Shown in pieces: positions 1-64,000 of a stretch of 64,000 nt of DNA. How positions within the stretch are numbered: position 1 is the stretch's first letter; each line of letters begins with the position of its first letter. This DNA is from Fictibacillus arsenicus (GTDB lineage Bacteria > Bacillota > Bacilli > Bacillales > Fictibacillaceae). The notes beneath the pieces were generated by a model, which saw nothing but the letters and a program-made list of their open reading frames with translations, had not been told where the DNA came from and ran no database searches. Both the position numbers and the translations under genes were made by a program. The DNA lies in NCBI RefSeq assembly GCF_001642935.1, contig NZ_CP016761.1:1922001-1986000 (forward strand). Reading direction: 5' to 3'.

Positions 1-926
1 GCGGTGTTGATGATAAGTCATTCAACCAATCTGCTTGGGAAGGTTTAACGAAGTTTGGAAAAGATAACAGCCTGGAAGAAAACAAAGGCTATAAGTATTT
101 ACAGTCAACAGCTCAAAGTGATTACAAGCCAAACTTAAACTCTTTAATCCGTCAAAAATATGATCTTGTTTTCGGAATCGGTTTCTTGATGGGTACTGAT
201 GTAGAAACAGTTGCTAAACAGCAGCCAGATGCAAAGCTTGCAATCGTTGATATGGTAGTTAAAGGTGACAACGTAGCTAACATCACTTTCTCTGAGCACG
301 AAGGTTCTTTCTTAGTTGGTTTAATTGCTGGTATGCAAACTACATCTAACAAAGTAGGTTTTGTTGGAGGAGTTAACTCTGAGCTTATCAAAAAGTTCGA
401 AAACGGATTTAAAGCTGGAGTGAAAACTGCAAATCCAGATGCTGAAATTTTAGTTCAATATGCAGAAGACTTTAACAAAGCAGAAAAAGGACAGCAGATT
501 GCTAACACGTTCTATGAGCAAGGCGCAGACATCATCTATCATGCTGCTGGCGGAACTGGAATGGGTGTATTCACAGAAGCGAAGAACCGTAAAAAGAACG
601 GTGAAAATGTTTGGGTAATCGGTGTTGACCGTGACCAGCACGAAGAAGGTATGCCTGAGGACGTAACACTTACTTCAATGGTAAAACGTGTTGACCAAGC
701 AGTATATGAAGTTTCTGAGAAAACAGCTGCAGGCAAATTCCCAGGTGGGGAAATTGTTGAATTCGGTCTTAAAGAAGATGGAGTAGGTATTGCTCCAACT
801 CAAGACAACGTTGAAAAAGACGCACTTAAGTCAGTTGAAGATTACAAGAAAAAAATCATCGATGGTGAAGTGAAAGTTCCTAAGACAGATGCTGAGTTCG
901 AAGAGTTCGTAAAAAACTTAAAGTAA
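1..926 (+). CDS. nupN: BMP-family nucleoside-binding lipoprotein, NupN-like (5' end outside window)
   Basis: This is the substrate-binding subunit of a BMP-type (PnrA/Med family) nucleoside ABC importer, a lipoprotein on the outer face of the membrane. The frame is open from base 3 without a start, so the signal peptide and lipobox lie upstream of the window. The visible part has the family features: an early GVDDKSFNQ segment, a VGFVGG strand, and YHAAGGTGMG and VIGVDRD motifs near the ligand site. It is followed by an ATPase and two permeases in the order of B. subtilis nupNOPQ, which transports guanosine. Nucleoside specificity is inferred from the family and the gene order. Confidence 0.9.
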   Translation, partial: GVDDKSFNQSAWEGLTKFGKDNSLEENKGYKYLQSTAQSDYKPNLNSLIRQKYDLVFGIGFLMGTDVETVAKQQPDAKLAIVDMVVKGDNVANITFSEHEGSFLVGLIAGMQTTSNKVGFVGGVNSELIKKFENGFKAGVKTANPDAEILVQYAEDFNKAEKGQQIANTFYEQGADIIYHAAGGTGMGVFTEAKNRKKNGENVWVIGVDRDQHEEGMPEDVTLTSMVKRVDQAVYEVSEKTAAGKFPGGEIVEFGLKEDGVGIAPTQDNVEKDALKSVEDYKKKIIDGEVKVPKTDAEFEEFVKNLK

Positions 927-955
927 ACTCTATGCAACTATTTGAATAACAGGCC

Positions 956-980
956 AGGACTTGGCATATGCCAAGTCCTT
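956..980 (+). terminator. Intercistronic hairpin between binding protein and ATPase genes
   Basis: A perfect 10-bp inverted repeat (AGGACTTGGC / GCCAAGTCCT, loop ATAT) follows the binding-protein stop and precedes the nupO ribosome site. There is no T-run, so it is more likely an mRNA-stabilising or partial-attenuation hairpin than a full terminator. Such hairpins are common where the binding protein must be made in excess over the transporter. Confidence 0.65.
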
Positions 981-1013
981 CCTTATGTACTTAAAAGGGG
1001 GGACATCATTAGA

Positions 1014-2540
1014 ATGGAATACGTAATTGACATGCGGAATATCCGTAAAGAATTTCCGGGAATCGTAGCAAATGACAATATTACCCTTCAGGTTAAAAAA
1101 GGTGAGATTCATGCACTTCTTGGAGAGAATGGTGCCGGGAAATCAACGTTGATGAATGTCTTGTTCGGACTTTATGAACCTGAACAAGGTGAAATATACG
1201 TTAAAGGCAATAAAGTGGTGAACAATGATCCGAATATTGCAAACTCACTTGGTATTGGGATGGTTCATCAGCACTTTATGCTCGTTGATAAATTTACCGT
1301 TACGGAAAATATCATTCTAGGAAAAGAGCCTACAAAAGGCGGAAAAGTAGATTTACAAACAGCCGCTAAGGAAGTTCAGGCACTTTCTGATCAATATGGA
1401 CTCAGAGTGGATCCATACGCAAAGGTCGAGGACATCTCAGTCGGAATGCAGCAGAGAGTAGAGATCTTAAAGACTCTTTATCGAGGTGCAGATATTCTTA
1501 TATTTGATGAACCTACTGCAGTTTTAACTCCTCAGGAGATTGTAGAACTGATTCAGATTATGAGAAAACTAGTAAGTGAAGGTAAATCCATCATTCTAAT
1601 CACTCATAAGCTGAAAGAAATTATGGAAGTGTGTGACCGCTGTACAGTCATTAGAAGAGGAAGAGGCGTTGGTACAGTTGACGTTAAGGATTCCAATCCG
1701 GACTCACTTGCAGCGATGATGGTAGGGCGTGAAGTGAATTTTACAGTTATCAAAGGAATCTCAGAACCAAAAGAATCTGTTTTGACGATAAAAGATCTTG
1801 TTGTTTTAGACAGCCGTAAAGTTCCCGCTGTAAATGGATTGAACCTGACTGTTAAAGCTGGTGAGATTGTCGGGATTGCAGGTGTTGACGGAAATGGTCA
1901 ATCAGAGCTCTTAGAGGCAATAACAGGACTTCGAAAAGCAAATGAAGGTTCCATTCATTTAAGAGATAAAGATATTACAAACAAATCACCTCGAAGTGTT
2001 ACAGTAAGCGGACTTGCACATATTCCTCAAGACCGACATAAGCATGGACTTGTTTTAGATTTTTCAGTTGGTGAGAATATGGTGCTTCAAACTTATTATC
2101 AGAAGCCATTTTCTACAAACGGAATTCTGAAATTTTCGCCAATATTTGATAAGGCTAAAAAACTAATCTCAGAATATGACGTTCGAACACCTGATGCATA
2201 TACACCTGCCCGCGCATTATCTGGAGGGAATCAGCAGAAAGCGATCATAGCAAGAGAAGTAGACCGTGATCCAGACTTTTTGATTGCTGCTCAGCCTACA
2301 CGAGGACTGGATGTTGGTGCGATTGAATTTATTCACTCTAAACTTATTGAACAGCGTGATAAAGGCAAGGCTGTCCTGCTTGTATCTTTTGAACTCGATG
2401 AGATTATTAACGTGAGTGATCGTATAGCCGTTATGTATGAAGGTAAAATCGTAGCGATTGTTGATCCGAAAGAAACGACTGAGCAAGAACTAGGATTATT
2501 GATGGCTGGCGGAAAGAGAGGTACTGTAAATGCAGAATAA
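1014..2540 (+). CDS. nupO: Nucleoside ABC transporter ATP-binding protein, NupO-like
   Basis: A double-domain ATPase of about 508 residues that powers the nucleoside importer, as in simple-sugar/BMP transporters. The N-terminal cassette has Walker A GENGAGKST, signature SVGMQQRVEI and Walker B ILIFDEPTAVLT. The C-terminal cassette is degenerate in the usual way: GVDGNGQSEL in place of Walker A, LSGGNQQKAI signature, and AAQPTRGLD where DEPTRGLD is typical. The ATG at 1014 is chosen because AAAAGGGGGG lies about 10 bases upstream; an earlier in-frame codon lacks a ribosome site. It overlaps the next gene by 11 bases. Confidence 0.92.
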   Translation: MEYVIDMRNIRKEFPGIVANDNITLQVKKGEIHALLGENGAGKSTLMNVLFGLYEPEQGEIYVKGNKVVNNDPNIANSLGIGMVHQHFMLVDKFTVTENIILGKEPTKGGKVDLQTAAKEVQALSDQYGLRVDPYAKVEDISVGMQQRVEILKTLYRGADILIFDEPTAVLTPQEIVELIQIMRKLVSEGKSIILITHKLKEIMEVCDRCTVIRRGRGVGTVDVKDSNPDSLAAMMVGREVNFTVIKGISEPKESVLTIKDLVVLDSRKVPAVNGLNLTVKAGEIVGIAGVDGNGQSELLEAITGLRKANEGSIHLRDKDITNKSPRSVTVSGLAHIPQDRHKHGLVLDFSVGENMVLQTYYQKPFSTNGILKFSPIFDKAKKLISEYDVRTPDAYTPARALSGGNQQKAIIAREVDRDPDFLIAAQPTRGLDVGAIEFIHSKLIEQRDKGKAVLLVSFELDEIINVSDRIAVMYEGKIVAIVDPKETTEQELGLLMAGGKRGTVNAE

Positions 2541-3582
2541 AAATAATAAGGTGAAGCTGCTTGTGCCTCTTTTCTCTGTTTTCCTTGGCTTATTAATTGG
2601 CGGAATTATAATGCTTTTAAGTGGATATAAACCAATTGAAGCATATGTAGCATTGTTCCAGGGAATGGTTGGGGATCCTTATTTCATCGGTGAAACTATC
2701 AGACAGATGTCACCTCTGATCCTATCAGGACTTGCAGTTGCGTTTGCATTCCGCACAGGATTATTCAATATCGGAGTTGAGGGTCAGCTATTAGTTGGCT
2801 GGCTTGCGGCAGTTTATGTTGGTGTGACAGTAGATGCACCCACGATTGTCCACGTTCCTCTTGCTATTCTTGCTGCAGCAGTAGCGGGCGCATTATGGGG
2901 AGCAGTACCTGGTATATTAAAAGCTAGATTTAAAGTTCATGAAGTAATTACAACAATCATGATGAACTATATTGCGCTTTACAGTACAAATGAAATCATC
3001 CGAAACTTTTTGCTTGCTCCTGGTGAACGAACAGAGAATGTGAAAGAATCGGCATCTCTCGCTTCACCATTCTTACAGAGCATCACGGAATATTCAACTT
3101 TGCATTACGGAATCATTGTTGCCCTGATCGCGGCTGTGATCATGTGGTTCTTGCTTTGGAGAACTACTATGGGATATGAACTCCGTGCAGTAGGTTTCAA
3201 CCAGCACGCGTCTCAGTATGCGGGTATAAATGTATCAAAAAACATCGTGCTTTCAATGGCTATTTCCGGTGCTTTTGCAGGTATTGCGGGAAGTATGGAA
3301 GGTCTTGGAACGTATCAGTACATGACGATTAATGCAGCATTCACAGGTGTTGGTTTTGATGGTATCGCAGTAGCTCTTTTAGGAGCAAACAGCGCTATCG
3401 GTGTAGTACTTGGTGCAGCACTATTTGGCGGATTGAAGATCGGTGCACTTAACATGCAGTCTATTGCAGGTGTTCCAACTGAACTTGTTGGAGTCGTGAT
3501 TGCACTCATCATATTCTTTGTTGCATGCAGCTATATCGTTCACTGGCTGATGAACCGTGTAAGCAAAGGGGGTAAAATCTAA
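2530..3582 (+). CDS. nupP: Nucleoside ABC transporter permease, NupP-like
   Basis: A 350-residue polytopic membrane protein of the BPD_transp_2 family, with about eight to ten hydrophobic segments. It carries the characteristic FNIGVEGQLL segment after the third helix and the GFDGIAVALLGAN stretch near the C-terminus. With NupQ it should form the heterodimeric channel of the importer. Its start lies inside the end of nupO and its stop TAA overlaps the ATG of the next gene, so translation is probably coupled through the operon. Confidence 0.92.
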   Translation: MQNKNNKVKLLVPLFSVFLGLLIGGIIMLLSGYKPIEAYVALFQGMVGDPYFIGETIRQMSPLILSGLAVAFAFRTGLFNIGVEGQLLVGWLAAVYVGVTVDAPTIVHVPLAILAAAVAGALWGAVPGILKARFKVHEVITTIMMNYIALYSTNEIIRNFLLAPGERTENVKESASLASPFLQSITEYSTLHYGIIVALIAAVIMWFLLWRTTMGYELRAVGFNQHASQYAGINVSKNIVLSMAISGAFAGIAGSMEGLGTYQYMTINAAFTGVGFDGIAVALLGANSAIGVVLGAALFGGLKIGALNMQSIAGVPTELVGVVIALIIFFVACSYIVHWLMNRVSKGGKI

Positions 3583-4544
3583 TGAGTTTCATGGATATTC
3601 TTGCGCTGATTGTCCCTGCTGCAATCGTTTCAGCAGCTCCATTGATTTTCACTGCTTTAGGCGGTGTTTTCAGTGAACGTTCCGGTGTTGTAAATATCGG
3701 TTTAGAAGGTTTGATGCTATTTGGTGCCTTTACTGGGGCTGTTACGATCTATTACGGTGAACAGTTAGGATTGAATGGAGCGGCACCTTGGGTAAGTTTT
3801 ATCGTAGCAATGATCGTAGGAGCCATGCTTGCATCTATACATGCACTTGCGAGTATCACCTTAAAAGCGGATCAAGTCGTATCCGGTGTTGCATTGAACT
3901 TCCTGGCTGCAGGACTTGCGATCTTCTTAACGAAAAAAATCTTTAATGCAGGACAAACACCAGTAATTTCTGAAAGAATTTCAAAGAGCGATATACCGTT
4001 CTTATCGGATATTCCTTTAATCGGAAAACTTTTCTTCTCTAACGCGTATTTAACATCCTATGTGGCTGTTGGTGTGGCACTGATCGTTTGGTATGTACTT
4101 TATAAAACACCATTCGGGCTGCGTTTGCGTTCTGTAGGTGAGCATCCAATGGCTGCTGATACTATGGGTATTAACGTAACAAAAGTACGCTATATTGGAG
4201 TTTTATTAAGTGGAGCTCTTGCAGGTCTTGGCGGCGCGGTATATGTAGCTTCTATCTCTGGAAACTTCACTCACTCAACGATAACAGGGCAAGGCTTTAT
4301 GGCACTTGCTGCAATGATTTTTGGTAAGTGGCATCCGCTAGGCGCATTGGGAGCAGCTTTATTCTTTGGGTTAGCTCAAGCGATCAGTATTTCTGGTTCC
4401 CATATTCCGTTTTTGCAGGATATTCCGAAAGTATTCTTATTAATCGCACCTTACGTTCTTACAATCTTAGCTTTAGCTGGGCTAGTAGGACGAGCAGATG
4501 CACCAAAAGCTCTTGGAACTCCATACGAAAAAGGAAAAAGATAG
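3582..4544 (+). CDS. nupQ: Nucleoside ABC transporter permease, NupQ-like
   Basis: The second permease of the importer, 320 residues, BPD_transp_2 family, with the NIGLEGLMLFGAF motif and repeated hydrophobic helices. It starts on the stop codon of nupP (TAATG), the tightest coupling in this operon. In B. subtilis the orthologous set is repressed by CodY; no CodY site could be assigned here because the promoter lies outside the window. The ~70-base segment after its stop leads into a dispersed repeat and a terminator. Confidence 0.92.
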   Translation: MSFMDILALIVPAAIVSAAPLIFTALGGVFSERSGVVNIGLEGLMLFGAFTGAVTIYYGEQLGLNGAAPWVSFIVAMIVGAMLASIHALASITLKADQVVSGVALNFLAAGLAIFLTKKIFNAGQTPVISERISKSDIPFLSDIPLIGKLFFSNAYLTSYVAVGVALIVWYVLYKTPFGLRLRSVGEHPMAADTMGINVTKVRYIGVLLSGALAGLGGAVYVASISGNFTHSTITGQGFMALAAMIFGKWHPLGALGAALFFGLAQAISISGSHIPFLQDIPKVFLLIAPYVLTILALAGLVGRADAPKALGTPYEKGKR

Positions 4545-4617
4545 ATCATAAGTATGTTTTCGTAATTCTAAATGATTGTTCCATTTGGACTTTTTTGTAG
4601 AATACGCATCATTGATT

Positions 4618-4768
4618 AGTTGATTGGAGCGCAAGGTGCGAGACTCCTGCGGGATCAGCGGGACAGGTGAGACCACGACAGGCTTGATAAGCCTAGGGGG
4701 CTCACCGCACGCCCCGCGGAAAGCGAGCATCCTGGAGCGGAAATCAACATCTTCTAAAAGCAACAATG
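4618..4768 (+). repeat. Dispersed ~150-bp intergenic repeat, copy 1
   Basis: Runs from AGTTGATTGGAG to AAATCAAC...AAAGCAAC, with a GC-rich core containing GCGAGACTCCTGCGGGATCA and CGCACGCCCCGCGGAAAGCG. The ends are short inverted repeats (GTTGATT / AATCAAC). Two further copies lie after recA and after kbl, the latter inverted. It has no convincing coding potential. Size, intergenic placement and base bias resemble known small mobile repeats of Bacillus chromosomes. Confidence 0.85.
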
Positions 4769-4783
4769 AATTGAACCAACCAC

Positions 4784-4813
4784 AAAAAGTTCGCCTTATG
4801 GCGGACTTTTTTT
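4784..4813 (+). terminator. Rho-independent terminator of the nup operon
   Basis: Stem AAAAAGTTCGCC / GGCGGACTTTTT with loop TTAT and a run of T. It lies beyond the repeat and before the promoter region of ymfF. Confidence 0.8.
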
Positions 4814-4871
4814 CTTTTGAAAGAAGGATTGTCATGCTGAGTATAGAAAATGGGTAAACTAGGATGTAGGC

Positions 4872-4877
4872 TATAAT
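4872..4877 (+). promoter_or_regulatory. Probable -10 element upstream of ymfF
   Basis: TATAAT, 18 bases ahead of the ymfF start. This is so close that the ribosome site (AAAGGGG at 4879-4885) would sit at the very 5' end of the transcript. No good -35 is visible, so the call is weak. Confidence 0.3.
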
Positions 4878-4895
4878 GAAAGGGGCATTTATCCG

Positions 4896-6200
4896 ATGGG
4901 AATTGTAAACCATGAAAAAACAGATCTCCATGGTATAACTGTACATACGATAGAAACAAAAAAGTACAAGACCACATCATTTATTCTGCAGATTAAAGAA
5001 ACTATTAATGAAAAGAACGTTACAAAGAGGGCATTGCTTTCCTATGTTCTCCAAAGTGGAACGAAAGATTTTCCATCCAGCAAAGAGTTAAGAAGTGCTT
5101 TAGATGATCTATATGGTGCTACATTAAATGCTGATCTTTCAAAAAAAGGTGAAAATCAAGTGATCAGCATTCGTATGGAAGTTGCGAATGAAAAGTTCTT
5201 GTCTAACTCAGAACCTGTTCTGGACAAAGCGTTTCACTTGTTGTCTCAAGTTCTGCTCGCACCAGCTCTTGAAAATGGTGTTTTCAAAGAAAATATCGTT
5301 AAAAAAGAGAAGCGCAGTTTAAAACAGCAGATTGAATCCATATTCGACGATAAGATGCGTTATGCAAATAAGAGACTGCTTGAAGAAATGTATGAATCAG
5401 AACCTTACCATTTAAACGTGTACGGCAATGAGAATGAAGTGGATACAATTACTTCAAAAGAGTTATTCGATTATTATCAGGAAGTCATAACGAACGACAG
5501 GCTGGATCTATATGTAATCGGAGATATCTCTACAAATGAAATGATCGAAAAAGTGAAAAAGCACTTCTGCTTTCCGGAAAATCGAAGTGAGGCTACTGTA
5601 ACCGATGAACAAAATAGGGAAGAAAAGAAAATCACAGAGGTTAAAGAAATCTTTGAAGAGCAGGATGTGCAGCAGGGGAAATTACATATGGGGTATCGCA
5701 CATATACCACATACAGTGACGATGATTATTTTGCACTTCAAGTATTCAATGGTGTATTTGGAGGTTTTTCTCATTCAAAGCTTTTTATCAATGTGAGAGA
5801 AAAAGAGAGCCTCGCTTATTATGCAGCTTCCAGGTTTGAGAGCCATAAAGGAGCAGTGTTTGTAATGAGCGGAATCGAAACGGCAAATTACGAAAAAGCG
5901 GTAAAAATTATTAAAGAGCAACATGAAGAAATGAAGAACGGAAACATCACAGATGCGGAATTTGAACAAACAAAAGCAATGATCAACAACCAGGTGCTTG
6001 AAACGATTGACCATCCGATCGGATTGTCAGAAGTGCTCTATCACAATGTAGTAGCTGGAACGAACAGAACGATTGAAGAGTGGATGGATGGCATTGAAAG
6101 TGTAACTAAAGAAGATGTTGTAAAAGTAGCTAAAAAGGTTACATTGGATACCATTTTCTTTTTGAAAGGAGCAGGCACAAATGGGAATGAAAACATTTGA
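4896..6200 (+). CDS. yfmF: M16-like peptidase homologue YfmF/YmfF, EF-P modification-associated
   Basis: A 434-residue pitrilysin-fold (M16) protein, the partner of the next gene. The HxxEH zinc motif of active M16 peptidases is absent: where it belongs the sequence reads LLSYVLQSGT, so this should be the non-catalytic half of a heterodimer. In B. subtilis the ymfF-ymfH-ymfI cluster is associated with 5-aminopentanol modification of elongation factor P, and current annotation names these proteins on that basis; their biochemical role is less clear than that of YmfI. It overlaps ymfH by 20 bases, so the two are translated together. Confidence 0.88.
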   Translation: MGIVNHEKTDLHGITVHTIETKKYKTTSFILQIKETINEKNVTKRALLSYVLQSGTKDFPSSKELRSALDDLYGATLNADLSKKGENQVISIRMEVANEKFLSNSEPVLDKAFHLLSQVLLAPALENGVFKENIVKKEKRSLKQQIESIFDDKMRYANKRLLEEMYESEPYHLNVYGNENEVDTITSKELFDYYQEVITNDRLDLYVIGDISTNEMIEKVKKHFCFPENRSEATVTDEQNREEKKITEVKEIFEEQDVQQGKLHMGYRTYTTYSDDDYFALQVFNGVFGGFSHSKLFINVREKESLAYYAASRFESHKGAVFVMSGIETANYEKAVKIIKEQHEEMKNGNITDAEFEQTKAMINNQVLETIDHPIGLSEVLYHNVVAGTNRTIEEWMDGIESVTKEDVVKVAKKVTLDTIFFLKGAGTNGNENI

Positions 6201-7470
6201 ACAACTTGATGAAACGCTGCATTTTGAGGAGCTTGAAAATGGCTTGAAAGTTTATGTGCTTGAAAAGAAAGGCTTTAACAAAACATATGCTACTTTCACC
6301 ACTCACTATGGATCTGTTGACAACCATTTTAAGCCGCTCGGAAAAAACGAAGATGTAAAGGTTCCAGATGGGATCGCTCATTTTTTAGAGCATAAATTGT
6401 TTGAAAAAGAACATGGTGATGTCTTTCAGGATTTCAGCAAACAGGGAGCATCGGCGAATGCTTTTACTACATTCAACCGGACAGCATATCTTTTTTCAAC
6501 AACGAGCGATGTAAAAAAGAATCTGACTACACTGATCGATTTTGTTCAAGAGCCTTATTTTACAGAGAAAACGGTGGAAAAAGAAAAAGGTATCATCGGA
6601 CAGGAAATTAGAATGTATGATGATAACCCGGACTGGAGAGTCTACTTCGGGCTGATCGAAAACATGTATCATCATCATCCAGTAAAAATTGATATTGCTG
6701 GTACGGAAAAATCAATCGCTAAAATTACGAAAGATACTCTCTATGAATGCTACGAAACATTTTATCATCCAAGCAACATGATCCTGTTTATCGTAGGTCC
6801 AGTAAACGCTCAAGACATTCTTGAATTTGTAAAAGAGAATCAATCACAAAAATCTTTTAAAGAAAAAGCACCGATCGAACGGTTTTTTGAAGATGAGCCT
6901 TCTTCAGTAGCGAAAACTGAAAAAATAATTGAGATGACGGTGCAGACACCAAAATGCTATATAGGATTTAAAGAGGCAGCCCCGACCCGAAAAGGAAAAG
7001 AATTGATGCGTCATGAGCTTTGTGTAAACTTGGCACTTGAAATGATGTTTGGGAAGAGTTCTCCAAATTACGAAGCCCTTTACGAAGAAGGGTTGATTGA
7101 TCAAACTTTTTCTTTCGATTATACAGAAGAGAACGGATTCGGCTTTAGCATGCTTGGCGGAGATACTCAGTCACCTGACGAATTAGTTAAGCGTGTATCA
7201 AATATGGTTGAGGACTTTAAACAAGAAAGTGTTTCAGCTGATTCATTTGAAAGAGCTCGAAAAAAGAAAATTGGTGCCTTTCTGAGATCATTGAATTCTC
7301 CTGAGTTCATTGCAAATCAATTCACGAGATATGCTTTTAATGAAATGGATCTTTTTGATGTAATCCCTGTGTTTGAATCATTGCAAGCAAATGATGTCGA
7401 AGAAGTTCTTCAAAATCACTTTAAGAAAGATGCAATGACTGTTTGCCAAGTCCGTAAAAAAAAGTCATAA
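6181..7470 (+). CDS. yfmH: M16 zinc peptidase YfmH/YmfH, EF-P modification-associated
   Basis: A 429-residue M16 peptidase with an intact zinc motif HFLEH at about residues 67-71 and the expected downstream glutamate region (EKEKGIIGQEI). It pairs with the inactive YmfF, as in other two-subunit M16 enzymes such as AlbE/AlbF. It starts inside the 3' end of ymfF and is followed by a terminator hairpin before ymfI. A processing role in the EF-P modification pathway is inferred from clustering; the substrate cannot be read from sequence. Confidence 0.9.
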   Translation: MGMKTFEQLDETLHFEELENGLKVYVLEKKGFNKTYATFTTHYGSVDNHFKPLGKNEDVKVPDGIAHFLEHKLFEKEHGDVFQDFSKQGASANAFTTFNRTAYLFSTTSDVKKNLTTLIDFVQEPYFTEKTVEKEKGIIGQEIRMYDDNPDWRVYFGLIENMYHHHPVKIDIAGTEKSIAKITKDTLYECYETFYHPSNMILFIVGPVNAQDILEFVKENQSQKSFKEKAPIERFFEDEPSSVAKTEKIIEMTVQTPKCYIGFKEAAPTRKGKELMRHELCVNLALEMMFGKSSPNYEALYEEGLIDQTFSFDYTEENGFGFSMLGGDTQSPDELVKRVSNMVEDFKQESVSADSFERARKKKIGAFLRSLNSPEFIANQFTRYAFNEMDLFDVIPVFESLQANDVEEVLQNHFKKDAMTVCQVRKKKS

Positions 7471-7478
7471 TATAATCA

Positions 7479-7508
7479 AAAAAACATCCTGAATTAAGGA
7501 TGTTTTTT
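7479..7508 (+). terminator. Terminator between ymfH and ymfI
   Basis: Stem AAAAAACATCCT / AGGATGTTTTTT with loop GAATTA. Transcription of ymfI may depend on readthrough here, since no separate promoter is obvious in the 22 bases before its start. Confidence 0.8.
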
Positions 7509-7530
7509 AGTTGCAAAGAGGGTTAAAAAA

Positions 7531-8256
7531 TTGAAAACTGCGCTCATCACTGGGGCTACAGGAGCTATTGGCTCTAAAATATGCCAGATGCTTGCAAGCC
7601 GCGGCTACTTTTTGTATTTGCATTACAATACTAACGCTAATGCGGCGATAAAGCTTCAAGAAGAACTTGAAACACGATATAAAGTTAAAAGTGTAATTAT
7701 TTCTGCAGATCTTTCACTTTCAGAAGGTCCTGAAATTTTAATGAAACAAATTCCTGACACCATAGACGCTCTAATTTATAACTGTGGAGCACAGCATTAT
7801 GGACTTTTAACAGATTTTACGGATAAATCTATAAATGAAACCATGCAGCTTCATCTTCTTAGTGCTATTTCTGTTGCAAGATCAGTTATTCCGGCAATGG
7901 TTCAAAATAAAGCAGGAAAAATTATTATGGTTTCCTCGGTATGGGGAGAGGTAGGAGCAGCATGTGAAACAGTCTATTCTGCTGCTAAGGGAGGATTAAA
8001 TGCTTTTGTAAAAGCATTATCAAAAGAACTTGCCCCGAGCTGCATTCAAGTAAACAGCGTATCGCCAGGAGTTATTGCAACACCTATGCTTGATCAATTT
8101 TCAGAATCCGAAAAGCTTGAACTTGTATCAGATATTCCTGCAGGAAGATTTGGAGAGCCTGATGAAGTAGCTCATGCGGTAGAATTTTTAATAAGCAATA
8201 AAGCAGATTATATTTCAGGGCACATCTTATCTATAAATGGCTCTTGGTTTACTTAA
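7531..8256 (+). CDS. ymfI: EF-P 5-aminopentanone reductase (SDR)
   Basis: A 241-residue short-chain dehydrogenase. In B. subtilis YmfI reduces the 5-aminopentanone on Lys32 of elongation factor P to 5-aminopentanol. Visible motifs are the nucleotide-binding TGATGAIG near the N-terminus, NCGAQ (the NNAG position), the catalytic Ser in SSVWGE and YSAAK, plus the SPGVIATPM loop. The start is TTG with AGAGGG upstream. Its place after ymfF-ymfH supports the EF-P assignment over a generic FabG-like role. Confidence 0.87.
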   Translation: MKTALITGATGAIGSKICQMLASRGYFLYLHYNTNANAAIKLQEELETRYKVKSVIISADLSLSEGPEILMKQIPDTIDALIYNCGAQHYGLLTDFTDKSINETMQLHLLSAISVARSVIPAMVQNKAGKIIMVSSVWGEVGAACETVYSAAKGGLNAFVKALSKELAPSCIQVNSVSPGVIATPMLDQFSESEKLELVSDIPAGRFGEPDEVAHAVEFLISNKADYISGHILSINGSWFT

Positions 8257-8324
8257 AATTGATGTATAAAAATGATTGAACTAAGGGATATTAATGCTGT
8301 ATCAACCTTGAAGGAGGAGACAGC

Positions 8325-8582
8325 ATGTCTGTATTAGACAACTTCGGCCAATGGAAAGATTTCCTGGCAGAGCGCTTGAATCATGCTGAGCATGAAGGCA
8401 TGAACAACGAGACGATCTCAAATTTAGCTACAGAAATCGGCGGATATTTAGCTAACCACGTTGAACCTAAGAACGAGGAAGAAAAAGTTCTTGCCGATCT
8501 ATGGAAAGTGGCAGATGAAAATGAAAAACACGCCATTGCTAACATGATGGTCAAGCTTGTACAAAACGACGGAAGCCGCTAA
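8325..8582 (+). CDS. ymfJ: DUF3243 protein YmfJ
   Basis: An 85-residue acidic helical protein of the DUF3243 family, whose function is unknown. The start is well fixed by AAGGAGGAGA eight bases upstream. It occupies the conserved position between ymfI and ymfK and has its own strong terminator. No membrane segment or metal motif is visible. Confidence 0.9.
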   Translation: MSVLDNFGQWKDFLAERLNHAEHEGMNNETISNLATEIGGYLANHVEPKNEEEKVLADLWKVADENEKHAIANMMVKLVQNDGSR

Positions 8583-8588
8583 AGTTAG

Positions 8589-8628
8589 AAAGGATGTTAA
8601 GATTTTTTTCTTAACATCCTTTTATTTT
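8589..8628 (+). terminator. Terminator after ymfJ
   Basis: A 14-bp stem AAAGGATGTTAAGA / TCTTAACATCCTTT with a T-rich loop and T-rich tail. Confidence 0.9.
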
Positions 8629-8717
8629 TCTTTCATAATAAATTGAAATCATTTATTATTAATTACAAAGAATAAATGTAGAAATTTGTTTCATTTTGAA
8701 GAATAAGGAGCTGAAGC

Positions 8718-9494
8718 ATGGGAGAGCAGGAATGGTATTTAGAGTATGAAATACATAAAAACCGGCCGGGCCTCCTAGGGGATATATCATCCTTGTTAGG
8801 TATGCTGGGCATTAACATCATAACGATCAATGGTGTTGATAACGAGCGGCGTGGTATGCTGCTGATTATTGATAATGATGAGAAAACAAACCGGTTAAAA
8901 TCAATACTGGAATCTATGGATAACATTACAGTAACCAAATTTCGCAAACCAAAGCTGCGTGACAGACTGGCAGTCAGACACGGACGATATATTGAACGTG
9001 ATGCGGATGACAAAAAAACGTTTCGGTTTATTCGGGATGAGCTTGGTATATTGGTTGACTTTTTAGCTGAATTATATAAGGTTGAAGGACATAAATTAAT
9101 CGGCGTCAGGGGAATGCCCCGTGTTGGGAAAACGGAAAGCATCGTAGCTTCGAGTGTATGTGCGAATAAAAGATGGGTCTTTATTTCATCAACTTTGCTT
9201 CGTCAAACCGTCAGAAATATGCTTGCGGATGATGAATATGATTCTGATAATGTTTTTATTATCGATGGAGCCGTTTCCGCAAGAAATATGAACGATAAGC
9301 ATTGGCAGCTGATTCGTGAAATAATGAGGCTTCCGGCTGCTAAAGTTGTAGAACACCCTGATCTTTTTGTACAGCAAACGGAATATACGTTAGACGATTT
9401 TGATTACATTATCGAGCTGAAAAGTCATCGCGATGAGGAAATTACATATGAAGCTCTTAAAGAAGATCCAACAGGATTTGGAAATCTAGAATGA
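8718..9494 (+). CDS. ymfK: DUF3388 protein YmfK
   Basis: A 258-residue conserved Bacillaceae protein of unknown function. The first ~75 residues look like an ACT-type regulatory domain (EIHKNRPGLLGDISSLLGMLGI). The remainder contains a GMPRVGKTE segment resembling a P-loop. Start ATG with AAGGAGCTG upstream. It precedes the membrane-anchored HTH protein YmfM, as in B. subtilis. The ACT reading is a by-eye similarity, not a search result. Confidence 0.85.
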   Translation: MGEQEWYLEYEIHKNRPGLLGDISSLLGMLGINIITINGVDNERRGMLLIIDNDEKTNRLKSILESMDNITVTKFRKPKLRDRLAVRHGRYIERDADDKKTFRFIRDELGILVDFLAELYKVEGHKLIGVRGMPRVGKTESIVASSVCANKRWVFISSTLLRQTVRNMLADDEYDSDNVFIIDGAVSARNMNDKHWQLIREIMRLPAAKVVEHPDLFVQQTEYTLDDFDYIIELKSHRDEEITYEALKEDPTGFGNLE

Positions 9495-9503
9495 CGTAAG
9501 TGG

Positions 9504-10379
9504 GTGGGAAGGTTGACAGAACTCGGAAAACTATTGAAAGAAAAGCGCGAAGAAAAAGGCATGACACTTGAAGAACTTCAAACAGCGACGAAGATACAAA
9601 AGCGTTATTTAGCTGCGATTGAAGAAGGGAACTATGATGTGCTGCCAGGTACATTTTATGCAAGAGCCTTTATTAAAAATTATTGTGAAGCAGTGGGGTT
9701 AAACTACGAAACGATTTTTGATGAATATGCTCATGAAATCCCGCAGGCAGTTAAAGAAACATCAACGGAATTTGAACCCCGGTCCAAAAGAGAACGCTCA
9801 TCTGTTAACGAAGAGAATTCTTTTTTAAAACGGTTAATCCCGATTTTGCTTATCGGAGTTTTAATTATTGCGATTCTTTTCTTTGTGTGGAAATTTTTGC
9901 TGCCGGATGGAAATGATCAGGCCAAAAGCGGTGAAGATGTAAAATCCGTGGAATTAGATGCGGATGCAAACAAACCGGAAAAGAAAGATGAACTAAAAAA
10001 AGAAGCTGAAAAAGAAGAACCAAAAAAGGAAGAACCGGTTGAAAAAGAAGAAACTGCAGCACCAAAATTGACAAAGCTTCAGACAACCGGCAAAGTAACA
10101 ACATATGAGATGTCTGAAGGAAACGATCTCGTCGTTGATCTGACAGCTACTGGCCCTAGTTATGTAGGTATTAAAGATGAAACCGGCAAAAGTCATTTTG
10201 ATAGTCAGATTAAAAAAGGCGAAACAAAAACTTTTGATTTAACTTCTGCAAAAGAGGTTACTTTAAATATTGGTGCATCCCATGTAACATCTATTAAAAT
10301 AAATGGTGAACCATTCACTTATCCTGTACCGCCTTCTGATTTAGTTCACCAGAAGATTGTTATTAAAAAGGCACAATAA
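9504..10379 (+). CDS. ymfM: RodZ-like membrane-anchored HTH protein YmfM
   Basis: A ~290-residue RodZ-family protein linked to the MreB cytoskeleton and cell shape. It has an N-terminal Xre-type HTH (residues ~5-70), a single transmembrane helix near residues 108-130 (LIPILLIGVLIIAILFFVW), a Lys/Glu-rich linker of about 60 residues, and a C-terminal DUF4115 domain with a WF-less ITSIKINGEPF ending. The start is uncertain: GTG at 9504 or TTG at 9513, both close to GGGTGGGAAGG. The peptide TELGKLLKE following 9513 is the typical family N-terminus. Confidence 0.88.
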   Translation: MGRLTELGKLLKEKREEKGMTLEELQTATKIQKRYLAAIEEGNYDVLPGTFYARAFIKNYCEAVGLNYETIFDEYAHEIPQAVKETSTEFEPRSKRERSSVNEENSFLKRLIPILLIGVLIIAILFFVWKFLLPDGNDQAKSGEDVKSVELDADANKPEKKDELKKEAEKEEPKKEEPVEKEETAAPKLTKLQTTGKVTTYEMSEGNDLVVDLTATGPSYVGIKDETGKSHFDSQIKKGETKTFDLTSAKEVTLNIGASHVTSIKINGEPFTYPVPPSDLVHQKIVIKKAQ

Positions 10380-10417
10380 TTAAATAAGACGTTGACCGTA
10401 TTTTGGAGGAATTTGCT

Positions 10418-10996
10418 TTGAATTTACCTAACAAGATTACAATATCTCGAATCTTTTTAATCCCGCTATTTATGATCGTACTTTTAGGAGGATTCGATTG
10501 GGGCACATGGACAATTGCAGGAGAAAAGTTACCAGTGACCCATTTTGTCGCAGCCCTGATTTTTATATTCGCATCCAGTACTGACTGGATAGATGGTTAT
10601 TATGCACGTAAATATAACTTAGTAACAAACTTAGGAAAGTTTTTAGATCCTCTTGCAGATAAACTTCTAGTGTCTGCTGCTCTGATTGGTTTAGTTGAAC
10701 TAGGTGCAGCTCCTGCTTGGATGGTAATCGTAATCCTTAGCCGTGAATTCGCAGTAACGGGTATACGAGCTGTCGCTTCTGCTGAGGGAGAGGTAATTGC
10801 AGCAGGTCAGATGGGGAAATTAAAAATGTGGATACAAATCATTGCAATATCCGCTTTGTTGCTTCATAACCTTCCTTTTGCATGGATCGGTTTTCCGTTT
10901 GCAGCAATAAGCTTATGGCTTGCTACTTTAATTACTCTTTATTCCGGATGGGAATATTTTGTGAACAGCAAACACATTTTACTAAAATCAAAGTAA
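10418..10996 (+). CDS. pgsA: CDP-diacylglycerol--glycerol-3-phosphate 3-phosphatidyltransferase
   Basis: An essential membrane enzyme making phosphatidylglycerol phosphate, the first committed step to phosphatidylglycerol and cardiolipin. The CDP-alcohol phosphotransferase signature DG-x2-AR-x8-G-x3-D-x3-D is complete in DWIDGYYARKYNL plus GKFLDPLADK. Several hydrophobic helices follow. The TTG at 10418 is chosen because TTGGAGGA lies eight bases upstream and it gives the family N-terminus NLPNKITISRI; 192 residues is the usual length. Confidence 0.95.
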   Translation: MNLPNKITISRIFLIPLFMIVLLGGFDWGTWTIAGEKLPVTHFVAALIFIFASSTDWIDGYYARKYNLVTNLGKFLDPLADKLLVSAALIGLVELGAAPAWMVIVILSREFAVTGIRAVASAEGEVIAAGQMGKLKMWIQIIAISALLLHNLPFAWIGFPFAAISLWLATLITLYSGWEYFVNSKHILLKSK

Positions 10997-11002
10997 ATCA
11001 TG

Positions 11003-11033
11003 AAAAACAGGAGAGGAACACTCCTGTTTTTTT
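11003..11033 (+). terminator. Terminator after pgsA
   Basis: Stem AAAAACAGGAG / CTCCTGTTTTT followed by more T. Confidence 0.85.
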
Positions 11034-11143
11034 ATTCTTCCTAAGAGAAAAAACTGAAAACCAAGCTATAATTATTATGTTATCTTTCTTTTACAAAGTT
11101 GAACTAAAATTAATTGAAGATATAATCAGGGAGAGTGGTTGAG

Positions 11144-12385
11144 ATGAACGCAGAAATTATTGCAGTAGGCAGTGAACTGCTTTTAGGTCAAATCGTAAAT
11201 TCCAATGCTCAATTTATTTCCAAAAATCTAGCTGACATAGGGGTGAATATTTTTTATCACACGGTTGCCGGAGATAATGAAAGAAGGCTGTCTTCTGCTG
11301 TACAAACGGCTATGTCACGTTCAAACCTTCTTATTTTCACTGGAGGTCTGGGACCCACAAAGGATGATCTTACAAAAGAGACGATTGCGAAACTCTTTCA
11401 CAAAGAATTGGTTCATGATGAGGCTTCTTTGCGTTACATAACAAATTACTTTGCACAAACAAATAGGGAAATGACCGATAATAACAAGAAACAAGCACTT
11501 ATTATTAAGGATGCCACGGTTTTACCTAATGAAAATGGAATGGCTCCTGGTATGGCATTTACACAAGATGAGATTACCTGTATATTGCTTCCTGGTCCTC
11601 CCAGTGAGATGAAGCCAATGTTCCTAAAATATGCTATTCCTTTTCTGCTTTCAAAGATGGATGTGCAAACTAGATTGTATTCGCGTGTTTTGAAGTTTTT
11701 TGGCATTGGTGAATCGATCCTAGAAACAAAGATTCAAGATTTGATTGAAGAACAAACGAATCCTACAATCGCACCTTTAGCCTCTGAACATGAAGTGACA
11801 ATCCGTCTGACTGCTGCACATATCGATCAAGAAGAAGCAAAAAAGCTGCTGGATGAAACAGAATCAGAGATTGTGAGAAGAACATCTGCTTTTTTTTATG
11901 GGTATGAGAATGATACGCTGGAAAAACAGGCAATGGATTCATTGCTCAAAAGGAATGCTACTGTTGCCTCAGCTGAAAGTTTAACAGGCGGTCTGTTCGG
12001 ACGGATTATGACAGATCAGCCAGGTTCGTCGGCAGTGTTTAAAGGCGGTATAGTCGCTTATTCAAATGAGTTAAAGAAAAACTTGCTGAGTGTACCCGAT
12101 TCTTTAATTAAAGAACACGGTGCAGTTAGTGAAGATTGTGCTGAATGGATGGCTGAACATATAAAAAATATCGCGAAAACAGATTATGGGATCAGCTTTA
12201 CAGGTGTAGCAGGACCAGAACAACAAGAAGAAAAGACTGTTGGAACAGTATTTGTCGGGATTGCAGGACCGCAGGAGACGAAGGTTTTTCATTTGAAACT
12301 TGCAGGCACAAGGAATAGTATTCGTGAAAAGACAGTAAAACATGGTTTATACTTATTAAATCAATTGGTCAAAAAAGATCAATAA
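11144..12385 (+). CDS. cinA: Competence/damage-inducible protein CinA
   Basis: A 413-residue two-domain protein. The N-terminal MoaB/Mog-like domain has AEIIAVGSELLLGQ and FTGGLGPTKDDLT; the C-terminal CinA/PncC nicotinamide-mononucleotide deamidase domain has ASAESLTGG, VKGG-like FKGGIVAYSN and GISFTGVAGP. It lies immediately upstream of recA, as in competent Bacillus species where cinA and recA are induced together by ComK. The ATG at 11144 follows AGGGAGAG; an in-frame GTG nine bases earlier overlaps that site. Confidence 0.93.
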   Translation: MNAEIIAVGSELLLGQIVNSNAQFISKNLADIGVNIFYHTVAGDNERRLSSAVQTAMSRSNLLIFTGGLGPTKDDLTKETIAKLFHKELVHDEASLRYITNYFAQTNREMTDNNKKQALIIKDATVLPNENGMAPGMAFTQDEITCILLPGPPSEMKPMFLKYAIPFLLSKMDVQTRLYSRVLKFFGIGESILETKIQDLIEEQTNPTIAPLASEHEVTIRLTAAHIDQEEAKKLLDETESEIVRRTSAFFYGYENDTLEKQAMDSLLKRNATVASAESLTGGLFGRIMTDQPGSSAVFKGGIVAYSNELKKNLLSVPDSLIKEHGAVSEDCAEWMAEHIKNIAKTDYGISFTGVAGPEQQEEKTVGTVFVGIAGPQETKVFHLKLAGTRNSIREKTVKHGLYLLNQLVKKDQ

Positions 12386-12391
12386 AAAAAT

Positions 12392-12405
12392 CGAATAAAT
12401 GTTCG
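12392..12405 (+). promoter_or_regulatory. LexA (DinR) SOS box upstream of recA
   Basis: CGAATAAATGTTCG fits the Bacillus LexA consensus CGAAC-N4-GTTCG with one mismatch (T for C in the left half). It sits just upstream of the recA -35 element, the expected place for SOS repression. Confidence 0.85.
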
Positions 12406-12413
12406 TAAAATGA

Positions 12414-12442
12414 TTGGCAAAATGAGAAAAAAGATATATGAT
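12414..12442 (+). promoter_or_regulatory. recA sigma-A promoter
   Basis: TTGGCA at 12414-12419 and TATGAT at 12437-12442 with an ideal 17-base spacer. The SOS box ends nine bases upstream. Confidence 0.85.
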
Positions 12443-12513
12443 AGAAAAGTAGTTAACAAAGGAATTAATGAATTAAAAATAAATGAAGATACAAATTAGA
12501 GGAGTGAATTTTG

Positions 12514-13557
12514 ATGAGCGATAGAAAAGCGGCTTTAGATATGGCTCTGCGTCAAATTGAAAAGCAATTTGGTAAAGGTTCAATTATGAAACTGGGTGAA
12601 CAGACAGATCAGAGAGTTTCAACTGTTTCCAGTGGTTCCATTGCTTTGGATATTGCACTTGGAATCGGCGGTTATCCTCGCGGCAGAATAATCGAAGTTT
12701 ATGGTCCGGAATCTTCAGGTAAAACAACTGTTGCACTTCACGCCATTGCTGAAGTACAAAGAAACGGCGGACAAGCTGCATTTATTGATGCTGAGCATGC
12801 GCTGGATCCTGTATATGCACAAAAACTTGGTGTCAACATCGATGAATTGTTATTGTCCCAGCCTGATACTGGGGAACAAGCGCTTGAAATCGCTGAAGCA
12901 CTTGTTCGAAGCGGAGCGGTTGATATTTTAATCATTGACTCTGTTGCTGCTCTTGTACCAAAAGCTGAAATTGAAGGGGAAATGGGAGACTCTCACGTAG
13001 GTCTTCAAGCTCGATTGATGTCTCAAGCTTTGCGTAAACTATCAGGAGCAATTAACAAGTCCAAAACGATCGCAGTATTTATTAACCAGATCCGTGAAAA
13101 AGTCGGAGTTATGTTCGGGAATCCTGAAACAACTCCAGGCGGAAGAGCATTAAAGTTCTATTCTTCAGTACGCCTAGAGGTGAGAAGAGCAGAACAGCTT
13201 AAGCAGGGTCAAGATGTTGTCGGAAACAAGACAAAGATTAAAGTTGTGAAAAACAAGGTTGCCCCTCCGTTTAGAACGGCTGAAGTTGATATCATGTACG
13301 GAGAAGGAATCTCTTATCAAGGCGAGATTTTAGATATCGGTTCAGAGATTGATATCGTCCAAAAGAGCGGAGCATGGTATTCATATGAAGGTGAGCGTTT
13401 GGGCCAAGGCCGTGAAAATTCTAAGCAATTCTTAAAAGAAAATCCTGAAATTGCGGCAGCAATTGTTGCAGAAATCCGTAACTACTATCAGTTAGAAGGA
13501 AAAGCAGCTGAAGCAGAAGCTCCTGCTTTAAAAGAAGAATTCGAGCTGACAGAATAG
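12514..13557 (+). CDS. recA: Recombinase RecA
   Basis: The strand-exchange ATPase of homologous recombination and coprotease of LexA. The 347-residue protein has Walker [10 protein letters not shown] near residues 65-73, Walker [11 protein letters not shown], the L2 region [19 protein letters not shown] and the usual acidic C-terminus. The ATG at 12514 ([12 protein letters not shown]) is preferred over the in-frame TTG three bases upstream; AGAGGAGTG precedes it. Regulation is expected from the adjacent LexA box. Confidence 0.98.
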
Positions 13558-13562
13558 TAATA

Positions 13563-13596
13563 AAAAAGGCCAGTCAAACCGACTGGCCTATTTTTA
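13563..13596 (+). terminator. recA terminator
   Basis: GGCCAGTC / GACTGGCC stem with A-rich 5' flank and T-rich tail. Confidence 0.88.
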
Positions 13597-13639
13597 TTTG
13601 GTTCTTTTCTAATAAATAGTTGCTTAAAAAACATCACTG

Positions 13640-13792
13640 AAAGTTGATTGGAGTGTAAGACGCGAGACTCCTGGGGGGATCAGTGTAACAGGTGAGACAC
13701 CTAAGGGCCCAAAGTGCCAAGGATGCTCACCGCACGCCACGCGGAAAGGGAGCATCCTGTAACAGAAATCTACTACTTTCAAAAGCAACAAA
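13640..13792 (+). repeat. Dispersed ~150-bp intergenic repeat, copy 2
   Basis: Same orientation as copy 1 but more diverged: CGCGAGACTCCTGGGGGGAT and CACGCGGAAAGGGAGCATCC mark the core. One terminal inverted repeat is damaged (AATCTAC for AATCAAC). It fills much of the 507-base gap between recA and rny, where B. subtilis has pbpX. Confidence 0.82.
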
Positions 13793-13898
13793 GTTTACGA
13801 AAACAGCCTTATTTTTGGAGAGAAATTTCGTCAATTACAGGCAAATAATGCTCCTTGCTATTTTTAAGTCAACCTATTATTATAGAAGATTGACTCTC

Positions 13899-13927
13899 TT
13901 GACAAGCTATAGGCACACCTATAAAAT
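13899..13927 (+). promoter_or_regulatory. Strong sigma-A promoter upstream of rny
   Basis: TTGACA at 13899-13904 and TAAAAT at 13922-13927 with a 17-base spacer. It leaves an untranslated leader of about 130 bases before the rny start. Confidence 0.75.
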
Positions 13928-14064
13928 GGAGATATATTTTGATTTCTTATGAAATTAAAAGATATGTATAGTATTTGTACGACATGAATGGTGCACAGCA
14001 CATGTAACACGAATGACGCCAAGAAATGCAGTATGAAAAGAAGAAAGCAAGAGGAGGTGGAAAT

Positions 14065-15630
14065 ATGCCGAGTTTTTTAGTATTCATCTCCAGTTTGCTT
14101 GTCTCATTAGGTGTCGGTGCAATTGTCGGATATCTTGTTAGGAAATCAATTGCTGAAGCGAAGATTTCAAGCGCAGAGCGTGCAGCTGCGCAAATTGTTG
14201 AAGATGCAAAGCGCGATGCTGACGCCAGCAAGAAAGAAGCGCTGTTAGAAGCAAAAGATGAAATCCATAAGCTACGTACCGAAGCAGAACGCGAAATTCG
14301 CGAACGTCGAAACGAGCTTCAAAAACAAGAACATCGATTGGTTCAGAAAGAAGAGATCCTGGACAGAAAAGGTGAAACTCTTGACAAGAAAGAGGAATCT
14401 TTAGAAAGACGTGAGGAATCTCTCACCAAAAAACAGCGACAAATTGAAGAGATTGAAAGCAAAGTGGAGGAATTGCTGGAGGAACAGCAACGAGAGCTTG
14501 AGCGCATTTCCAGTATTACCAGGGATGAAGCCCGCCAAATCATTATGACTGAAACAGAGAACGAAATGACACATGAACTGGCGATGATGGTAAAAGAAAT
14601 GGAAAACCGTGCAAAAGAAGAAGCGGACAAGAAAGCGAAAGAAATTCTTTCACTGGCTATCCAACGCTGCGCAGCCGATCATGTAGCAGAAACAACGGTT
14701 TCTGTCGTAAATCTTCCTAACGATGAAATGAAGGGAAGAATTATTGGACGTGAAGGGCGAAACATCAGAACACTTGAAACATTAACCGGCATCGATCTTA
14801 TCATTGATGATACTCCGGAAGCTGTTATCTTGTCTGGTTTTGATCCAATTCGCCGCGAGATTGCGCGTATGGCATTGGATAAGCTTGTTCAGGATGGAAG
14901 AATCCACCCTGCGCGAATTGAAGAGATGGTTGAAAAATCACGCAGAGAAGTGGACGAGTACATTCGAGAAGTCGGGGAACAAACTACTTTTGAAGTCGGT
15001 GTTCACGGACTTCACCCAGATTTAATTAAAATCCTAGGCCGTTTGAAGTATCGTACAAGCTACGGTCAAAACGTTCTGAAACATTCAACAGAAGTGGCTT
15101 ACTTAGCTGGTTTAATGGCAGCTGAAGTAGGTGAAGATGTACATCTTGCTCGACGCGCTGGATTACTTCACGATATCGGTAAAGCGATTGATCATGAAGT
15201 TGAAGGCAGCCACGTTGATATCGGGGTTGAACTTGCTACCAAGTATAAGGAACACCCTGTAGTTATCAATAGTATTGCGTCACATCATGGTGATACAGAA
15301 CCAACATCAATTATTGCTACTCTAGTGGCAGCAGCAGATGCATTATCAGCTGCAAGACCAGGAGCACGCCGAGAAACTTTAGAAACGTATATTCGCAGAC
15401 TTGAAAAGCTGGAAGAGATTTCAGAGTCATTTGATGGAGTTGAAAAATCTTTTGCTATTCAAGCAGGACGCGAAATACGCATCATGGTAAAACCGGACAT
15501 GATTGATGACGTAGCATCTTATAGACTTGCCCGTGATATAACGAAAAAGATCGAGAGTGAGCTGGATTATCCAGGGCACATCAAAGTAACGGTTATCCGT
15601 GAGACACGAGCAGTAGAATACGCGAAATAA
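14065..15630 (+). CDS. rny: Ribonuclease Y
   Basis: The membrane-anchored endoribonuclease that initiates decay and processing of many mRNAs. The 521-residue protein has an N-terminal helix ([20 protein letters not shown]), a long charged coiled coil (residues ~30-200), a KH domain with [12 protein letters not shown], and an HD domain with [10 protein letters not shown] and [12 protein letters not shown]. The ATG at 14065 follows GAGGAGGTGG; a start 39 bases earlier would add a charged tail before the anchor. RicA, a modulator of RNase Y in B. subtilis, is encoded in this window as well. Confidence 0.97.
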
Positions 15631-15632
15631 TG

Positions 15633-15677
15633 AACAGGCTTAAAAGGATATTTAAAACCTTTTGAGCCTGTTTTTTG
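15633..15677 (+). terminator. rny terminator
   Basis: A 15-bp stem AACAGGCTTAAAAGG / CCTTTTGAGCCTGTT followed by TTTT. B. subtilis has ymdB next; here the 225 bases to spoVS contain no gene. Confidence 0.88.
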
Positions 15678-15836
15678 TATTCCGGTTTTATTTTTATATG
15701 AAATCTTCGGGAAATTTCAAAATGACAATAAGGTTTGAACTGCCAATGTTAAGGGAAACAGATAACCGGGGTTTATTCAGAAGGTCAACTCTGCAGAACA
15801 AATATAATATTATGATGACAGGAAATTCGTTACTGC

Positions 15837-15862
15837 AGGAATACAAGCCTTGATCAATGAAT
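15837..15862 (+). promoter_or_regulatory. Candidate sigma-H promoter for spoVS
   Basis: AGGAATA at 15837-15843 and GAAT at 15859-15862 match sigma-H -35 and -10 cores with acceptable spacing. B. subtilis spoVS is sigma-H dependent. An overlapping alternative using AGGAAAT about 17 bases upstream cannot be excluded. Confidence 0.5.
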
Positions 15863-15902
15863 ATAGTAGAACAGGTATCTATCCTGAAGGAGGTTCAAAA
15901 CA

Positions 15903-16163
15903 ATGGAAATATTAAAAGTTTCAGCAAAATCCAACCCCAATTCTGTAGCTGGTGCACTTGCAGGTGTTCTCCGTGAAAGAGGAGGCGCTGAAATACAGGC
16001 GATCGGTGCAGGTGCATTAAATCAAGCTGTAAAAGCCGTAGCGATTGCAAGAGGATTTGTAGCACCGAGCGGAGTTGACCTCATTTGTATACCAGCATTT
16101 ACAGATATCTTAATTGATGGGGAAGAAAGAACGGCAATTAAATTAATAGTGGAACCGCGATAA
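15903..16163 (+). CDS. spoVS: Stage V sporulation protein S
   Basis: An 86-residue, almost invariant Alba-like protein (MEILKVSAKSNPNSVAGALA...) needed for proper septation and coat/engulfment progression in sporulation. The start follows AAGGAGGTT. It is monocistronic, with its own terminator. Its sequence is essentially at the family norm in length and motifs. Confidence 0.97.
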   Translation: MEILKVSAKSNPNSVAGALAGVLRERGGAEIQAIGAGALNQAVKAVAIARGFVAPSGVDLICIPAFTDILIDGEERTAIKLIVEPR

Positions 16164-16173
16164 TGAAGAAATG

Positions 16174-16213
16174 AAAAAACCTGTTTACTTAAAATGAGTA
16201 AGCAGGTTTTTTT
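16174..16213 (+). terminator. spoVS terminator
   Basis: AAAAACCTG-TTACT / AGTAA-CAGGTTTTTTT stem. The remaining ~300 bases to korA hold only AT-rich sequence; no clear promoter or small gene was recognised there. Confidence 0.85.
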
Positions 16214-16519
16214 GTGATTTTTAATACTCTTACAGGGTCTGTTTATGGAGAAATATAGAGAAATATAATAGAATTGATTAGTACAAGAACTGTAATGGCC
16301 ACAATAATACTGCATATCTTACATGTTTTACCTGTTTTTGAAATAGTTTGAATAATTTCAGCCGAATACTTGCATTTTTATTGAGTTAAGTCTAGAATTG
16401 TAGACGTTTAGTACATAATTTATTTAACGTATAAAAACGTTGAAATCACCATGAATGCAATAAACAAAACTAAGTAATTTCTCAAAATTAACGTTTGGGT
16501 TACTGAAAGGGTGGAGTAC

Positions 16520-18262
16520 ATGATTGATCAACTTTCTTGGAAAGTTGGCGGACAGCAGGGTGAAGGTATCGATAGTACAGGTGAGATTTTTGCGATGGCT
16601 CTTAATCGCCTTGGCTATTATCTCTATAGCTATCGACACTTTTCTTCAAGAATTAAAGGCGGTCATACCAACAATAAAATTCGTGTAAGCACAAGTGAAA
16701 CCCGTTCTATTTCTGATGATCTTGATATTTTAATAGCATTTGATCAAGAGACGATTGATGTGAATGTACATGAGCTTCGTGATGGTGGAGTTGTAATAGG
16801 AGATTCTAAATTTAATCCTACAGTACCAGAAGATCTGAATGTCAGATTGTATGCGGTTCCATTTACTGAGATTGCAAGTGAACTTGGTACTTCTCTCATG
16901 AAGAATATGGTGGCGATTGGCGCAACAAGTGCTGTATTAGGTTTGCCTGTTGAGAGCTACTTGGAAGTAGTTGAGGAGATTTTCTCCCGTAAAGGTGCAA
17001 AAGTAGTAGAAAAGAACATGGAAGCTATTCAAAAAGGTGCAGATCATTTTAATGAATTATCTGGCGGCCAGATTGATGGTTTCCAATTAAATAAAGCAGA
17101 TGGCAAAAAGAGAATGTTCATGATCGGAAACGATGCAATCGCACTAGGTTTTGTTGCGGGCGGCGTTCGTTTTATGGCAGCGTATCCTATCACGCCTGCT
17201 TCAGAGATCATGGAGTACTTAATCAAGAAACTGCCTGAATTTGGCGGAACAGTTATTCAGACGGAAGATGAGATCGCTGCATGTACGATGGCAATTGGTG
17301 CGAACTATGCTGGAGTCAGAACGATCACTTCATCTGCAGGTCCTGGTCTTTCATTAATGATGGAATCGCTTGGTCTGTCTGGAATGACTGAAGTACCGCT
17401 GGTAGTAGTTGATACACAGCGCGGAGGACCATCTACAGGACTTCCGACAAAACAAGAACAATCAGATTTAATGGCAATGATTTATGGTACACATGGCGAA
17501 ATTCCAAAGGTAGTTATCGCGCCAAGTACTGTTGAAGAAGCATTTTATGATGCTGTAGAAGCGTTAAATATTGCAGAAGAATACCAATGCCCAGTTATTT
17601 TACTGACAGATCTTCAGCTTTCACTCGGAAAACAATCTGTTGAACCATTAGATTTCAGCCGTGTGGAAATTCGCCGCGGTAAACTTGACCTAAATCAGGA
17701 ACTGCCTGAAACGGATGATAAAGACGGATACTTTAAACGATATGAAGTTACTGAAGACGGTATCTCGCCTCGAGTAATTCCTGGCATGAAAAACGGTATT
17801 CACCATGTAACAGGTGTAGAACATGATGAAACTGGAAAACCGTCAGAAGTAGCAGCTAACCGTCAAAAACAGATGGATAAGCGTCTGCGCAAACTAAAGA
17901 ACCTTAATTTCAATGTTCCTGTTGTAAAGCAGGGACAGCATGAGGATGCAGATATTCTTCTTGTAGGATTTAATTCTACTAGAGGTGTTATTGAAGAAGC
18001 GATGCCGCGTCTGGAAGCTGAAGGGTTTAAAGTAAATCATGCGCACATTCGCTTGATTCATCCATTCCCGACCGATGAGATGAGACCGTTAATTGACGCT
18101 GCGAAAACAGTAATCGTTGTTGAAAATAACGCAACGGGACAGTTGGCTAACATTTTGAAAATGAATGTTGGGCAGCATGAAAAAATTAAGAGTTTATTAA
18201 AATATGATGGAAATCCTTTCTTGCCATCTGAAGTTGTCATGAAATGCAAGGAGCTGGTTTAA
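16520..18262 (+). CDS. korA: 2-oxoacid:ferredoxin oxidoreductase, alpha (gamma-alpha fusion) subunit
   Basis: A 580-residue subunit that with KorB oxidatively decarboxylates a 2-oxoacid (probably 2-oxoglutarate) to an acyl-CoA and reduced ferredoxin. The N-terminal ~190 residues are the gamma domain (GGQQGEGIDSTGE); the rest is the pyrimidine-binding alpha domain (AYPITPASEIMEYL, TSSAGPGLSLM, RGGPSTGLPTKQEQSDL) ending in domain II. The ATG at 16520 follows GAAAGGGTGGA. The fusion is normal for two-subunit enzymes. B. subtilis lacks it; other Bacillaceae have it. Confidence 0.92.
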   Translation: MIDQLSWKVGGQQGEGIDSTGEIFAMALNRLGYYLYSYRHFSSRIKGGHTNNKIRVSTSETRSISDDLDILIAFDQETIDVNVHELRDGGVVIGDSKFNPTVPEDLNVRLYAVPFTEIASELGTSLMKNMVAIGATSAVLGLPVESYLEVVEEIFSRKGAKVVEKNMEAIQKGADHFNELSGGQIDGFQLNKADGKKRMFMIGNDAIALGFVAGGVRFMAAYPITPASEIMEYLIKKLPEFGGTVIQTEDEIAACTMAIGANYAGVRTITSSAGPGLSLMMESLGLSGMTEVPLVVVDTQRGGPSTGLPTKQEQSDLMAMIYGTHGEIPKVVIAPSTVEEAFYDAVEALNIAEEYQCPVILLTDLQLSLGKQSVEPLDFSRVEIRRGKLDLNQELPETDDKDGYFKRYEVTEDGISPRVIPGMKNGIHHVTGVEHDETGKPSEVAANRQKQMDKRLRKLKNLNFNVPVVKQGQHEDADILLVGFNSTRGVIEEAMPRLEAEGFKVNHAHIRLIHPFPTDEMRPLIDAAKTVIVVENNATGQLANILKMNVGQHEKIKSLLKYDGNPFLPSEVVMKCKELV

Positions 18263-18263
18263 T

Positions 18264-19130
18264 ATGGCTACATTCAAAGATTTTCGTAACAGTATCAAAC
18301 CTAACTGGTGTCCGGGTTGTGGAGATTTTTCAGTACAGGCAGCTATTCAAAGAGCAGCAGCAAATGTCGGTTTAGAACCAGATAATCTAGCGGTTGTATC
18401 TGGAATCGGTTGTTCTGGGCGAATCTCTGGATATATTAAGTCCTATGGCTTCCATGGAATACATGGACGTTCACTGCCGATTGCACAAGGTGTAAAGATG
18501 GCAAACCGCGATTTAACCGTAATTGCTTCTGGCGGTGACGGTGACGGATTTGCGATTGGTATGGGTCATACAGTACATGCGATCAGAAGAAATATCGATA
18601 TCACATACATCGTAATGGATAACCAAATTTATGGGCTGACAAAAGGACAGACATCTCCCCGTTCAGATGTTGGTTTTAAGACAAAAAGTACGCCAGAAGG
18701 TTCTGTTGAATCAGCTATAGGCATTATGGAGCTTGCTTTAACTGCAGGTGCGACATTTGTTGCTCAAAGTTTCTCAACAGATCTGAAAGAACTTACTTCT
18801 ATTATTGAAGCAGGTATTAATCACAAAGGGTTCTCTTTAATCAACGTATTTTCGCCTTGTGTTACATACAATAAGGTAAACACATATGACTGGTTCAAAG
18901 AGCACTTGGTTCCGTTGAGCTCAATTGAAAACTATGATTCATCAAATCGAATGATGGCTATGCAAACATTGATGGAGAATAAAGGCCTTGTTAAAGGGAT
19001 TATCTATCAGGATAAGGTAAAGCCTTCTTATCAGGATCTTGCCCATGGTTACAGCAAAGAAGCTCTTGCTAAAATGGACTTGAACCTGTCTGAGGAAAAA
19101 TTCAATCAGCTTATGACAGAATTTATGTAA
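18264..19130 (+). CDS. korB: 2-oxoacid:ferredoxin oxidoreductase, beta subunit
   Basis: The 288-residue thiamine-diphosphate-binding partner of KorA, starting two bases after its stop. It has the NWCPGCGDFS cysteine motif that helps bind the iron-sulfur cluster, GIGCSGRISGY, and the ThDP motif GGDGDGFAIG ... MDNQIYGLTKGQ. The pair would feed reduced ferredoxin under conditions when the pyruvate/2-oxoglutarate dehydrogenase complexes are limiting; the exact 2-oxoacid is inferred from family usage. Confidence 0.93.
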   Translation: MATFKDFRNSIKPNWCPGCGDFSVQAAIQRAAANVGLEPDNLAVVSGIGCSGRISGYIKSYGFHGIHGRSLPIAQGVKMANRDLTVIASGGDGDGFAIGMGHTVHAIRRNIDITYIVMDNQIYGLTKGQTSPRSDVGFKTKSTPEGSVESAIGIMELALTAGATFVAQSFSTDLKELTSIIEAGINHKGFSLINVFSPCVTYNKVNTYDWFKEHLVPLSSIENYDSSNRMMAMQTLMENKGLVKGIIYQDKVKPSYQDLAHGYSKEALAKMDLNLSEEKFNQLMTEFM

Positions 19131-19137
19131 TTCATAG

Positions 19138-19167
19138 CCTCCTCCTATTTTTAGGCGGAGGTTTTTT
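19138..19167 (+). terminator. korAB terminator
   Basis: Stem CCTCCTCCTA / TAGGCGGAGG (one mismatch), loop TTTT, then TTTTTT. Confidence 0.85.
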
Positions 19168-19309
19168 GATTAAGTTAAAATTTTTTTAAGAATTTTTTTC
19201 GGTATCTGCGTATGTCCATCTGACATGAACACTGCTCTTTACCTCACTATTTTTAAAATGTACAATGATGTTGGATATGATATTTGATGTTTAGTGAGGA
19301 GTGTTCAGT

Positions 19310-20350
19310 GTGGAAGGAAAAATGAAAGCAATTGTTAAGCATCATGCGGGATACGGTGCTAGATTAGAAACAGTAGATATACCACAAATAAAAGAAGATG
19401 AAGTATTAATTAAGGTAAAAGCAACTTCGATCTGCGGAACGGATGTCCATATATACACTTGGGATGAATGGTCTCAAAGCCGTGTGAAAACTCCTTATGT
19501 TTTCGGACACGAGTTTTCAGGTATCGTTGAAAAAGTAGGAAGTTCAGTAAAAAATATTAACGCTGGTGATCATGTATCAGCAGAAACTCATATTGTTTGC
19601 CATTCTTGTCCACAATGTTTAAAAGGACAGTTCCATATCTGTAAAAACACAAAAATTATCGGAGTAGACACTCACGGCTGTTTTGCTGAATATGTTGCGA
19701 TGCCTGCAGAAAATATCTGGAAGAACGATCCTGATATGCCATTTGAACATGGTTCTATTCAAGAGCCGATGGGAAATGCCGTTCATACTGTTCTAGCTGG
19801 GGATGTAGCAGGGAAATCCGTTGCAGTGATCGGCTGCGGTCCGATAGGCATCATGGCCGTAAACGTAGCTAAAGCTGCAGGGGCAAGCCAGGTAATTGCC
19901 CTAGACCTAAATGAATACCGTCTTGATTTAGCCAAAAAAATTGGAGCAACAGCTGTTATTAATCCAAAGACTGAAGATCCAGTGGCAAAAGTGATGGAGC
20001 TTACAGACGGGAATGGTGTAGATGTTGTCTGTGAGATGAGCGGGCATCCTGTAGCGATCGACCAAGGGTTTAAAATGATTACGAACGGCGGCAGGGTATC
20101 AATTTTAAGTTTGCCTGTAAAGCCTGTTGAAATTGACCTTACAAATGATGTTGTCTTCAAAGGCGTAACAGTGCAAGGAATTACTGGCAGAAAGATGTAT
20201 GAAACGTGGCAGCAGGTTTCTGGACTTTTACAATCTGGAAACATGCATCCTGAAACAATCATCACCCACACTCTTCCAATGGAGCAGTTTGAGGAAGGTT
20301 TCGATTTAATGATAAAAGGCAATTGCGGAAAAGTAGTTTTAATTCCTTAG
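19310..20350 (+). CDS. tdh: L-threonine 3-dehydrogenase
   Basis: A zinc-dependent medium-chain dehydrogenase oxidising L-threonine to 2-amino-3-ketobutyrate with NAD. It shows the catalytic zinc ligands SICGTDVH and GHEFSG, a structural zinc lobe ([15 protein letters not shown]), and the nucleotide-binding GCGPIGIM. The GTG at 19310 is chosen because TGAGGAG lies eight bases upstream and the resulting N-terminus aligns with B. subtilis Tdh. The product is consumed by the next gene. Confidence 0.94.
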
Positions 20351-20367
20351 AAAGGGGCTTGATCGTG

Positions 20368-21543
20368 ATGAAAGGTTTTGAATATTTGCAAGAAGAATTA
20401 GACCATATGAAAGAAGAGGGGACGTTTAGAAAGCTCGTACCTCTTGAATCAGAACAAGGTTCTAAAGTTGTTATCAACGGCAAAGAAGTGATTCAGCTTT
20501 CTTCAAACAACTATTTAGGATTAACAAGTCATCCAAAAATGAAGCAAGCAGCATTAGAATCGGTAGAAAAGTTTGGTGTAGGAACAGGTTCCGTTCGTAC
20601 TATTGCAGGTACACTTTCTATGCACGAAGAATTTGAAAAAAAGCTTGCTGAATTTAAACATACAGAAGCATGCCTTGTATTCCAATCGGGTTTTTCTACA
20701 AACCAAGGAATCCTTTCAGCAATCCTGACCGATCAGGATGTCGTTATTTCAGATGAACTGAACCATGCATCAATAATAGATGGAATCCGTTTAACAAAAG
20801 CAAAAAGAAGAATCTATAAGCACGTAGATTTAGAAGATTTGGAAGCTGCGTTAAAAGAAACACAGGATTATAGAAAAAGAATCGTGGTAACAGATGGCGT
20901 ATTCTCAATGGACGGCAATATCGCACCACTCCCTGGAATCGTAGAACTTGCCGAGAAGTACGATGCACTAGTGATGGTTGACGATGCACATGCAAGCGGA
21001 GTTTTAGGAACTAACGGACGCGGGACGATTGATCACTTTAATTTAAACGGCCGCGTACATATCCAAGTCGGTACATTAAGTAAAGCTATTGGTGTTCTTG
21101 GGGGTTATATTGCAAGTACCCAAACTTTAAGAGACTACCTGATCCATAAGGGACGTCCTTTCCTTTTCAGTACCTCTCATCCGCCTGCAGTTATTGCTGC
21201 AAGTTCTGCTGCTATTGATGTTTTAGAAGAAGAACCAGAACACATGGAACGTTTGTGGGAAAATACGAAATTCTTTAAAGCGGGTCTTAAAGAACTTGGA
21301 TTCAATACTGGTGTAAGTGAAACTCCTATCACTCCTGTTCTTGTAGGTGATGATGCTTTAGCTCATAAGCTTTCAGATACATTGTTAAAGTATGGTGTAT
21401 TCGCCCAAGGTATCGCATTCCCGACAGTTGCAAAAGGGAAAGCACGTGTAAGAACAATCGTAACTGCGCAGCATACTAAAGAAGAATTGCAAACGGCCCT
21501 AGATGCATTTGAAAAGGCTGGGAAAGAACTAGAGATTATTTAA
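20368..21543 (+). CDS. kbl: Glycine C-acetyltransferase (2-amino-3-ketobutyrate CoA ligase)
   Basis: A PLP enzyme converting 2-amino-3-ketobutyrate and CoA to glycine and acetyl-CoA, completing threonine catabolism with Tdh. The 391-residue protein belongs to the alpha-oxoamine synthases: [29 protein letters not shown] and the PLP lysine in VGTLSKAIG. The ATG at 20368 follows AAAGGGG at 12 bases; a GTG three bases earlier is a possible alternative. It lies 17 bases after tdh and is cotranscribed. Confidence 0.94.
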
Positions 21544-21566
21544 TGTAAAAGCTGTTTTCTTATACT

Positions 21567-21718
21567 TTGTTGCTCTTGAAAGTAGTTGATTTCCGTTCCA
21601 GGATGCTCGCTTTCCGCGGGGCGTGCGGTGAGCCTCCTTGGCGCCATGCACCATTAGGAGTCTCACCTGTCCCGCTGACCCCGCTGGAGTCTCACACCTT
21701 GCACTCCAATCAACTTTT
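21567..21718 (-). repeat. Dispersed ~150-bp intergenic repeat, copy 3 (inverted)
   Basis: On the plus strand it reads GTTGCTCTTGAAAGTAGTTGATTTCCG ... in reverse order to copies 1 and 2, ending CACTCCAATCAACTTTT. Core GCTTTCCGCGGGGCGTGCGG matches copy 1 closely. The opposite orientation shows it is not tied to the transcription direction of the flanking genes. Confidence 0.85.
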
Positions 21719-21775
21719 CAATGAAGGCATGTGAAAAGGACTTTTAGCAACAATTTTTTAGAAAAGAGCCAATGC

Positions 21776-21802
21776 AAAAAGAAGGAGAAATCCTTCTTTT
21801 TT
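21776..21802 (+). terminator. Terminator downstream of the kbl repeat
   Basis: AAAAAGAAGGA / TCCTTCTTTTT with loop GAAA. It probably ends tdh-kbl transcription that has read through repeat copy 3. Confidence 0.8.
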
Positions 21803-21881
21803 GTTTGCACCAACGATGATAGTTACCATAATAACATTATTTAAACAAGTGGGATTTCACGTTTAAATAAAACCATTTATT

Positions 21882-21890
21882 TGATATAAT
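21882..21890 (+). promoter_or_regulatory. Extended -10 promoter for miaB-ricA
   Basis: TGATATAAT is an extended -10 (TG-N-TATAAT) about 75 bases before the miaB start, with only a weak -35 (TTTAAA) upstream. Confidence 0.6.
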
Positions 21891-21966
21891 GTTACAGTTA
21901 GATGTATGTTTTATTGAAAGATAGTAGCAGCAATATGCAGCAAAGGCAGTTAGGAGTGAAAATGTC

Positions 21967-23481
21967 TTGGATACAAAAGACAATAAAACTATAAATAAAG
22001 ATAAAAATAGAGACTACTCACAATATTTTCAAACTACTTATGCTCCGCCTTCTTTAAAAGATGCAAAAAAGCGCGGTAAAGAGCAGACTCAAATTTTAAA
22101 AGATTTCACGATTCCCGAGAATTTAAAAAATATAGGTGCTGGGAAGAAGTTCTATATTCGTACTTACGGATGCCAGATGAACGAACATGATACTGAGGTT
22201 ATGGCTGGCATACTCAATGAGATGGGTTATGAAGTCACAGACTCTACAGAAGATGCAGATGTAATTTTATTAAATACATGTGCGATTCGTGAAAATGCTG
22301 AAAATAAAGTTTTCGGTGAGCTAGGACATTTAAAACATACAAAAGCGAACAATCCAAACTTGCTATTAGGTGTCTGCGGATGTATGTCTCAGGAAGAATC
22401 TGTTGTAAACCGAATACTATCAACTTATCCTCAAGTAGACATGATCTTTGGTACTCACAATATTCATCGTCTGCCTCAAATCATTGAAAATGCGCTTTTT
22501 TCAAAAGAAATGGTCGTTGAGGTTTGGTCAAAAGAGGGTGACATTGTTGAAAACCTTCCAAGAAAACGCAAAGGTAATGTAAAAGGCTGGGTTAACATTA
22601 TGTACGGATGTGACAAGTTCTGTACGTATTGTATCGTTCCATATACACGCGGCAAGGAACGCAGCAGACATCCGCAGGATATTATCGAGGAAGTCAGACA
22701 GCTGGCGAGAGAAGGCTATAAGGAAGTTACATTGTTAGGTCAAAATGTAAATGCTTACGGCAAAGATTTCGAAGACTTAAATTACGGTCTTGGAGATCTA
22801 ATGGATGAGATCCGTAAGATTGATATACCAAGACTGCGATTTACGACTAGTCATCCACGTGATTTTGATGACCGTTTGATCAAAGTACTTGCTAAAGGCG
22901 GAAATATCGTCGATCACATCCATCTTCCTGTTCAGCACGGAAATAGTGATATCTTAAAATTAATGGCTCGTAAATATACACGTGAGCACTATCTGGAGCT
23001 TGTCAACAAGATAAAGGCTGCCGTTCCAAATGCAGCTTTAACAACAGATATTATTGTCGGATTCCCAAATGAAACAGACGAACAGTTTGAAGAAACAATT
23101 ACCCTTGTAAAAGAAGTAGAGTACGATGCTGCGTTTACGTTTATTTATTCACCTCGAGAAGGTACTCCGGCTGCAAAGATGAAAGACAATGTGCCAATGG
23201 AGGTTAAACGTGAGCGTCTCCAGCGTTTGAACAGCGTTTTAAATGATATTTCACTTCGCAAGAACCAAGCTTACATTGGAAAAGTTGTAGAAGTGCTCGT
23301 TGAAGGAGAAAGCAAAAAGAATCCTGATGTGCTGACCGGTCACACTGGCTCAAATAAAGTAGTAAACTTTAAAGCTCCTAAACACTTGATCGGTGAAATT
23401 GTAAAAGTTAAGATTACTGATGCTAAAACATGGAACCTTGGCGGAGAATTGGTCGTAGAAAAATCAGAGGTGGTAAGCTAA
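21967..23481 (+). CDS. miaB: tRNA-2-methylthio-N6-dimethylallyladenosine synthase
   Basis: A radical-SAM methylthiotransferase acting on i6A37 of tRNAs, the base made by MiaA, which is encoded further along. It has the N-terminal cluster cysteines ([23 protein letters not shown]), the radical SAM CxxxCxxC in [10 protein letters not shown], and a C-terminal TRAM domain. The start is TTG with AGGAGTG nine bases upstream; the charged N-terminal ~60 residues match the long Bacillus form (504 residues). Confidence 0.96.
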
Positions 23482-23915
23482 TGACAACTTATACTAAAGA
23501 AGAAATTTTAGGTAAAGCGAAAGAACTTGCGAAAATGATCGCGACAACTGAAGAAGTAGAATTTTTTAAGAAAGCTGAGGCTCAAATCAACACGAATGCC
23601 AACGTTGCTAAATTAATGGGTCAAATAAAGAATATGCAAAAGCAAGCTGTTAATCTTCAGCATTATCAAAAACATGAAGCTTCTAGAGAAGTAGAAGAAA
23701 AGATTGACGCACTTATGGCGGAACTTGACAGCATCCCTGTCGTTCAGGAATTTAAGCAGTCACAAAATGATGTGAATGATATTCTGCAAATGGTTTCACA
23801 TACAATCTCAAACAAAGTAACAGATGAGATCATTGAATCGACTGGCGGAGATCTTCTTAAAGGAACAACAGGTTCTCAAGAAGGGTGTTCACCTGGCGGC
23901 TGCGGCTGCCACTAA
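23481..23915 (+). CDS. ricA: RicA (YmcA) regulator of RNase Y activity and development
   Basis: A 144-residue helical YlbF/YmcA-family protein. In B. subtilis RicA acts in a complex with RicF and RicT, carrying iron-sulfur clusters, that affects sporulation, competence, biofilm formation and RNase Y-dependent RNA maturation. The C-terminal tail is cysteine-rich (GCSPGGCGCH), matching cluster binding. The ATG overlaps the miaB stop (CTAATG), so the two are translationally coupled. Confidence 0.93.
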   Translation: MTTYTKEEILGKAKELAKMIATTEEVEFFKKAEAQINTNANVAKLMGQIKNMQKQAVNLQHYQKHEASREVEEKIDALMAELDSIPVVQEFKQSQNDVNDILQMVSHTISNKVTDEIIESTGGDLLKGTTGSQEGCSPGGCGCH

Positions 23916-23927
23916 TATATTTTTAAG

Positions 23928-23958
23928 ACACGATGTTCTGTAGAGCATCGTGTTTTTT
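23928..23958 (+). terminator. miaB-ricA terminator
   Basis: ACACGATG / CATCGTGT stem followed by TTTTT. Confidence 0.88.
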
Positions 23959-24022
23959 GTTGTTCTTCACATTCTTAAGCAAATAAATGTGGTCAAGAAA
24001 TAGGTGAAAGCTGAAAATCAGG

Positions 24023-24122
24023 TTTTATGATCCTTCAAAATATTTTATGAGCCTTTAACAACATTTATGGTCCTTCAAATTTATTTATGATCCTTCAAAA
24101 AGTTTTATAGGCTTTTCGACAA
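24023..24122 (+). repeat. Five-unit tandem repeat with exact 20-bp period
   Basis: Units resembling TTTTATGATCCTTCAAAATA occur five times with the invariant TTAT spaced exactly 20 bases apart (A of TTAT at 24027, 24047, 24067, 24087 and 24107). The units differ at several positions. It lies in the 392-base gap between ricA and cotE; the rest of that gap is AT-rich with no gene. A period not divisible by three rules out a repeated peptide. Confidence 0.85.
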
Positions 24123-24307
24123 TCGCTTACTTCAGAGCATTTTCCATTCAAATATAATTTCACGTACCGTACATCAAAAAATTTTTTGAACATTGTTCTA
24201 AGAAAGCCCATATACATAGACTAATTGATGATTTTCATATTAATAAGCACAATAGGCATTTGCCCTGCATAAAATGTATGGAGAGCGGAAATAGGAGGGA
24301 TTCATGT

Positions 24308-24880
24308 ATGGCTAGACACGTTGAACAAGAGCTGACTTACAGAGAGATCATTACAAAAGCGGTGTGTGGTAAAGGCAGAAAGTTTTCTCAGGCGACCCAT
24401 ACGATTGCACCAGCTCATCGTCCCAGCAGTATTTTAGGATGCTGGATCATTAATCATGCTTATAAGCCGAAGAGAAACGGTGAATGTGTGGAAGTTGAAG
24501 GAAGCTATGATATTAACGTTTGGTACTCATACAATGATAATACTAGAACGGAAGTAGTAACTGAAACCATTCATTTTAAAGATAAAGTGGATTTGAGTGT
24601 AAGAGACAAAAACGCGCTCGGGAACCAGTATGAAGTAACTTGCCGTGCACTGCAGGAACCGAATACGCTTGAAGCAACTATTTCTCCAAACGGCAATAAA
24701 GTCATTGTTCAAGTAGAAAGAGAGTTTGTATGTGAGATCATTGGAGAGACAAAGGTTTGCGTTTACGTGAATCCGGATGGATTTGACGATGAGAATACAA
24801 GAGATTGGGAATATGATGTTGATGATGAAAACTTCGAAGATCTTGATCCTAATTTTCTGATTGGCGATTTAGAAGAATAA
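24308..24880 (+). CDS. cotE: Outer spore coat morphogenetic protein CotE
   Basis: A 190-residue protein that recruits the outer coat. Family landmarks are YREIITKAV, the [12 protein letters not shown] segment, [20 protein letters not shown] and an acidic C-terminus ending in NFLIGDLEE. It is slightly longer than B. subtilis CotE through an N-terminal extension. The ATG at 24308 follows AGGAGGGATTC; an out-of-frame ATG overlaps it. Mother-cell (sigma-E/K) expression is expected but no promoter was assigned with confidence. Confidence 0.95.
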
Positions 24881-24887
24881 CAAGAAG

Positions 24888-24912
24888 CGGGGAGAATTCT
24901 TCCCGTTTTTTT
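24888..24912 (+). terminator. cotE terminator
   Basis: CGGGGAG / CTTCCCG stem (one G-T pair) followed by TTTTTTT. Confidence 0.82.
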
Positions 24913-24945
24913 CATGCAGAGAAAACGAAATGAAGTGAGGAGTTA

Positions 24946-24954
24946 TGATATAAT
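24946..24954 (+). promoter_or_regulatory. Extended -10 promoter for mutSL
   Basis: TGATATAAT, 36 bases before the mutS start. The -35 region is weak, as is usual with an extended -10. Confidence 0.6.
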
Positions 24955-24989
24955 AGCAACATCGAAATGTTATGAAAAAAGGTGAAATC

Positions 24990-27581
24990 ATGTCGCAGTA
25001 TACTCCAATGATACAACAATACTTATCTATTAAGGCAGCTCATCAAGATGCCTTTTTATTTTTTCGTTTAGGCGATTTTTATGAAATGTTTTTTGATGAT
25101 GCTGTTCAGGCAGCTCAAATTTTAGAGATTACATTAACGAGCAGAGATGGGGGCAGCCAGGATCGCATACCAATGTGCGGTGTGCCTTATCATTCTTCTG
25201 CAGGTTATATAAAAACACTGGTAGAAAACGGCTATAAAGTAGCCATCTGTGAACAAGTAGAAGACCCTAAACAAGCAGTAGGGGTTGTGAAGCGGGAAGT
25301 TATTCAGATCATAACACCAGGAACGGTAATTGATGATCATTTATTGCAAGACAGGGAAAATAATTATCTCGTTTCAATTGAAAGAGAAAATGATTTATTT
25401 GCTTATGTCCTTTGTGACTTATCTACTGGAGAATTAAAAGGATATACATATATCGGCAATCAGCTATCATTCATCCAATTGCTCTTAAGCCAAGGTGTTA
25501 AAGAAATCGTTGGAGATGAGGAGTTACATACTGATTGGAATGAAAAGATGTCTCTCAATGGACAAGCTTCAATTTCAGTTCAACAAGAGACTACCGTCGA
25601 AGAAAAATTTCAGCATCTCACAATAGATATCACGCCTCTTCCTTTATTGAAAGCAGCTGGCAGACTGTTTCATTACTTAAACTATACGCAGAAGCGTTCC
25701 TTTCAGCATCTAAAGCCGGTTGAATACCAGCAGAATGACTTAAGAATGAAGCTGGACGCTTTTTCAAAAAGAAATCTAGAGCTCACTGAGTCAATTCGTG
25801 CAAAAGGCAAAAAAGGTTCGCTCCTTTGGCTGTTAGATTCTACTATGACTGCAATGGGAGCCAGAAAACTTAAACAATGGGTAGAAGAACCGCTTTTTGT
25901 GAAGAAGACTATCGAAAAACGTTTACAGCTTGTAGAAGAGCTCATTAATGAGTTTTTTATCCGTGAAGAAATGAAAGAACAGCTGAAGTCAGTTTATGAC
26001 ATGGAACGGCTGATCGCTAAAATCTCTTATGGAAATGCAAGTCCAAGAGATTTGGTCCAGTTAAAAAGATCACTGTTAAGCGTTCCTGTACTTAAAGAAA
26101 AAATAAGTCAAATTCCGGGTGAGTATGCATCAGAAATTTATGAAAAGATGAAGGATCATAAAGAGTTGGCTCAATTTTTGGATTCAGCTGTACATGATGA
26201 AGCTCCAGTTCAAATTAAAGAAGGCGGAATCATAAAAAAAGGCTATAATGCTAAGCTGGATGAATATAAAGATGCGAGCATGAACGGAAAAGCTTGGATC
26301 GCTGCACTAGAACAGAAAGAAAAAACAGAAACCGGAATTAAATCCTTAAAAATAGGATTTAATAAAATATTCGGCTATTATATCGAAGTTACGAAATCTA
26401 ACTTATCGATGGTACCAGCTGAACGATATGAACGAAAACAGACTCTTGCAAACGCAGAAAGGTATGTAACACCCGAACTTAAAGAAAAAGAGCGTATTAT
26501 TTTAGAAGCTGAAGAAAAAATATCAGGCCTTGAGCACACATTATTCTTAGAAGTTAGAGAATATGTGAAGCAATATATACCTGGACTTCAGCAGCTGGCT
26601 TCTGCGATTTCAGAACTGGACGTCATTCAATCATTTGCCGCAATCAGTGAACAGTACCGTTATGTAAGACCTACCGTTTCAGAGGATGGAAAAGTAAACA
26701 TTGTCGGTGGCCGTCATCCAGTTGTAGAAAAAGTAATGGATGCACAAGAATATGTTCCAAATGATATTTTCTTAAATAATGAAAGAAATATGCTTTTGAT
26801 CACCGGACCTAACATGGCAGGTAAGAGTACGTATATGCGCCAGCTTGCCTTAACTGCCATTATGATGCAGATTGGCTGTTTTGTACCTGCAGAACAAGCT
26901 GAATTGCCGATGTTTGATCAAATCTTTACAAGGATTGGTGCAGCTGATGATTTAGTAGGCGGACAAAGTACGTTTATGGTAGAAATGCTTGAAACAAACT
27001 TTGCTCTTACAAGTGCGACAGAAAATAGTTTGATTCTTCTCGATGAAATCGGGCGTGGAACTTCAACTTATGATGGGATGGCACTTGCACAGTCTATAAT
27101 CGAATTTATCCATGAAAGAATTCAAGCGAAGACGCTCTTTTCTACCCATTATCATGAGCTGACTGTTCTTGAGAATTCACTTCCATCTTTAAAGAATGTT
27201 TTTGTAAGTGCTGTCGAGGAAAATGGAAGTCTCGTATTTTTGCATAAAGTAATTGATGGACAAGCTGATAAAAGTTTCGGGATTCAAGTAGCAGAACTGG
27301 CAGATCTTCCTCAGGATGTTATACAAAGAGCAAAGACAATCCTGCAGACTTATGAAAAACAAGAAAAGAATGAAGCGCTGCCTATCCAGGAAGTCTCTGC
27401 CGCAAAAGAAGAAGTGCAGGAAAGCCAGCTAAGTTTGTTTGCTGAAAAAAGCACAGTTTCCCGAAAAAGAGATTTAAAAGAAAATGACGTTTTAAAAGAT
27501 TTAAAAGCATTGAATGTCCTTGAAATGACACCGCTTGAGGCGATGAATGCTTTATATAAACTGCATACCAAACTGAAATAA
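24990..27581 (+). CDS. mutS: DNA mismatch repair protein MutS
   Basis: The mismatch-recognition ATPase, 863 residues. The N-terminal mismatch-binding domain has FFRLGDFYEMFFDDA; the ATPase has Walker A GPNMAGKST, FTRIGAADDL and LLDEIGRGTS. Near the C-terminus QLSLF is a classic beta-clamp-binding motif. The ATG at 24990 (MSQYTPMIQQYL) follows AAAAGGTG; an upstream in-frame ATG at 24972 would add six residues. mutL follows after 17 bases. Confidence 0.97.
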   Translation: MSQYTPMIQQYLSIKAAHQDAFLFFRLGDFYEMFFDDAVQAAQILEITLTSRDGGSQDRIPMCGVPYHSSAGYIKTLVENGYKVAICEQVEDPKQAVGVVKREVIQIITPGTVIDDHLLQDRENNYLVSIERENDLFAYVLCDLSTGELKGYTYIGNQLSFIQLLLSQGVKEIVGDEELHTDWNEKMSLNGQASISVQQETTVEEKFQHLTIDITPLPLLKAAGRLFHYLNYTQKRSFQHLKPVEYQQNDLRMKLDAFSKRNLELTESIRAKGKKGSLLWLLDSTMTAMGARKLKQWVEEPLFVKKTIEKRLQLVEELINEFFIREEMKEQLKSVYDMERLIAKISYGNASPRDLVQLKRSLLSVPVLKEKISQIPGEYASEIYEKMKDHKELAQFLDSAVHDEAPVQIKEGGIIKKGYNAKLDEYKDASMNGKAWIAALEQKEKTETGIKSLKIGFNKIFGYYIEVTKSNLSMVPAERYERKQTLANAERYVTPELKEKERIILEAEEKISGLEHTLFLEVREYVKQYIPGLQQLASAISELDVIQSFAAISEQYRYVRPTVSEDGKVNIVGGRHPVVEKVMDAQEYVPNDIFLNNERNMLLITGPNMAGKSTYMRQLALTAIMMQIGCFVPAEQAELPMFDQIFTRIGAADDLVGGQSTFMVEMLETNFALTSATENSLILLDEIGRGTSTYDGMALAQSIIEFIHERIQAKTLFSTHYHELTVLENSLPSLKNVFVSAVEENGSLVFLHKVIDGQADKSFGIQVAELADLPQDVIQRAKTILQTYEKQEKNEALPIQEVSAAKEEVQESQLSLFAEKSTVSRKRDLKENDVLKDLKALNVLEMTPLEAMNALYKLHTKLK

Positions 27582-27598
27582 AAAGGAGGCTATAAAAG

Positions 27599-29461
27599 AT
27601 GGGCAAGATCGTACAGCTTGATGAGCATTTATCGAACAAGATTGCAGCTGGAGAAGTAGTAGAACGCCCAGCCTCTGTTGTTAAAGAACTTGTAGAAAAT
27701 TCAATTGATGCTAATGCTTCTAGAATCGAGATTGAAGTAGAAGAAGGGGGCTTGTCTCTCATTCGTGTGCTGGACAACGGCGACGGTATTGAGGCTGACG
27801 ATTGTGTCCTTGCCTTTAATCGTCATGCTACAAGCAAGATTAAGAGTGAACAAGATCTTATTCAGATTCGTACGATGGGTTTTCGTGGAGAAGCGCTGCC
27901 CAGTATCTCTTCCGTCTCTCAAGTAGAGTTGAAATCTTCTACAGGTGATGGCCCTGGTACTTATTTGTTTATCGAAAACGGTAAAATTAAAAAACAGCAG
28001 CAAACAAATAGCAGAAAAGGTACCGACCTGACAGTGCGTAATCTGTTTTATAACACACCTGCTCGTCTTAAACATGTAAAAACGATTCAGACAGAACTAG
28101 GGACGATAACCGATTTAGTCAACAGGCTTGCATTGGCAAACCCAGATGTTTCATTTCGTTTAAAGCATAACGGAAAAGAATTGCTGCATACATCCGGCAA
28201 TGGAAACTTGCTGCAGATTATTGCAGCCGTTTATGGTATTCAGACAGCAAAGAATATGATGCCGGTCTCCTGTACATCTCTTGATTATGAAGTAACAGGT
28301 TATATAGCCAAACCGGAGATGAACAGAGCATCCAGACAATATATCTCCCTGTTTATGAACGGCAGATATATTAAGAACTATGCTCTTTCAAAAGCTATTC
28401 AAAATGCATATCATACTTTCTTGCCGATTGGACGATTTCCGATAGCAGTTCTTTCCGTTAAGATGGACCCAACAATTATAGATGTAAACGTCCATCCTTC
28501 AAAACATGAAGCAAGACTTAGTAAAGAAACAGAACTAGTCCAATTAGTTGAAAATGAATTAAGAAAAGTAATAAAAGCTCAGCAGCTCATTCCCGAAGTT
28601 AATTTTCAGAAGAAAGAACAGAGGCAGAAAGAAACAGATATACAATCTTCTTTTTCGTTTGAATACTCTCAAAAGAAACAAGAGAAAGAGCCTTATCGAG
28701 TACCTGAACCTCCTGCTGAACTTGAAACTTCCAATCCTTCAAATTCACCTGTAAGCATTAAAGAAACAGTTCAAGTAAATGAAATGATGGATTTATTTTT
28801 AGATAGAAAGAAAAATTACACTGAAACAGTTTTCGAAAAGAAAGAAGATAGCACCGAAAAAACAGAGTCAAACCAAGAGAAGATACCTGTTCTTTATCCG
28901 ATCGGCCAGATGCACGGGACATATATACTTGCACAAAATGAAAATGGATTATATTTAATTGATCAGCATGCTGCGCAAGAAAGAATTAAGTATGAATACT
29001 TCAGGAAAAAAGTAGGTATGGTTGAACGTGAATTACAGCTGTTAACGGTTCCTTACACATTTGAATACACAACACATGAAGCTGCATTTATTAGCGATCA
29101 TTTAGATTTTCTAAGACTAGTTGGTCTGTTTCTTGAGTCCTTTGGACAAAATACTTTTATTGTTAGAGAACATCCGCAATGGTTTCCAAAAGGATATGAA
29201 AAAGAAACCATCATGGATATTATTCAGCAGGTACTAGATCATAAAAAGATTGATATAGAAAAATTAAGAGAAGAAGCTGCCATCATGATGTCATGTAAAG
29301 GATCTATTAAAGCAAACCATCATTTAAGTAACGATGAAATATTTGCTTTGCTGGAGACTTTGCGAAAATCTGAAGATCCATATACATGCCCTCATGGGAG
29401 ACCGATAACCATTCATCTATCAACTTATGAACTCGAGAAAATGTTCAAACGGGTCATGTAG
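27599..29461 (+). CDS. mutL: DNA mismatch repair endonuclease MutL
   Basis: A 620-residue GHKL ATPase with nicking endonuclease activity. The N-terminus has [28 protein letters not shown] and GFRGEAL. After a Lys/Glu-rich linker the C-terminal domain carries the endonuclease motif [12 protein letters not shown], a QLLTVP segment at the position of the B. subtilis clamp-binding motif, and CPHGRP. AAAAGGAGGC lies nine bases before the ATG. Endonuclease residues are expected since Bacillus lacks MutH. Confidence 0.97.
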
Positions 29462-29470
29462 GAGCTAACC

Positions 29471-30421
29471 ATGAAAGAAAAATTAGTAGTTATAGTAGGT
29501 CCAACTGCTGTTGGAAAAACGAAAACAAGCATCGAACTCGCTAAGGCAATTAATGGTGAAATTATTAGCGGTGATTCTATGCAGGTTTACCGTGGATTAG
29601 ATATTGGAACGGCGAAAATTACAGATGATGAAAGAGAAGGCATCCCTCATTACATGATTGATATCAAAGATCCTTCTGAGCCATTTTCTGTTGCTGAATT
29701 TCAAGAAAAAGCAAAAGAATTAATCAGTGATATTAATAATAGGGACAAGATTCCCATCATTGTTGGAGGTACGGGCCTCTATATCCGTTCGGTTACACAT
29801 CATTATGAGTTTTCAGAAGCGAACAAAAACAACGAGATCAGGGATAAACTTCAAAAAAAAGCAGATGTTGAAGGTCCAGAGGCACTTCATTTAGAACTAA
29901 AATCAATAGATCCTGTAAGGGCAGCTGAAATCCACCCTAATAATGTTCACCGTGTTATTAGGGCTCTAGAAATATATTATGAAACCGGCAGTATACCCTC
30001 AAAAGAACAAAAAAATATGCAAGGCAAAGATGAATCATCTTATAACCTAGCATTAGTAGGTTTAACAATGGAACGGGGAAAGTTATATCAGCGCATAAAT
30101 GAACGTGTAGATTTGATGGTTAAGTCAGGTGTAATTGAAGAGGCGAAGTGGTTATTACAGCAGGATATTTCCAAAAGCCTTGCAGCAAAAGCGATCGGTT
30201 ACAAAGAGCTTTTTCCTTATTTATTAGGTGAAAACACATTAGATGATGCTATAGCTCTTTTAAAACGAAATTCAAGGAGATATGCTAAAAGACAGTTCAC
30301 ATGGTTCAATAATCAGATGGACGTAAAGTGGTTTTCCATGGATGAATCCTCATTTGAGAAAAAATTTAAAGAAATTCGTCACTTTGTGGAAGGGAAATTA
30401 GATATTTCCGAGAATGTATAA
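29471..30421 (+). CDS. miaA: tRNA dimethylallyltransferase
   Basis: Transfers a dimethylallyl group to A37 of tRNAs reading UNN codons, the substrate for MiaB. The 316-residue protein has the P-loop [33 protein letters not shown] and the C-terminal [11 protein letters not shown]. It starts nine bases after mutL. The gene pair miaA-hfq follows the common bacterial order. Confidence 0.96.
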
Positions 30422-30452
30422 AGGTAATGCCCAAAGAGGAGGATCTGTTCAC

Positions 30453-30689
30453 ATGAAGCAATCTATCAATTTACAGGATCATTACTTAAACCAATTACGG
30501 CGCGAAAACATTTATGTGACCGTATATTTGCTGAATGGCTTTCAGCTCAAAGGTTTAGTAAAGGGGTTTGACAACTTTACGGTTGTACTTGAGGCAGAAG
30601 GGAAACAGCACCTCATATATAAGCATGCCATTTCAACGTTCACCCCGCATCGAAATGTCGATTTATCTTCTGCAAATATGAATGAATAA
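30453..30689 (+). CDS. hfq: RNA chaperone Hfq
   Basis: A 78-residue Sm-like protein that forms a hexameric ring binding RNA. Sm1 motif [20 protein letters not shown] and Sm2 with YKHAISTF are clear. The ATG at 30453 follows AAAGAGGAGGA; longer in-frame starts overlap miaA. As in other Bacillaceae, the C-terminal tail after the Sm core is short. Confidence 0.96.
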
Positions 30690-30694
30690 AAAAT

Positions 30695-30731
30695 ACTCCC
30701 TAAGAACCTGCTGAGTTCTAGGGAGTTTTTA
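30695..30731. terminator. Shared terminator between hfq and the minus-strand recombinase
   Basis: ACTCCCTAAGAAC / GTTCTAGGGAGT with A and T tracts on both sides, so it can act in both directions. The TAG stop of the minus-strand gene lies within the stem. Confidence 0.85.
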
Positions 30732-31692
30732 TTTGTTTAATGAAGTTATCATATCTTTGTAAAGTGAGATGCGATTTTAAACCGAACCAAGACTGTACTT
30801 CTTCGACTGTTTTACCTGAAGCTATAAAATTTAATATTGCTGTCCTTCGTAAGTGTTGAGAGCTTATACCTTGTCTAATACCAGATCGTCTGATTTCCTG
30901 TCTTAACATTTTCTGAATAGCGATTACTGTTAAGGGTTTTGGTTCATAAACTGAATAATCAAATCGAAAAGTACCCCTTTGATAATCAAATGCGATAAAA
31001 AAACGGTCAGAAGAATAATTATTTGGTCTGATAGCGGCAGGTATGTCTTCTTTGTATGTATATAAAAGTTGTTGGGTGAAATCAGTAAGAGGCAAGTGTC
31101 TAATTTCCGAAGTATTTATAACCGTTAACTGCTGTCTTGTAAAATTAACATGTTTCATTTCAATATTCGTCAATTCTTGTAAAGTTAATCCGTAATGGTA
31201 CAACAGCGATAGAATTGCTTCATTTCTTTTGATAAGCAAGTGTCTGTATTTTTGCTGCTTTTCGGTGAGACCATCAAAAGAAGAGAGAGTTTCAAACAGC
31301 TGCTGAAATTCTTCCTCTGTTATAAAATCTTTTTCTTGAAATTGATTATCTTCCTTTAAATCTTTTTCAATGACTGAAAACGGGTTTTCCTGGATAAGTC
31401 TTTGTGATTGAAGAAATTGAAAGAGACTCTTAATTACAGTAAAAACTCGTTTGCTGGTTGCCGTACTGTACTCTCTTTCTTCATTTAAAAATTGAAAATA
31501 TTCTTTTAACAGATCAGCAGTCATATTTTGAATCACAGTTAGATTGTCATTATTTTTAATAACTCTAACCCAGGCAAGAAAGTCCATAAGATCATAGTAA
31601 TACCTTTTAATCGTGCTTTTTTTCCTGCCTTTTTTTTGCAGATGTGAGATAAATGAATGGGCATATTCGGGTAAGTGTGGATACTCTTCCAT
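30718..31692 (-). CDS. Tyrosine recombinase-like protein, apparent catalytic-Arg substitution
   Basis: A 324-residue protein with the two-domain layout of XerC/D-type recombinases: an N-terminal SAM-like core-binding domain (~residues 5-100) and a C-terminal catalytic domain. HLRR supplies the His/Arg II pair and QRYDNF the nucleophilic Tyr. At the usual GLRxSEL position it reads GLTLQEL, so Arg I seems replaced by Thr, and the LGH motif reads FGL. It may be inactive or divergent. No element boundaries or cargo are visible beside it; it stands alone between hfq and a spore lipoprotein gene. Confidence 0.8.
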   Translation of the reverse strand: MEEYPHLPEYAHSFISHLQKKGRKKSTIKRYYYDLMDFLAWVRVIKNNDNLTVIQNMTADLLKEYFQFLNEEREYSTATSKRVFTVIKSLFQFLQSQRLIQENPFSVIEKDLKEDNQFQEKDFITEEEFQQLFETLSSFDGLTEKQQKYRHLLIKRNEAILSLLYHYGLTLQELTNIEMKHVNFTRQQLTVINTSEIRHLPLTDFTQQLLYTYKEDIPAAIRPNNYSSDRFFIAFDYQRGTFRFDYSVYEPKPLTVIAIQKMLRQEIRRSGIRQGISSQHLRRTAILNFIASGKTVEEVQSWFGLKSHLTLQRYDNFIKQIKTP

Positions 31693-31794
31693 AATTGCCT
31701 CCTATAACCTCTTTTTCCCATTATATCAAAGGCAATATTTTTTGCATATTTAACATGCGTCCTAACAAAACTATCTAAAAAAAGGATGTTGAAT

Positions 31795-32373
31795 ATGCGA
31801 AAATTATCAGTGGTATTTATGTGTCTATTTTTTGTTCTTGGTGCGTGTTCTGGAAAGAGCGGATCAGGGGATGAAACACTGGATACGAAGCAGGTAAAAT
31901 ACGACACTTCAGAGCGTAAGCCGAATTCTCAAATTGATTCACCGCGAGTGGCAGAACATAGTGAAGAAGTACATCAATCAAAAGATTTAGTACAGCTTGC
32001 TGAAAAGGTAAACGGCGTTGAAAAAGCATATGTAATCGTCAGTGGCAGTTATACACTGGTGGGAATTGTTTCTTCAGAACCAGTAGCGGCAGGTGAAGAA
32101 AATGATGATTTGCGCAGAGAAGTATATAGTGTACTAAAAGGAAACGCACATGGCAGGAATGCAGCGATTACGACTGATCCAGACAAAATTGAAAAAATAA
32201 AAGAGTTAGGTAAAAAAGCAGATCAAAGTAAAAAAGTAAGTCATAGTGGTGTATATAACGAGCTTGGCATAATAATCGGAAAGATAAAACCGCTTAAAGG
32301 ACATATGAAATCGACTAGAAGACAGGAGATGCATGAAGAAATAGACCATAACCGGGATGATTTATATGAGTAA
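31795..32373 (+). CDS. YhcN/YlaJ-family sporulation lipoprotein
   Basis: A 192-residue lipoprotein: hydrophobic signal with lipobox LGAC, then a polar linker and a YhcN/YlaJ domain (LVQLAEKVNGVEKAYVIVSGS). Members are found in the inner membrane of spores and some affect germination. The ATG at 31795 is chosen over 31786 because AAAAAAAGGA spaces correctly. A second, shorter family member lies in the spoVA2mob operon at 45112. Confidence 0.85.
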   Translation: MRKLSVVFMCLFFVLGACSGKSGSGDETLDTKQVKYDTSERKPNSQIDSPRVAEHSEEVHQSKDLVQLAEKVNGVEKAYVIVSGSYTLVGIVSSEPVAAGEENDDLRREVYSVLKGNAHGRNAAITTDPDKIEKIKELGKKADQSKKVSHSGVYNELGIIIGKIKPLKGHMKSTRRQEMHEEIDHNRDDLYE

Positions 32374-32462
32374 GAAATTCATTATTTCCTAAGGAAGCGC
32401 ATAAACAGACATTTTTAGACAGAATTAATTAACATAAGTTTTATTATGTTAACTTAAAGGCG

Positions 32463-32497
32463 ATAAAAAGCATTCTCCTCGTAAGGAGAATGCTTTA
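32463..32497 (-). terminator. Terminator of the yitT-family gene
   Basis: A perfect 13-bp stem AAAGCATTCTCCT / AGGAGAATGCTTT, loop CGTA, with a T-run on the minus strand. It may also serve the upstream plus-strand lipoprotein gene. Confidence 0.85.
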
Positions 32498-33121
32498 ATT
32501 ATTTCTTACAGGTTCAGTTTTCCCAGAGACATAAACAGAAGTTGATGTTTTTGTTGTACTCTTTAATTTTCCCGTTAGAAAAGAAGCGATTGTAATAGCA
32601 ATGATTGAGATAAAAGCATTCTTAAAGCCAAACATGACCACAGCAGATGAAACAATAATAAAATCAGTTACAAAAAGTGATACGCCCCGGTTGATATCCG
32701 ATTTTTGTTCAAGATATAAAGCTAGTATGTGGATTCCACCAAGAGAAGCACCTGAATTTAGTACAAAACTTACCCCGATACCAATCAGAATTCCAGCTAT
32801 CATAGCAGCAATTATTGGAGAGATCGTTGGAAAATGAACAAAATCCATTAGATCTGATATAACAGATATGAGTAAAATACATAAAAAAGTTGATAGTGAA
32901 AAAGTCCATCCCAGCTTTTTGATAGAAAGAACAAAGAAAGGGAGATTTACAATTAAAAAAAGAATACCCCACGACCATTCCGTCATGAAAGTGCCAAGTG
33001 TTGCAACACCAGCTGTTCCTCCAAATGTCAGTGAATGTACAGTTAACAGCTTAATTCCTGCAGCAGTTAAAAATAACCCTAAAATAATCATTATACTTTT
33101 ATAAAATTTAGTTTCCAACAT
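32495..33121 (-). CDS. YitT-family membrane protein
   Basis: A 208-residue polytopic protein of the YitT (DUF161) family with about five to six hydrophobic helices, including LTFGGTAGVATLG, SWGILFLIVNLPFF and LNSGASLGGIHILAL. It lacks the C-terminal DUF2179 domain of full-length YitT proteins (~280 residues), so it is the short type. Function is unknown. It is transcribed away from spoVK. Confidence 0.82.
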   Translation of the reverse strand: MLETKFYKSIMIILGLFLTAAGIKLLTVHSLTFGGTAGVATLGTFMTEWSWGILFLIVNLPFFVLSIKKLGWTFSLSTFLCILLISVISDLMDFVHFPTISPIIAAMIAGILIGIGVSFVLNSGASLGGIHILALYLEQKSDINRGVSLFVTDFIIVSSAVVMFGFKNAFISIIAITIASFLTGKLKSTTKTSTSVYVSGKTEPVRNN

Positions 33122-33361
33122 GATTTCCTACTTCCGATTTAACAATTCACTTGATATTTCATTATTTAACATATCACGGAAATCTTGCATACTTGAGTAT
33201 TTTTATTCGTCTGAAAATAGAAAACGTTTACAATTTATTAATATTTATTCATCAATAAAAAACAAGCTTGTCATTGTGGTAGATAATAATGCTTTGTCAT
33301 AAATTGATAACAGTGGGTAAATAAACGATATAGGCATTTGTCACAGGTATTATCTAAAAAA

Positions 33362-33369
33362 CATATATT
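33362..33369 (+). promoter_or_regulatory. Candidate sigma-E -10 element for spoVK
   Basis: CATATATT fits the sigma-E -10 consensus CATAYAHT exactly, 31 bases before the spoVK start. No convincing -35 is seen at 13-15 bases upstream, so the call rests on the -10 and on the mother-cell role of the gene. Confidence 0.35.
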
Positions 33370-33399
33370 GATTTGACTGGTAAAGAGAGGTGGTACCGC

Positions 33400-34350
33400 T
33401 TGAACGAACCTATCGCGATAAAAAAACAGCGGCAGATCAACATTGTATTGAACCAGGGAAATGAGAAGATCAAAGCAGATGATGCCTTAACTTTGGCAGG
33501 AAAAGATAAAGCGAAAGAGCAGCATATTCCATTAATAAAAATTGAACAAGATCTTAACAGGCTTGTTGGTATGGAAGATTTAAAACATCATGTCAAGGAA
33601 ATTTATGCATGGCTTCATATTAATAAATGCCGGCAAGAAATGGGACTGAAGGCAGAAAAACAGGCCCTTCATATGTTATTTAAAGGGAATCCAGGTACTG
33701 GGAAAACTACAGTGGCAAGGAAACTGGGTACACTTTTTCATGAAATGAAAGTATTATCAAAAGGTCATCTGATTGAAGCAGAAAGAGCGGATCTCGTAGG
33801 TGAATACATCGGTCACACCGCTCAAAAAACAAGAGAGTTACTGAAAAAAGCAAATGGAGGAATTCTCTTTATTGATGAGGCCTATTCTTTGGGCAGAGGT
33901 GGAGAAAAGGACTTTGGAAAAGAAGCGATTGATACACTGGTAAAAGCGATGGAAGATCAGCAGCATGAATTTATATTAATTTTAGCTGGCTACCCAAAAG
34001 AAATGGATCGTTTTTTAAAGCTAAACCCAGGTCTTCCTTCAAGGTTTCCGGTTGTTATTTCTTTTCCTGATTATTCGGTGGATGAACTAATGGAAATATC
34101 CAAAAGAATGCTTACCGAAAGAGAATACGTATTAACAAGAGACTGTGAGTGGAAATTAAAAACACATATTGAACGAGTCAAAAACTCCGGAAATGGCTCT
34201 TTTTCAAACGGAAGATACATTAGAAATATGATTGAAAAAGCTGTAAGAAGACAATCAGTAAGGCTTTTAAATGATGCACGGCAAGATAAAAAAGCATTGA
34301 TGACAATTCAAAGTGATGACCTTGTGCTAGAAGAACGTGATTTGATTTGA
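33400..34350 (+). CDS. spoVK: Stage V sporulation protein K (AAA ATPase)
   Basis: A 316-residue CbbX-type AAA+ ATPase needed for spore maturation. It has Walker A GNPGTGKTT, ERADLVGEYIGHTAQKT, Walker B GGILFIDEAYSL and arginine-finger region NPGLPSRFP. The TTG at 33400 is preferred because AAGAGAGGTGG lies seven bases upstream and the resulting start aligns with B. subtilis SpoVK; a TTG 27 bases earlier is also open. Confidence 0.94.
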   Translation: MNEPIAIKKQRQINIVLNQGNEKIKADDALTLAGKDKAKEQHIPLIKIEQDLNRLVGMEDLKHHVKEIYAWLHINKCRQEMGLKAEKQALHMLFKGNPGTGKTTVARKLGTLFHEMKVLSKGHLIEAERADLVGEYIGHTAQKTRELLKKANGGILFIDEAYSLGRGGEKDFGKEAIDTLVKAMEDQQHEFILILAGYPKEMDRFLKLNPGLPSRFPVVISFPDYSVDELMEISKRMLTEREYVLTRDCEWKLKTHIERVKNSGNGSFSNGRYIRNMIEKAVRRQSVRLLNDARQDKKALMTIQSDDLVLEERDLI

Positions 34351-34367
34351 TATGATGGAAGGAGACT

Positions 34368-34406
34368 ATGGAAAGCAGGGATCGCGAATTTGAACAGACA
34401 AAATGA
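34368..34406 (+). other. 12-codon upstream ORF overlapping the hflX start
   Basis: ATG-initiated frame [12 protein letters not shown] with AAGGAG at ideal distance. Its TGA stop lies past the TTG start of hflX (34390) in another frame. Either a translated leader that controls hflX by coupling, or the sign that the true start is here and the 5' end of hflX has shifted frame. Confidence 0.4.
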
Positions 34407-35646
34407 TTCAGTTCAGGAAAAAGCGATTCTCGTCGGCTGTCAGCTTCCGCGGCAGAACGACGAGCGTTTTTTTTATTCAATGGAAGAATTAAAGTCGCTG
34501 ACGAAAACAGCGAATGGAACAGTTTGCGCAGTGGTTTCTCAAAAAAGAGACAGGTATGATTCGGCTACTTTTATAGGTAAGGGAAAGGTAGAAGAATTGA
34601 TAACCCTTGAAGAAGAACTTGAAGTGGAACTTATTATATTTAACAGTGAACTGTCACCGTCACAAGTACGTAACCTTTCAAAACATTTTCAAGCAAGAAT
34701 TATAGACAGGACACAGCTGATTCTTGATATATTTGCTCAGCGTGCGAAAACAAGAGAAGGAAAGCTTCAAGTTGAACTTGCGCAGCTGGAATACCTCTTG
34801 CCGAGGCTTTCTGGCATAGGTACAAGCCTTTCAAGACTTGGCGGTGGAATTGGGACAAGAGGTCCTGGTGAAACAAAACTTGAAAAAGACCGGCGTCATA
34901 TAAGACTTCGTATTCATGAATTAAAACAGCAGCTAAACCAAGTGGTAAGCCATAGAGAAAGATATAGAGAACGGCGCAAACACCAAGGAGCCTTTCAAGC
35001 AGCACTAGTCGGCTACACAAATGCGGGAAAATCAACGATATTCAATAAGCTGACTGAGGCTGACAGTTATGAAGAAGATCAGCTTTTTGCGACGTTAGAT
35101 CCGTTAACAAGAAAAGTTAAACTGACAAGCGGTTTTCAAATGCTGCTAACAGATACAGTAGGCTTTATTCAGGATCTTCCTACTTCATTAATAGCCGCCT
35201 TTCGATCTACGTTAGAAGAAGCTGCTGAGGCAGATCTGCTTATTCACGTTATCGACGGATCAAGTGAAGACCGCAATCAGCATGAAAAAACAGTTAAACG
35301 GATATTGAGTGATTTGAAAGCTAGCCACATCCCAATGTTAACGATATACAATAAAAAAGATCAGTTTGCAGCAGACTTTTTACCAGAAAGTCCGTCTATT
35401 TCTATTTCAGCTTTAGCCGAACAAGATATTACAAAGTTAAAAGAAACAATTGAAAAAGAAGTAACTAAACAGCTTACCTATTATCAAATCAGCGTGCCTG
35501 CACACGATGGCAAACAGCTTGCGAGACTTCGGTCCGAAACGATCTTAATCAAACAGGAGTTTGATAAAGAAAAGCTGGTTTATAATTGCAGGGGATATGC
35601 CCTCTCATCAACTTCTATCGAATCAATCAGCAATAAAGGAGAATAG
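34390..35646 (+). CDS. hflX: GTPase HflX
   Basis: A 418-residue ribosome-associated GTPase implicated in rescuing or splitting stalled ribosomes. It has an N-terminal HflX domain (GKGKVEEL), a helical arm, and a G domain with G1 [10 protein letters not shown]3 [10 protein letters not shown] and G4 NKKD. The frame begins with TTG at 34390 with a weak ribosome site (AGGGAT), whereas a strong ribosome site and ATG sit just upstream in a different frame. The next gene follows by one base. Confidence 0.92.
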
Positions 35647-35647
35647 C

Positions 35648-36916
35648 ATGTATTCGCAGTTCCAAAATGGAGATATCTTAGAGAAAACAGGAAAAATAGT
35701 ATCCGAAAGAATAAAGGATATACATGAATCCATTGATTCTGTTGCACAGTTTAATCAGCTTAAAGTTTTAAAAGCATTTCAGAAAAATCATGTAGGAGAT
35801 CATCATTTCAATCCAACTACAGGTTATGGATATGATGATTCTGGACGCGATACCCTCGAAAAAGTCTATGCTGATGTCTTTCAAGCAGAGGCAGCTATTG
35901 TCAGGCCGCAAATTATTTCCGGAACGCATGCTATCACATTATCTCTTTTTGGTGTGCTTCGTCCAGGTGATGAACTTGTATATATAACTGGAAAACCGTA
36001 TGATACTTTAGAAGAAATTGTCGGTATCAGAGGAACAGGTGAAGGGTCATTAAAGGATTATAACATCTCATACAAGCATATTGACTTAACTGAACAAGGA
36101 GAAATTGATTACGAAGCAGTAAAAGAATCTATTACAGAAAAGACAAAGATGATCGGTATTCAGCGTTCCAAAGGGTATGCTGATCGGCCTTCATTTACAG
36201 TGAATGATATTAAAGAAATGATTGAATTTGTAAAAAGTATAAAAGAAGACGTAATCGTATTTGTAGATAACTGTTATGGTGAATTCGTTGAGCAAACGGA
36301 GCCGATTGAAGCAGGTGCAGATATCATTGCAGGATCCTTAATTAAAAATCCTGGCGGAGGTCTTGCGAAAACAGGAGGATACATCGCGGGAACAGAATCA
36401 CTGATTAACAGGATTTCTTATCGTCTTACCTCTCCTGGAATAGGAAGGGAAGCAGGTGCATCACTTTACAGTTTGCAAGAAATGTATCAAGGCTTTTTCT
36501 TAGCTCCACACGTTACTGCACAGGCTTTAAAAGGAGCAGTTTTTACAGCTGCATTTTTGGAAGAGCTGGGCATGGAAACCCGGCCAGCATGGCATGAGAA
36601 AAGAACAGATCTCATCCAGTCTGTTATCTTTGGAGACAAAGAGAGAATGATTACATTTTGTCAGGCTATCCAAAAATCATCCCCAATTAATTCATTTGCA
36701 GTTCCATATCCTGATTACATGCCAGGTTATGAAGATGATGTAATTATGGCAGCAGGAACATTTATCCAAGGAGCGAGTATTGAGCTTACCGCTGATGGAC
36801 CGATCCGCCCTCCGTATATTGCATTTGTACAGGGCGGACTTACATTCGAACATGTTAAGATTGCTGTTATAGCTGCTGTGGATGAACTTTTAACACATGG
36901 TTTAATTAAAAAATAA
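35648..36916 (+). CDS. ynbB: PLP-dependent methionine gamma-lyase-like protein YnbB
   Basis: A 422-residue Cys/Met-metabolism PLP-fold enzyme of the family once named aluminium-resistance proteins. Motifs include HHFNPTTGYGYDD, RPQIISGTHAI, FVDNCYGEF and the presumed PLP lysine in GSLIKNPGGG. The physiological reaction is unsettled. It directly follows hflX and precedes glnR as in B. subtilis. The ATG at 35648 follows AAAGGAGAA. Confidence 0.88.
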   Translation: MYSQFQNGDILEKTGKIVSERIKDIHESIDSVAQFNQLKVLKAFQKNHVGDHHFNPTTGYGYDDSGRDTLEKVYADVFQAEAAIVRPQIISGTHAITLSLFGVLRPGDELVYITGKPYDTLEEIVGIRGTGEGSLKDYNISYKHIDLTEQGEIDYEAVKESITEKTKMIGIQRSKGYADRPSFTVNDIKEMIEFVKSIKEDVIVFVDNCYGEFVEQTEPIEAGADIIAGSLIKNPGGGLAKTGGYIAGTESLINRISYRLTSPGIGREAGASLYSLQEMYQGFFLAPHVTAQALKGAVFTAAFLEELGMETRPAWHEKRTDLIQSVIFGDKERMITFCQAIQKSSPINSFAVPYPDYMPGYEDDVIMAAGTFIQGASIELTADGPIRPPYIAFVQGGLTFEHVKIAVIAAVDELLTHGLIKK

Positions 36917-36923
36917 GCATCTT

Positions 36924-36949
36924 AAAAAGGCCGATAATGGCCTTTTTTT
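36924..36949 (+). terminator. Terminator after ynbB
   Basis: AAAAAGGCC / GGCCTTTTTTT with loop GATAAT. Confidence 0.88.
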
Positions 36950-36956
36950 AATTTGA

Positions 36957-36973
36957 TGTTACTTTTTCTAACA
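36957..36973 (+). promoter_or_regulatory. GlnR operator O1
   Basis: TGTTA-N7-TAACA matches the GlnR/TnrA consensus TGTNA-N7-TNACA perfectly. It lies seven bases upstream of the -35 element. Confidence 0.9.
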
Positions 36974-36979
36974 TTATGT

Positions 36980-37008
36980 TTGACATGTTAGCTTTTCTGA
37001 CATAAGAT
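36980..37008 (+). promoter_or_regulatory. glnRA sigma-A promoter with GlnR operator O2 in the spacer
   Basis: Consensus -35 TTGACA at 36980-36985 and -10 TAAGAT at 37003-37008, spacer 17. The spacer (36986-37002) is itself a second perfect GlnR box, TGTTA-N7-TGACA. Bound GlnR would block RNA polymerase directly. The two-operator layout matches the B. subtilis glnRA promoter. Confidence 0.9.
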
Positions 37009-37038
37009 ATAAAAAGAAGTTGAAAGGAGGTATTTAAA

Positions 37039-37440
37039 ATGAACGATATGAACCGCAGGAACTTACCTTTGTTCCCAATTAGCATTGTTATGCAGTTGAC
37101 AGAGTTATCTGCAAGACAGATTCGCTATTATGAAGAACATGAATTGATTCATCCTGCAAGGACAGAAGGTAATCGTCGTTTGTTTTCTTTCAATGATGTA
37201 GATAAGCTTCTTGAGATTAAAGCACTGCTCGAACAAGGCGTGAATTTAGCAGGTATCAAAAGGGTATTTGAACTTAACGAACAAGCTGCCGAATTAATTA
37301 AAAATCAGCAAAATGTTCAAGGAGTTAAAGAAATTTCGGAATCTGCGCTTCATCGCCGCCTAAAACGGGAATTGATTCATGCAGGAAGACACGGGAAGAC
37401 ATCTCTAATCCAAGGAGAACTTTCCAGGTTTTTTCATTAA
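37039..37440 (+). CDS. glnR: Glutamine synthetase repressor GlnR
   Basis: A 133-residue MerR-family repressor that shuts off glnRA when glutamine is plentiful, aided by feedback-inhibited glutamine synthetase. The N-terminal winged helix has [16 protein letters not shown] and [16 protein letters not shown]; the C-terminal tail contacts GlnA in B. subtilis. AAAGGAGG precedes the ATG. Two operator boxes at its promoter indicate autoregulation. Confidence 0.95.
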
Positions 37441-37474
37441 ACAAAAACTGAATAATACTTAATAGGTGAACAAT

Positions 37475-37495
37475 CGCCTTAAATAGGCGTTTTTA
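37475..37495 (+). terminator. Weak hairpin between glnR and glnA
   Basis: CGCCT / AGGCG five-bp stem, loop TAAAT, then TTTTT. It is short enough to be a partial terminator that adjusts the glnR:glnA ratio. Confidence 0.5.
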
Positions 37496-37516
37496 TATTT
37501 AAAGGAGGAGAAAGAT

Positions 37517-38851
37517 TTGGCTAAGTATACTAAAGATGATATTTTGAGAATGGTAAAAGAAGAAAATGTAAGGTTTATTCGTTTACAATTCACAGATTTA
37601 TTGGGTGTAATTAAGAATGTTGAGATTCCAATCGGTCAGCTTGAAAAAGCTTTAGAAAATAAAATGATGTTTGACGGATCTTCTATTGAAGGTTTTGTAC
37701 GAATTGAAGAATCTGATATGAATCTATTCCCGGATCTAGATACATTTATGATCTTCCCTTGGACATCTGAAAAAGGTAAAGTTGCACGTTTGATTTGTGA
37801 TATCTACATGCCCGATGGAAATCCATTCGATGGAGACCCGCGCGGTATTTTAAAGCGAGTATTAAAAGAGATGGAAGACCTAGGATTCTCAGACTTCAAC
37901 ATTGGACCTGAGCCAGAATTCTTCTTGTTCAAAAATGATGAAAAAGGTGAACCTACTCTTGAATTAAATGATAAAGGCGGATACTTTGACCTTGCTCCAA
38001 CAGATCTTGGTGAAAACTGCCGAAGAGATATCGTACTAGAGCTTGAAGATATGGGCTTTGAGATCGAAGCATCTCACCATGAAGTAGCACCTGGTCAGCA
38101 TGAAATTGACTTTAAATATGCGGATGCAGTGAGCACTTGTGATAACATTCAAACGTTTAAGCTTGCTGTTAAAACAATTGCACGTAAGCACGGGCTTCAC
38201 GCTACATTCATGGCAAAACCATTATTCGGTGTAAACGGTTCTGGTATGCATGCTAACATGTCATTATTTAAAGACGGCGAAAATGTATTCTATGATGAAA
38301 AGTCTGAAACAGGCTTAAGTGAAACAGCAATGCATTTCTTAGCTGGTATCCTAAAGCACGCTCAAGGTTTTACAGCAATCACAAACCCTACTGTAAACTC
38401 ATATAAGCGTCTAGTACCTGGCTATGAAGCTCCATGTTATGTAGCTTGGTCTATGCAAAACAGAAGTCCATTAATCCGTATTCCAGCTTCACGCGGTATC
38501 AGCACACGTATCGAAGTACGAAGTGTTGACCCAACTGCTAACCCGTATCTTGCAATGGCAGTATTGCTTGCATCAGGTCTTGATGGAATCAAGAACAAAT
38601 TAGCTGCTCCGAAGCCTGTAGACCGCAACATCTATGTAATGGATAAAGATGAGCGCGAAGCAGAAGGAATTCAAGATCTTCCAGCAACATTAAAAGAAGC
38701 TCTAGTTCTTTTCAGTAAAAATGAAGTTCTGACAAAAGCTCTTGGTGAGCACGCTACAGAACACTTCATTGAAGCAAAAGAGATCGAATGGGATATGTTC
38801 CGCACACAAGTTCACCCTTGGGAACGCGAACAATATATGAGCATGTACTAA
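37517..38851 (+). CDS. glnA: Type I glutamine synthetase
   Basis: A 444-residue class I-alpha enzyme making glutamine from glutamate and ammonia. It has [18 protein letters not shown] (with the feedback-inhibition Arg near residue 62), metal and ATP residues in GPEPEFFLF and [11 protein letters not shown], and the glutamate flap [13 protein letters not shown]. The adenylylation loop is absent, as in Bacillus. Start TTG with AAAGGAGGAG. It is the last gene of the conserved core block; accessory DNA follows. Confidence 0.97.
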
Positions 38852-38856
38852 GAGTT

Positions 38857-38895
38857 AAATCCCTTGATACCATTGTATCGAGGGATTTTATTTTT
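38857..38895 (+). terminator. glnA terminator
   Basis: AAATCCCTTGATAC / GTATCGAGGGATTT with loop CATT and T-rich tail. A 14-bp stem. Confidence 0.9.
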
Positions 38896-38966
38896 GTGGG
38901 TGAAATTTAGTTTACACTGTGATAAAGATTGTCACCCACAAAACACCCACAAAAAAGTTGAAAAAA

Positions 38967-39088
38967 TTATTCGAGAACACGTTTCATGTGATCCTCGAAT
39001 TTAACCATAGTATCTTGTTCGATTTTTTTAGAAATATGTGCATATACATCTGAAGTAACCTGAATATTTAGACCAAGTGACGAACCGC
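38967..39088 (-). pseudogene. C-terminal stub of a phage-type tyrosine integrase
   Basis: The minus strand reads about 34 codons ending in a stop, with NIQVTSDVYAHISKKIEQ near its beginning: the nucleophile-Tyr region of a phage/ICE integrase (compare TxDxYxH). Everything before it is missing, and an ABC permease gene starts two bases away. It lies just after glnA and marks an old integration edge. GTGGGTG repeats on the other side (38896-38955) could be part of an attachment region. Confidence 0.7.
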
Positions 39089-39089
39089 T

Positions 39090-39893
39090 TTACCTATTTT
39101 TAATTAGTTTTCGTTCAAGAATTTCTACGAGTTGGTACATAATAGTCGCAAAGGCGGCAATAATAAGTAGGCCGAGCAGGACAAGAGTGAAATTAAATAC
39201 TTGGAAACCATATATAATCATGTAGCCCAGACCTTGTTTGGAAACTAGGAACTCCCCCATGATCACACTAACCCATGCCAGACCCACATTTACTTTTAGC
39301 ACCGAAATTATGGTTGGGAAACAAGCGGGCAAAATAACTTCTTTAAAACAATGAAACTTCGAACCTCCCAATGTTTGGATTACTTTTATATAGTTGGGTT
39401 CGACGTTTATGAACGAAGCGTATACGACCATGATTGTGATGATAACGGTAATCAAGATACCAATTGCGAGGATGGAAGTGAAATTTGGTCCCAGTGCAAC
39501 AATTAATATAGGGGCAAGTGCAACCTTTGGCAACGCATTTAAAACGACCAGATACGGATCAAGCACTTTGGAGAGGAATGGCAGCCACCATAAAAGGGTG
39601 GCAAATAGGGTACCAAGTATGGTTCCCAACAAGAAACTCAAAATGGTTTCGGATAGTGTAATGCCCACATGAGAAAATAGGCTAGCGTTACTGAACTTGT
39701 CCATCAAAAGATACCCTATCCTTTTAGGAGAACTGAATAATAAAGGATTAATCCATCCCTTATTTGAGGAAACTTCCCATAATAAAATAAACACGATGAA
39801 GATGAAAGTCTGGACAAACACCACATTTCGTTTTTCTTTCTTTAAACGTTGAAGGTATTCTACATGCGTTTTATTTGTTGTCGTTTTGTTCAA
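39090..39893 (-). CDS. NitT/TauT-type ABC transporter permease
   Basis: A 267-residue BPD_transp_1 permease with about six helices and the EAA-like loop [18 protein letters not shown]. Family members import nitrate, taurine/sulfonates or thiamine precursors; the substrate cannot be chosen here. It is intact, but the upstream ATPase gene is broken and no binding protein is present, so the importer is probably non-functional. The TTG start overlaps the end of the ATPase remnant. Confidence 0.85.
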
Positions 39894-40557
39894 TTTGCTC
39901 CAACTCCTCCCATATTTGCTGAAACATCATTGTATAGTCTGGATGTTGCCGGGCTTCAAATGGGGTAAGCTTCTTTAGTGTTTCTGGCATTTTAAAGATT
40001 CGAAAAATGCGTCCGGGATTCTTAGAGAACAAAATGATCGTTTGACTCATCGCTATTGCCTCACCGATGTCATGATAGCTGTTTTACCATGCTCCATTAA
40101 TGTAATGGAAACGAGGTCTTCAAGTTTAAGCCCGTTGCCGCATGCCACCTGAGAGGTGCATTGGATACATATCTAAGGTGCCCTCTAAACCGACTTCTTT
40201 CAATAACGAAAAAGTGTTGGATACATGTCTATCGTTCAGCTGACCTCTTAATTTTAAACCGAGAAGCACATTTTCTTTGACGGTTTTCCAGGGAAAAAGA
40301 TAGTCTTGTTGTAGCATATATCCGATTTTTGGGTGCGGTCCTTTAATGAGTTGACCGCTTAATTTAACAGATCCCACTGTAGGAGTAAACAATCCTGCAA
40401 TAATAGATAATAACGTTGTTTTCCCACAACCACTTGGACCAAGAAAGGAGATAAATTCTCCTTCTCGAACTGATAAAGATATATCTTCTAAGGCCGTTGT
40501 GGCCGATCGTTTTGTAAAATATGTTTGACTAATGGACTTTAACTGTAAAAAGGACAA
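39871..40557 (-). pseudogene. NitT/TauT-type ABC ATPase, internally deleted
   Basis: Begins normally (TTG at 40557 after GGAGGGG) with Walker A GPSGCGKTT and signature LSGGMRQRA. Immediately after RQRA the frame ends near 40126, and sequence resumes at KLEDLVSITLMEHGKTAIM, so about 25-30 residues including Walker B and the D-loop are gone. A second lesion near 40070 shifts into HDIGEAIAMSQTIILFS and runs to a stop at 39871. The protein cannot be a working ATPase. Confidence 0.85.
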
Positions 40558-40710
40558 TTCGACCCCTCCCAAATTTGTATTTTACTATCAAAAATAGTTG
40601 GCTTTTTTAACAAAAAGAATTTGTATTATCATTTGATAGTTTTCCAGAAAAGGAGTAGGTGTTTAATACGGTAATATTAGTATGAAAAGCCCTTATTTAA
40701 CTCTAAAAAT

Positions 40711-40743
40711 AAAAAAGTTTTAGGTAGTTCCTAAAACTTTTTT
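40711..40743 (-). terminator. Terminator of the DUF421 gene
   Basis: Perfect 14-bp stem AAAAAAGTTTTAGG / CCTAAAACTTTTTT with loop TAGTT. The 250-base gap around it holds no other feature. Confidence 0.85.
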
Positions 40744-40823
40744 GCTAATGACCTAGGAAACTCAAAATTCGTTTCAAAACTCCACTAGATATGCAATTTT
40801 TTTCATTAGGTTATTAAAACATT

Positions 40824-41507
40824 TTATTTGGGACTTATATGTATGCCTTCATTCTCTCGCCAATCAGCGTGAAATATGCCCTTTTCATTATCATATCCAT
40901 TTGCAGTTAATTTGTTATCTAACCACTGTTGATCAAAGCCTAGTTCATGTAAGTTATCCCATAAAATCTCCCCATCTATAATTAACGTCGTTGGAAGGTC
41001 TACTGGCATCTGAGGAAGATTGAGATCCTGTTTCTCCGGTTTTTGATATTTCGATTTGAGTAATGTACTGATTTGACCATTTGCTTCCAATACACCGTAT
41101 TGGACTTCACGTACTGAAAAAACATTGCTTTGTCGCAGCAAACTCAATATTTGATTCACATCTAATTTGTTCTTTTTGGCAATCTCTCGGTCAATGACCC
41201 CATTCCGAATGATAATCGAAGGATTGCCTACTAAAAGGGAACGTGTCGACTTCTTTTTAAGGGTTATAAACTCTACACCCAACATGAGAATCGTCCACAA
41301 TCCGACAGTATAAAAAAATGGCAAAATCCCTATTCGATTTTCATAAATGGTATTACTTAAAAGATCCCCAAGCAGTAACACAAAAACGAAGTGAAAAGGC
41401 GTCAACTGATAAATAGATGTTTTCCCTGTTACGATTACGATAAAAAATAAGGTGACAAAACCTACCATGACTTTGATCGTCAGTAAACCAATATTTACTT
41501 CTTCCAA
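40824..41507 (-). CDS. DUF421 (YetF-like) membrane protein
   Basis: A 227-residue protein with three N-terminal membrane helices and a soluble C-terminal DUF421 domain (LLGDLLSNTIYENRIG, VNQILSLLRQSNVFSVREVQYGVLE, LGFDQQWLDNKL). The family includes YetF and, in spores, the 2Duf and YetF/YdfS proteins linked to wet-heat resistance and germination. Start TTG after GGGAGGGGA. Together with the neighbouring cardiolipin synthase it resembles the yetF-cls gene pair reported on Tn1546-like spore-resistance elements. Confidence 0.87.
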   Translation of the reverse strand: MEEVNIGLLTIKVMVGFVTLFFIVIVTGKTSIYQLTPFHFVFVLLLGDLLSNTIYENRIGILPFFYTVGLWTILMLGVEFITLKKKSTRSLLVGNPSIIIRNGVIDREIAKKNKLDVNQILSLLRQSNVFSVREVQYGVLEANGQISTLLKSKYQKPEKQDLNLPQMPVDLPTTLIIDGEILWDNLHELGFDQQWLDNKLTANGYDNEKGIFHADWRENEGIHISPK

Positions 41508-41750
41508 GAAGCTTCCCCTCCCGTTTAAAATTAAAAAGGTTGGATCTGTAGATCCAATGTCGCGCTTACCTAGTTATAAGATTTTGAGGTTTAGATAAAG
41601 TGGCTAGTTTTAGTACTAAACTCGCAAAAAGGTTTACCAATAAGGCGTATATCTATTGATATCACCACTATTTTTAAATTAAAAGTATTATTACAATCTT
41701 AGCTCCGCTTTAGTATTAACATTTTTTAGTAATGGTATTTTCTTGTAAAT

Positions 41751-41783
41751 AAAAAAATCCGTGCTAAAAGTTCTTCTAACACG
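41751..41783 (-). terminator. Terminator of the cardiolipin synthase gene
   Basis: On the minus strand CGTGTTAGAAG / CTTTTAGCACG (two G-T pairs), then TTTTTTT. The remainder of the 332-base gap (41508-41839) is AT-rich with no gene seen. Confidence 0.8.
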
Positions 41784-41839
41784 AGTTTATACTTTTTTTT
41801 TAAAAAAATTTTTAATATCTAGATTTTAGATATATTAAC

Positions 41840-43342
41840 TTATAATAATGGAGAAAGCAGGCGAGCACCTTGCTCAATAATGCGCTCTGTCAGAGATCGT
41901 TGGAGCAAGTCTTCGATTCTTAAGGGTACAGAATCAGTAAGATCCTGCTCGAATTGTTGTGTGAGTTCTCTCGTCACGTCAGCACTATACAAAATTTCAC
42001 ATACCTCATAATTCAGACGAAAACTTCTCATATCATAGTTTGCTGCGCCTACTTCTGCAATCTCCTCATCTATGATCATTACCTTTGCATGCAGCATTCC
42101 TTTATCGTACTGGTAGATATGGACTCCAGCTTCTAAAAGTTCTCCGTAATAGGTACGACTTGCAAGGCCAACGATTTTTTGATCAATGTGGTGGGGAACC
42201 AGTAATCTTACGCGCACACCACGAGCCACAGCTGTCTTTAATGCCATGATTATATCTGTTTCTGGTACAAAGTAGGGTGTTGTTATATCAATCGTCTTGA
42301 CAGCCTGTGTTATACATATAAAGTAAGCTTGCCGAATGACTGGAGTAGGTACTCCAGGATTTCCTTCCAACGTATGGATGTACGCTTTTTGCAATTTCCC
42401 TTTCTCTGGGAATTTGTCTTTGGCGGTCAACTCAGATCCCCATTCGGTTAACCATCCGGAATGACTTACGCTGCCGGTTCGATCGACTTCCTGTGATTTA
42501 TATTTTGGGAATTTAGTGGTTTTTTTGCTTATCTTTGATTTGGTTTTCGACTTTATCTTTTCAGGCAAGGCGATATTCCAATGAACTTCGAAGATAGTCT
42601 GCAAATCGCCTGCTGCTTCCCCTATGATTTGCAAATGAGTGTCCCGCCAAAATCCTACGTCAGGCTTTAATCCTGTATATTCATATCCCACGTTCATACC
42701 GCCAGTAAAGGATTCCTTTCCGTCGATCGTGACAATCTTACAATGATCCCGGTAATTCCAGTTGGACATAATCCAGGGAAAACGTAAAGGAAATATTGTC
42801 CGGCATTCTATTCCTGCCTCCATCATCTGAAGGATTATGTGATGTGGAAATTTTTTGCTCCCCCATCCATCTCTTATAAAACGAATCCTTACTCCGTTTG
42901 CTGCTTTTTCGAACAGTAGTTCTGTGATGCGATTACCAATTTGGTCATTTCGATAGATGTAATATTCCAGGTCAATGGTTTTTTGGGCTTTTTGTAGGGA
43001 TTCGATGAGTTGTTCATACTTTGCTATTCCATTGTTAAATACTTGGACTTCACCGACTCGAAGACCATGCACGGTGAAATTCCGTAAAGCATCAGCGATT
43101 ACCAAGGCAGAATGACTATATGTATCAGGTAATTTGTCAGACTCATTATGAGAAGAGGTCAATCTTTTTCGATGAATACGCTTGGGATTTGATGTGCTAA
43201 GATATAGCCAGAAACCAATGGTTGGCAAAATAAGGGTGATTGTTATCCAATTTAAAGCCTTGGCAGGGCGGCGAACTTCCCAAATTGCTATGAACAGCAT
43301 AAAAAACGTATTTAATAGAAATAGATAAAAAATCCACTCCAA
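41840..43342 (-). CDS. cls: Cardiolipin synthase
   Basis: A phospholipase-D-superfamily enzyme joining two phosphatidylglycerols into cardiolipin. It has two N-terminal membrane helices and two HKD motifs, HCKIVTIDGKESFTGG and HAKVMIIDEEIAEVG. The TTG at 43342 is chosen since GGGAGGA sits eight bases upstream and the product then starts in the first membrane helix (about 500 residues); an ATG 45 bases upstream lacks a site. Being in an accessory region beside spore genes suggests a role in spore membrane composition, which is inference. Confidence 0.9.
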   Translation of the reverse strand: MEWIFYLFLLNTFFMLFIAIWEVRRPAKALNWITITLILPTIGFWLYLSTSNPKRIHRKRLTSSHNESDKLPDTYSHSALVIADALRNFTVHGLRVGEVQVFNNGIAKYEQLIESLQKAQKTIDLEYYIYRNDQIGNRITELLFEKAANGVRIRFIRDGWGSKKFPHHIILQMMEAGIECRTIFPLRFPWIMSNWNYRDHCKIVTIDGKESFTGGMNVGYEYTGLKPDVGFWRDTHLQIIGEAAGDLQTIFEVHWNIALPEKIKSKTKSKISKKTTKFPKYKSQEVDRTGSVSHSGWLTEWGSELTAKDKFPEKGKLQKAYIHTLEGNPGVPTPVIRQAYFICITQAVKTIDITTPYFVPETDIIMALKTAVARGVRVRLLVPHHIDQKIVGLASRTYYGELLEAGVHIYQYDKGMLHAKVMIIDEEIAEVGAANYDMRSFRLNYEVCEILYSADVTRELTQQFEQDLTDSVPLRIEDLLQRSLTERIIEQGARLLSPLL

Positions 43343-43508
43343 CAGAAATTCCTCCCTTGTTTTTCTTAACATGTACTGAGTATACAATTGGAAACTCCTA
43401 TCCTCTTCTAAAGAGTCCTTCCGGCATTAGTGTCTCTACTTGTTCAATAAAGTATGTAACTTTGATTTCTTAAACATTTGTAACTTATTTAAACAAGTGC
43501 TTGTCTTA

Positions 43509-44410
43509 TTAGTGGAAGAAGGACAAGTTCAACTCGACTCCTACTTTTTAGATGGTACAAAAATCGAAGCAAATTCCAACCGATATACGTTTGTTTAGAA
43601 GAAGAGTACAGAGAAATATAAAGAGAAACTCGAAGGCAAAGTAGAGGAGCTCATCACTCACATTGATGGCGTTTGGAAGGAAGAAGAAGCATCTTGTGAA
43701 GAGAATGAACATACGACGGTTATTACCCCCGAGAAAATCCAGAGTAAAGTAGAAGAATGGGAAGAAAAACTTGAAAAAGAACCGAAGAACAAAGAGTTTA
43801 AGAAAGCTGTTAAGCGATGAAGCAAGACTTCCTGCCAAGAAGCCTCAAGTATAAAAAAAAATTATCAGTTTGTGGCGATCGAAAAAGTTTTTCTAAAACA
43901 GATCACGATGCGACATTCATGCGGATGAAAGAAGACCACATGAAGAATGGACAATTAAAGCCTGGGTACAACGTTCAAATGGCCTCTAACAATCAGTTTA
44001 TTTTATCGTATACTCTGCACCAACGCCCAGGAGACACACGGTGTCTTATTCCGCATCTTCAAGAAGTCGAGGAGAAGTTTGGGATAAAAGCAAAACGTAT
44101 TATCGCCGATGCAGGGTATGGATCCGAAGAAAACTATGCGTACTTAGAAGAAAAAAAACAGGAAGCGTACATCAAATATGGACTGTTTGAGAAAGAACAA
44201 AAACGTTCCTTTAAGAATAACCCTCATCATCAATCAAACTGGAAATATGACGAAGATAATGATACCTTCACTTGTGCTGCAGGAAAATATCTATATTTAT
44301 CAAGTGAGAAGAAACAGGTAACTGAATCAGGATATGAATCCACAATACGACTTTATCGGTGTAAAGATTGCGATGGATGTCCATTTCGGGTTAGCCCACA
44401 ACCTATTAAA
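43509..44410 (+). pseudogene. IS1182-family transposase remnant
   Basis: Frames along this stretch spell IS1182-type transposase: YFLDGTKIEANSNRYTFV followed by TAG where Trp is normal, then [19 protein letters not shown], a further break near 43820, and MKNGQLKPGYNVQMASNNQF, IIADAGYGSEENYAYLEE and the Cys motif CKDCDGCPF. Roughly the first quarter and the C-terminal region after CPF are missing. It separates cls from the spoVA-type operon and is inactive. Confidence 0.85.
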
Positions 44411-44411
44411 A

Positions 44412-44524
44412 TCGGCGGCCAAGAAGGCCGCCTAAAACACAAAAAGTCTATTTTTTTTTATGAAAACAAAATAATACAGAAAAAAAGAGGCATGACCTCA
44501 AAAGTTTTTATACTTTTGGGTCAT
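44412..44524 (+). other. Two hairpins at the end of the transposase remnant
   Basis: GGCGGCC / GGCCGCC (44412-44430 region) and ATGACCTCAAAAGT / ACTTTTGGGTCAT (about 44491-44524). The second resembles the terminator often found at the end of IS1182-type transposase genes. From there to 44835 no gene or clear sigma-G promoter was recognised. Confidence 0.5.
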
Positions 44525-44835
44525 CCCCGTGAAATTGGACTTTTATGATTTAATATATATATTCCTAAAAAGGAAATTTGTGAATTCATTTTCATACGAC
44601 GTTGGAACTTTTTCTTTAGAAGGGTTGTTTTTTTACGCCCATACCACAAAATACTTCATTCCGGATTTCGTATCCCTTCATGTATAAAATATGATTTTTT
44701 TCAAACACTAACAATTGTTCTAAAAAGATGATTCGGGACAAGAAACTGGGTTCGCTACTAAATGATCTGTCATCTCACGAACTAAAGAAAGAACAGAAGT
44801 ATCCTAAAGAGACCCACATTAAAGGAGGAAATAAA

Positions 44836-45042
44836 ATGACAGTTGCAAGCAATCTAAAAACAACCCTTGCAGGATTAAAAAGTGCTCAGGCAAGTCTTGA
44901 GACATTTGCTCTTGACACTGAAAACCAGCAAGCCAAACAATTATATCAAAATGCAGCCCAACAAGCACAAACCTTAGTGGATTCTTTAAGTCCGCGTTTG
45001 CAAGAAATCGAACAAGAAGAGCCACAATATAAACAACAGTAA
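44836..45042 (+). CDS. DUF1657 protein, first gene of spoVA2mob-type operon
   Basis: A 68-residue helical protein (MTVASNLKTTLAGLKSAQ) ending EEPQYKQQ. AAAGGAGG precedes the ATG at the right distance. Its paralogue at 47483 shares the MTVASN start and EEPQYK end, and a third DUF1657 unit is fused to the last protein of the operon. The gene order that follows equals the spoVA2mob operon of heat-resistant B. subtilis spores. Function of the small protein is unknown. Confidence 0.88.
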   Translation: MTVASNLKTTLAGLKSAQASLETFALDTENQQAKQLYQNAAQQAQTLVDSLSPRLQEIEQEEPQYKQQ

Positions 45043-45050
45043 CATATGAG

Positions 45051-45079
45051 AGAAAAGGATGATGATGTCATCCTTTTCT
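45051..45079 (+). terminator. Hairpin after the first DUF1657 gene
   Basis: AGAAAAGGATGA / TCATCCTTTTCT, loop TGATG, weak T-tail. Inside the operon it could stabilise or partly terminate the mRNA so that the small protein is made in excess. Confidence 0.6.
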
Positions 45080-45111
45080 AATATTACATATTTAGGCAAT
45101 GAGGTGGTCGC

Positions 45112-45576
45112 ATGATAAAAATTCAATCAAAGGTTCCTCTGATTTCGATTTTATTATTTTTGATCCTTTTAACCAGTTGTAATCAATCAAAGAATGAAAG
45201 TGAAAAAAACAAGAATGATTCTACCATTCAAATTGCATATAAACAAAACAACCAGACTCCTTCTCAAGAAGCAAAAAAAGCCATTCTTTCTATGCCTGAA
45301 ATTACAGACGTTAAAGCGGTGAATACCGATAAAGAAATGTTTTTGGCAGTTAAACCAAAACATTTAGAACGTTTTCAGTTAAATAGTCTCAAAAAGAAAA
45401 TAAAAAAGCGAGTGAACGAACAAAACCCAAGCATGAAAGTTTATGTAAGTACAGATCAGAAGATTTTTTTGAAGCTGGATGAATTGGAAAGCAAATTAGA
45501 TGATCCAAAAATGGATAATAAAAAAATAAAAAAAGAACTTAAAAAGATTAAAGCTAAGGCGACGGACGAGGCATAA
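45112..45576 (+). CDS. YhcN/YlaJ-family lipoprotein of spoVA2mob-type operon
   Basis: A 154-residue predicted lipoprotein: signal segment VPLISILLFLILL followed by lipobox TSC, then a polar region and a short YhcN/YlaJ-like domain (AILSMPEITDVKAVNTDKEMFLAVK). The C-terminal third is Lys-rich. It is the second gene in the operon, as in B. subtilis spoVA2mob. Expected location is the forespore inner membrane; molecular role is unknown. Confidence 0.83.
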   Translation: MIKIQSKVPLISILLFLILLTSCNQSKNESEKNKNDSTIQIAYKQNNQTPSQEAKKAILSMPEITDVKAVNTDKEMFLAVKPKHLERFQLNSLKKKIKKRVNEQNPSMKVYVSTDQKIFLKLDELESKLDDPKMDNKKIKKELKKIKAKATDEA

Positions 45577-45624
45577 AAATACAAAATGCTATTTGTCTTA
45601 TCACTTTTGGAAGGGGTGCTTAAC

Positions 45625-46101
45625 ATGGCAAATAACAATAAAGAAGTAACGCCAGTTCAACAGGAATATCAAAAATTTCAGGATGAACACGAAACAAAAA
45701 GACCGGTCATTTCCAATTGTATAAAAGCATTTTTAGTTGGTGGTTTTATTTGTTTTGTAGGACAGTTAATTTCCATCATGTATGTCACCTACTTTGATTT
45801 TACAGAACAAAACGTGGGGAATCCGACTGTTGCGACATTAATTTTTATTTCGATGTTATTAACAGGCTTTGGTGTTTATGACCGTATGGCGCAGTTTGGC
45901 GGAGCAGGTACTGCGGTTCCGGTAACTGGCTTTGGTAATTCTGTGATTGCAGCTGCAATCGAACATCGTACTGAAGGGTTTGTCCTAGGCGTCGGCAGTA
46001 ATATGTTTAAGTTAGCAGGATCAGTTATATTATTTGGGGTATTCTCAGCCTTTGTGATCGCACTCATTAAAACCATTCTAATTCAATATGGAGGTCTGTA
46101 A
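45625..46101 (+). CDS. spoVAC: SpoVAC, spore DPA channel component (accessory copy)
   Basis: A 158-residue membrane protein; SpoVAC forms a mechanosensitive channel for calcium-dipicolinate uptake and release. It shows PVISNCIKAFLVGGFICFVGQ, LLTGFGVYDRMAQFGGAG and VTGFGNSVIAAAIEH, near-universal in SpoVAC. The ATG at 45625 follows GGAAGGGG; the upstream in-frame extension lacks a site. It abuts spoVAD without a gap. Confidence 0.93.
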   Translation: MANNNKEVTPVQQEYQKFQDEHETKRPVISNCIKAFLVGGFICFVGQLISIMYVTYFDFTEQNVGNPTVATLIFISMLLTGFGVYDRMAQFGGAGTAVPVTGFGNSVIAAAIEHRTEGFVLGVGSNMFKLAGSVILFGVFSAFVIALIKTILIQYGGL

Positions 46102-47115
46102 ATGTTAAACGGACATCGGACATGGGTGTTTGAAAATAAGCCTGTAATCATCTCAACGGGAACGATCGGAGGGCCCTTTGAAGCTAAAGGGCAAATTGCT
46201 GATGATTTTGATCTCCTTCATGAGGATTTATGGCTGGGCCAGGATTCATATGAGCAAGCTCAAACCGTGTTATTTGAAGAATCTTGTCAAAAAGCAATTG
46301 AAAAAGCCGGCCTTCAAAAAGAGGATATTCAATTTATTCTAGCGGGAGATCTTATTAATCAGATAACGAGTACAAGCTTCGCCTGCAGAACTATGGAAGC
46401 CCCTTATCTAGGATTATTCGGCGCTTGTTCCACTTCAATGGAGGGACTAGCTTTGGGTGCTTTTATCGTTAATGGAAAAGGAGCAAAATACTTATTGACT
46501 GGAACAGCAAGCCATAATGCAGCTGTGGAAAAGCAATTCCGCTACCCGACAGAATATGGCGGACAGAAACCGCCAACATCACAATGGACGGTAACAGGAG
46601 CTGGAAGTGCCCTTTTAAGTGACAAGGGTGAAGGTCCATATGTGACTTCTGCCACGATTGGAAAAGTAATCGATATGGGGTTGTCCGATCCCTTTAATAT
46701 GGGAGGAGCAATGGCTCCGGCTGCTGTAGATACCATTGAGGCCCATTTTAGAGATCGAGAAATAGATTCTTCCTATTATGACCTTATTGTAACTGGTGAT
46801 TTAGGTGAAATTGGCCACAAAATAGCGTTAGATTTACTTAATAAACACGGTATATCTTTAACCACGGAAAAATTCCAAGATTGCGGCATGATGATTTACC
46901 GGGAAGGACAGCCGGTTTTAGCCGGAGCGAGTGGATGCGGCTGTTCTGCAACGGTTGTTTATGGCCATTTATTAAATCGAATGAAAAAAGGGGAATTTAA
47001 AAAAATTCTTGTCGTTGCTACAGGAGCGCTTCTTTCCCCCTTGACCTACCAGCAAAATGAAACCATTCCTTGCATCGCTCATGCGGTGTCCATTGAATTA
47101 GGAGGTGCAAAATAA
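46102..47115 (+). CDS. spoVAD: SpoVAD, dipicolinate-binding spore protein (accessory copy)
   Basis: A 337-residue thiolase-fold protein that binds dipicolinic acid on the outer face of the spore inner membrane. Motifs include [50 protein letters not shown] and [11 protein letters not shown]. Length equals B. subtilis SpoVAD. It starts right after spoVAC and its TAATG stop/start joint couples it to spoVAEb. Confidence 0.94.
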
Positions 47116-47468
47116 TGGCAATCCTTTTTTGGGCCTTTGTGATTGGTGGAGCCATTTGTGTAATTGGCCAGATTATGTTTGATGTTTTTAAATTAACACC
47201 GGCGCATACGATGGCAACTTTAGTGGTTGCTGGTGCCATTCTTGATGGGTTCGGTTTATATGAGCCACTAATAGATTTTGCGGGAGCAGGAGCGACTGTT
47301 CCCATCACAAGCTTCGGAAATTCACTCGTGGATGGAGCCATGGCAGAAGGGGAAAAGCACGGGATTATAGGTGTCATAACAGGCATGTTTAAAGTCACAA
47401 GTGCAGGTATATCAGCAGCCATCATATTCGGATTTATAGGGGCTTTGCTGTTTAAACCAAAAGGATAG
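47115..47468 (+). CDS. spoVAE: SpoVAEb (SpoVAE), spore DPA channel component (accessory copy)
   Basis: A 117-residue membrane protein with helices [19 protein letters not shown] and IILDGFG-type [19 protein letters not shown], plus [15 protein letters not shown]. It is related to SpoVAC in sequence pattern. SpoVAC, D and Eb are the three spoVA proteins retained by spoVA2mob operons; A, B, Ea and F are absent here. It overlaps spoVAD by one base. Confidence 0.93.
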
Positions 47469-47482
47469 AGGTTGGGTGAAAA

Positions 47483-47689
47483 ATGACAGTAGCATCAAAT
47501 GTTAAACAATGTATGGTGAGCTTGAAAAGTGCTCACGCGACCTTAAGTAATTTAGCGCAAAAATCTTCTGACGAACAGGCAAAAAAAGTATTTCACGAGA
47601 GTATGTTAGAGGTGGAAAAGACGATTTCAGATTTAAAAGAAAGAATCGGTCAACTTGAATTCGAAGAACCACAATATAAAGGCAAATAG
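47483..47689 (+). CDS. DUF1657 protein, second copy in spoVA2mob-type operon
   Basis: 68 residues, MTVASNVKQCMVSLKSAH ... EEPQYKGK, paralogous to the product of 44836-45042 with the same length and the same two end motifs. Fourteen bases separate it from spoVAEb. Start ATG after AGAGGTTGGG. Confidence 0.87.
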   Translation: MTVASNVKQCMVSLKSAHATLSNLAQKSSDEQAKKVFHESMLEVEKTISDLKERIGQLEFEEPQYKGK

Positions 47690-47712
47690 TTCGTTAACTA
47701 AAGGAGATTGTT

Positions 47713-48582
47713 ATGGTTATGCTGGATTGGGTAGACATTGTTGTTCGATCGTTTACGTTTTTAATTGCACTCTTCTTATTAACAAAATGGCTAGGTAAAA
47801 AACAGTTAGCCCAATTATCCTTTTTTGAATATGTGACTGGGATTACTATCGGCAGTATTGCCGCAGAAGTAACGATGGGCTTAGAACGCCATATCATGCA
47901 TGGACTTATAAGTATGACAATTTGGACGTTATTTCCTATTATTGTCGGATTCTTCTCCTTAAAAAGCAAAAATGTAAGGGATTTTGTAGAAGGAAAAGCG
48001 ACTATCGTCATTAAAGATGGAAAGGTTATGGAAGATAATTTAAAAAAGGAAAAATACACCATTGATGAATTACTCGAGCAACTAAGAAATAAAAATATTT
48101 TTCAAGTTTCAGATGTAGAATTTGCAGTAATAGAGCCAAATGGTGATATAAGTGCTTTATTAAAAAAGGAAAATCAGCCTCTTACTGCAAAGGATCTTCA
48201 ATTAACAGTAGCTTCTCTTAAGGAACCTCAAACAGTCATAATGGATGGAAATATTTTAGATGAGCCACTTTCAACTCGCGGATTTAACCGAGGTTGGTTA
48301 AATGAGGAATTAGAGAAAATGGGGGTTTCTATTGAAAATGTTTTTCTAGGACAAATCGATTCATATGGCCAGTTAACAATAGATCTTTATGATGATAAGA
48401 TCAATGTCCCTTCTCCACAAGAAAAACCATTACTTCTTGCATCATTAAAAAAATGTCAAGCCGATTTGGAATTGTTTGCTCTTCAGACTGAATCTAAAAA
48501 GTCGCAGCAAATGTATTATAAAAATACTCAAAGATTAAACGACATTCTCAATAAGTTAAAACCAATGCTTAGCGACAACTAA
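47713..48582 (+). CDS. DUF421-DUF1657 fusion protein (2Duf-like), last gene of spoVA2mob-type operon
   Basis: A 289-residue membrane protein: three N-terminal helices, a DUF421 domain to about residue 225, and a C-terminal DUF1657 unit (KPLLLASLKKCQADLELFALQTE). In B. subtilis the corresponding protein of spoVA2mob (2Duf) is the component chiefly linked to greater wet-heat resistance, apparently through the spore inner membrane. Start ATG at 47713 after AAAGGAG (an ATG two codons later is possible). The fusion is visible directly in the sequence. Confidence 0.9.
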   Translation: MVMLDWVDIVVRSFTFLIALFLLTKWLGKKQLAQLSFFEYVTGITIGSIAAEVTMGLERHIMHGLISMTIWTLFPIIVGFFSLKSKNVRDFVEGKATIVIKDGKVMEDNLKKEKYTIDELLEQLRNKNIFQVSDVEFAVIEPNGDISALLKKENQPLTAKDLQLTVASLKEPQTVIMDGNILDEPLSTRGFNRGWLNEELEKMGVSIENVFLGQIDSYGQLTIDLYDDKINVPSPQEKPLLLASLKKCQADLELFALQTESKKSQQMYYKNTQRLNDILNKLKPMLSDN

Positions 48583-48624
48583 TTGAAAACGTAAAAATAA
48601 AAAGATTTAGTAGGAGAGAAACAG

Positions 48625-48744
48625 ATGAAAAATAAAAACAAAATGCAAAAAATCGATGAAATAAACAGGAATCAACTTGAAAATTTAATGGGACTCTGGA
48701 AAAGAACCTACCAAAGGAAAAGTGGTGCTATTCGACAAAAGTAA
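48625..48744 (+). CDS. Small hypothetical protein after the spoVA2mob-type operon
   Basis: A 39-residue Lys/Arg-rich frame (MKNKNKMQKIDEINRNQLEN to IRQK) with AGGAGAGA seven bases before ATG, 42 bases after the 2Duf-like gene. Not recognised. It could be a real small spore peptide or the 5' end of a truncated gene. Confidence 0.45.
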   Translation: MKNKNKMQKIDEINRNQLENLMGLWKRTYQRKSGAIRQK

Positions 48745-48846
48745 TCCTCAAAAAATTATATTGGCTTTCCCTATTGTAACCGGTTTATTGAAGGAGAAAT
48801 CATAAATTTGTCACACCGGATTAAGTTAAAAATAGCATTTAGTAAT

Positions 48847-48881
48847 TAAGAGTGTAGACAAAGTCCCGTGTCTATACTCTT
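48847..48881. other. Intergenic hairpin
   Basis: AAGAGTGTAGACA / TGTCTATACTCTT, 13-bp stem with one G-T pair. No T-tail. It may be the terminator of the spoVA2mob-type operon or a remnant IS end. Between it and 49124 no gene was found. Confidence 0.45.
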
Positions 48882-49123
48882 AGGTATAGTAAAACCGGAA
48901 ACTTTGGGAGTTAATATAGTAAATTAACACTATCATACGTAAAGGTAGGATCCTGCTCTTATATATGTTTTTAGTATAAAAATCTCTATAATTTGTAATT
49001 GGTATATTTATAATATTTAGACGACAATTGTTTGGCATTAAATAATAGTTTCTTATTCAACAAAAAGCCGATTATCGTATTTTTAATGAAAGAGAAGTTT
49101 TACTCCAACAGTGGTCAGATATT

Positions 49124-49222
49124 AATAAGTGGGATTCCCTGGAGGAGTTGTGGAGTTTGGAGAAAGCTTAGAAGAAAAAGCAGTAAGAGAGTTATATGAA
49201 GGATTAAAAGCTAACGATTGAT
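49124..49222 (+). pseudogene. Nudix hydrolase fragment
   Basis: Frame GFPGGVVEFGESLEEKAVREL contains most of a Nudix box (G-x5-E-x7-RE) and ends at a TGA after GLKAND. The typical EExGU end is altered. Faint Nudix-like sequence in other frames continues to about 49340. Start and remaining body are missing. Confidence 0.6.
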
Positions 49223-49399
49223 ATTTTATCTGAGAAAAAGGAATGTCATAAAATATACTAATGGTGAAGAAATCTGTTAGCAAAAAGATATTGATCTGTA
49301 AATTGGACAGCAAAAAAACTGCTTTACGGGAGTTAGAATTAAATCAGAAACTTTTTAAGAAGGAATCAATGTCTTAGAAAGTTCCTAACGTAAATACGG

Positions 49400-49427
49400 A
49401 AAGAGACCCAGTTGAATGGGTCTCTTT
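49400..49427 (-). terminator. SASP gene terminator
   Basis: Perfect 11-bp stem AAAGAGACCCA / TGGGTCTCTTT with loop GTTGAA, 11 bases beyond the SASP stop. Confidence 0.82.
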
Positions 49428-49437
49428 AGAACCAACG

Positions 49438-49632
49438 TTACTGACCTTGTTGGTTACTTAGCTGCTGTTCTGCCATTGCGACTAGACGCTTAGTCATTTG
49501 CCCTCCAACAGCACCGTTTGCACGTGCGGTAGTATCTGCACCAGGTTGAACTCCAATCTCATTGGCAACTTCTTGCTTCATCTGTTCTAATGCGTTCTCT
49601 GCACCAGGTACCAAAAGTTTGTTTCTTGCCAT
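49438..49632 (-). CDS. Alpha/beta-type small acid-soluble spore protein
   Basis: A 64-residue DNA-binding SASP that coats spore DNA and protects it, then is degraded by GPR at germination. It has [20 protein letters not shown], the GPR-site region NEIGV, and [19 protein letters not shown]. Shorter alpha/beta SASPs of this size are normal. Ribosome site GGAGTGATG overlaps just upstream. It sits within the spore-gene-rich accessory region. Confidence 0.95.
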
Positions 49633-49790
49633 GATACATCACTCCACACAGTTATTTGAGCAATCGAGATTGCTCATCCTTAAGGTAACCGATTGAAGCT
49701 AAGTCGATACGTTTTATGAATAGGCATCATTTGGAAATATGTTCCATTTCTTTCTTTTCTTTTAGGTGTTTGTGTGTTTACAAATCAAGA

Positions 49791-49916
49791 TTATTGATTG
49801 CCAGTGTCAACGAATAATGAATGATCTTTATCATTAACTGCCGCATAAAAGATGTTATTGAGTTGGTGAAACCCTTTGTTCCTTAACTCTTCCTGAAGCC
49901 ATTTTTCATCCTTTTA
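49791..49916 (-). pseudogene. C-terminal fragment of a DUF421 (YetF-like) protein
   Basis: The minus strand reads DEKWLQEELRNKGFHQLNN then IFYAAVNDKDHSLFVDTGNQ and a stop, the usual end of the DUF421 domain (W-L...G...IFYA). The upstream part is cut where the solute-binding fragment begins on the other strand, giving an abrupt junction at about 49915. Confidence 0.65.
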
Positions 49917-50372
49917 GCACACTTCACTCAGCCATACTTGAATGATGGTAAGGCTCCATTAATTAGAAAAGAAGATCAGGAACGATTTAAAAGCTTAGAA
50001 GGTATCGATCGACCAGATGTAATAATTGGTGTGAACCCAGGAGGAACCAATCAAAACTTTGTTAATGCTAACATTAAAAAAGCGAAAGTAGTTGTAATTA
50101 ATAATAATCTAGACATTCCACCGATGGTTGCCAACGGTGAGATAGATGTTATGATTACTGACAGTGTAGAAGCGATTTTTTATGCAGGGCAGGACTCTAG
50201 ACTTTATGCAGCCCTAACAGATAATACTTTTACTAAAAGTCAAAAAGGCTACCTTATGCACCAAAACGATACTGTTTTTCAAAACTGGGTGGATCTATGG
50301 ATGGAAGAAATGGAGCTCCAGGGTGAGTTTAACCGTTTAAAAGCAGATTGGATATATGGTAAACAAGAATAA
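49914..50372 (+). pseudogene. Solute-binding protein fragment (cyclohexadienyl-dehydratase-like)
   Basis: About 150 codons of an SBP_bac_3-type periplasmic-binding fold: HFTQPYLNDGKAPLI, VIIGVNPGGTNQNFV, GEIDVMITDSVEAIFY, ending in NRLKADWIYGKQE. The signal peptide and first lobe (~110 residues) are missing and the frame upstream is closed by a stop. No ribosome site precedes the TTG at 49938, so it is read as a truncated gene. Confidence 0.7.
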
Positions 50373-50544
50373 ATCAGATTAAAAACTCAAACCGGTTATA
50401 GTCTGAACCCCTAAAATGGGAATCAGAAAAAACACCTATGCCGCAACCTGTTCTAGGTATTTGACCGGGGGCAGGTTGTTCAGTTTTATTTAGATTCTTT
50501 CATTGTTATTATAATAAATATTTGGTACTGATTTTTGCGCTGAA

Positions 50545-50710
50545 GTCTGATGGGGAATCAGAGCTCCAAATCAAGGTGAAAGCGGTTCAAGATGAACATG
50601 TTTTAGCAAATGCTGAAGCAGCAACAATTGAGTTTACTGAAGAAGATCTCAGTAGAATTGATCAAGTATTTCCTAAACCTACTAGGAAAATGCCATTGGA
50701 TATTATTTGA
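50545..50710 (+). pseudogene. C-terminal fragment of an aldo/keto reductase
   Basis: Frame EHVLANAEAATIEFTEEDLS and IDQVFPKPTRKMPLDII is the standard AKR C-terminus (N..A....LT.EDL..ID..FP.P.RK.PL...). The TIM barrel before it is absent. Confidence 0.7.
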
Positions 50711-50839
50711 AAAATCGTTGATGCTAAGGTATAAATTAAACATTTGAAAAGCCCTCATATTCTATAAATTAAGGAGTAAAGATTTATTTACCATATTATG
50801 TGGGAAAACTATCCTATACTGACTTTGAGGAGTGAGAGG

Positions 50840-51103
50840 ATGTTCGTAAAAGGGGACATTATTGCAGGTGAATTTGATCCGACTATCAATGAATTTTCCT
50901 TACAGAAAGTTAAGAATTTCGAAACAGAGTCGGTCCTTAATGAAGACCAGTTAAATAATATTTATCATTATTTAATAAAACATCAGCATGAAGAGGATGG
51001 GCAAATTATTACTTTATACGATCAAATGCTTGTACGCTTAGCACAGAATGAAGTTAACCAGTTAATTGTTGATTTAGAGAAAGTAATGTCCTTGTATCAC
51101 TGA
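50840..51103 (+). CDS. Hypothetical protein
   Basis: An 87-residue protein that was not recognised. Start ATG at 50840 with TGAGGAGTG at good spacing. The C-terminal 60 residues look amphipathic-helical (LNEDQLNNIYHYLIKHQHEE, DLEKVMSLYH). It is flanked by gene fragments on one side and yoxD on the other, ending near a shared hairpin. Confidence 0.6.
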   Translation: MFVKGDIIAGEFDPTINEFSLQKVKNFETESVLNEDQLNNIYHYLIKHQHEEDGQIITLYDQMLVRLAQNEVNQLIVDLEKVMSLYH

Positions 51104-51133
51104 TACATATAAGAGTATTTTGTACGAACTAAA

Positions 51134-51159
51134 GAAGCAGACCCCACTGGATCTGCTTC
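51134..51159. terminator. Shared hairpin between the hypothetical gene and yoxD
   Basis: GAAGCAGA / TCTGCTTC stem, A-rich on one side and T-rich on the other; it can end transcription from both directions. Confidence 0.65.
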
Positions 51160-51162
51160 GTT

Positions 51163-51882
51163 TTATGATGGATTTGTTGACCATAATCCAGCTGTTTTAA
51201 CGAATACTCTTGGATTAAATTTTAAACTAGCCACGACTAATTCTGCAAGGTCTTCTGGGTGCATCACGTTTTCTTCATTGCCTTTAACAAGATTTGTATC
51301 AATGGCTAAATCTGTAACGACCGTACTTGGTGTTAAAGCAGTAACACGGACATTATGTTTTCTTACTTCTAGCATAAGTGATTCTGTTAGCCCTAAAACA
51401 GCGAATTTAGAAGCACTGTATGCACTTGTAACAGGAGCACCTTTTTGACCAGCAGATGAAGAGATATTGATGATATCTCCTGATTTTCTTTCGATCATTC
51501 CTGGTAATACTGCTCTTGTTACATTATACACACCCATTAAATTGACTTGGATGATTTTTTCCCATTCTTCTGGTGTTAGATCAAGGAACCCACCAAATTT
51601 AGCAACACCAGCATTGTTGATTAGGATATCAATTGGGCCTAAGTCTGATTTGATATGTTCAACAGCATGGGTAACGGATTCAAGGTCGGTCACATCTGCT
51701 GTTACTGCAGAAACCTTTACATCAAATTGTGCTAGTTCAGCAGTTACCTTTTCTAGATTAGACATATTTAAGCCGATTAGGCCTAAATGAACGCCTTCTT
51801 TTGCTAAGGCGATAGCAGTAGCACGTCCAATGCCTCTTCCTGCGCCAGTAACTATTGCAGTTTTTCCATTTAAAGAAATCAT
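51163..51882 (-). CDS. yoxD: SDR oxidoreductase YoxD-like
   Basis: A 239-residue short-chain dehydrogenase resembling B. subtilis YoxD along its full length by memory of that sequence: [53 protein letters not shown], ending [11 protein letters not shown]. Substrate unknown; often annotated 3-oxoacyl-ACP reductase. It lies downstream of hxlAB in the same direction but past a terminator, so cotranscription is uncertain. Confidence 0.85.
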
Positions 51883-51929
51883 TTTATCACTCCTAAAATT
51901 ATTACAAATTGAAGTAGTTCATTCTAACA

Positions 51930-51975
51930 GAAAGACCACAATCTTGCATGGAAACAGCTTGCGGTCTTTCCTATT
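51930..51975 (-). terminator. hxlAB terminator
   Basis: GAAAGACC / GGTCTTTC stem extended by CAA/TTG, just beyond the hxlB stop on the minus strand. Confidence 0.7.
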
Positions 51976-51997
51976 TAGAACTCGAGGAATAATATAT

Positions 51998-52555
51998 TTA
52001 TTCTAAGTTGGCGTGTCTACCGTACATTTTATTGGTATCCAAACCTTTTTTCTCCATGAACAGAAGAATCACAGCGTCGTAAAGTAGTAAAAGTGTTTGC
52101 TCAAATAATGAGCCCATTGGTTGAATCGTATTAAAATCACTCTCCGACTGATCTTTAGGTGAGCCAGGCAACTTAATTGTGATATCCGCTAATTGTCCAA
52201 TAGTGGACTCAGGGAAAATGGTTACAGCTGCAATCGTCCCACCGATGCTTTTTGCCTTCTCAGCCATGGAAACTAAACCTTTCGTTTCTCCTGAACCTGA
52301 TCCAATGATTAAGATGTCATCTTTTTCAAAGTTAGGGGTTACTGTTTCGCCAATCACATAGGCATCTATCCCCATATGCATCATTCGCATGGCGAATGAT
52401 TTGGCCATAAATCCAGATCTACCTGCGCCTGCAACAAAGATTTTTTTTGATTCAAGAATCCCATTAACTAATTTTTCAGCTTCATCATTCGAAATTAAAT
52501 CTACGGAGCGATTTAACTCTTTTATGATTTCAGCTAGGTATTGAGTTGTATTCAT
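51998..52555 (-). CDS. hxlB: 6-phospho-3-hexuloisomerase
   Basis: Second enzyme of the ribulose-monophosphate pathway, isomerising hexulose-6-phosphate to fructose-6-phosphate. The 185-residue SIS-domain protein has FVAGAGRSGFMAKSFAMR, IGETVTPNF, IIGSGSGETKG and a SLFEQTLLLLYDAV C-terminal helix. It starts eight bases after hxlA in the same direction. With HxlA it removes formaldehyde. Confidence 0.94.
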   Translation of the reverse strand: MNTTQYLAEIIKELNRSVDLISNDEAEKLVNGILESKKIFVAGAGRSGFMAKSFAMRMMHMGIDAYVIGETVTPNFEKDDILIIGSGSGETKGLVSMAEKAKSIGGTIAAVTIFPESTIGQLADITIKLPGSPKDQSESDFNTIQPMGSLFEQTLLLLYDAVILLFMEKKGLDTNKMYGRHANLE

Positions 52556-52563
52556 GATCTGAA

Positions 52564-53196
52564 TTACCCTTGATTAATCATTTGTTGCATTTTGGCAGCA
52601 ACAGCTTTTTTATCAGCTTGTCCAGTAATCCCGCCACCTACAATGACAAGGTCTGGTTGTACTTTGATGACTTCTGCAAGTGTGTCTAACTTAATACCAC
52701 CTGCGATTGCAGTTTTAGCATTTTTTACAACACCATTGATGGTTTGTAAATCTTCAAAAGAGTTCTTTCCAACTGCTTGAAGATCGTAGCCAGTATGAAC
52801 ACAAATATAATCAACGCCAAGTTCATCTAGTTCTTTTGCACGGGCTGCAATATCCTTAACAGCGATCATATCAGCAAGGATTTGTTTCCCTTGTTTTTTA
52901 GCTTCTTCTACTGCACCTTTAATTGACTCGTCTTCTGCAGTTCCAAGAATCGTAATGATGTCAGCACCTGCCGCAGATGCTTGACTTACTTCATATCCAG
53001 CTGCATCCATAATTTTCAAGTCAGCTAATACGGTTAATTTAGGAAATGCAGCTTTTACTTCTTTCACTGCTTTAAGACCTTCATTGATCACCACAGGTGT
53101 ACCAATTTCTACAACATCAATATGCTCTTCTACCTCTTTCACTAATTCAATTGCTCCCGGAATATCGACAAGATCTAATGCTAATTGTAATTTCAT
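52564..53196 (-). CDS. hxlA: 3-hexulose-6-phosphate synthase
   Basis: Condenses formaldehyde with ribulose-5-phosphate. A 210-residue OMPDC-superfamily barrel with LALDLVD, DLKIMDAAGYEV (catalytic Asp/Lys), VHTGYDLQAVG and IAGGIKLDTL. AAGGAGCG precedes the ATG. It is divergent from hxlR, whose product activates it in B. subtilis in response to formaldehyde. Confidence 0.95.
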   Translation of the reverse strand: MKLQLALDLVDIPGAIELVKEVEEHIDVVEIGTPVVINEGLKAVKEVKAAFPKLTVLADLKIMDAAGYEVSQASAAGADIITILGTAEDESIKGAVEEAKKQGKQILADMIAVKDIAARAKELDELGVDYICVHTGYDLQAVGKNSFEDLQTINGVVKNAKTAIAGGIKLDTLAEVIKVQPDLVIVGGGITGQADKKAVAAKMQQMINQG

Positions 53197-53301
53197 TTAT
53201 ATTCGCTCCTTATAAAATGTTTTATATTGTGCTAAGAGGCTGTCATTCGACATTTGTAAATGTTTCCTTTTGAAAAACTATTTACTCACTAGCACGTTAC
53301 T

Positions 53302-53370
53302 AAGTATATTGAGTATATTCCAAAATTAAAAGTACGCACTTTTATCCCATATAGTGCTAAAAAGTATACT
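53302..53370. promoter_or_regulatory. Candidate HxlR operator region between hxlA and hxlR
   Basis: The divergent intergenic region holds AAGTATATT and GAGTATATT as adjacent 9-bp units (53302-53319) and another AAAGTATACT at about 53361-53370. Repeated AGTATA blocks in this position are good candidates for regulator binding; the assignment is by context only. Confidence 0.4.
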
Positions 53371-53400
53371 AATGGATAAAATAAGGGGGAGGTGAAGTGA

Positions 53401-53766
53401 ATGCCAAATTTAGGAGATAAAACTTTCAACTGTGAAAAAGAATTAACACTTTCAGTAATTGGTGGTAAATGGAAATTGTTGATTTTATGGCATCTAGGCA
53501 AAGAAGGAACGAAACGATTTGGTGAATTAAAATCCCTTATGCCGGGTATTACCCAAAGAATGCTTGTTAATCAATTACGCGAACTTGAAGATCATTTAAT
53601 AGTACATCGTGAAGTTTACCCTGTAGTTCCACCGAAAGTTGAATATTCATTGACTGAGCATGGAAAAAGACTTTTACCGATTATTGATGCTATGTATGAA
53701 TGGGGAAAAGATTATATTGAGAATGTATTGGAAAAGGAAACTGAGGATCGATCAGCTGTTAAGTAG
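53401..53766 (+). CDS. hxlR: HxlR-family transcriptional regulator
   Basis: A 121-residue winged-helix protein divergent from hxlAB. The N-terminal Cys ([20 protein letters not shown]) is the one that senses formaldehyde in HxlR relatives, followed by [15 protein letters not shown] and [14 protein letters not shown]. Start ATG after GGGGGAGGTGAAG. It probably activates hxlAB. Two hairpins follow the gene. Confidence 0.92.
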
Positions 53767-53808
53767 AAAAAAGTTTCTTTTCATCCTGTAAGACAATCTT
53801 AACTTACC

Positions 53809-53838
53809 ACGGTTAGCCATTTTTAACCGTGTTTTTTA
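53809..53838 (+). terminator. hxlR terminator
   Basis: CACGGTTA / TAACCGTG followed by TTTTTT. Confidence 0.85.
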
Positions 53839-53892
53839 TATTACTGTGTATTTAAAGAGTAGAAACAACACCATATCTAATAAAAATAGATT

Positions 53893-53942
53893 AAAAAGCC
53901 TTGAACAGCGATTTTTACATGATTGCTGCTCAAGGCTTTTTT
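53893..53942. terminator. Second hairpin after hxlR
   Basis: AAAAAGCCTTGA / TCAAGGCTTTTTT with a 25-base loop containing a further small stem. It may belong to a lost convergent gene. From here to 54310 no gene was recognised. Confidence 0.6.
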
Positions 53943-54310
53943 ACTTTTATATTTATAGTATTATCTTTTACACTATATAATCTAAATGTAACTATATACA
54001 AATAAAGTGCTTACTTTCAAGGATGGAATATACATAATATACTGTTTTGGTAAAGCAAAGACTCTATACAGCAGAAAAAGTTAAATGAAGTGATTCTATC
54101 TTTATTTATAATGTCTTTCAGGTTCATGTTTGTACGAAGGAGAGATTCTATAGAAAGTCTCCAAGGTAAACATCGTAAGATTTGTGAAAGGTGTTTAACA
54201 ATCACCAAAAATAATAAACAATGTCCAAAAGATGGATATCCGGGTTTAAGAGCTATCAGTATTTGTATATATTCTGGAAGAAATAAACAAAACGTACATG
54301 TAAAAATAGG

Positions 54311-54397
54311 GTAATGATTACAGCAGATAAGCCTAATCAAAAATGGGTAACGGATATAACTTACCTGCAATATGGTTCATCTACTTTGTTACTTATC
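54311..54397 (+). pseudogene. IS3-family transposase fragment
   Basis: Frame ADKPNQKWVTDITYLQYGSS is the hallmark start of the DDE domain of IS3-type OrfB (first catalytic Asp in VTDITYL). The remainder of the domain is absent; the preceding 200 bases may include further decayed IS sequence but no motif could be confirmed. Confidence 0.75.
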
Positions 54398-54470
54398 AAC
54401 CGTCCTCCGATCAACTCCCATATCCCGAGCTAATTTACTCTTATTGATATTGAAACCGGTACTGTCATAG

Positions 54471-54818
54471 GGTCACAGGCTCCAGCTGCGTTGCTGGGGA
54501 ATGGTGGAGTTAGAAAAACAACTATCTCAAACAAAATATAACCTTGGTAGGGAATATGCGAAAAATGGCAAAAAGGAAGAAGCCTTAAAAGAATTGAATA
54601 AGGCTCTTCTTCTTGATACAGATAATTTTCTAATTCGTAAGCAACGCTGTTATATCCGTTATCCTGAGAAGTTTTCCCAAATGATTGATATCGAATGGCA
54701 ACAGAAGCAATTAGAAAAAGAAAAGGCTAAGGAAGCTCAATTAAAAGGTGATTTAGTTTGTGGTCCTGAAGGGTGTGTTATTCCTGGAACAAGAACATTG
54801 AACGATAAAAGTGAATAG
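54471..54818 (+). pseudogene. C-terminal fragment of a redoxin-like protein
   Basis: Open for 115 codons after a TAG: CWGMVELEKQLSQTKYNLGR, a TPR-like helix pair (AKNGKKEEALKELNKALLLD), then LVCGPEGCVIPGTRTLNDKSE. The CGPEGC tail and the helical insert suggest the end of a peroxiredoxin/redoxin-type protein whose N-terminal catalytic domain has been lost. An ATG at 54501 exists but lacks a good ribosome site. It is convergent with the thioredoxin-like gene. Identification is tentative. Confidence 0.5.
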
Positions 54819-54829
54819 ATGAATAACAG

Positions 54830-54858
54830 AAAGCAGACGAAAAAATCCGTCTGCTTTT
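54830..54858. terminator. Convergent terminator between redoxin fragment and thioredoxin-like gene
   Basis: AAAGCAGACG / CGTCTGCTTT with loop of A and T; usable from both sides. Confidence 0.8.
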
Positions 54859-54864
54859 ACAGCT

Positions 54865-55173
54865 CTATTGTAATGCAAACTCCCTTACAGCTTCCTCAGG
54901 AATCGCTCCTGTTACTCGGTCTACTTCGTTGCCATCTTTAAATAAAATCATCGTAGGAATGCTCATTACTCCAAATTGTTTCGGAAGATTAGGTGATTCA
55001 TCAACATCCACGCTATAAAAATCAATTTGATTTAATTCCTCTGAAACACTGCTTACAACTGGACCCAGTTGTTTACAACCTGGTCACCAATCTGCTGTGA
55101 ATTTTAAGACAAAAGGTTTTTCTGAATTTTTAACTGTTGTTTCAAAATCTTTTTCATTTAAGTTCTTTAATAT
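54865..55173 (-). pseudogene. Thioredoxin-like gene with in-frame TGA at the first redox Cys (selenoprotein candidate or pseudogene)
   Basis: About 102 codons read as a complete thioredoxin-like protein: LNEKDFETTVKNSEKPFVLK, FTADW-TGA-PGCKQLGP, DVDESPNLPKQFGVMSIPTM (cis-Pro), ending EEAVREFALQ. The sole interruption is TGA at 55084-55086, codon 30, where relatives have the first Cys of WCxxC. An AAGGAGG site is present, but the codon at start distance is ATA (55171-55173) and no NTG start is available. A hairpin ACAACTG-GGTC-CAGTTGT begins 11 bases after the TGA. Selenocysteine insertion or simple decay are both possible. Confidence 0.75.
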
Positions 55174-55344
55174 ATATAAAACCTCCTTGCTTCAAACTAT
55201 TTTTTTATTATATCCTAAAGCTAAAAAGTTAATCATGAATTAGTCTTAGTCGTATTTTATTAAAAAATATTTCAAAGGAACCTAGAAGTAGAACCGACAT
55301 TGATGATGAAATGAAAGATTATCTTATCATTGTAGGTTTGGCCA

Positions 55345-55485
55345 AAACCAGTGGTTGAAATGTCGGCCGGTATTTATCAAGCAGTTTCTGAAGGGGAGAC
55401 CTCCAGAACTTCTGGAGATTTGCAAAAACTGATTGGTACACCAACTTCATTAGAAGAGGTGGTAAAACAAGCTCTACAAGCTTGA
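55345..55485 (+). pseudogene. C-terminal fragment of an NmrA/QorB-like NAD(P)-binding protein
   Basis: Frame VEMSAGIYQAVSEGETSRTS then GDLQKLIGTPTSLEEVVKQA is the usual C-terminus of YtfG/QorB-type SDR proteins. No Rossmann N-terminus is present upstream. Confidence 0.6.
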
Positions 55486-55493
55486 TTTTTACA

Positions 55494-55542
55494 AAAAACA
55501 GATCACAGTTGGATTCAGGTCCATTCAATGTGATCTGTTTTT
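55494..55542 (+). terminator. Terminator after the NmrA-like fragment
   Basis: AAAAACAGATCACA / TGTGATCTGTTTTT, a 14-bp stem, left over from the truncated gene. Confidence 0.82.
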
Positions 55543-55624
55543 ACTTATATTTTGCTTTAATATGGTTATGTATAATAAGATATGATAATTGTAATAATGA
55601 CTGGTCTAGAAAGAGAGATCCCAT

Positions 55625-55663
55625 ATGAGATTAAGTATTTTAGATCAATCCCCTGTTTCTTAT
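55625..55663 (+). pseudogene. N-terminal stub of an LLM flavin oxidoreductase
   Basis: ATG-MRLSILDQSPVS is a typical LLM/luciferase-like start, preceded by GAGAGAGATC. After 12-13 residues homology stops although the frame stays open. The full LLM gene 130 bases later begins with the similar MKLSVLDQSVIS. This may be a deletion scar of a neighbouring paralogue. Confidence 0.5.
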
Positions 55664-55793
55664 GACAAAACCGCTCATAATTATAGGGTGAGCCTTTTCG
55701 CAAATGAACACTCAATCTCCAGGAATGCGGAAATAGTCCCTATAGCCGGCAAAATTTTATTTAAGAGAATTGTCATGAAAGAAGGTCATTTTA

Positions 55794-56786
55794 ATGAAAC
55801 TGAGTGTACTCGATCAATCTGTCATAAGTAATGCACAAAATGCAGATATTGCCCTACAAAATACAGTACGATTGGCAAAAATTACAGAGGAATTGGGATA
55901 CACTCGATTTTGGGTAGCTGAGCATCATAATTCAAATGGAATAGCGGGTACATCACCAGAGGTGCTGATCTCAAGTATTGCATCACATACAAATAAGATA
56001 CGTGTAGGTTCAGGTGGGGTTTTGCTTCCACAATATAGTCCTTTTAAAGTAGCAGAAAATTTCAAGGTTCTAGACGCATTGTATCCAAATAGAATTGACT
56101 TGGGAATCGGGCGTTCACCCGGAGGTTCTTCATCGACTCGGTTAGCCCTCACTGACGGATTGCGAAAAAGTATGAATGAATTCCCAAGACAAGTCACTGA
56201 CCTACAAGGCTTTATTTATGATCAATTACCCGATTCACACCCTTATTATGATGTGATTGCTTATCCTTCTGTTGAAACAAAACCGCAATTATGGCTTTTA
56301 GGTGTCACACATCGAGGGGCAAGATTAGCAGCTGAGAAGGGAACAGCCTTTACCTATGGTCATTTTATCAATCCAATTAATGGGAAAAGAACGATGGAAA
56401 CCTATAGGAATAACTTCCAACCTTCTAAATCTTTAGCTAAACCAAAAACAATCGTGTGTATATTTGTGGTATGTGCTCCAACACAAGAACAAGCAGTAGA
56501 AATGGCACTGAGCCAGGACCTGTGGCTGTTAGCAGTTGAGAAGGGGAGGAATACCCATATTCCCTCTAAGCGTGAGTCAAAGAGTATATCATTATCAAAA
56601 GAAGACCAGGCAAAAGTAATCGAAAATCGGAATCGAATGGTAATCGGAACTCCTGAGAAGGTAAGAGAGGAACTCCTTCGATTAAGTGAATTTTATCAAA
56701 CAGACGAATTCATGATCCTGACTAATGTCTATGATTTTCAAGACAAGATTCAATCTTACTCCTTACTGGCGGAAGCATTTCTTTAA
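55794..56786 (+). CDS. LLM-class flavin-dependent oxidoreductase (luciferase-like)
   Basis: A 330-residue bacterial-luciferase-family monooxygenase of the MsnO8 type: TRFWVAEHHNSNGIAGTSPEV, GGVLLPQYSPFKVAENF, LDLGIGRSPGG-like IDLGIGRSPGGSSST. It should use reduced FMN; the organic substrate is unknown. Start ATG after GAAGG. No flavin reductase lies beside it. Confidence 0.88.
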   Translation: MKLSVLDQSVISNAQNADIALQNTVRLAKITEELGYTRFWVAEHHNSNGIAGTSPEVLISSIASHTNKIRVGSGGVLLPQYSPFKVAENFKVLDALYPNRIDLGIGRSPGGSSSTRLALTDGLRKSMNEFPRQVTDLQGFIYDQLPDSHPYYDVIAYPSVETKPQLWLLGVTHRGARLAAEKGTAFTYGHFINPINGKRTMETYRNNFQPSKSLAKPKTIVCIFVVCAPTQEQAVEMALSQDLWLLAVEKGRNTHIPSKRESKSISLSKEDQAKVIENRNRMVIGTPEKVREELLRLSEFYQTDEFMILTNVYDFQDKIQSYSLLAEAFL

Positions 56787-56902
56787 GACTTAAAAAGATT
56801 ATCTTCTTTCCTTGCAAAACGTTGAATCCATATTAAAAGACTTTATGCTATGCTTTATGAGGGTATCAAAAAATAAACGCCTAATTGTTTGGAGTGAGGA
56901 CA

Positions 56903-57277
56903 GTGTTTATACAACAACCATTTGATGAATTCTTAGGTCTTCAATATGAAAGAATTGACGAAAAAAGCGTTAGAGTGGTTTTACCTATTAAACGACTATA
57001 TTTAAATAGTTTAGGGGTGGTACATGGGGGTATCATATCATCACTCGCTGATGTAGCGATGTGCAATACAATTGAGGCTGATGAAAACAATATACAAAAA
57101 GTAGTAACAGTAGACCTTAATGTGACCTTTTTAAAAGGCGCAAAAGGGGATTGTTTACTCGCGCATGCACATCTAGTCAAGGAAGGGAGAAACCTTACGC
57201 ATGCCGATTGTTTAATTTATGATGAGGAGGACCAATTGATTGCAAAAGCTAAGGGAGTGTTTTTCAATAATTCTTAA
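56903..57277 (+). CDS. PaaI-family hotdog thioesterase
   Basis: About 124 residues with hotdog signature VVHGGIISSLADVAMCNT (catalytic-region Gly-Gly and Asp) and VTVDLNVTFLKGAKG. It hydrolyses acyl-CoA thioesters; substrate unknown. GTG at 56903 is preferred with GGAG eight bases upstream; a TTG 18 bases earlier would overlap the site. Confidence 0.82.
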   Translation: MFIQQPFDEFLGLQYERIDEKSVRVVLPIKRLYLNSLGVVHGGIISSLADVAMCNTIEADENNIQKVVTVDLNVTFLKGAKGDCLLAHAHLVKEGRNLTHADCLIYDEEDQLIAKAKGVFFNNS

Positions 57278-57319
57278 AACATCTTAATTACGAACGTACA
57301 CAGAACGCTATGAAAAAAT

Positions 57320-57381
57320 AAACCCCTTCAGGACTGACCAAGGTAGCATGCGGATACATCCGACCTAAAGATAAGGGTTTT
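57320..57381 (+). other. Structured intergenic element
   Basis: Nested inverted repeats: outer AAACCCCTT / AAGGGTTTT, inner AGGT / ACCT and CGGA-TACA-TCCG. It looks like an RNA with two stacked stems separated by an internal loop. Could be a complex terminator or a small mobile-element end; no known riboswitch class is claimed. Confidence 0.4.
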
Positions 57382-57405
57382 GGTTAAAAAAGAATATGGG
57401 ACGAT

Positions 57406-57435
57406 AAACCGCTAAAATCACTTGGCGGTTTTTTT
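57406..57435 (+). terminator. Terminator before the ger operon
   Basis: AAACCGC / GCGGTTT followed by TTTTT. Confidence 0.75.
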
Positions 57436-57480
57436 GGTTCTTATGTCATTTTCTGATGGTGTAAATTGTCTGAATCTGTA

Positions 57481-57487
57481 CATAATA
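57481..57487 (+). promoter_or_regulatory. Candidate sigma-G -10 for the ger operon
   Basis: CATAATA fits the sigma-G -10, 43 bases before the gerA-like start. A matching -35 (GNATR at 17-18 bases) is poor. Forespore expression is expected for germinant receptors. Confidence 0.35.
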
Positions 57488-57529
57488 ACAAAGGTGTATA
57501 TACATTATCTTATTAGGAGATTGATGTTT

Positions 57530-59017
57530 ATGTTTAGGAAGAGGAAGAGTATAGGGGTAGGAAATCGAATGGAAAATAGCACAGGGAAAGCCCCAAATAC
57601 TCCTATCACACTAGAGGTTCTCCGTGAACGCGTAGACAATATGGAAGACGCTGAAATAATCGAACATCAAACCCATAATGATTCGACAATTATACTGGTA
57701 TACATAAGAACATTGATTGATAAAGCAAGGTTGAATGAATCTGTAATTCAACCATTACGGAGCTGCGGCAATGAAAATCTTTCGGAATGTATTTCTGCCT
57801 CCAAAATTACAGAAATTTTAATGGTGGAAGAGGCCGAAAAGCAATTGATGCTGGGAGCCATCCTTATTTTTGACACCGATGAAAATCAATGGTGTTCAGT
57901 CAATCTTAAAGATCCATTAGGACGTGGGATAGAAACCTCTGAAACAGAAACAATTCTTTATGGAGCCAAAGACAGTTTCACTGAAAACCTAGAACAGAAT
58001 ATCGCATTGATCCGCAGAAGGCTGCCAATAACCACCTTGAAAACAGAAAAATTCACGGTAGGATCACTAACTGAAACAAATGTTGTCTTAATGTATATTG
58101 AAGGTTTGACGAATCCCCATTTTTATACTATTGCCAGGGAGAAAATCAAGAATATCAATTATGATCAGATCCTTGACTCCTCCCAATTAGCAGCTTTCAT
58201 TGAAGATCATAAACATAGTGTATTTCCACAATTTCAACAGACTGACCGTCCTGATGTGTGTGCCTACTCACTAGGCGTCGGCAAAGTTACCATTCTAGTG
58301 GATAATACACCGTTTGCCCTGAATGCTCCAATCAACTTTTTCCATTTATTCCAATCACCTGAGGATTATATTAATCGCTGGATCGTTGCAAGCTTCTTGC
58401 GGATCATAAGATATTTAAGTTTCATGCTCTCCTTGCTGATGATTCCACTATATGTTGCTTTAACGACACATCATTATCAGATGATTCCCTTGCAAATTCT
58501 ATTCGTCCTTGTGGAAACGAGAGGTCAATTGCCACTAACTCCGTTTTGGGAATCGCTCATTATGTTGGTGACACTTGAAGTCATTAAAGAAGCAAGTCTA
58601 AGAATGCCTACGAAATCTGGTCAAACGTTAGGCGTCATCGGTGGTATTGTCGTTGGACAAGCTGCGGTAGAAGCAGGATTCGCTAGTCAAGTTCTGATCG
58701 TTTTGGTTGGTATTTCTGCTATCGCTTCTTTTCTTGTGCCGAATTACTTGATGACCAAAGCGACCACATTGATACAGTTTATGCTATTGATCCTTGCTTC
58801 TTTTCTTGGAGTAATGGGCATTTTTATGGGCATCATTATACTTTTTGTCCATTTGAATGCACTTACTTCCTTGAAACAACCATATTTTACCCCTGTTACG
58901 CCTTTTTATGGGAAAGATTGGCTTGATCTATTTATCCGTGGACCATTGCATTGGATGAAAACAAGGCCAGAGGCTCTTCATCCTTTACAGAAATGGCGTT
59001 ATAGCCGAAGGAGATGA
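57530..59017 (+). CDS. GerA-family spore germination protein, A subunit
   Basis: A ~495-residue GerA/GerKA-type receptor subunit: hydrophilic N-terminal region to about residue 285, then four to five membrane helices beginning near RIIRYLSFMLSLLMIPLYVAL, with VETRGQLPLTPFWESLIML and TLGVIGGIVVGQAAVEAG typical of the family. ATG at 57530 follows AGGAGA; an ATG two codons earlier is possible. It detects germinants together with the B and C subunits encoded next. Confidence 0.93.
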   Translation: MFRKRKSIGVGNRMENSTGKAPNTPITLEVLRERVDNMEDAEIIEHQTHNDSTIILVYIRTLIDKARLNESVIQPLRSCGNENLSECISASKITEILMVEEAEKQLMLGAILIFDTDENQWCSVNLKDPLGRGIETSETETILYGAKDSFTENLEQNIALIRRRLPITTLKTEKFTVGSLTETNVVLMYIEGLTNPHFYTIAREKIKNINYDQILDSSQLAAFIEDHKHSVFPQFQQTDRPDVCAYSLGVGKVTILVDNTPFALNAPINFFHLFQSPEDYINRWIVASFLRIIRYLSFMLSLLMIPLYVALTTHHYQMIPLQILFVLVETRGQLPLTPFWESLIMLVTLEVIKEASLRMPTKSGQTLGVIGGIVVGQAAVEAGFASQVLIVLVGISAIASFLVPNYLMTKATTLIQFMLLILASFLGVMGIFMGIIILFVHLNALTSLKQPYFTPVTPFYGKDWLDLFIRGPLHWMKTRPEALHPLQKWRYSRRR

Positions 59018-59021
59018 TCCC

Positions 59022-60137
59022 ATGACTGAATTTTCATTGTTCGAGAAAACCTCTTCGTATGAGGGTATTTATATGACTTTAATGGTCAATAGGATACAAA
59101 TGTTATATTTTGTGATCATCATGCCCGTTTTTCTTATATATCCCTATATGATTTGGTTGATTATCATTGTAGGATTATTATCACAAATCAGTATATTCAT
59201 GTTATCGAAATGGTTTAATTCCATGTATGCATCTAAAGGCTACGAAGGTTTTGTAGAACTTTTCGGTGAACGTATGGTACGGTTACTAGCTTTCATCGGA
59301 ATCGGTTTCATTTTATTAAAAGTAACAGTAATTATACTCGGATATATAGAACTAGCACAACAATTCATCTTCCCTTCAGTGAATACGAATTGGATGCTTC
59401 TGTTCATTTTGCTTATTTGCTGGTATGTTGCTTCACTAGGGATGGCCAATACGATCCGTTACATCGTCATCGCTTTTTTGTGTACAGCTTGGATGCTTTT
59501 GTTATTATTGAACTTCCCTTTTCAGCCTTTTGCTACTATACATGATCTATTTCCGTTAATACCATATGAATGGACGATGAAATCATGGAAAGGTGTGCTA
59601 TTCATCTGGTCAGCCTTATCTGGGCCAGAATATTTGGTTTTACTTGCGCCTTGGTTCAATACGAGAGAAAAAATCCTCAAATACATGACAATCGGAAATG
59701 CATTTACCATTTTTGAATATCTGTTTATATTTATTGCATCATTGTTTTTTTTCGGGTCACATTATCTAGGAGAAAACAAATTGCCGGTGATGGAAATGAT
59801 ACGTTACCTGGAGTCTCCAGTGTTTGAGCGAATAGATATAATTTTAATCTCTGTATATTTATTTCACTTTGTATTCGCCATATCAATCTTCCTGTTACTT
59901 TTTTATGGTGCAACTCGTATCACTCTGAAGAAATCAAAAGATCAAACGACTCGATCAGGGTTTGCATTATGTTGTGCTATATTTTTCATTTGTTTAATGA
60001 TGAGTAATGAATTGTTGTGGAAAAAGGCAACTAATCAAAACATTTTGTTAGAGCTAGAGATATGGGCAGGAGCACTCACTTACTTATTCGTACCATTACT
60101 TCTTTTCATCTCTTTAAAGCGAAAGGGCCGTATCTAG
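59022..60137 (+). CDS. GerB-family spore germination permease-like subunit
   Basis: A 371-residue APC-superfamily protein with about ten membrane helices, the subunit thought to bind the germinant molecule. Typical segments are LLICWYVASLGMANTIRY and FLFGATRI-like LLFYGATRITLKKS. It starts four bases after the A subunit. Ligand cannot be predicted. Confidence 0.92.
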   Translation: MTEFSLFEKTSSYEGIYMTLMVNRIQMLYFVIIMPVFLIYPYMIWLIIIVGLLSQISIFMLSKWFNSMYASKGYEGFVELFGERMVRLLAFIGIGFILLKVTVIILGYIELAQQFIFPSVNTNWMLLFILLICWYVASLGMANTIRYIVIAFLCTAWMLLLLLNFPFQPFATIHDLFPLIPYEWTMKSWKGVLFIWSALSGPEYLVLLAPWFNTREKILKYMTIGNAFTIFEYLFIFIASLFFFGSHYLGENKLPVMEMIRYLESPVFERIDIILISVYLFHFVFAISIFLLLFYGATRITLKKSKDQTTRSGFALCCAIFFICLMMSNELLWKKATNQNILLELEIWAGALTYLFVPLLLFISLKRKGRI

Positions 60138-60138
60138 T

Positions 60139-61218
60139 ATGAAACATAAACATACCAAAATACTTTTCGTCATTTTTGTTAATATGATCGTATTATCTGG
60201 ATGTTCGCCTATTGCAGAAGAAAATCTGATTGAAGAAATTGCACCTGTAACTTTTTGGTCGATTCAGAAAGGGGAGGGGGAGAACTTCAGAATGAGCACT
60301 TTAGTACCTCCCCTTGTAAAAGAAAAGAAACGCCTTTTGACTGTTCAAGTCGACTTATTAAAAGAAGGTATGCAGGGTTTCAATTTAAAGTATTATAGAG
60401 AATTGAAAGTTGGACAACTCCGGATGCTGTTGATCAGTGAAGAAATTGCAAAAGAAGGGATCAGTCCATTGATTGATACGATTTTGACAGATCCTGATAT
60501 TTCTAAACGTTTGTATCTAGCCATTGTCAGAGGGGATTTTGATGAGTACATCAACAGTCAACTGGAAGTGCAAGAAGACCTAGATTATTATCTCTATCGG
60601 ATGTTCAAGCATTACGATAATCAGGGGAAGTTGACTGTTGTAAATTTGCATCAATTCATGAAAACGCTTCATTCACCAGCGCATTCTCCCGTAGTGCCTG
60701 TATTTGAAGCGAGTGATGAAAATTTCCAATACCAAGGTACTGGCATTTTTAAAAATGACAAATTGATCGAAACCACGAACAACATAGAAGAGCAAATATA
60801 CCAGCTTATCGACAACGATCACTTTTTAAAGTATTTTCCGATCCGTGACTTATCTTTTGTTCTAGGCCATGTGAAAGCCAATGTCCAATTGTATATGGAC
60901 AAGACATATTCTGAACTGAAGCTCAACGTTCAATTGAACGGACGGCTTGACGAGATTGCCCGGGCACATAAATTGCTTACCCGGGATGAACTTTCAAGAT
61001 TCGAGTCGGAAATTGAATTGTATTTAGAAAAACAGACTACCAAGTTTTTAAAAAAGCTTCAGGAGAATAAGGTTGACCCTTTACAATTAAGAAAGTATAC
61101 CTTGAGACCTTTCTCAAAACCTCTTAATGGGAAAGAATGGTCAAACAGATGGGAGCGGATGGAGGTCAAAGTCGATTATGACCTTAAAATCCAACCACTA
61201 ACAGGTACCAAAAACTGA
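60139..61218 (+). CDS. GerC-family spore germination lipoprotein subunit
   Basis: A 359-residue Ger(x)C lipoprotein. Signal NMIVLSGC is a clear lipobox, followed by the three-domain GerC body (YYRELKVGQLRMLLISEEIAKEG region; C-terminal KRWERMEVKVD-like ending). It begins one base after the B subunit, completing an A-B-C receptor operon. No terminator was found directly after its stop; the following 100 bases lead into a RadC remnant. Confidence 0.92.
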   Translation: MKHKHTKILFVIFVNMIVLSGCSPIAEENLIEEIAPVTFWSIQKGEGENFRMSTLVPPLVKEKKRLLTVQVDLLKEGMQGFNLKYYRELKVGQLRMLLISEEIAKEGISPLIDTILTDPDISKRLYLAIVRGDFDEYINSQLEVQEDLDYYLYRMFKHYDNQGKLTVVNLHQFMKTLHSPAHSPVVPVFEASDENFQYQGTGIFKNDKLIETTNNIEEQIYQLIDNDHFLKYFPIRDLSFVLGHVKANVQLYMDKTYSELKLNVQLNGRLDEIARAHKLLTRDELSRFESEIELYLEKQTTKFLKKLQENKVDPLQLRKYTLRPFSKPLNGKEWSNRWERMEVKVDYDLKIQPLTGTKN

Positions 61219-61317
61219 TCATTCATCTCTAAGGAAATTTTTACTATTTCAGAGGTGGAAGGACGGCGAATATACATCATCCGTTCTCCAGAAAACGCTG
61301 CAAAGGTTTCTGCAGGT

Positions 61318-61545
61318 TTTATGGGAGGTTCAATCAATGCCAGCATTGTCCATCCTAGCGATGTATTCAAAAGTGCAATCCTAAATAACAGCGCAGCCAT
61401 CATCCTTTTGGTCACCATCATCCTTCTCAAGACACAACTCCATCTAGAGAAGATATCGAAGTGACGATACGTCTTGCTGGAGTTGGTCGTATAATGGGGA
61501 TAGAAGTTCTTGACCACCTGATTGTCAATACCGATGCTGGATAGG
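61318..61545 (+). pseudogene. RadC (JAB-domain) remnant with frameshift
   Basis: First frame [20 protein letters not shown], then after a one-base shift at about 61410 [20 protein letters not shown] and [18 protein letters not shown]. This is the end of RadC, with the HxH zinc motif split by the shift. RadC-like genes often travel on phages and integrative elements. The N-terminal half is missing. Confidence 0.75.
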
Positions 61546-61576
61546 ATATGTACCGCTTAAAAGAAAATGGATGTGT

Positions 61577-61606
61577 AAAAAAATTAACGCTTGGTTATCC
61601 CAAGCG
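61577..61606 (-). terminator. Terminator of the symporter gene
   Basis: CGCTTGG / CCAAGCG, loop TTATC, with T-run on the minus strand. Confidence 0.8.
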
Positions 61607-61637
61607 CTTTTTGCAATGATCATGTAAGTTTATTACC

Positions 61638-63110
61638 TTATACAGTTTCTGTTTTAACGTTAGACTTGTATACTTTTTTATCAGGCATTAATAAACTAAA
61701 AATAACTCCGGCTAAAAGCGCAATAAAAAAAGTGCTGGCTCTTGAAGTGATTATTTCTTCCAATGGAGTGCTTGCCCAAACAATGGCGCTTATAAAACCA
61801 GTTACAATGGCAGCTACTATACCAGCCCCTGAAGTTCTTTTCCAAAAGAAGGTCAATAGAATAGCTACCGAGAACGTATTACCAATACCCGCCCAGGCAA
61901 AGCTTACAACGGTATAGATAAGAGATTTCGAAACCAATGCGAGAATGAGTCCCAGCACTCCTCCTACAATGACAGTAATCCGGCTGATTTTCACAAGAGA
62001 TTTACTCGTTAATTTTATCCCTAATGATTTATGAATAACATCTTCACTAACAGACGTTGTAATGACCATTAATTGCGAAGAAGCTGTAGACATAATAGCA
62101 GCAAGGATGCTCGCTATAAAAATGCCCGTGGCCCAAGGCGGCAGCAAATCAGATAGCATATGAGGAAGTATCATTTCGGAATCAGCTACGGTGCCTTGTT
62201 TATATAAAGCACTACCAAATATTCCAACCAAAAAAGCACCCAGGTAAACAACCAGCGTCCACGCCAATGCTACAACTTTGGCAGTTTTTACTTCTTTTTC
62301 ATCAGTTAAAGCCATAAACCTGGAACTTAATTGAGGCTGTCCCCCGAGCCATCCAAAAAACCAGGAAAAATTAGCAAATAACATCACACCTAAACCAACA
62401 CCTGATAATCCCCCGATCCAGCTATTTCCCCCATTGTCCATATCTATAAGAGACTGAGAGATAGAAAGGTTTTGAGATTGTATTTCTATATAAGCAACAA
62501 TAGGCACAACGATAAAAGTAGCGACCATTAGGAAGCTTTGAACTACATCTGTCCAAACAACAGACATAAATCCTCCCATACAGGAGTAGGCAATAATAAT
62601 GACCGAAATAATGATCGTACCCCACGTAACGTCAACACCGGAAATCGAGTATAAGGTTTTCCCAGTACCCGCAAATTGTCCGGATATGTAAAAAATAAAG
62701 AAGACCCCAATAATGAGGCTGGAGATCCATCTAATGATATGGCTATGTTTAGGATATTTAACAGCTAAATAATCCGAAAGCGTGTATACATTGTATTTTT
62801 TTCTCTCGCTCATGAATCTTTCAGCCAGGAACAGCCACGAAACAACGACCCCAAAAAACATGCCAAACAGAATCCATATGCCGGATAAACCCGTAACATA
62901 AATAAAACCGACTGCCCCTAAAAACATATAGGCAGATTCTCCCGTCGCTCTTTCTGAAAAAGCTAATGCCCATCCGGGTAATTTGTTTCCGCCTAAGAAG
63001 TAGTCACTATGATCCAGATCTTTTTTGCCAAAATAAAATCCAATTCCCAGCATGGCTGAAAGGTAGATGGCTACCTCAAAAAATACAATATAATTTCCTG
63101 CATCAATCAT
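61638..63110 (-). CDS. Sodium:solute symporter (SSS/PutP family)
   Basis: A 490-residue transporter with about thirteen membrane helices. Typical SSS stretches: YFLGGNKLPGWALAFSERAT, YTLSDYLAVKYPK, SCMGGFMSVVWTDVVQ and FIASILAAIMSTASSQLMV. It is closest in layout to sodium/proline symporters, but the substrate is not certain. It is divergent from the ATC hydrolase operon, which hints that it could import a thiazoline or related amino acid. Confidence 0.88.
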   Translation of the reverse strand: MIDAGNYIVFFEVAIYLSAMLGIGFYFGKKDLDHSDYFLGGNKLPGWALAFSERATGESAYMFLGAVGFIYVTGLSGIWILFGMFFGVVVSWLFLAERFMSERKKYNVYTLSDYLAVKYPKHSHIIRWISSLIIGVFFIFYISGQFAGTGKTLYSISGVDVTWGTIIISVIIIAYSCMGGFMSVVWTDVVQSFLMVATFIVVPIVAYIEIQSQNLSISQSLIDMDNGGNSWIGGLSGVGLGVMLFANFSWFFGWLGGQPQLSSRFMALTDEKEVKTAKVVALAWTLVVYLGAFLVGIFGSALYKQGTVADSEMILPHMLSDLLPPWATGIFIASILAAIMSTASSQLMVITTSVSEDVIHKSLGIKLTSKSLVKISRITVIVGGVLGLILALVSKSLIYTVVSFAWAGIGNTFSVAILLTFFWKRTSGAGIVAAIVTGFISAIVWASTPLEEIITSRASTFFIALLAGVIFSLLMPDKKVYKSNVKTETV

Positions 63111-63168
63111 GATTTTTTGCCCCTTTTCCCTTTTTATAAACCTTCAATCCCGATAAAACTTATGGGAA

Positions 63169-63198
63169 TTGAATATATTAAATTTAAGGTATATAATG
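63169..63198 (+). promoter_or_regulatory. Sigma-A promoter for the ATC hydrolase operon
   Basis: TTGAAT and TATAAT separated by about 18 bases, 33 bases upstream of the start codon. Positions may be off by one. Confidence 0.65.
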
Positions 63199-63230
63199 AA
63201 AAAAATCAACCAAGATGAGGAGTGTTCGTA

Positions 63231-63938
63231 ATGGACACAAATAAGACCCCGCTACCGCCATTATCAATGTATACCATTACAGCAAAGTTATTTACACATA
63301 TAGAAAAATCAGTGACTTCAGCCTTTGGAACTGAAGGTAAAAAGCTACTGCAAAACGGTGTTGAAAACTTCGGATATAAAGATGCCTATGACATTGCCCA
63401 GCAAGCTACACAAGAAGGTGAGGATCATGTTTTAAATAACTACATTCCTGGTAATTTTGATAGTGTGAACAAATATGGTGATACGACTATTTATGGCTTA
63501 ATGGCAAAGCTTTTTGCTCAAGTCACCAAAGCCGTTGTTGATGTATATGGGGAAGAGGGCCGGAATTCCATAAAAGAAGGTGTAAGAACATTTGGAGAAG
63601 AGCGCGGAAAAGGCATTGCCCAAAGAGCCAAACATCTTGGCAAACCTAATACCATCGACAATTACCTATCAAACTATGATATGGGCCGCAGTGATCTATT
63701 TGAATATGAAAACATATTTAAACCTGAAGTAATTGAGCAAACCTTTACACAATGTCCTTTTGGCCAGCAATGGGCTGATGATAATTTGCACGAATACGGA
63801 ATTTTATATTGTCAGATGATCGATCCTGCAGTAGCGAAAGGCTATAATCCGAGATTTGAAGTTGAACATGACCAATACGTCTTAAAAGAAGGCGTGTGCC
63901 ACTTTAATTTCAAATTAAAGGAGATAGAAAATGATTAA
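63231..63938 (+). CDS. L-2-amino-thiazoline-4-carboxylate (ATC) hydrolase
   Basis: A 235-residue protein of the ATC hydrolase family (Pseudomonas AtcB type), which opens the thiazoline ring of L-ATC to N-carbamoyl-L-cysteine. The C-terminal part with FTQCPFGQQWADDNLHEYG and YCQMIDPAVAKGYNPRFEVE is the recognisable domain. ATG follows GAGGAGTG. It overlaps the next gene by eight bases, whose product would release L-cysteine, supporting the assignment. Confidence 0.82.
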   Translation: MDTNKTPLPPLSMYTITAKLFTHIEKSVTSAFGTEGKKLLQNGVENFGYKDAYDIAQQATQEGEDHVLNNYIPGNFDSVNKYGDTTIYGLMAKLFAQVTKAVVDVYGEEGRNSIKEGVRTFGEERGKGIAQRAKHLGKPNTIDNYLSNYDMGRSDLFEYENIFKPEVIEQTFTQCPFGQQWADDNLHEYGILYCQMIDPAVAKGYNPRFEVEHDQYVLKEGVCHFNFKLKEIEND

Positions 63939-64000
63939 TATCGATCGTCTATGGGATCGAATTGAAGAACTGTCCAACATCGGGCGAACCCCGGATAATG
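63931..64000 (+). CDS. M20 amidohydrolase, N-carbamoyl-L-amino-acid hydrolase-like (3' end outside window)
   Basis: Only 23 codons are visible: MINIDRLWDRIEELSNIGRT then PDN, the usual N-terminus of Zn-dependent allantoate/N-carbamoyl-amino-acid amidohydrolases. AAAGGAGAT precedes the ATG. Following ATC hydrolase, it probably acts as N-carbamoyl-L-cysteine amidohydrolase (AtcC type) to yield L-cysteine. Confidence 0.7.
   Translation, partial: MINIDRLWDRIEELSNIGRTPDN

Follow-up and report, generated by a model that had tools for sequence, protein, structure and literature searches.

A putative selenocysteine thioredoxin gene with an in-frame UGA and a SECIS-like hairpin in Fictibacillus

SelB-dependent decoding of UGA is an established mechanism. 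Its products include selenocysteine (Sec) thioredoxins (Trx, PF00085, UxxC motif), a listed selenoprotein family with WP_010956703 as an example (PMC9312934, PMC13188914). The published model of the bacterial SECIS element has a stem of 4-16 bp, a loop of 3-9 nt with an early G, a distance of 16-37 nt and a free energy of at most −7.5 kcal/mol (PMC13188914). For Bacillales, no more than three selenoproteins were listed in an early survey (PMC1794560), and no paper on selenocysteine in Fictibacillus was found. The gene described here is located in a 64,000-nt stretch (the window, C1:1922001-1986000) of a complete, single-contig Fictibacillus genome of 4.06 Mb. Since Sec thioredoxins are a listed family, it is assigned to a known kind, the UxxC thioredoxin selenoproteins. 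It shares with WP_010956703 the thioredoxin domain, a predicted Sec as the leading residue of the redox motif and a bacterial SECIS after the UGA; the differences, for a likeness drawn by family listing, are the aerobic Bacillales host, the motif W-U-P-G-C and the ATA start.

The thioredoxin gene and its UGA codon

The minus strand at positions 55173-54865 contains a thioredoxin frame of 102 residues, extending from a putative ATA start (55173-55171) to a TAG stop (54867-54865) and including a single internal stop, TGA (55086-55084). The translation is ILKNLNEKDFETTVKNSEKPFVLKFTADW*PGCKQLGPVV...REFALQ*, with asterisks for the stops. The first-pass annotation of the window had reported a frame of about 102 codons interrupted solely by TGA at the first Cys of W-C-x-x-C, and the translation and the domain search agree with it: PF00085 covers the whole frame with TGA read as a residue (94.9 bits, cut-off 23.5, E = 3.4e-27). 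The redox motif is W-TGA-PGC, so that UGA occupies the first redox Cys position and Cys the second; the codon of this resolving Cys (TGT, 55077-55075, minus strand) is invariant in aligned homologues. A terminator-like inverted repeat, AAAGCAGACG...CGTCTGCTTT (54830-54857), is situated between this gene and the convergent one.

The housekeeping TrxA (WCGPC) encoded elsewhere in the genome (C1:2726339-2726629) has the same fold and length. However, the two proteins are only 38% identical, TrxA has Cys and GP between the redox residues where the Sec thioredoxin would have Sec and PG, and the score of the latter with the TrxA equivalog model TIGR01068 (93.0 bits) is below the cut-off of 96.8. In the protein tree, the Sec thioredoxin family is separated from housekeeping TrxA with full support.

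It is very probable that 55173-54865 is a UxxC thioredoxin selenoprotein gene whose UGA is read as Sec in a SelB-dependent manner, with a thiol-selenol redox role for the product. In the proposed mechanism, a hairpin starting 11 nt past the UGA would recruit SelB carrying Sec-tRNA(Sec), and the UGA would be decoded as selenocysteine. Insertion of Sec, which is predicted for the protein of this strain, would produce a selenol-thiol pair (W-U-P-G-C) replacing the dithiol. The fold and motif point to a thiol-selenol redox partner, and the protein would probably serve as a specialised thioredoxin, in addition to ordinary TrxA, in the reduction of disulfides or of oxidised partner proteins.

Conservation of the TGA and the selenocysteine machinery

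Homologues (E ≤ 1e-25) were present in 14 of the 399 genomes sampled from the order. Twelve of these genomes have exactly one TGA per copy, and the remaining two, G041 and G305, have Cys. Two further copies with TGA were found outside the order, in the same class. In total, TGA was found at the Sec codon in 17 gene copies of 15 genomes, belonging to Fictibacillus, to other families and, in two cases, to other orders, and Cys in a minority of homologues (L021, L073, L074, L076, L078 and L139). The Cys forms are grouped in a single sub-branch of the protein tree, the placement of which is not firmly resolved. The Sec thioredoxin lineage is spread through Bacillales, and within Fictibacillus the gene was detected in 3 of 18 genomes. 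The intact orthologues of F. nanhaiensis and F. arsenicus are 96% and 94% identical to the window's protein, and that of Bacillus pinisoli 67%; all three keep the TGA. On the question of Cys or TGA in relatives, raised in the first-pass annotation, the close ones thus have TGA, not TGC or TGT, and they start with ATG or TTG. A second, diverged copy in one genome (G174, L158/L141) features DL-U-TTC (DL-TGA-TTC) instead of DW-U-PGC. One further match of 61% (L028, genome G052) is a decayed copy that has TTA in place of the Sec codon along with other lesions. Its genome retains selA, and the copy was excluded from the TGA counts.

These comparisons bear on the view that the gene is an ordinary thioredoxin in decay, with TGA and ATA both being random lesions in a pseudogene. 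The ATA at the start position and the adjoining gene, a fragment next to an apparent transposase remnant, would fit such a view, and the first-pass annotation had likewise noted decayed genes nearby, correctly in the case of the fragment at 54501-54818. However, the identical TGA is kept across genera at 48-78% protein identity with no other stop, relatives have good starts, and the hairpin constraint described below is confined to TGA genes. Moreover, the window copy differs from that of F. nanhaiensis by just two synonymous and two non-synonymous codon changes, plus the start codon. A pseudogene with a chance TGA is ruled out by the conservation of the TGA, and decay of an ordinary thioredoxin is considered very improbable as a whole. 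Ordinary annotation would drop the gene or label it a pseudogene; single TGA interruptions in Bacillales should not be taken as decay.

The same complete genome encodes SelA (538 bits), SelB (361 bits), SelD and a tRNA-Sec with the anticodon UCA (58 bits), all about 40-47 kb away from the thioredoxin gene; the machinery that the first-pass annotation had proposed to look for is therefore present. The SelD frame itself carries a TGA (KGG-U-GCK, GG-TGA-GCK), which means that one more gene, if not several, is a likely client of the Sec system. This TGA is located just upstream of the open reading frame 15519-14554 (L048, minus strand), where standard ORF calling starts too late, at a TTG. Formate dehydrogenase was considered as the main Sec user and rejected: both full-length matches lack an internal stop and so give no evidence of being selenoproteins. 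Another genome of the comparison (G082:C12) contains two tRNA-Sec genes 5.5 kb apart (159738-159830 and 165261-165353).

Among the genomes of the order, selA was found in all 12 with the TGA form versus 182 of 399 overall (P = 6.6e-5, a value to be used as a guide, since related species are not independent draws). A tRNA-Sec gene was detected in 14 of 14 further TGA genomes and is missing from the Cys-form genome G305, so that selA or tRNA-Sec was present wherever a TGA genome was tested. The first-pass annotation had raised the prospect of a Sec thioredoxin in an aerobic spore former. The occurrence itself is supported, but it is less exceptional than implied, given the 182 genomes of the order with selA and the listed UxxC family.

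Completion of the gene without selenium, by reading UGA as Trp or Cys or by readthrough or frameshifting, is extremely improbable. No points in favour of it were found, and it is opposed by the complete Sec system with a second UGA gene, by the confinement of TGA genes to selA/tRNA-Sec genomes where tested and by the position of the TGA, which stands exactly for Cys; decoding as Trp was rejected for the last reason. As far as sequence allows this to be established, the TGA almost certainly encodes Sec.

The SECIS-like hairpin and constraint on the RNA

The hairpin ACAACTG-GGTC-CAGTTGT is found at 55072-55055 (minus strand), as the first-pass annotation had described it: a perfect 7-bp stem (ACAACUG/CAGUUGU in the RNA) with a 4-nt loop, GGUC, starting with GG 18 nt after the UGA. 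The stem begins 11 nt past the UGA and is intact in 10 of 10 clade 1 homologues. Of the 2684 TGA trinucleotides on the two strands of the window, only 0.67% precede a perfect stem of at least 7 bp that obeys the same spacing and loop-G rule. The hairpin fits the bSECIS model at −10.4 kcal/mol over the 41-nt stretch from the UGA, outer pairs included. Compared with the bSECISearch consensus, as restated in PMC13188914, the 4-nt loop, the 7-bp stem, the early loop G and the 18-nt spacing are the same, whereas the core stem by itself (−7.0 kcal/mol) and the 23-nt distance of the hairpin in a second clade are different. No Rfam match was obtained within 54500-55800; this result does not speak against a SECIS.

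A competing hairpin, also mentioned in the first-pass annotation, does form when the isolated strand is folded, and it wins in the free fold of 66 nt, the energy of which is unremarkable (z = −0.5). It is, however, broken in 7 of 10 homologues, all ten of which have an intact SECIS-like stem, and it was rejected as a functional element.

In the ten TGA genes of clade 1, the hairpin has the consensus ACAACUG-GNUC-CAGUUGU; its loop lies 18 nt from the UGA with G, C or A as second base, and the synonymous sites of the hairpin are frozen within the clade. Synonymous identity at codons +4 to +10 was 252/261 (97%) versus 438/879 (50%) at other codons. In clade 2 (L134-L138, L140), the values were 68/78 for hairpin codons and 135/271 for other codons, and in the Cys homologues 35/73 and 139/261. 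After the removal of near-duplicates, with random codon sets as the reference, the hairpin codons remained constrained in clade 1 (0.96 vs. 0.45, P = 1.9e-4) and at codons +6 to +11 in clade 2 (0.89 vs. 0.49, P = 5.6e-3), and no constraint was seen in the Cys homologues (0.48 vs. 0.53, P = 0.69). This pattern argues decisively for RNA-level constraint on the hairpin that is specific to TGA genes. Together with the machinery and the TGA kept in relatives, it supports the Sec thioredoxin reading of the first-pass annotation.

The stem of clade 2 is a different one, UUGAGGCC-GGU-GGUCUCAA, whose loop is at a distance of 23 nt from the UGA. It too is frozen at synonymous sites within its clade; two of its pairs vary, solely between A-U and G-U. 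No two-sided compensations were found in the hairpin stems of the TGA-gene alignments because the stems are almost frozen. The two unrelated hairpins in two clades of one orthologous thioredoxin gene might represent a natural SECIS replacement in a constant coding context, a suggestion for and against which we give equal weight. The paired Sec and Cys orthologues and the two different hairpins are material for testing SelB requirements.

Translation start and genomic neighbourhood

The Shine-Dalgarno sequence AAGGAGG (55188-55182, minus strand) is 8 nt before the ATA, confirming the start distance given in the first-pass annotation, and no in-frame ATG, GTG or TTG occurs between AAGGAGG and the TGA. 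The same AAGGAGG precedes ATG in F. nanhaiensis and TTG in F. arsenicus, and ATA is peculiar to the window's strain. Because of this ATA start, it is only with some reserve that we are inclined to think that the copy is translated at a useful level. Alternatively, the ATA may have arisen recently by a mutation that weakens initiation, or may be an error in the sequence; the gene may be poorly translated in this strain, newly inactivated or misread.

In another reading, the Sec thioredoxin family is a true one, but the window copy no longer initiates efficiently after a recent change from ATG to ATA and is being lost. This reading is possible, though we hold it the less probable one. It draws on the ATA at a place where the two nearest species have ATG and TTG, on the patchy occurrence in the genus and on the decayed neighbour, which was itself a selenoprotein gene. 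On the other hand, the frame, the Shine-Dalgarno sequence, the UGA, the hairpin and the terminator are all intact, the differences from F. nanhaiensis are too few to show relaxed selection, and the ATA is possibly a sequence error.

The decayed neighbour (54501-54818, plus strand) is a C-terminal fragment (TPR, VCGPEGC) of a ResA-like selenoprotein. Its product matches the C-terminal end of a full-length form in another genome (L150) at 76% identity over 95 aa; there, the ResA-like gene with WASW-TGA-RC is directly upstream of the Sec thioredoxin gene on the same strand. In the window, the Sec-bearing N-terminal half is missing and is replaced by an apparent IS3-type transposase remnant. The site thus likely once held two selenoprotein genes, one of which lost its Sec half. 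The full form (L150:7757-8527, L154:14111-14860) comprises an N-terminal WASW-U-RC domain, TPR and a C-terminal CGPEGC, and scores 129 bits with NF041054 (WAxxUGC_long), under the cut-off of 300.

A PhnDCE-like transporter is encoded near the Sec thioredoxin gene in five loci (L149, L150, L151, L154 and L157), in three of which (L151, L154 and L157) a glycosyltransferase gene and a UGA-bearing selD, the latter within about 5 kb, are also near. In the genome under study this set is beside selB/selA: the glycosyltransferase and PhnDCE-like ABC transporter genes lie between selB and selD (L048:11095-14527, C1:2019094-2022526). The glycosyltransferase scores 231 bits with the GPMC-system GT and 76 bits with the selenosugar synthase SenB, both under cut-off, and the transporter 189 bits with the "putative selenate ABC transporter" substrate-binding protein (SBP; cut-off 250). 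The set recurs beside the Sec thioredoxin gene in other genera and possibly consists of selenium uptake and selenosugar genes.
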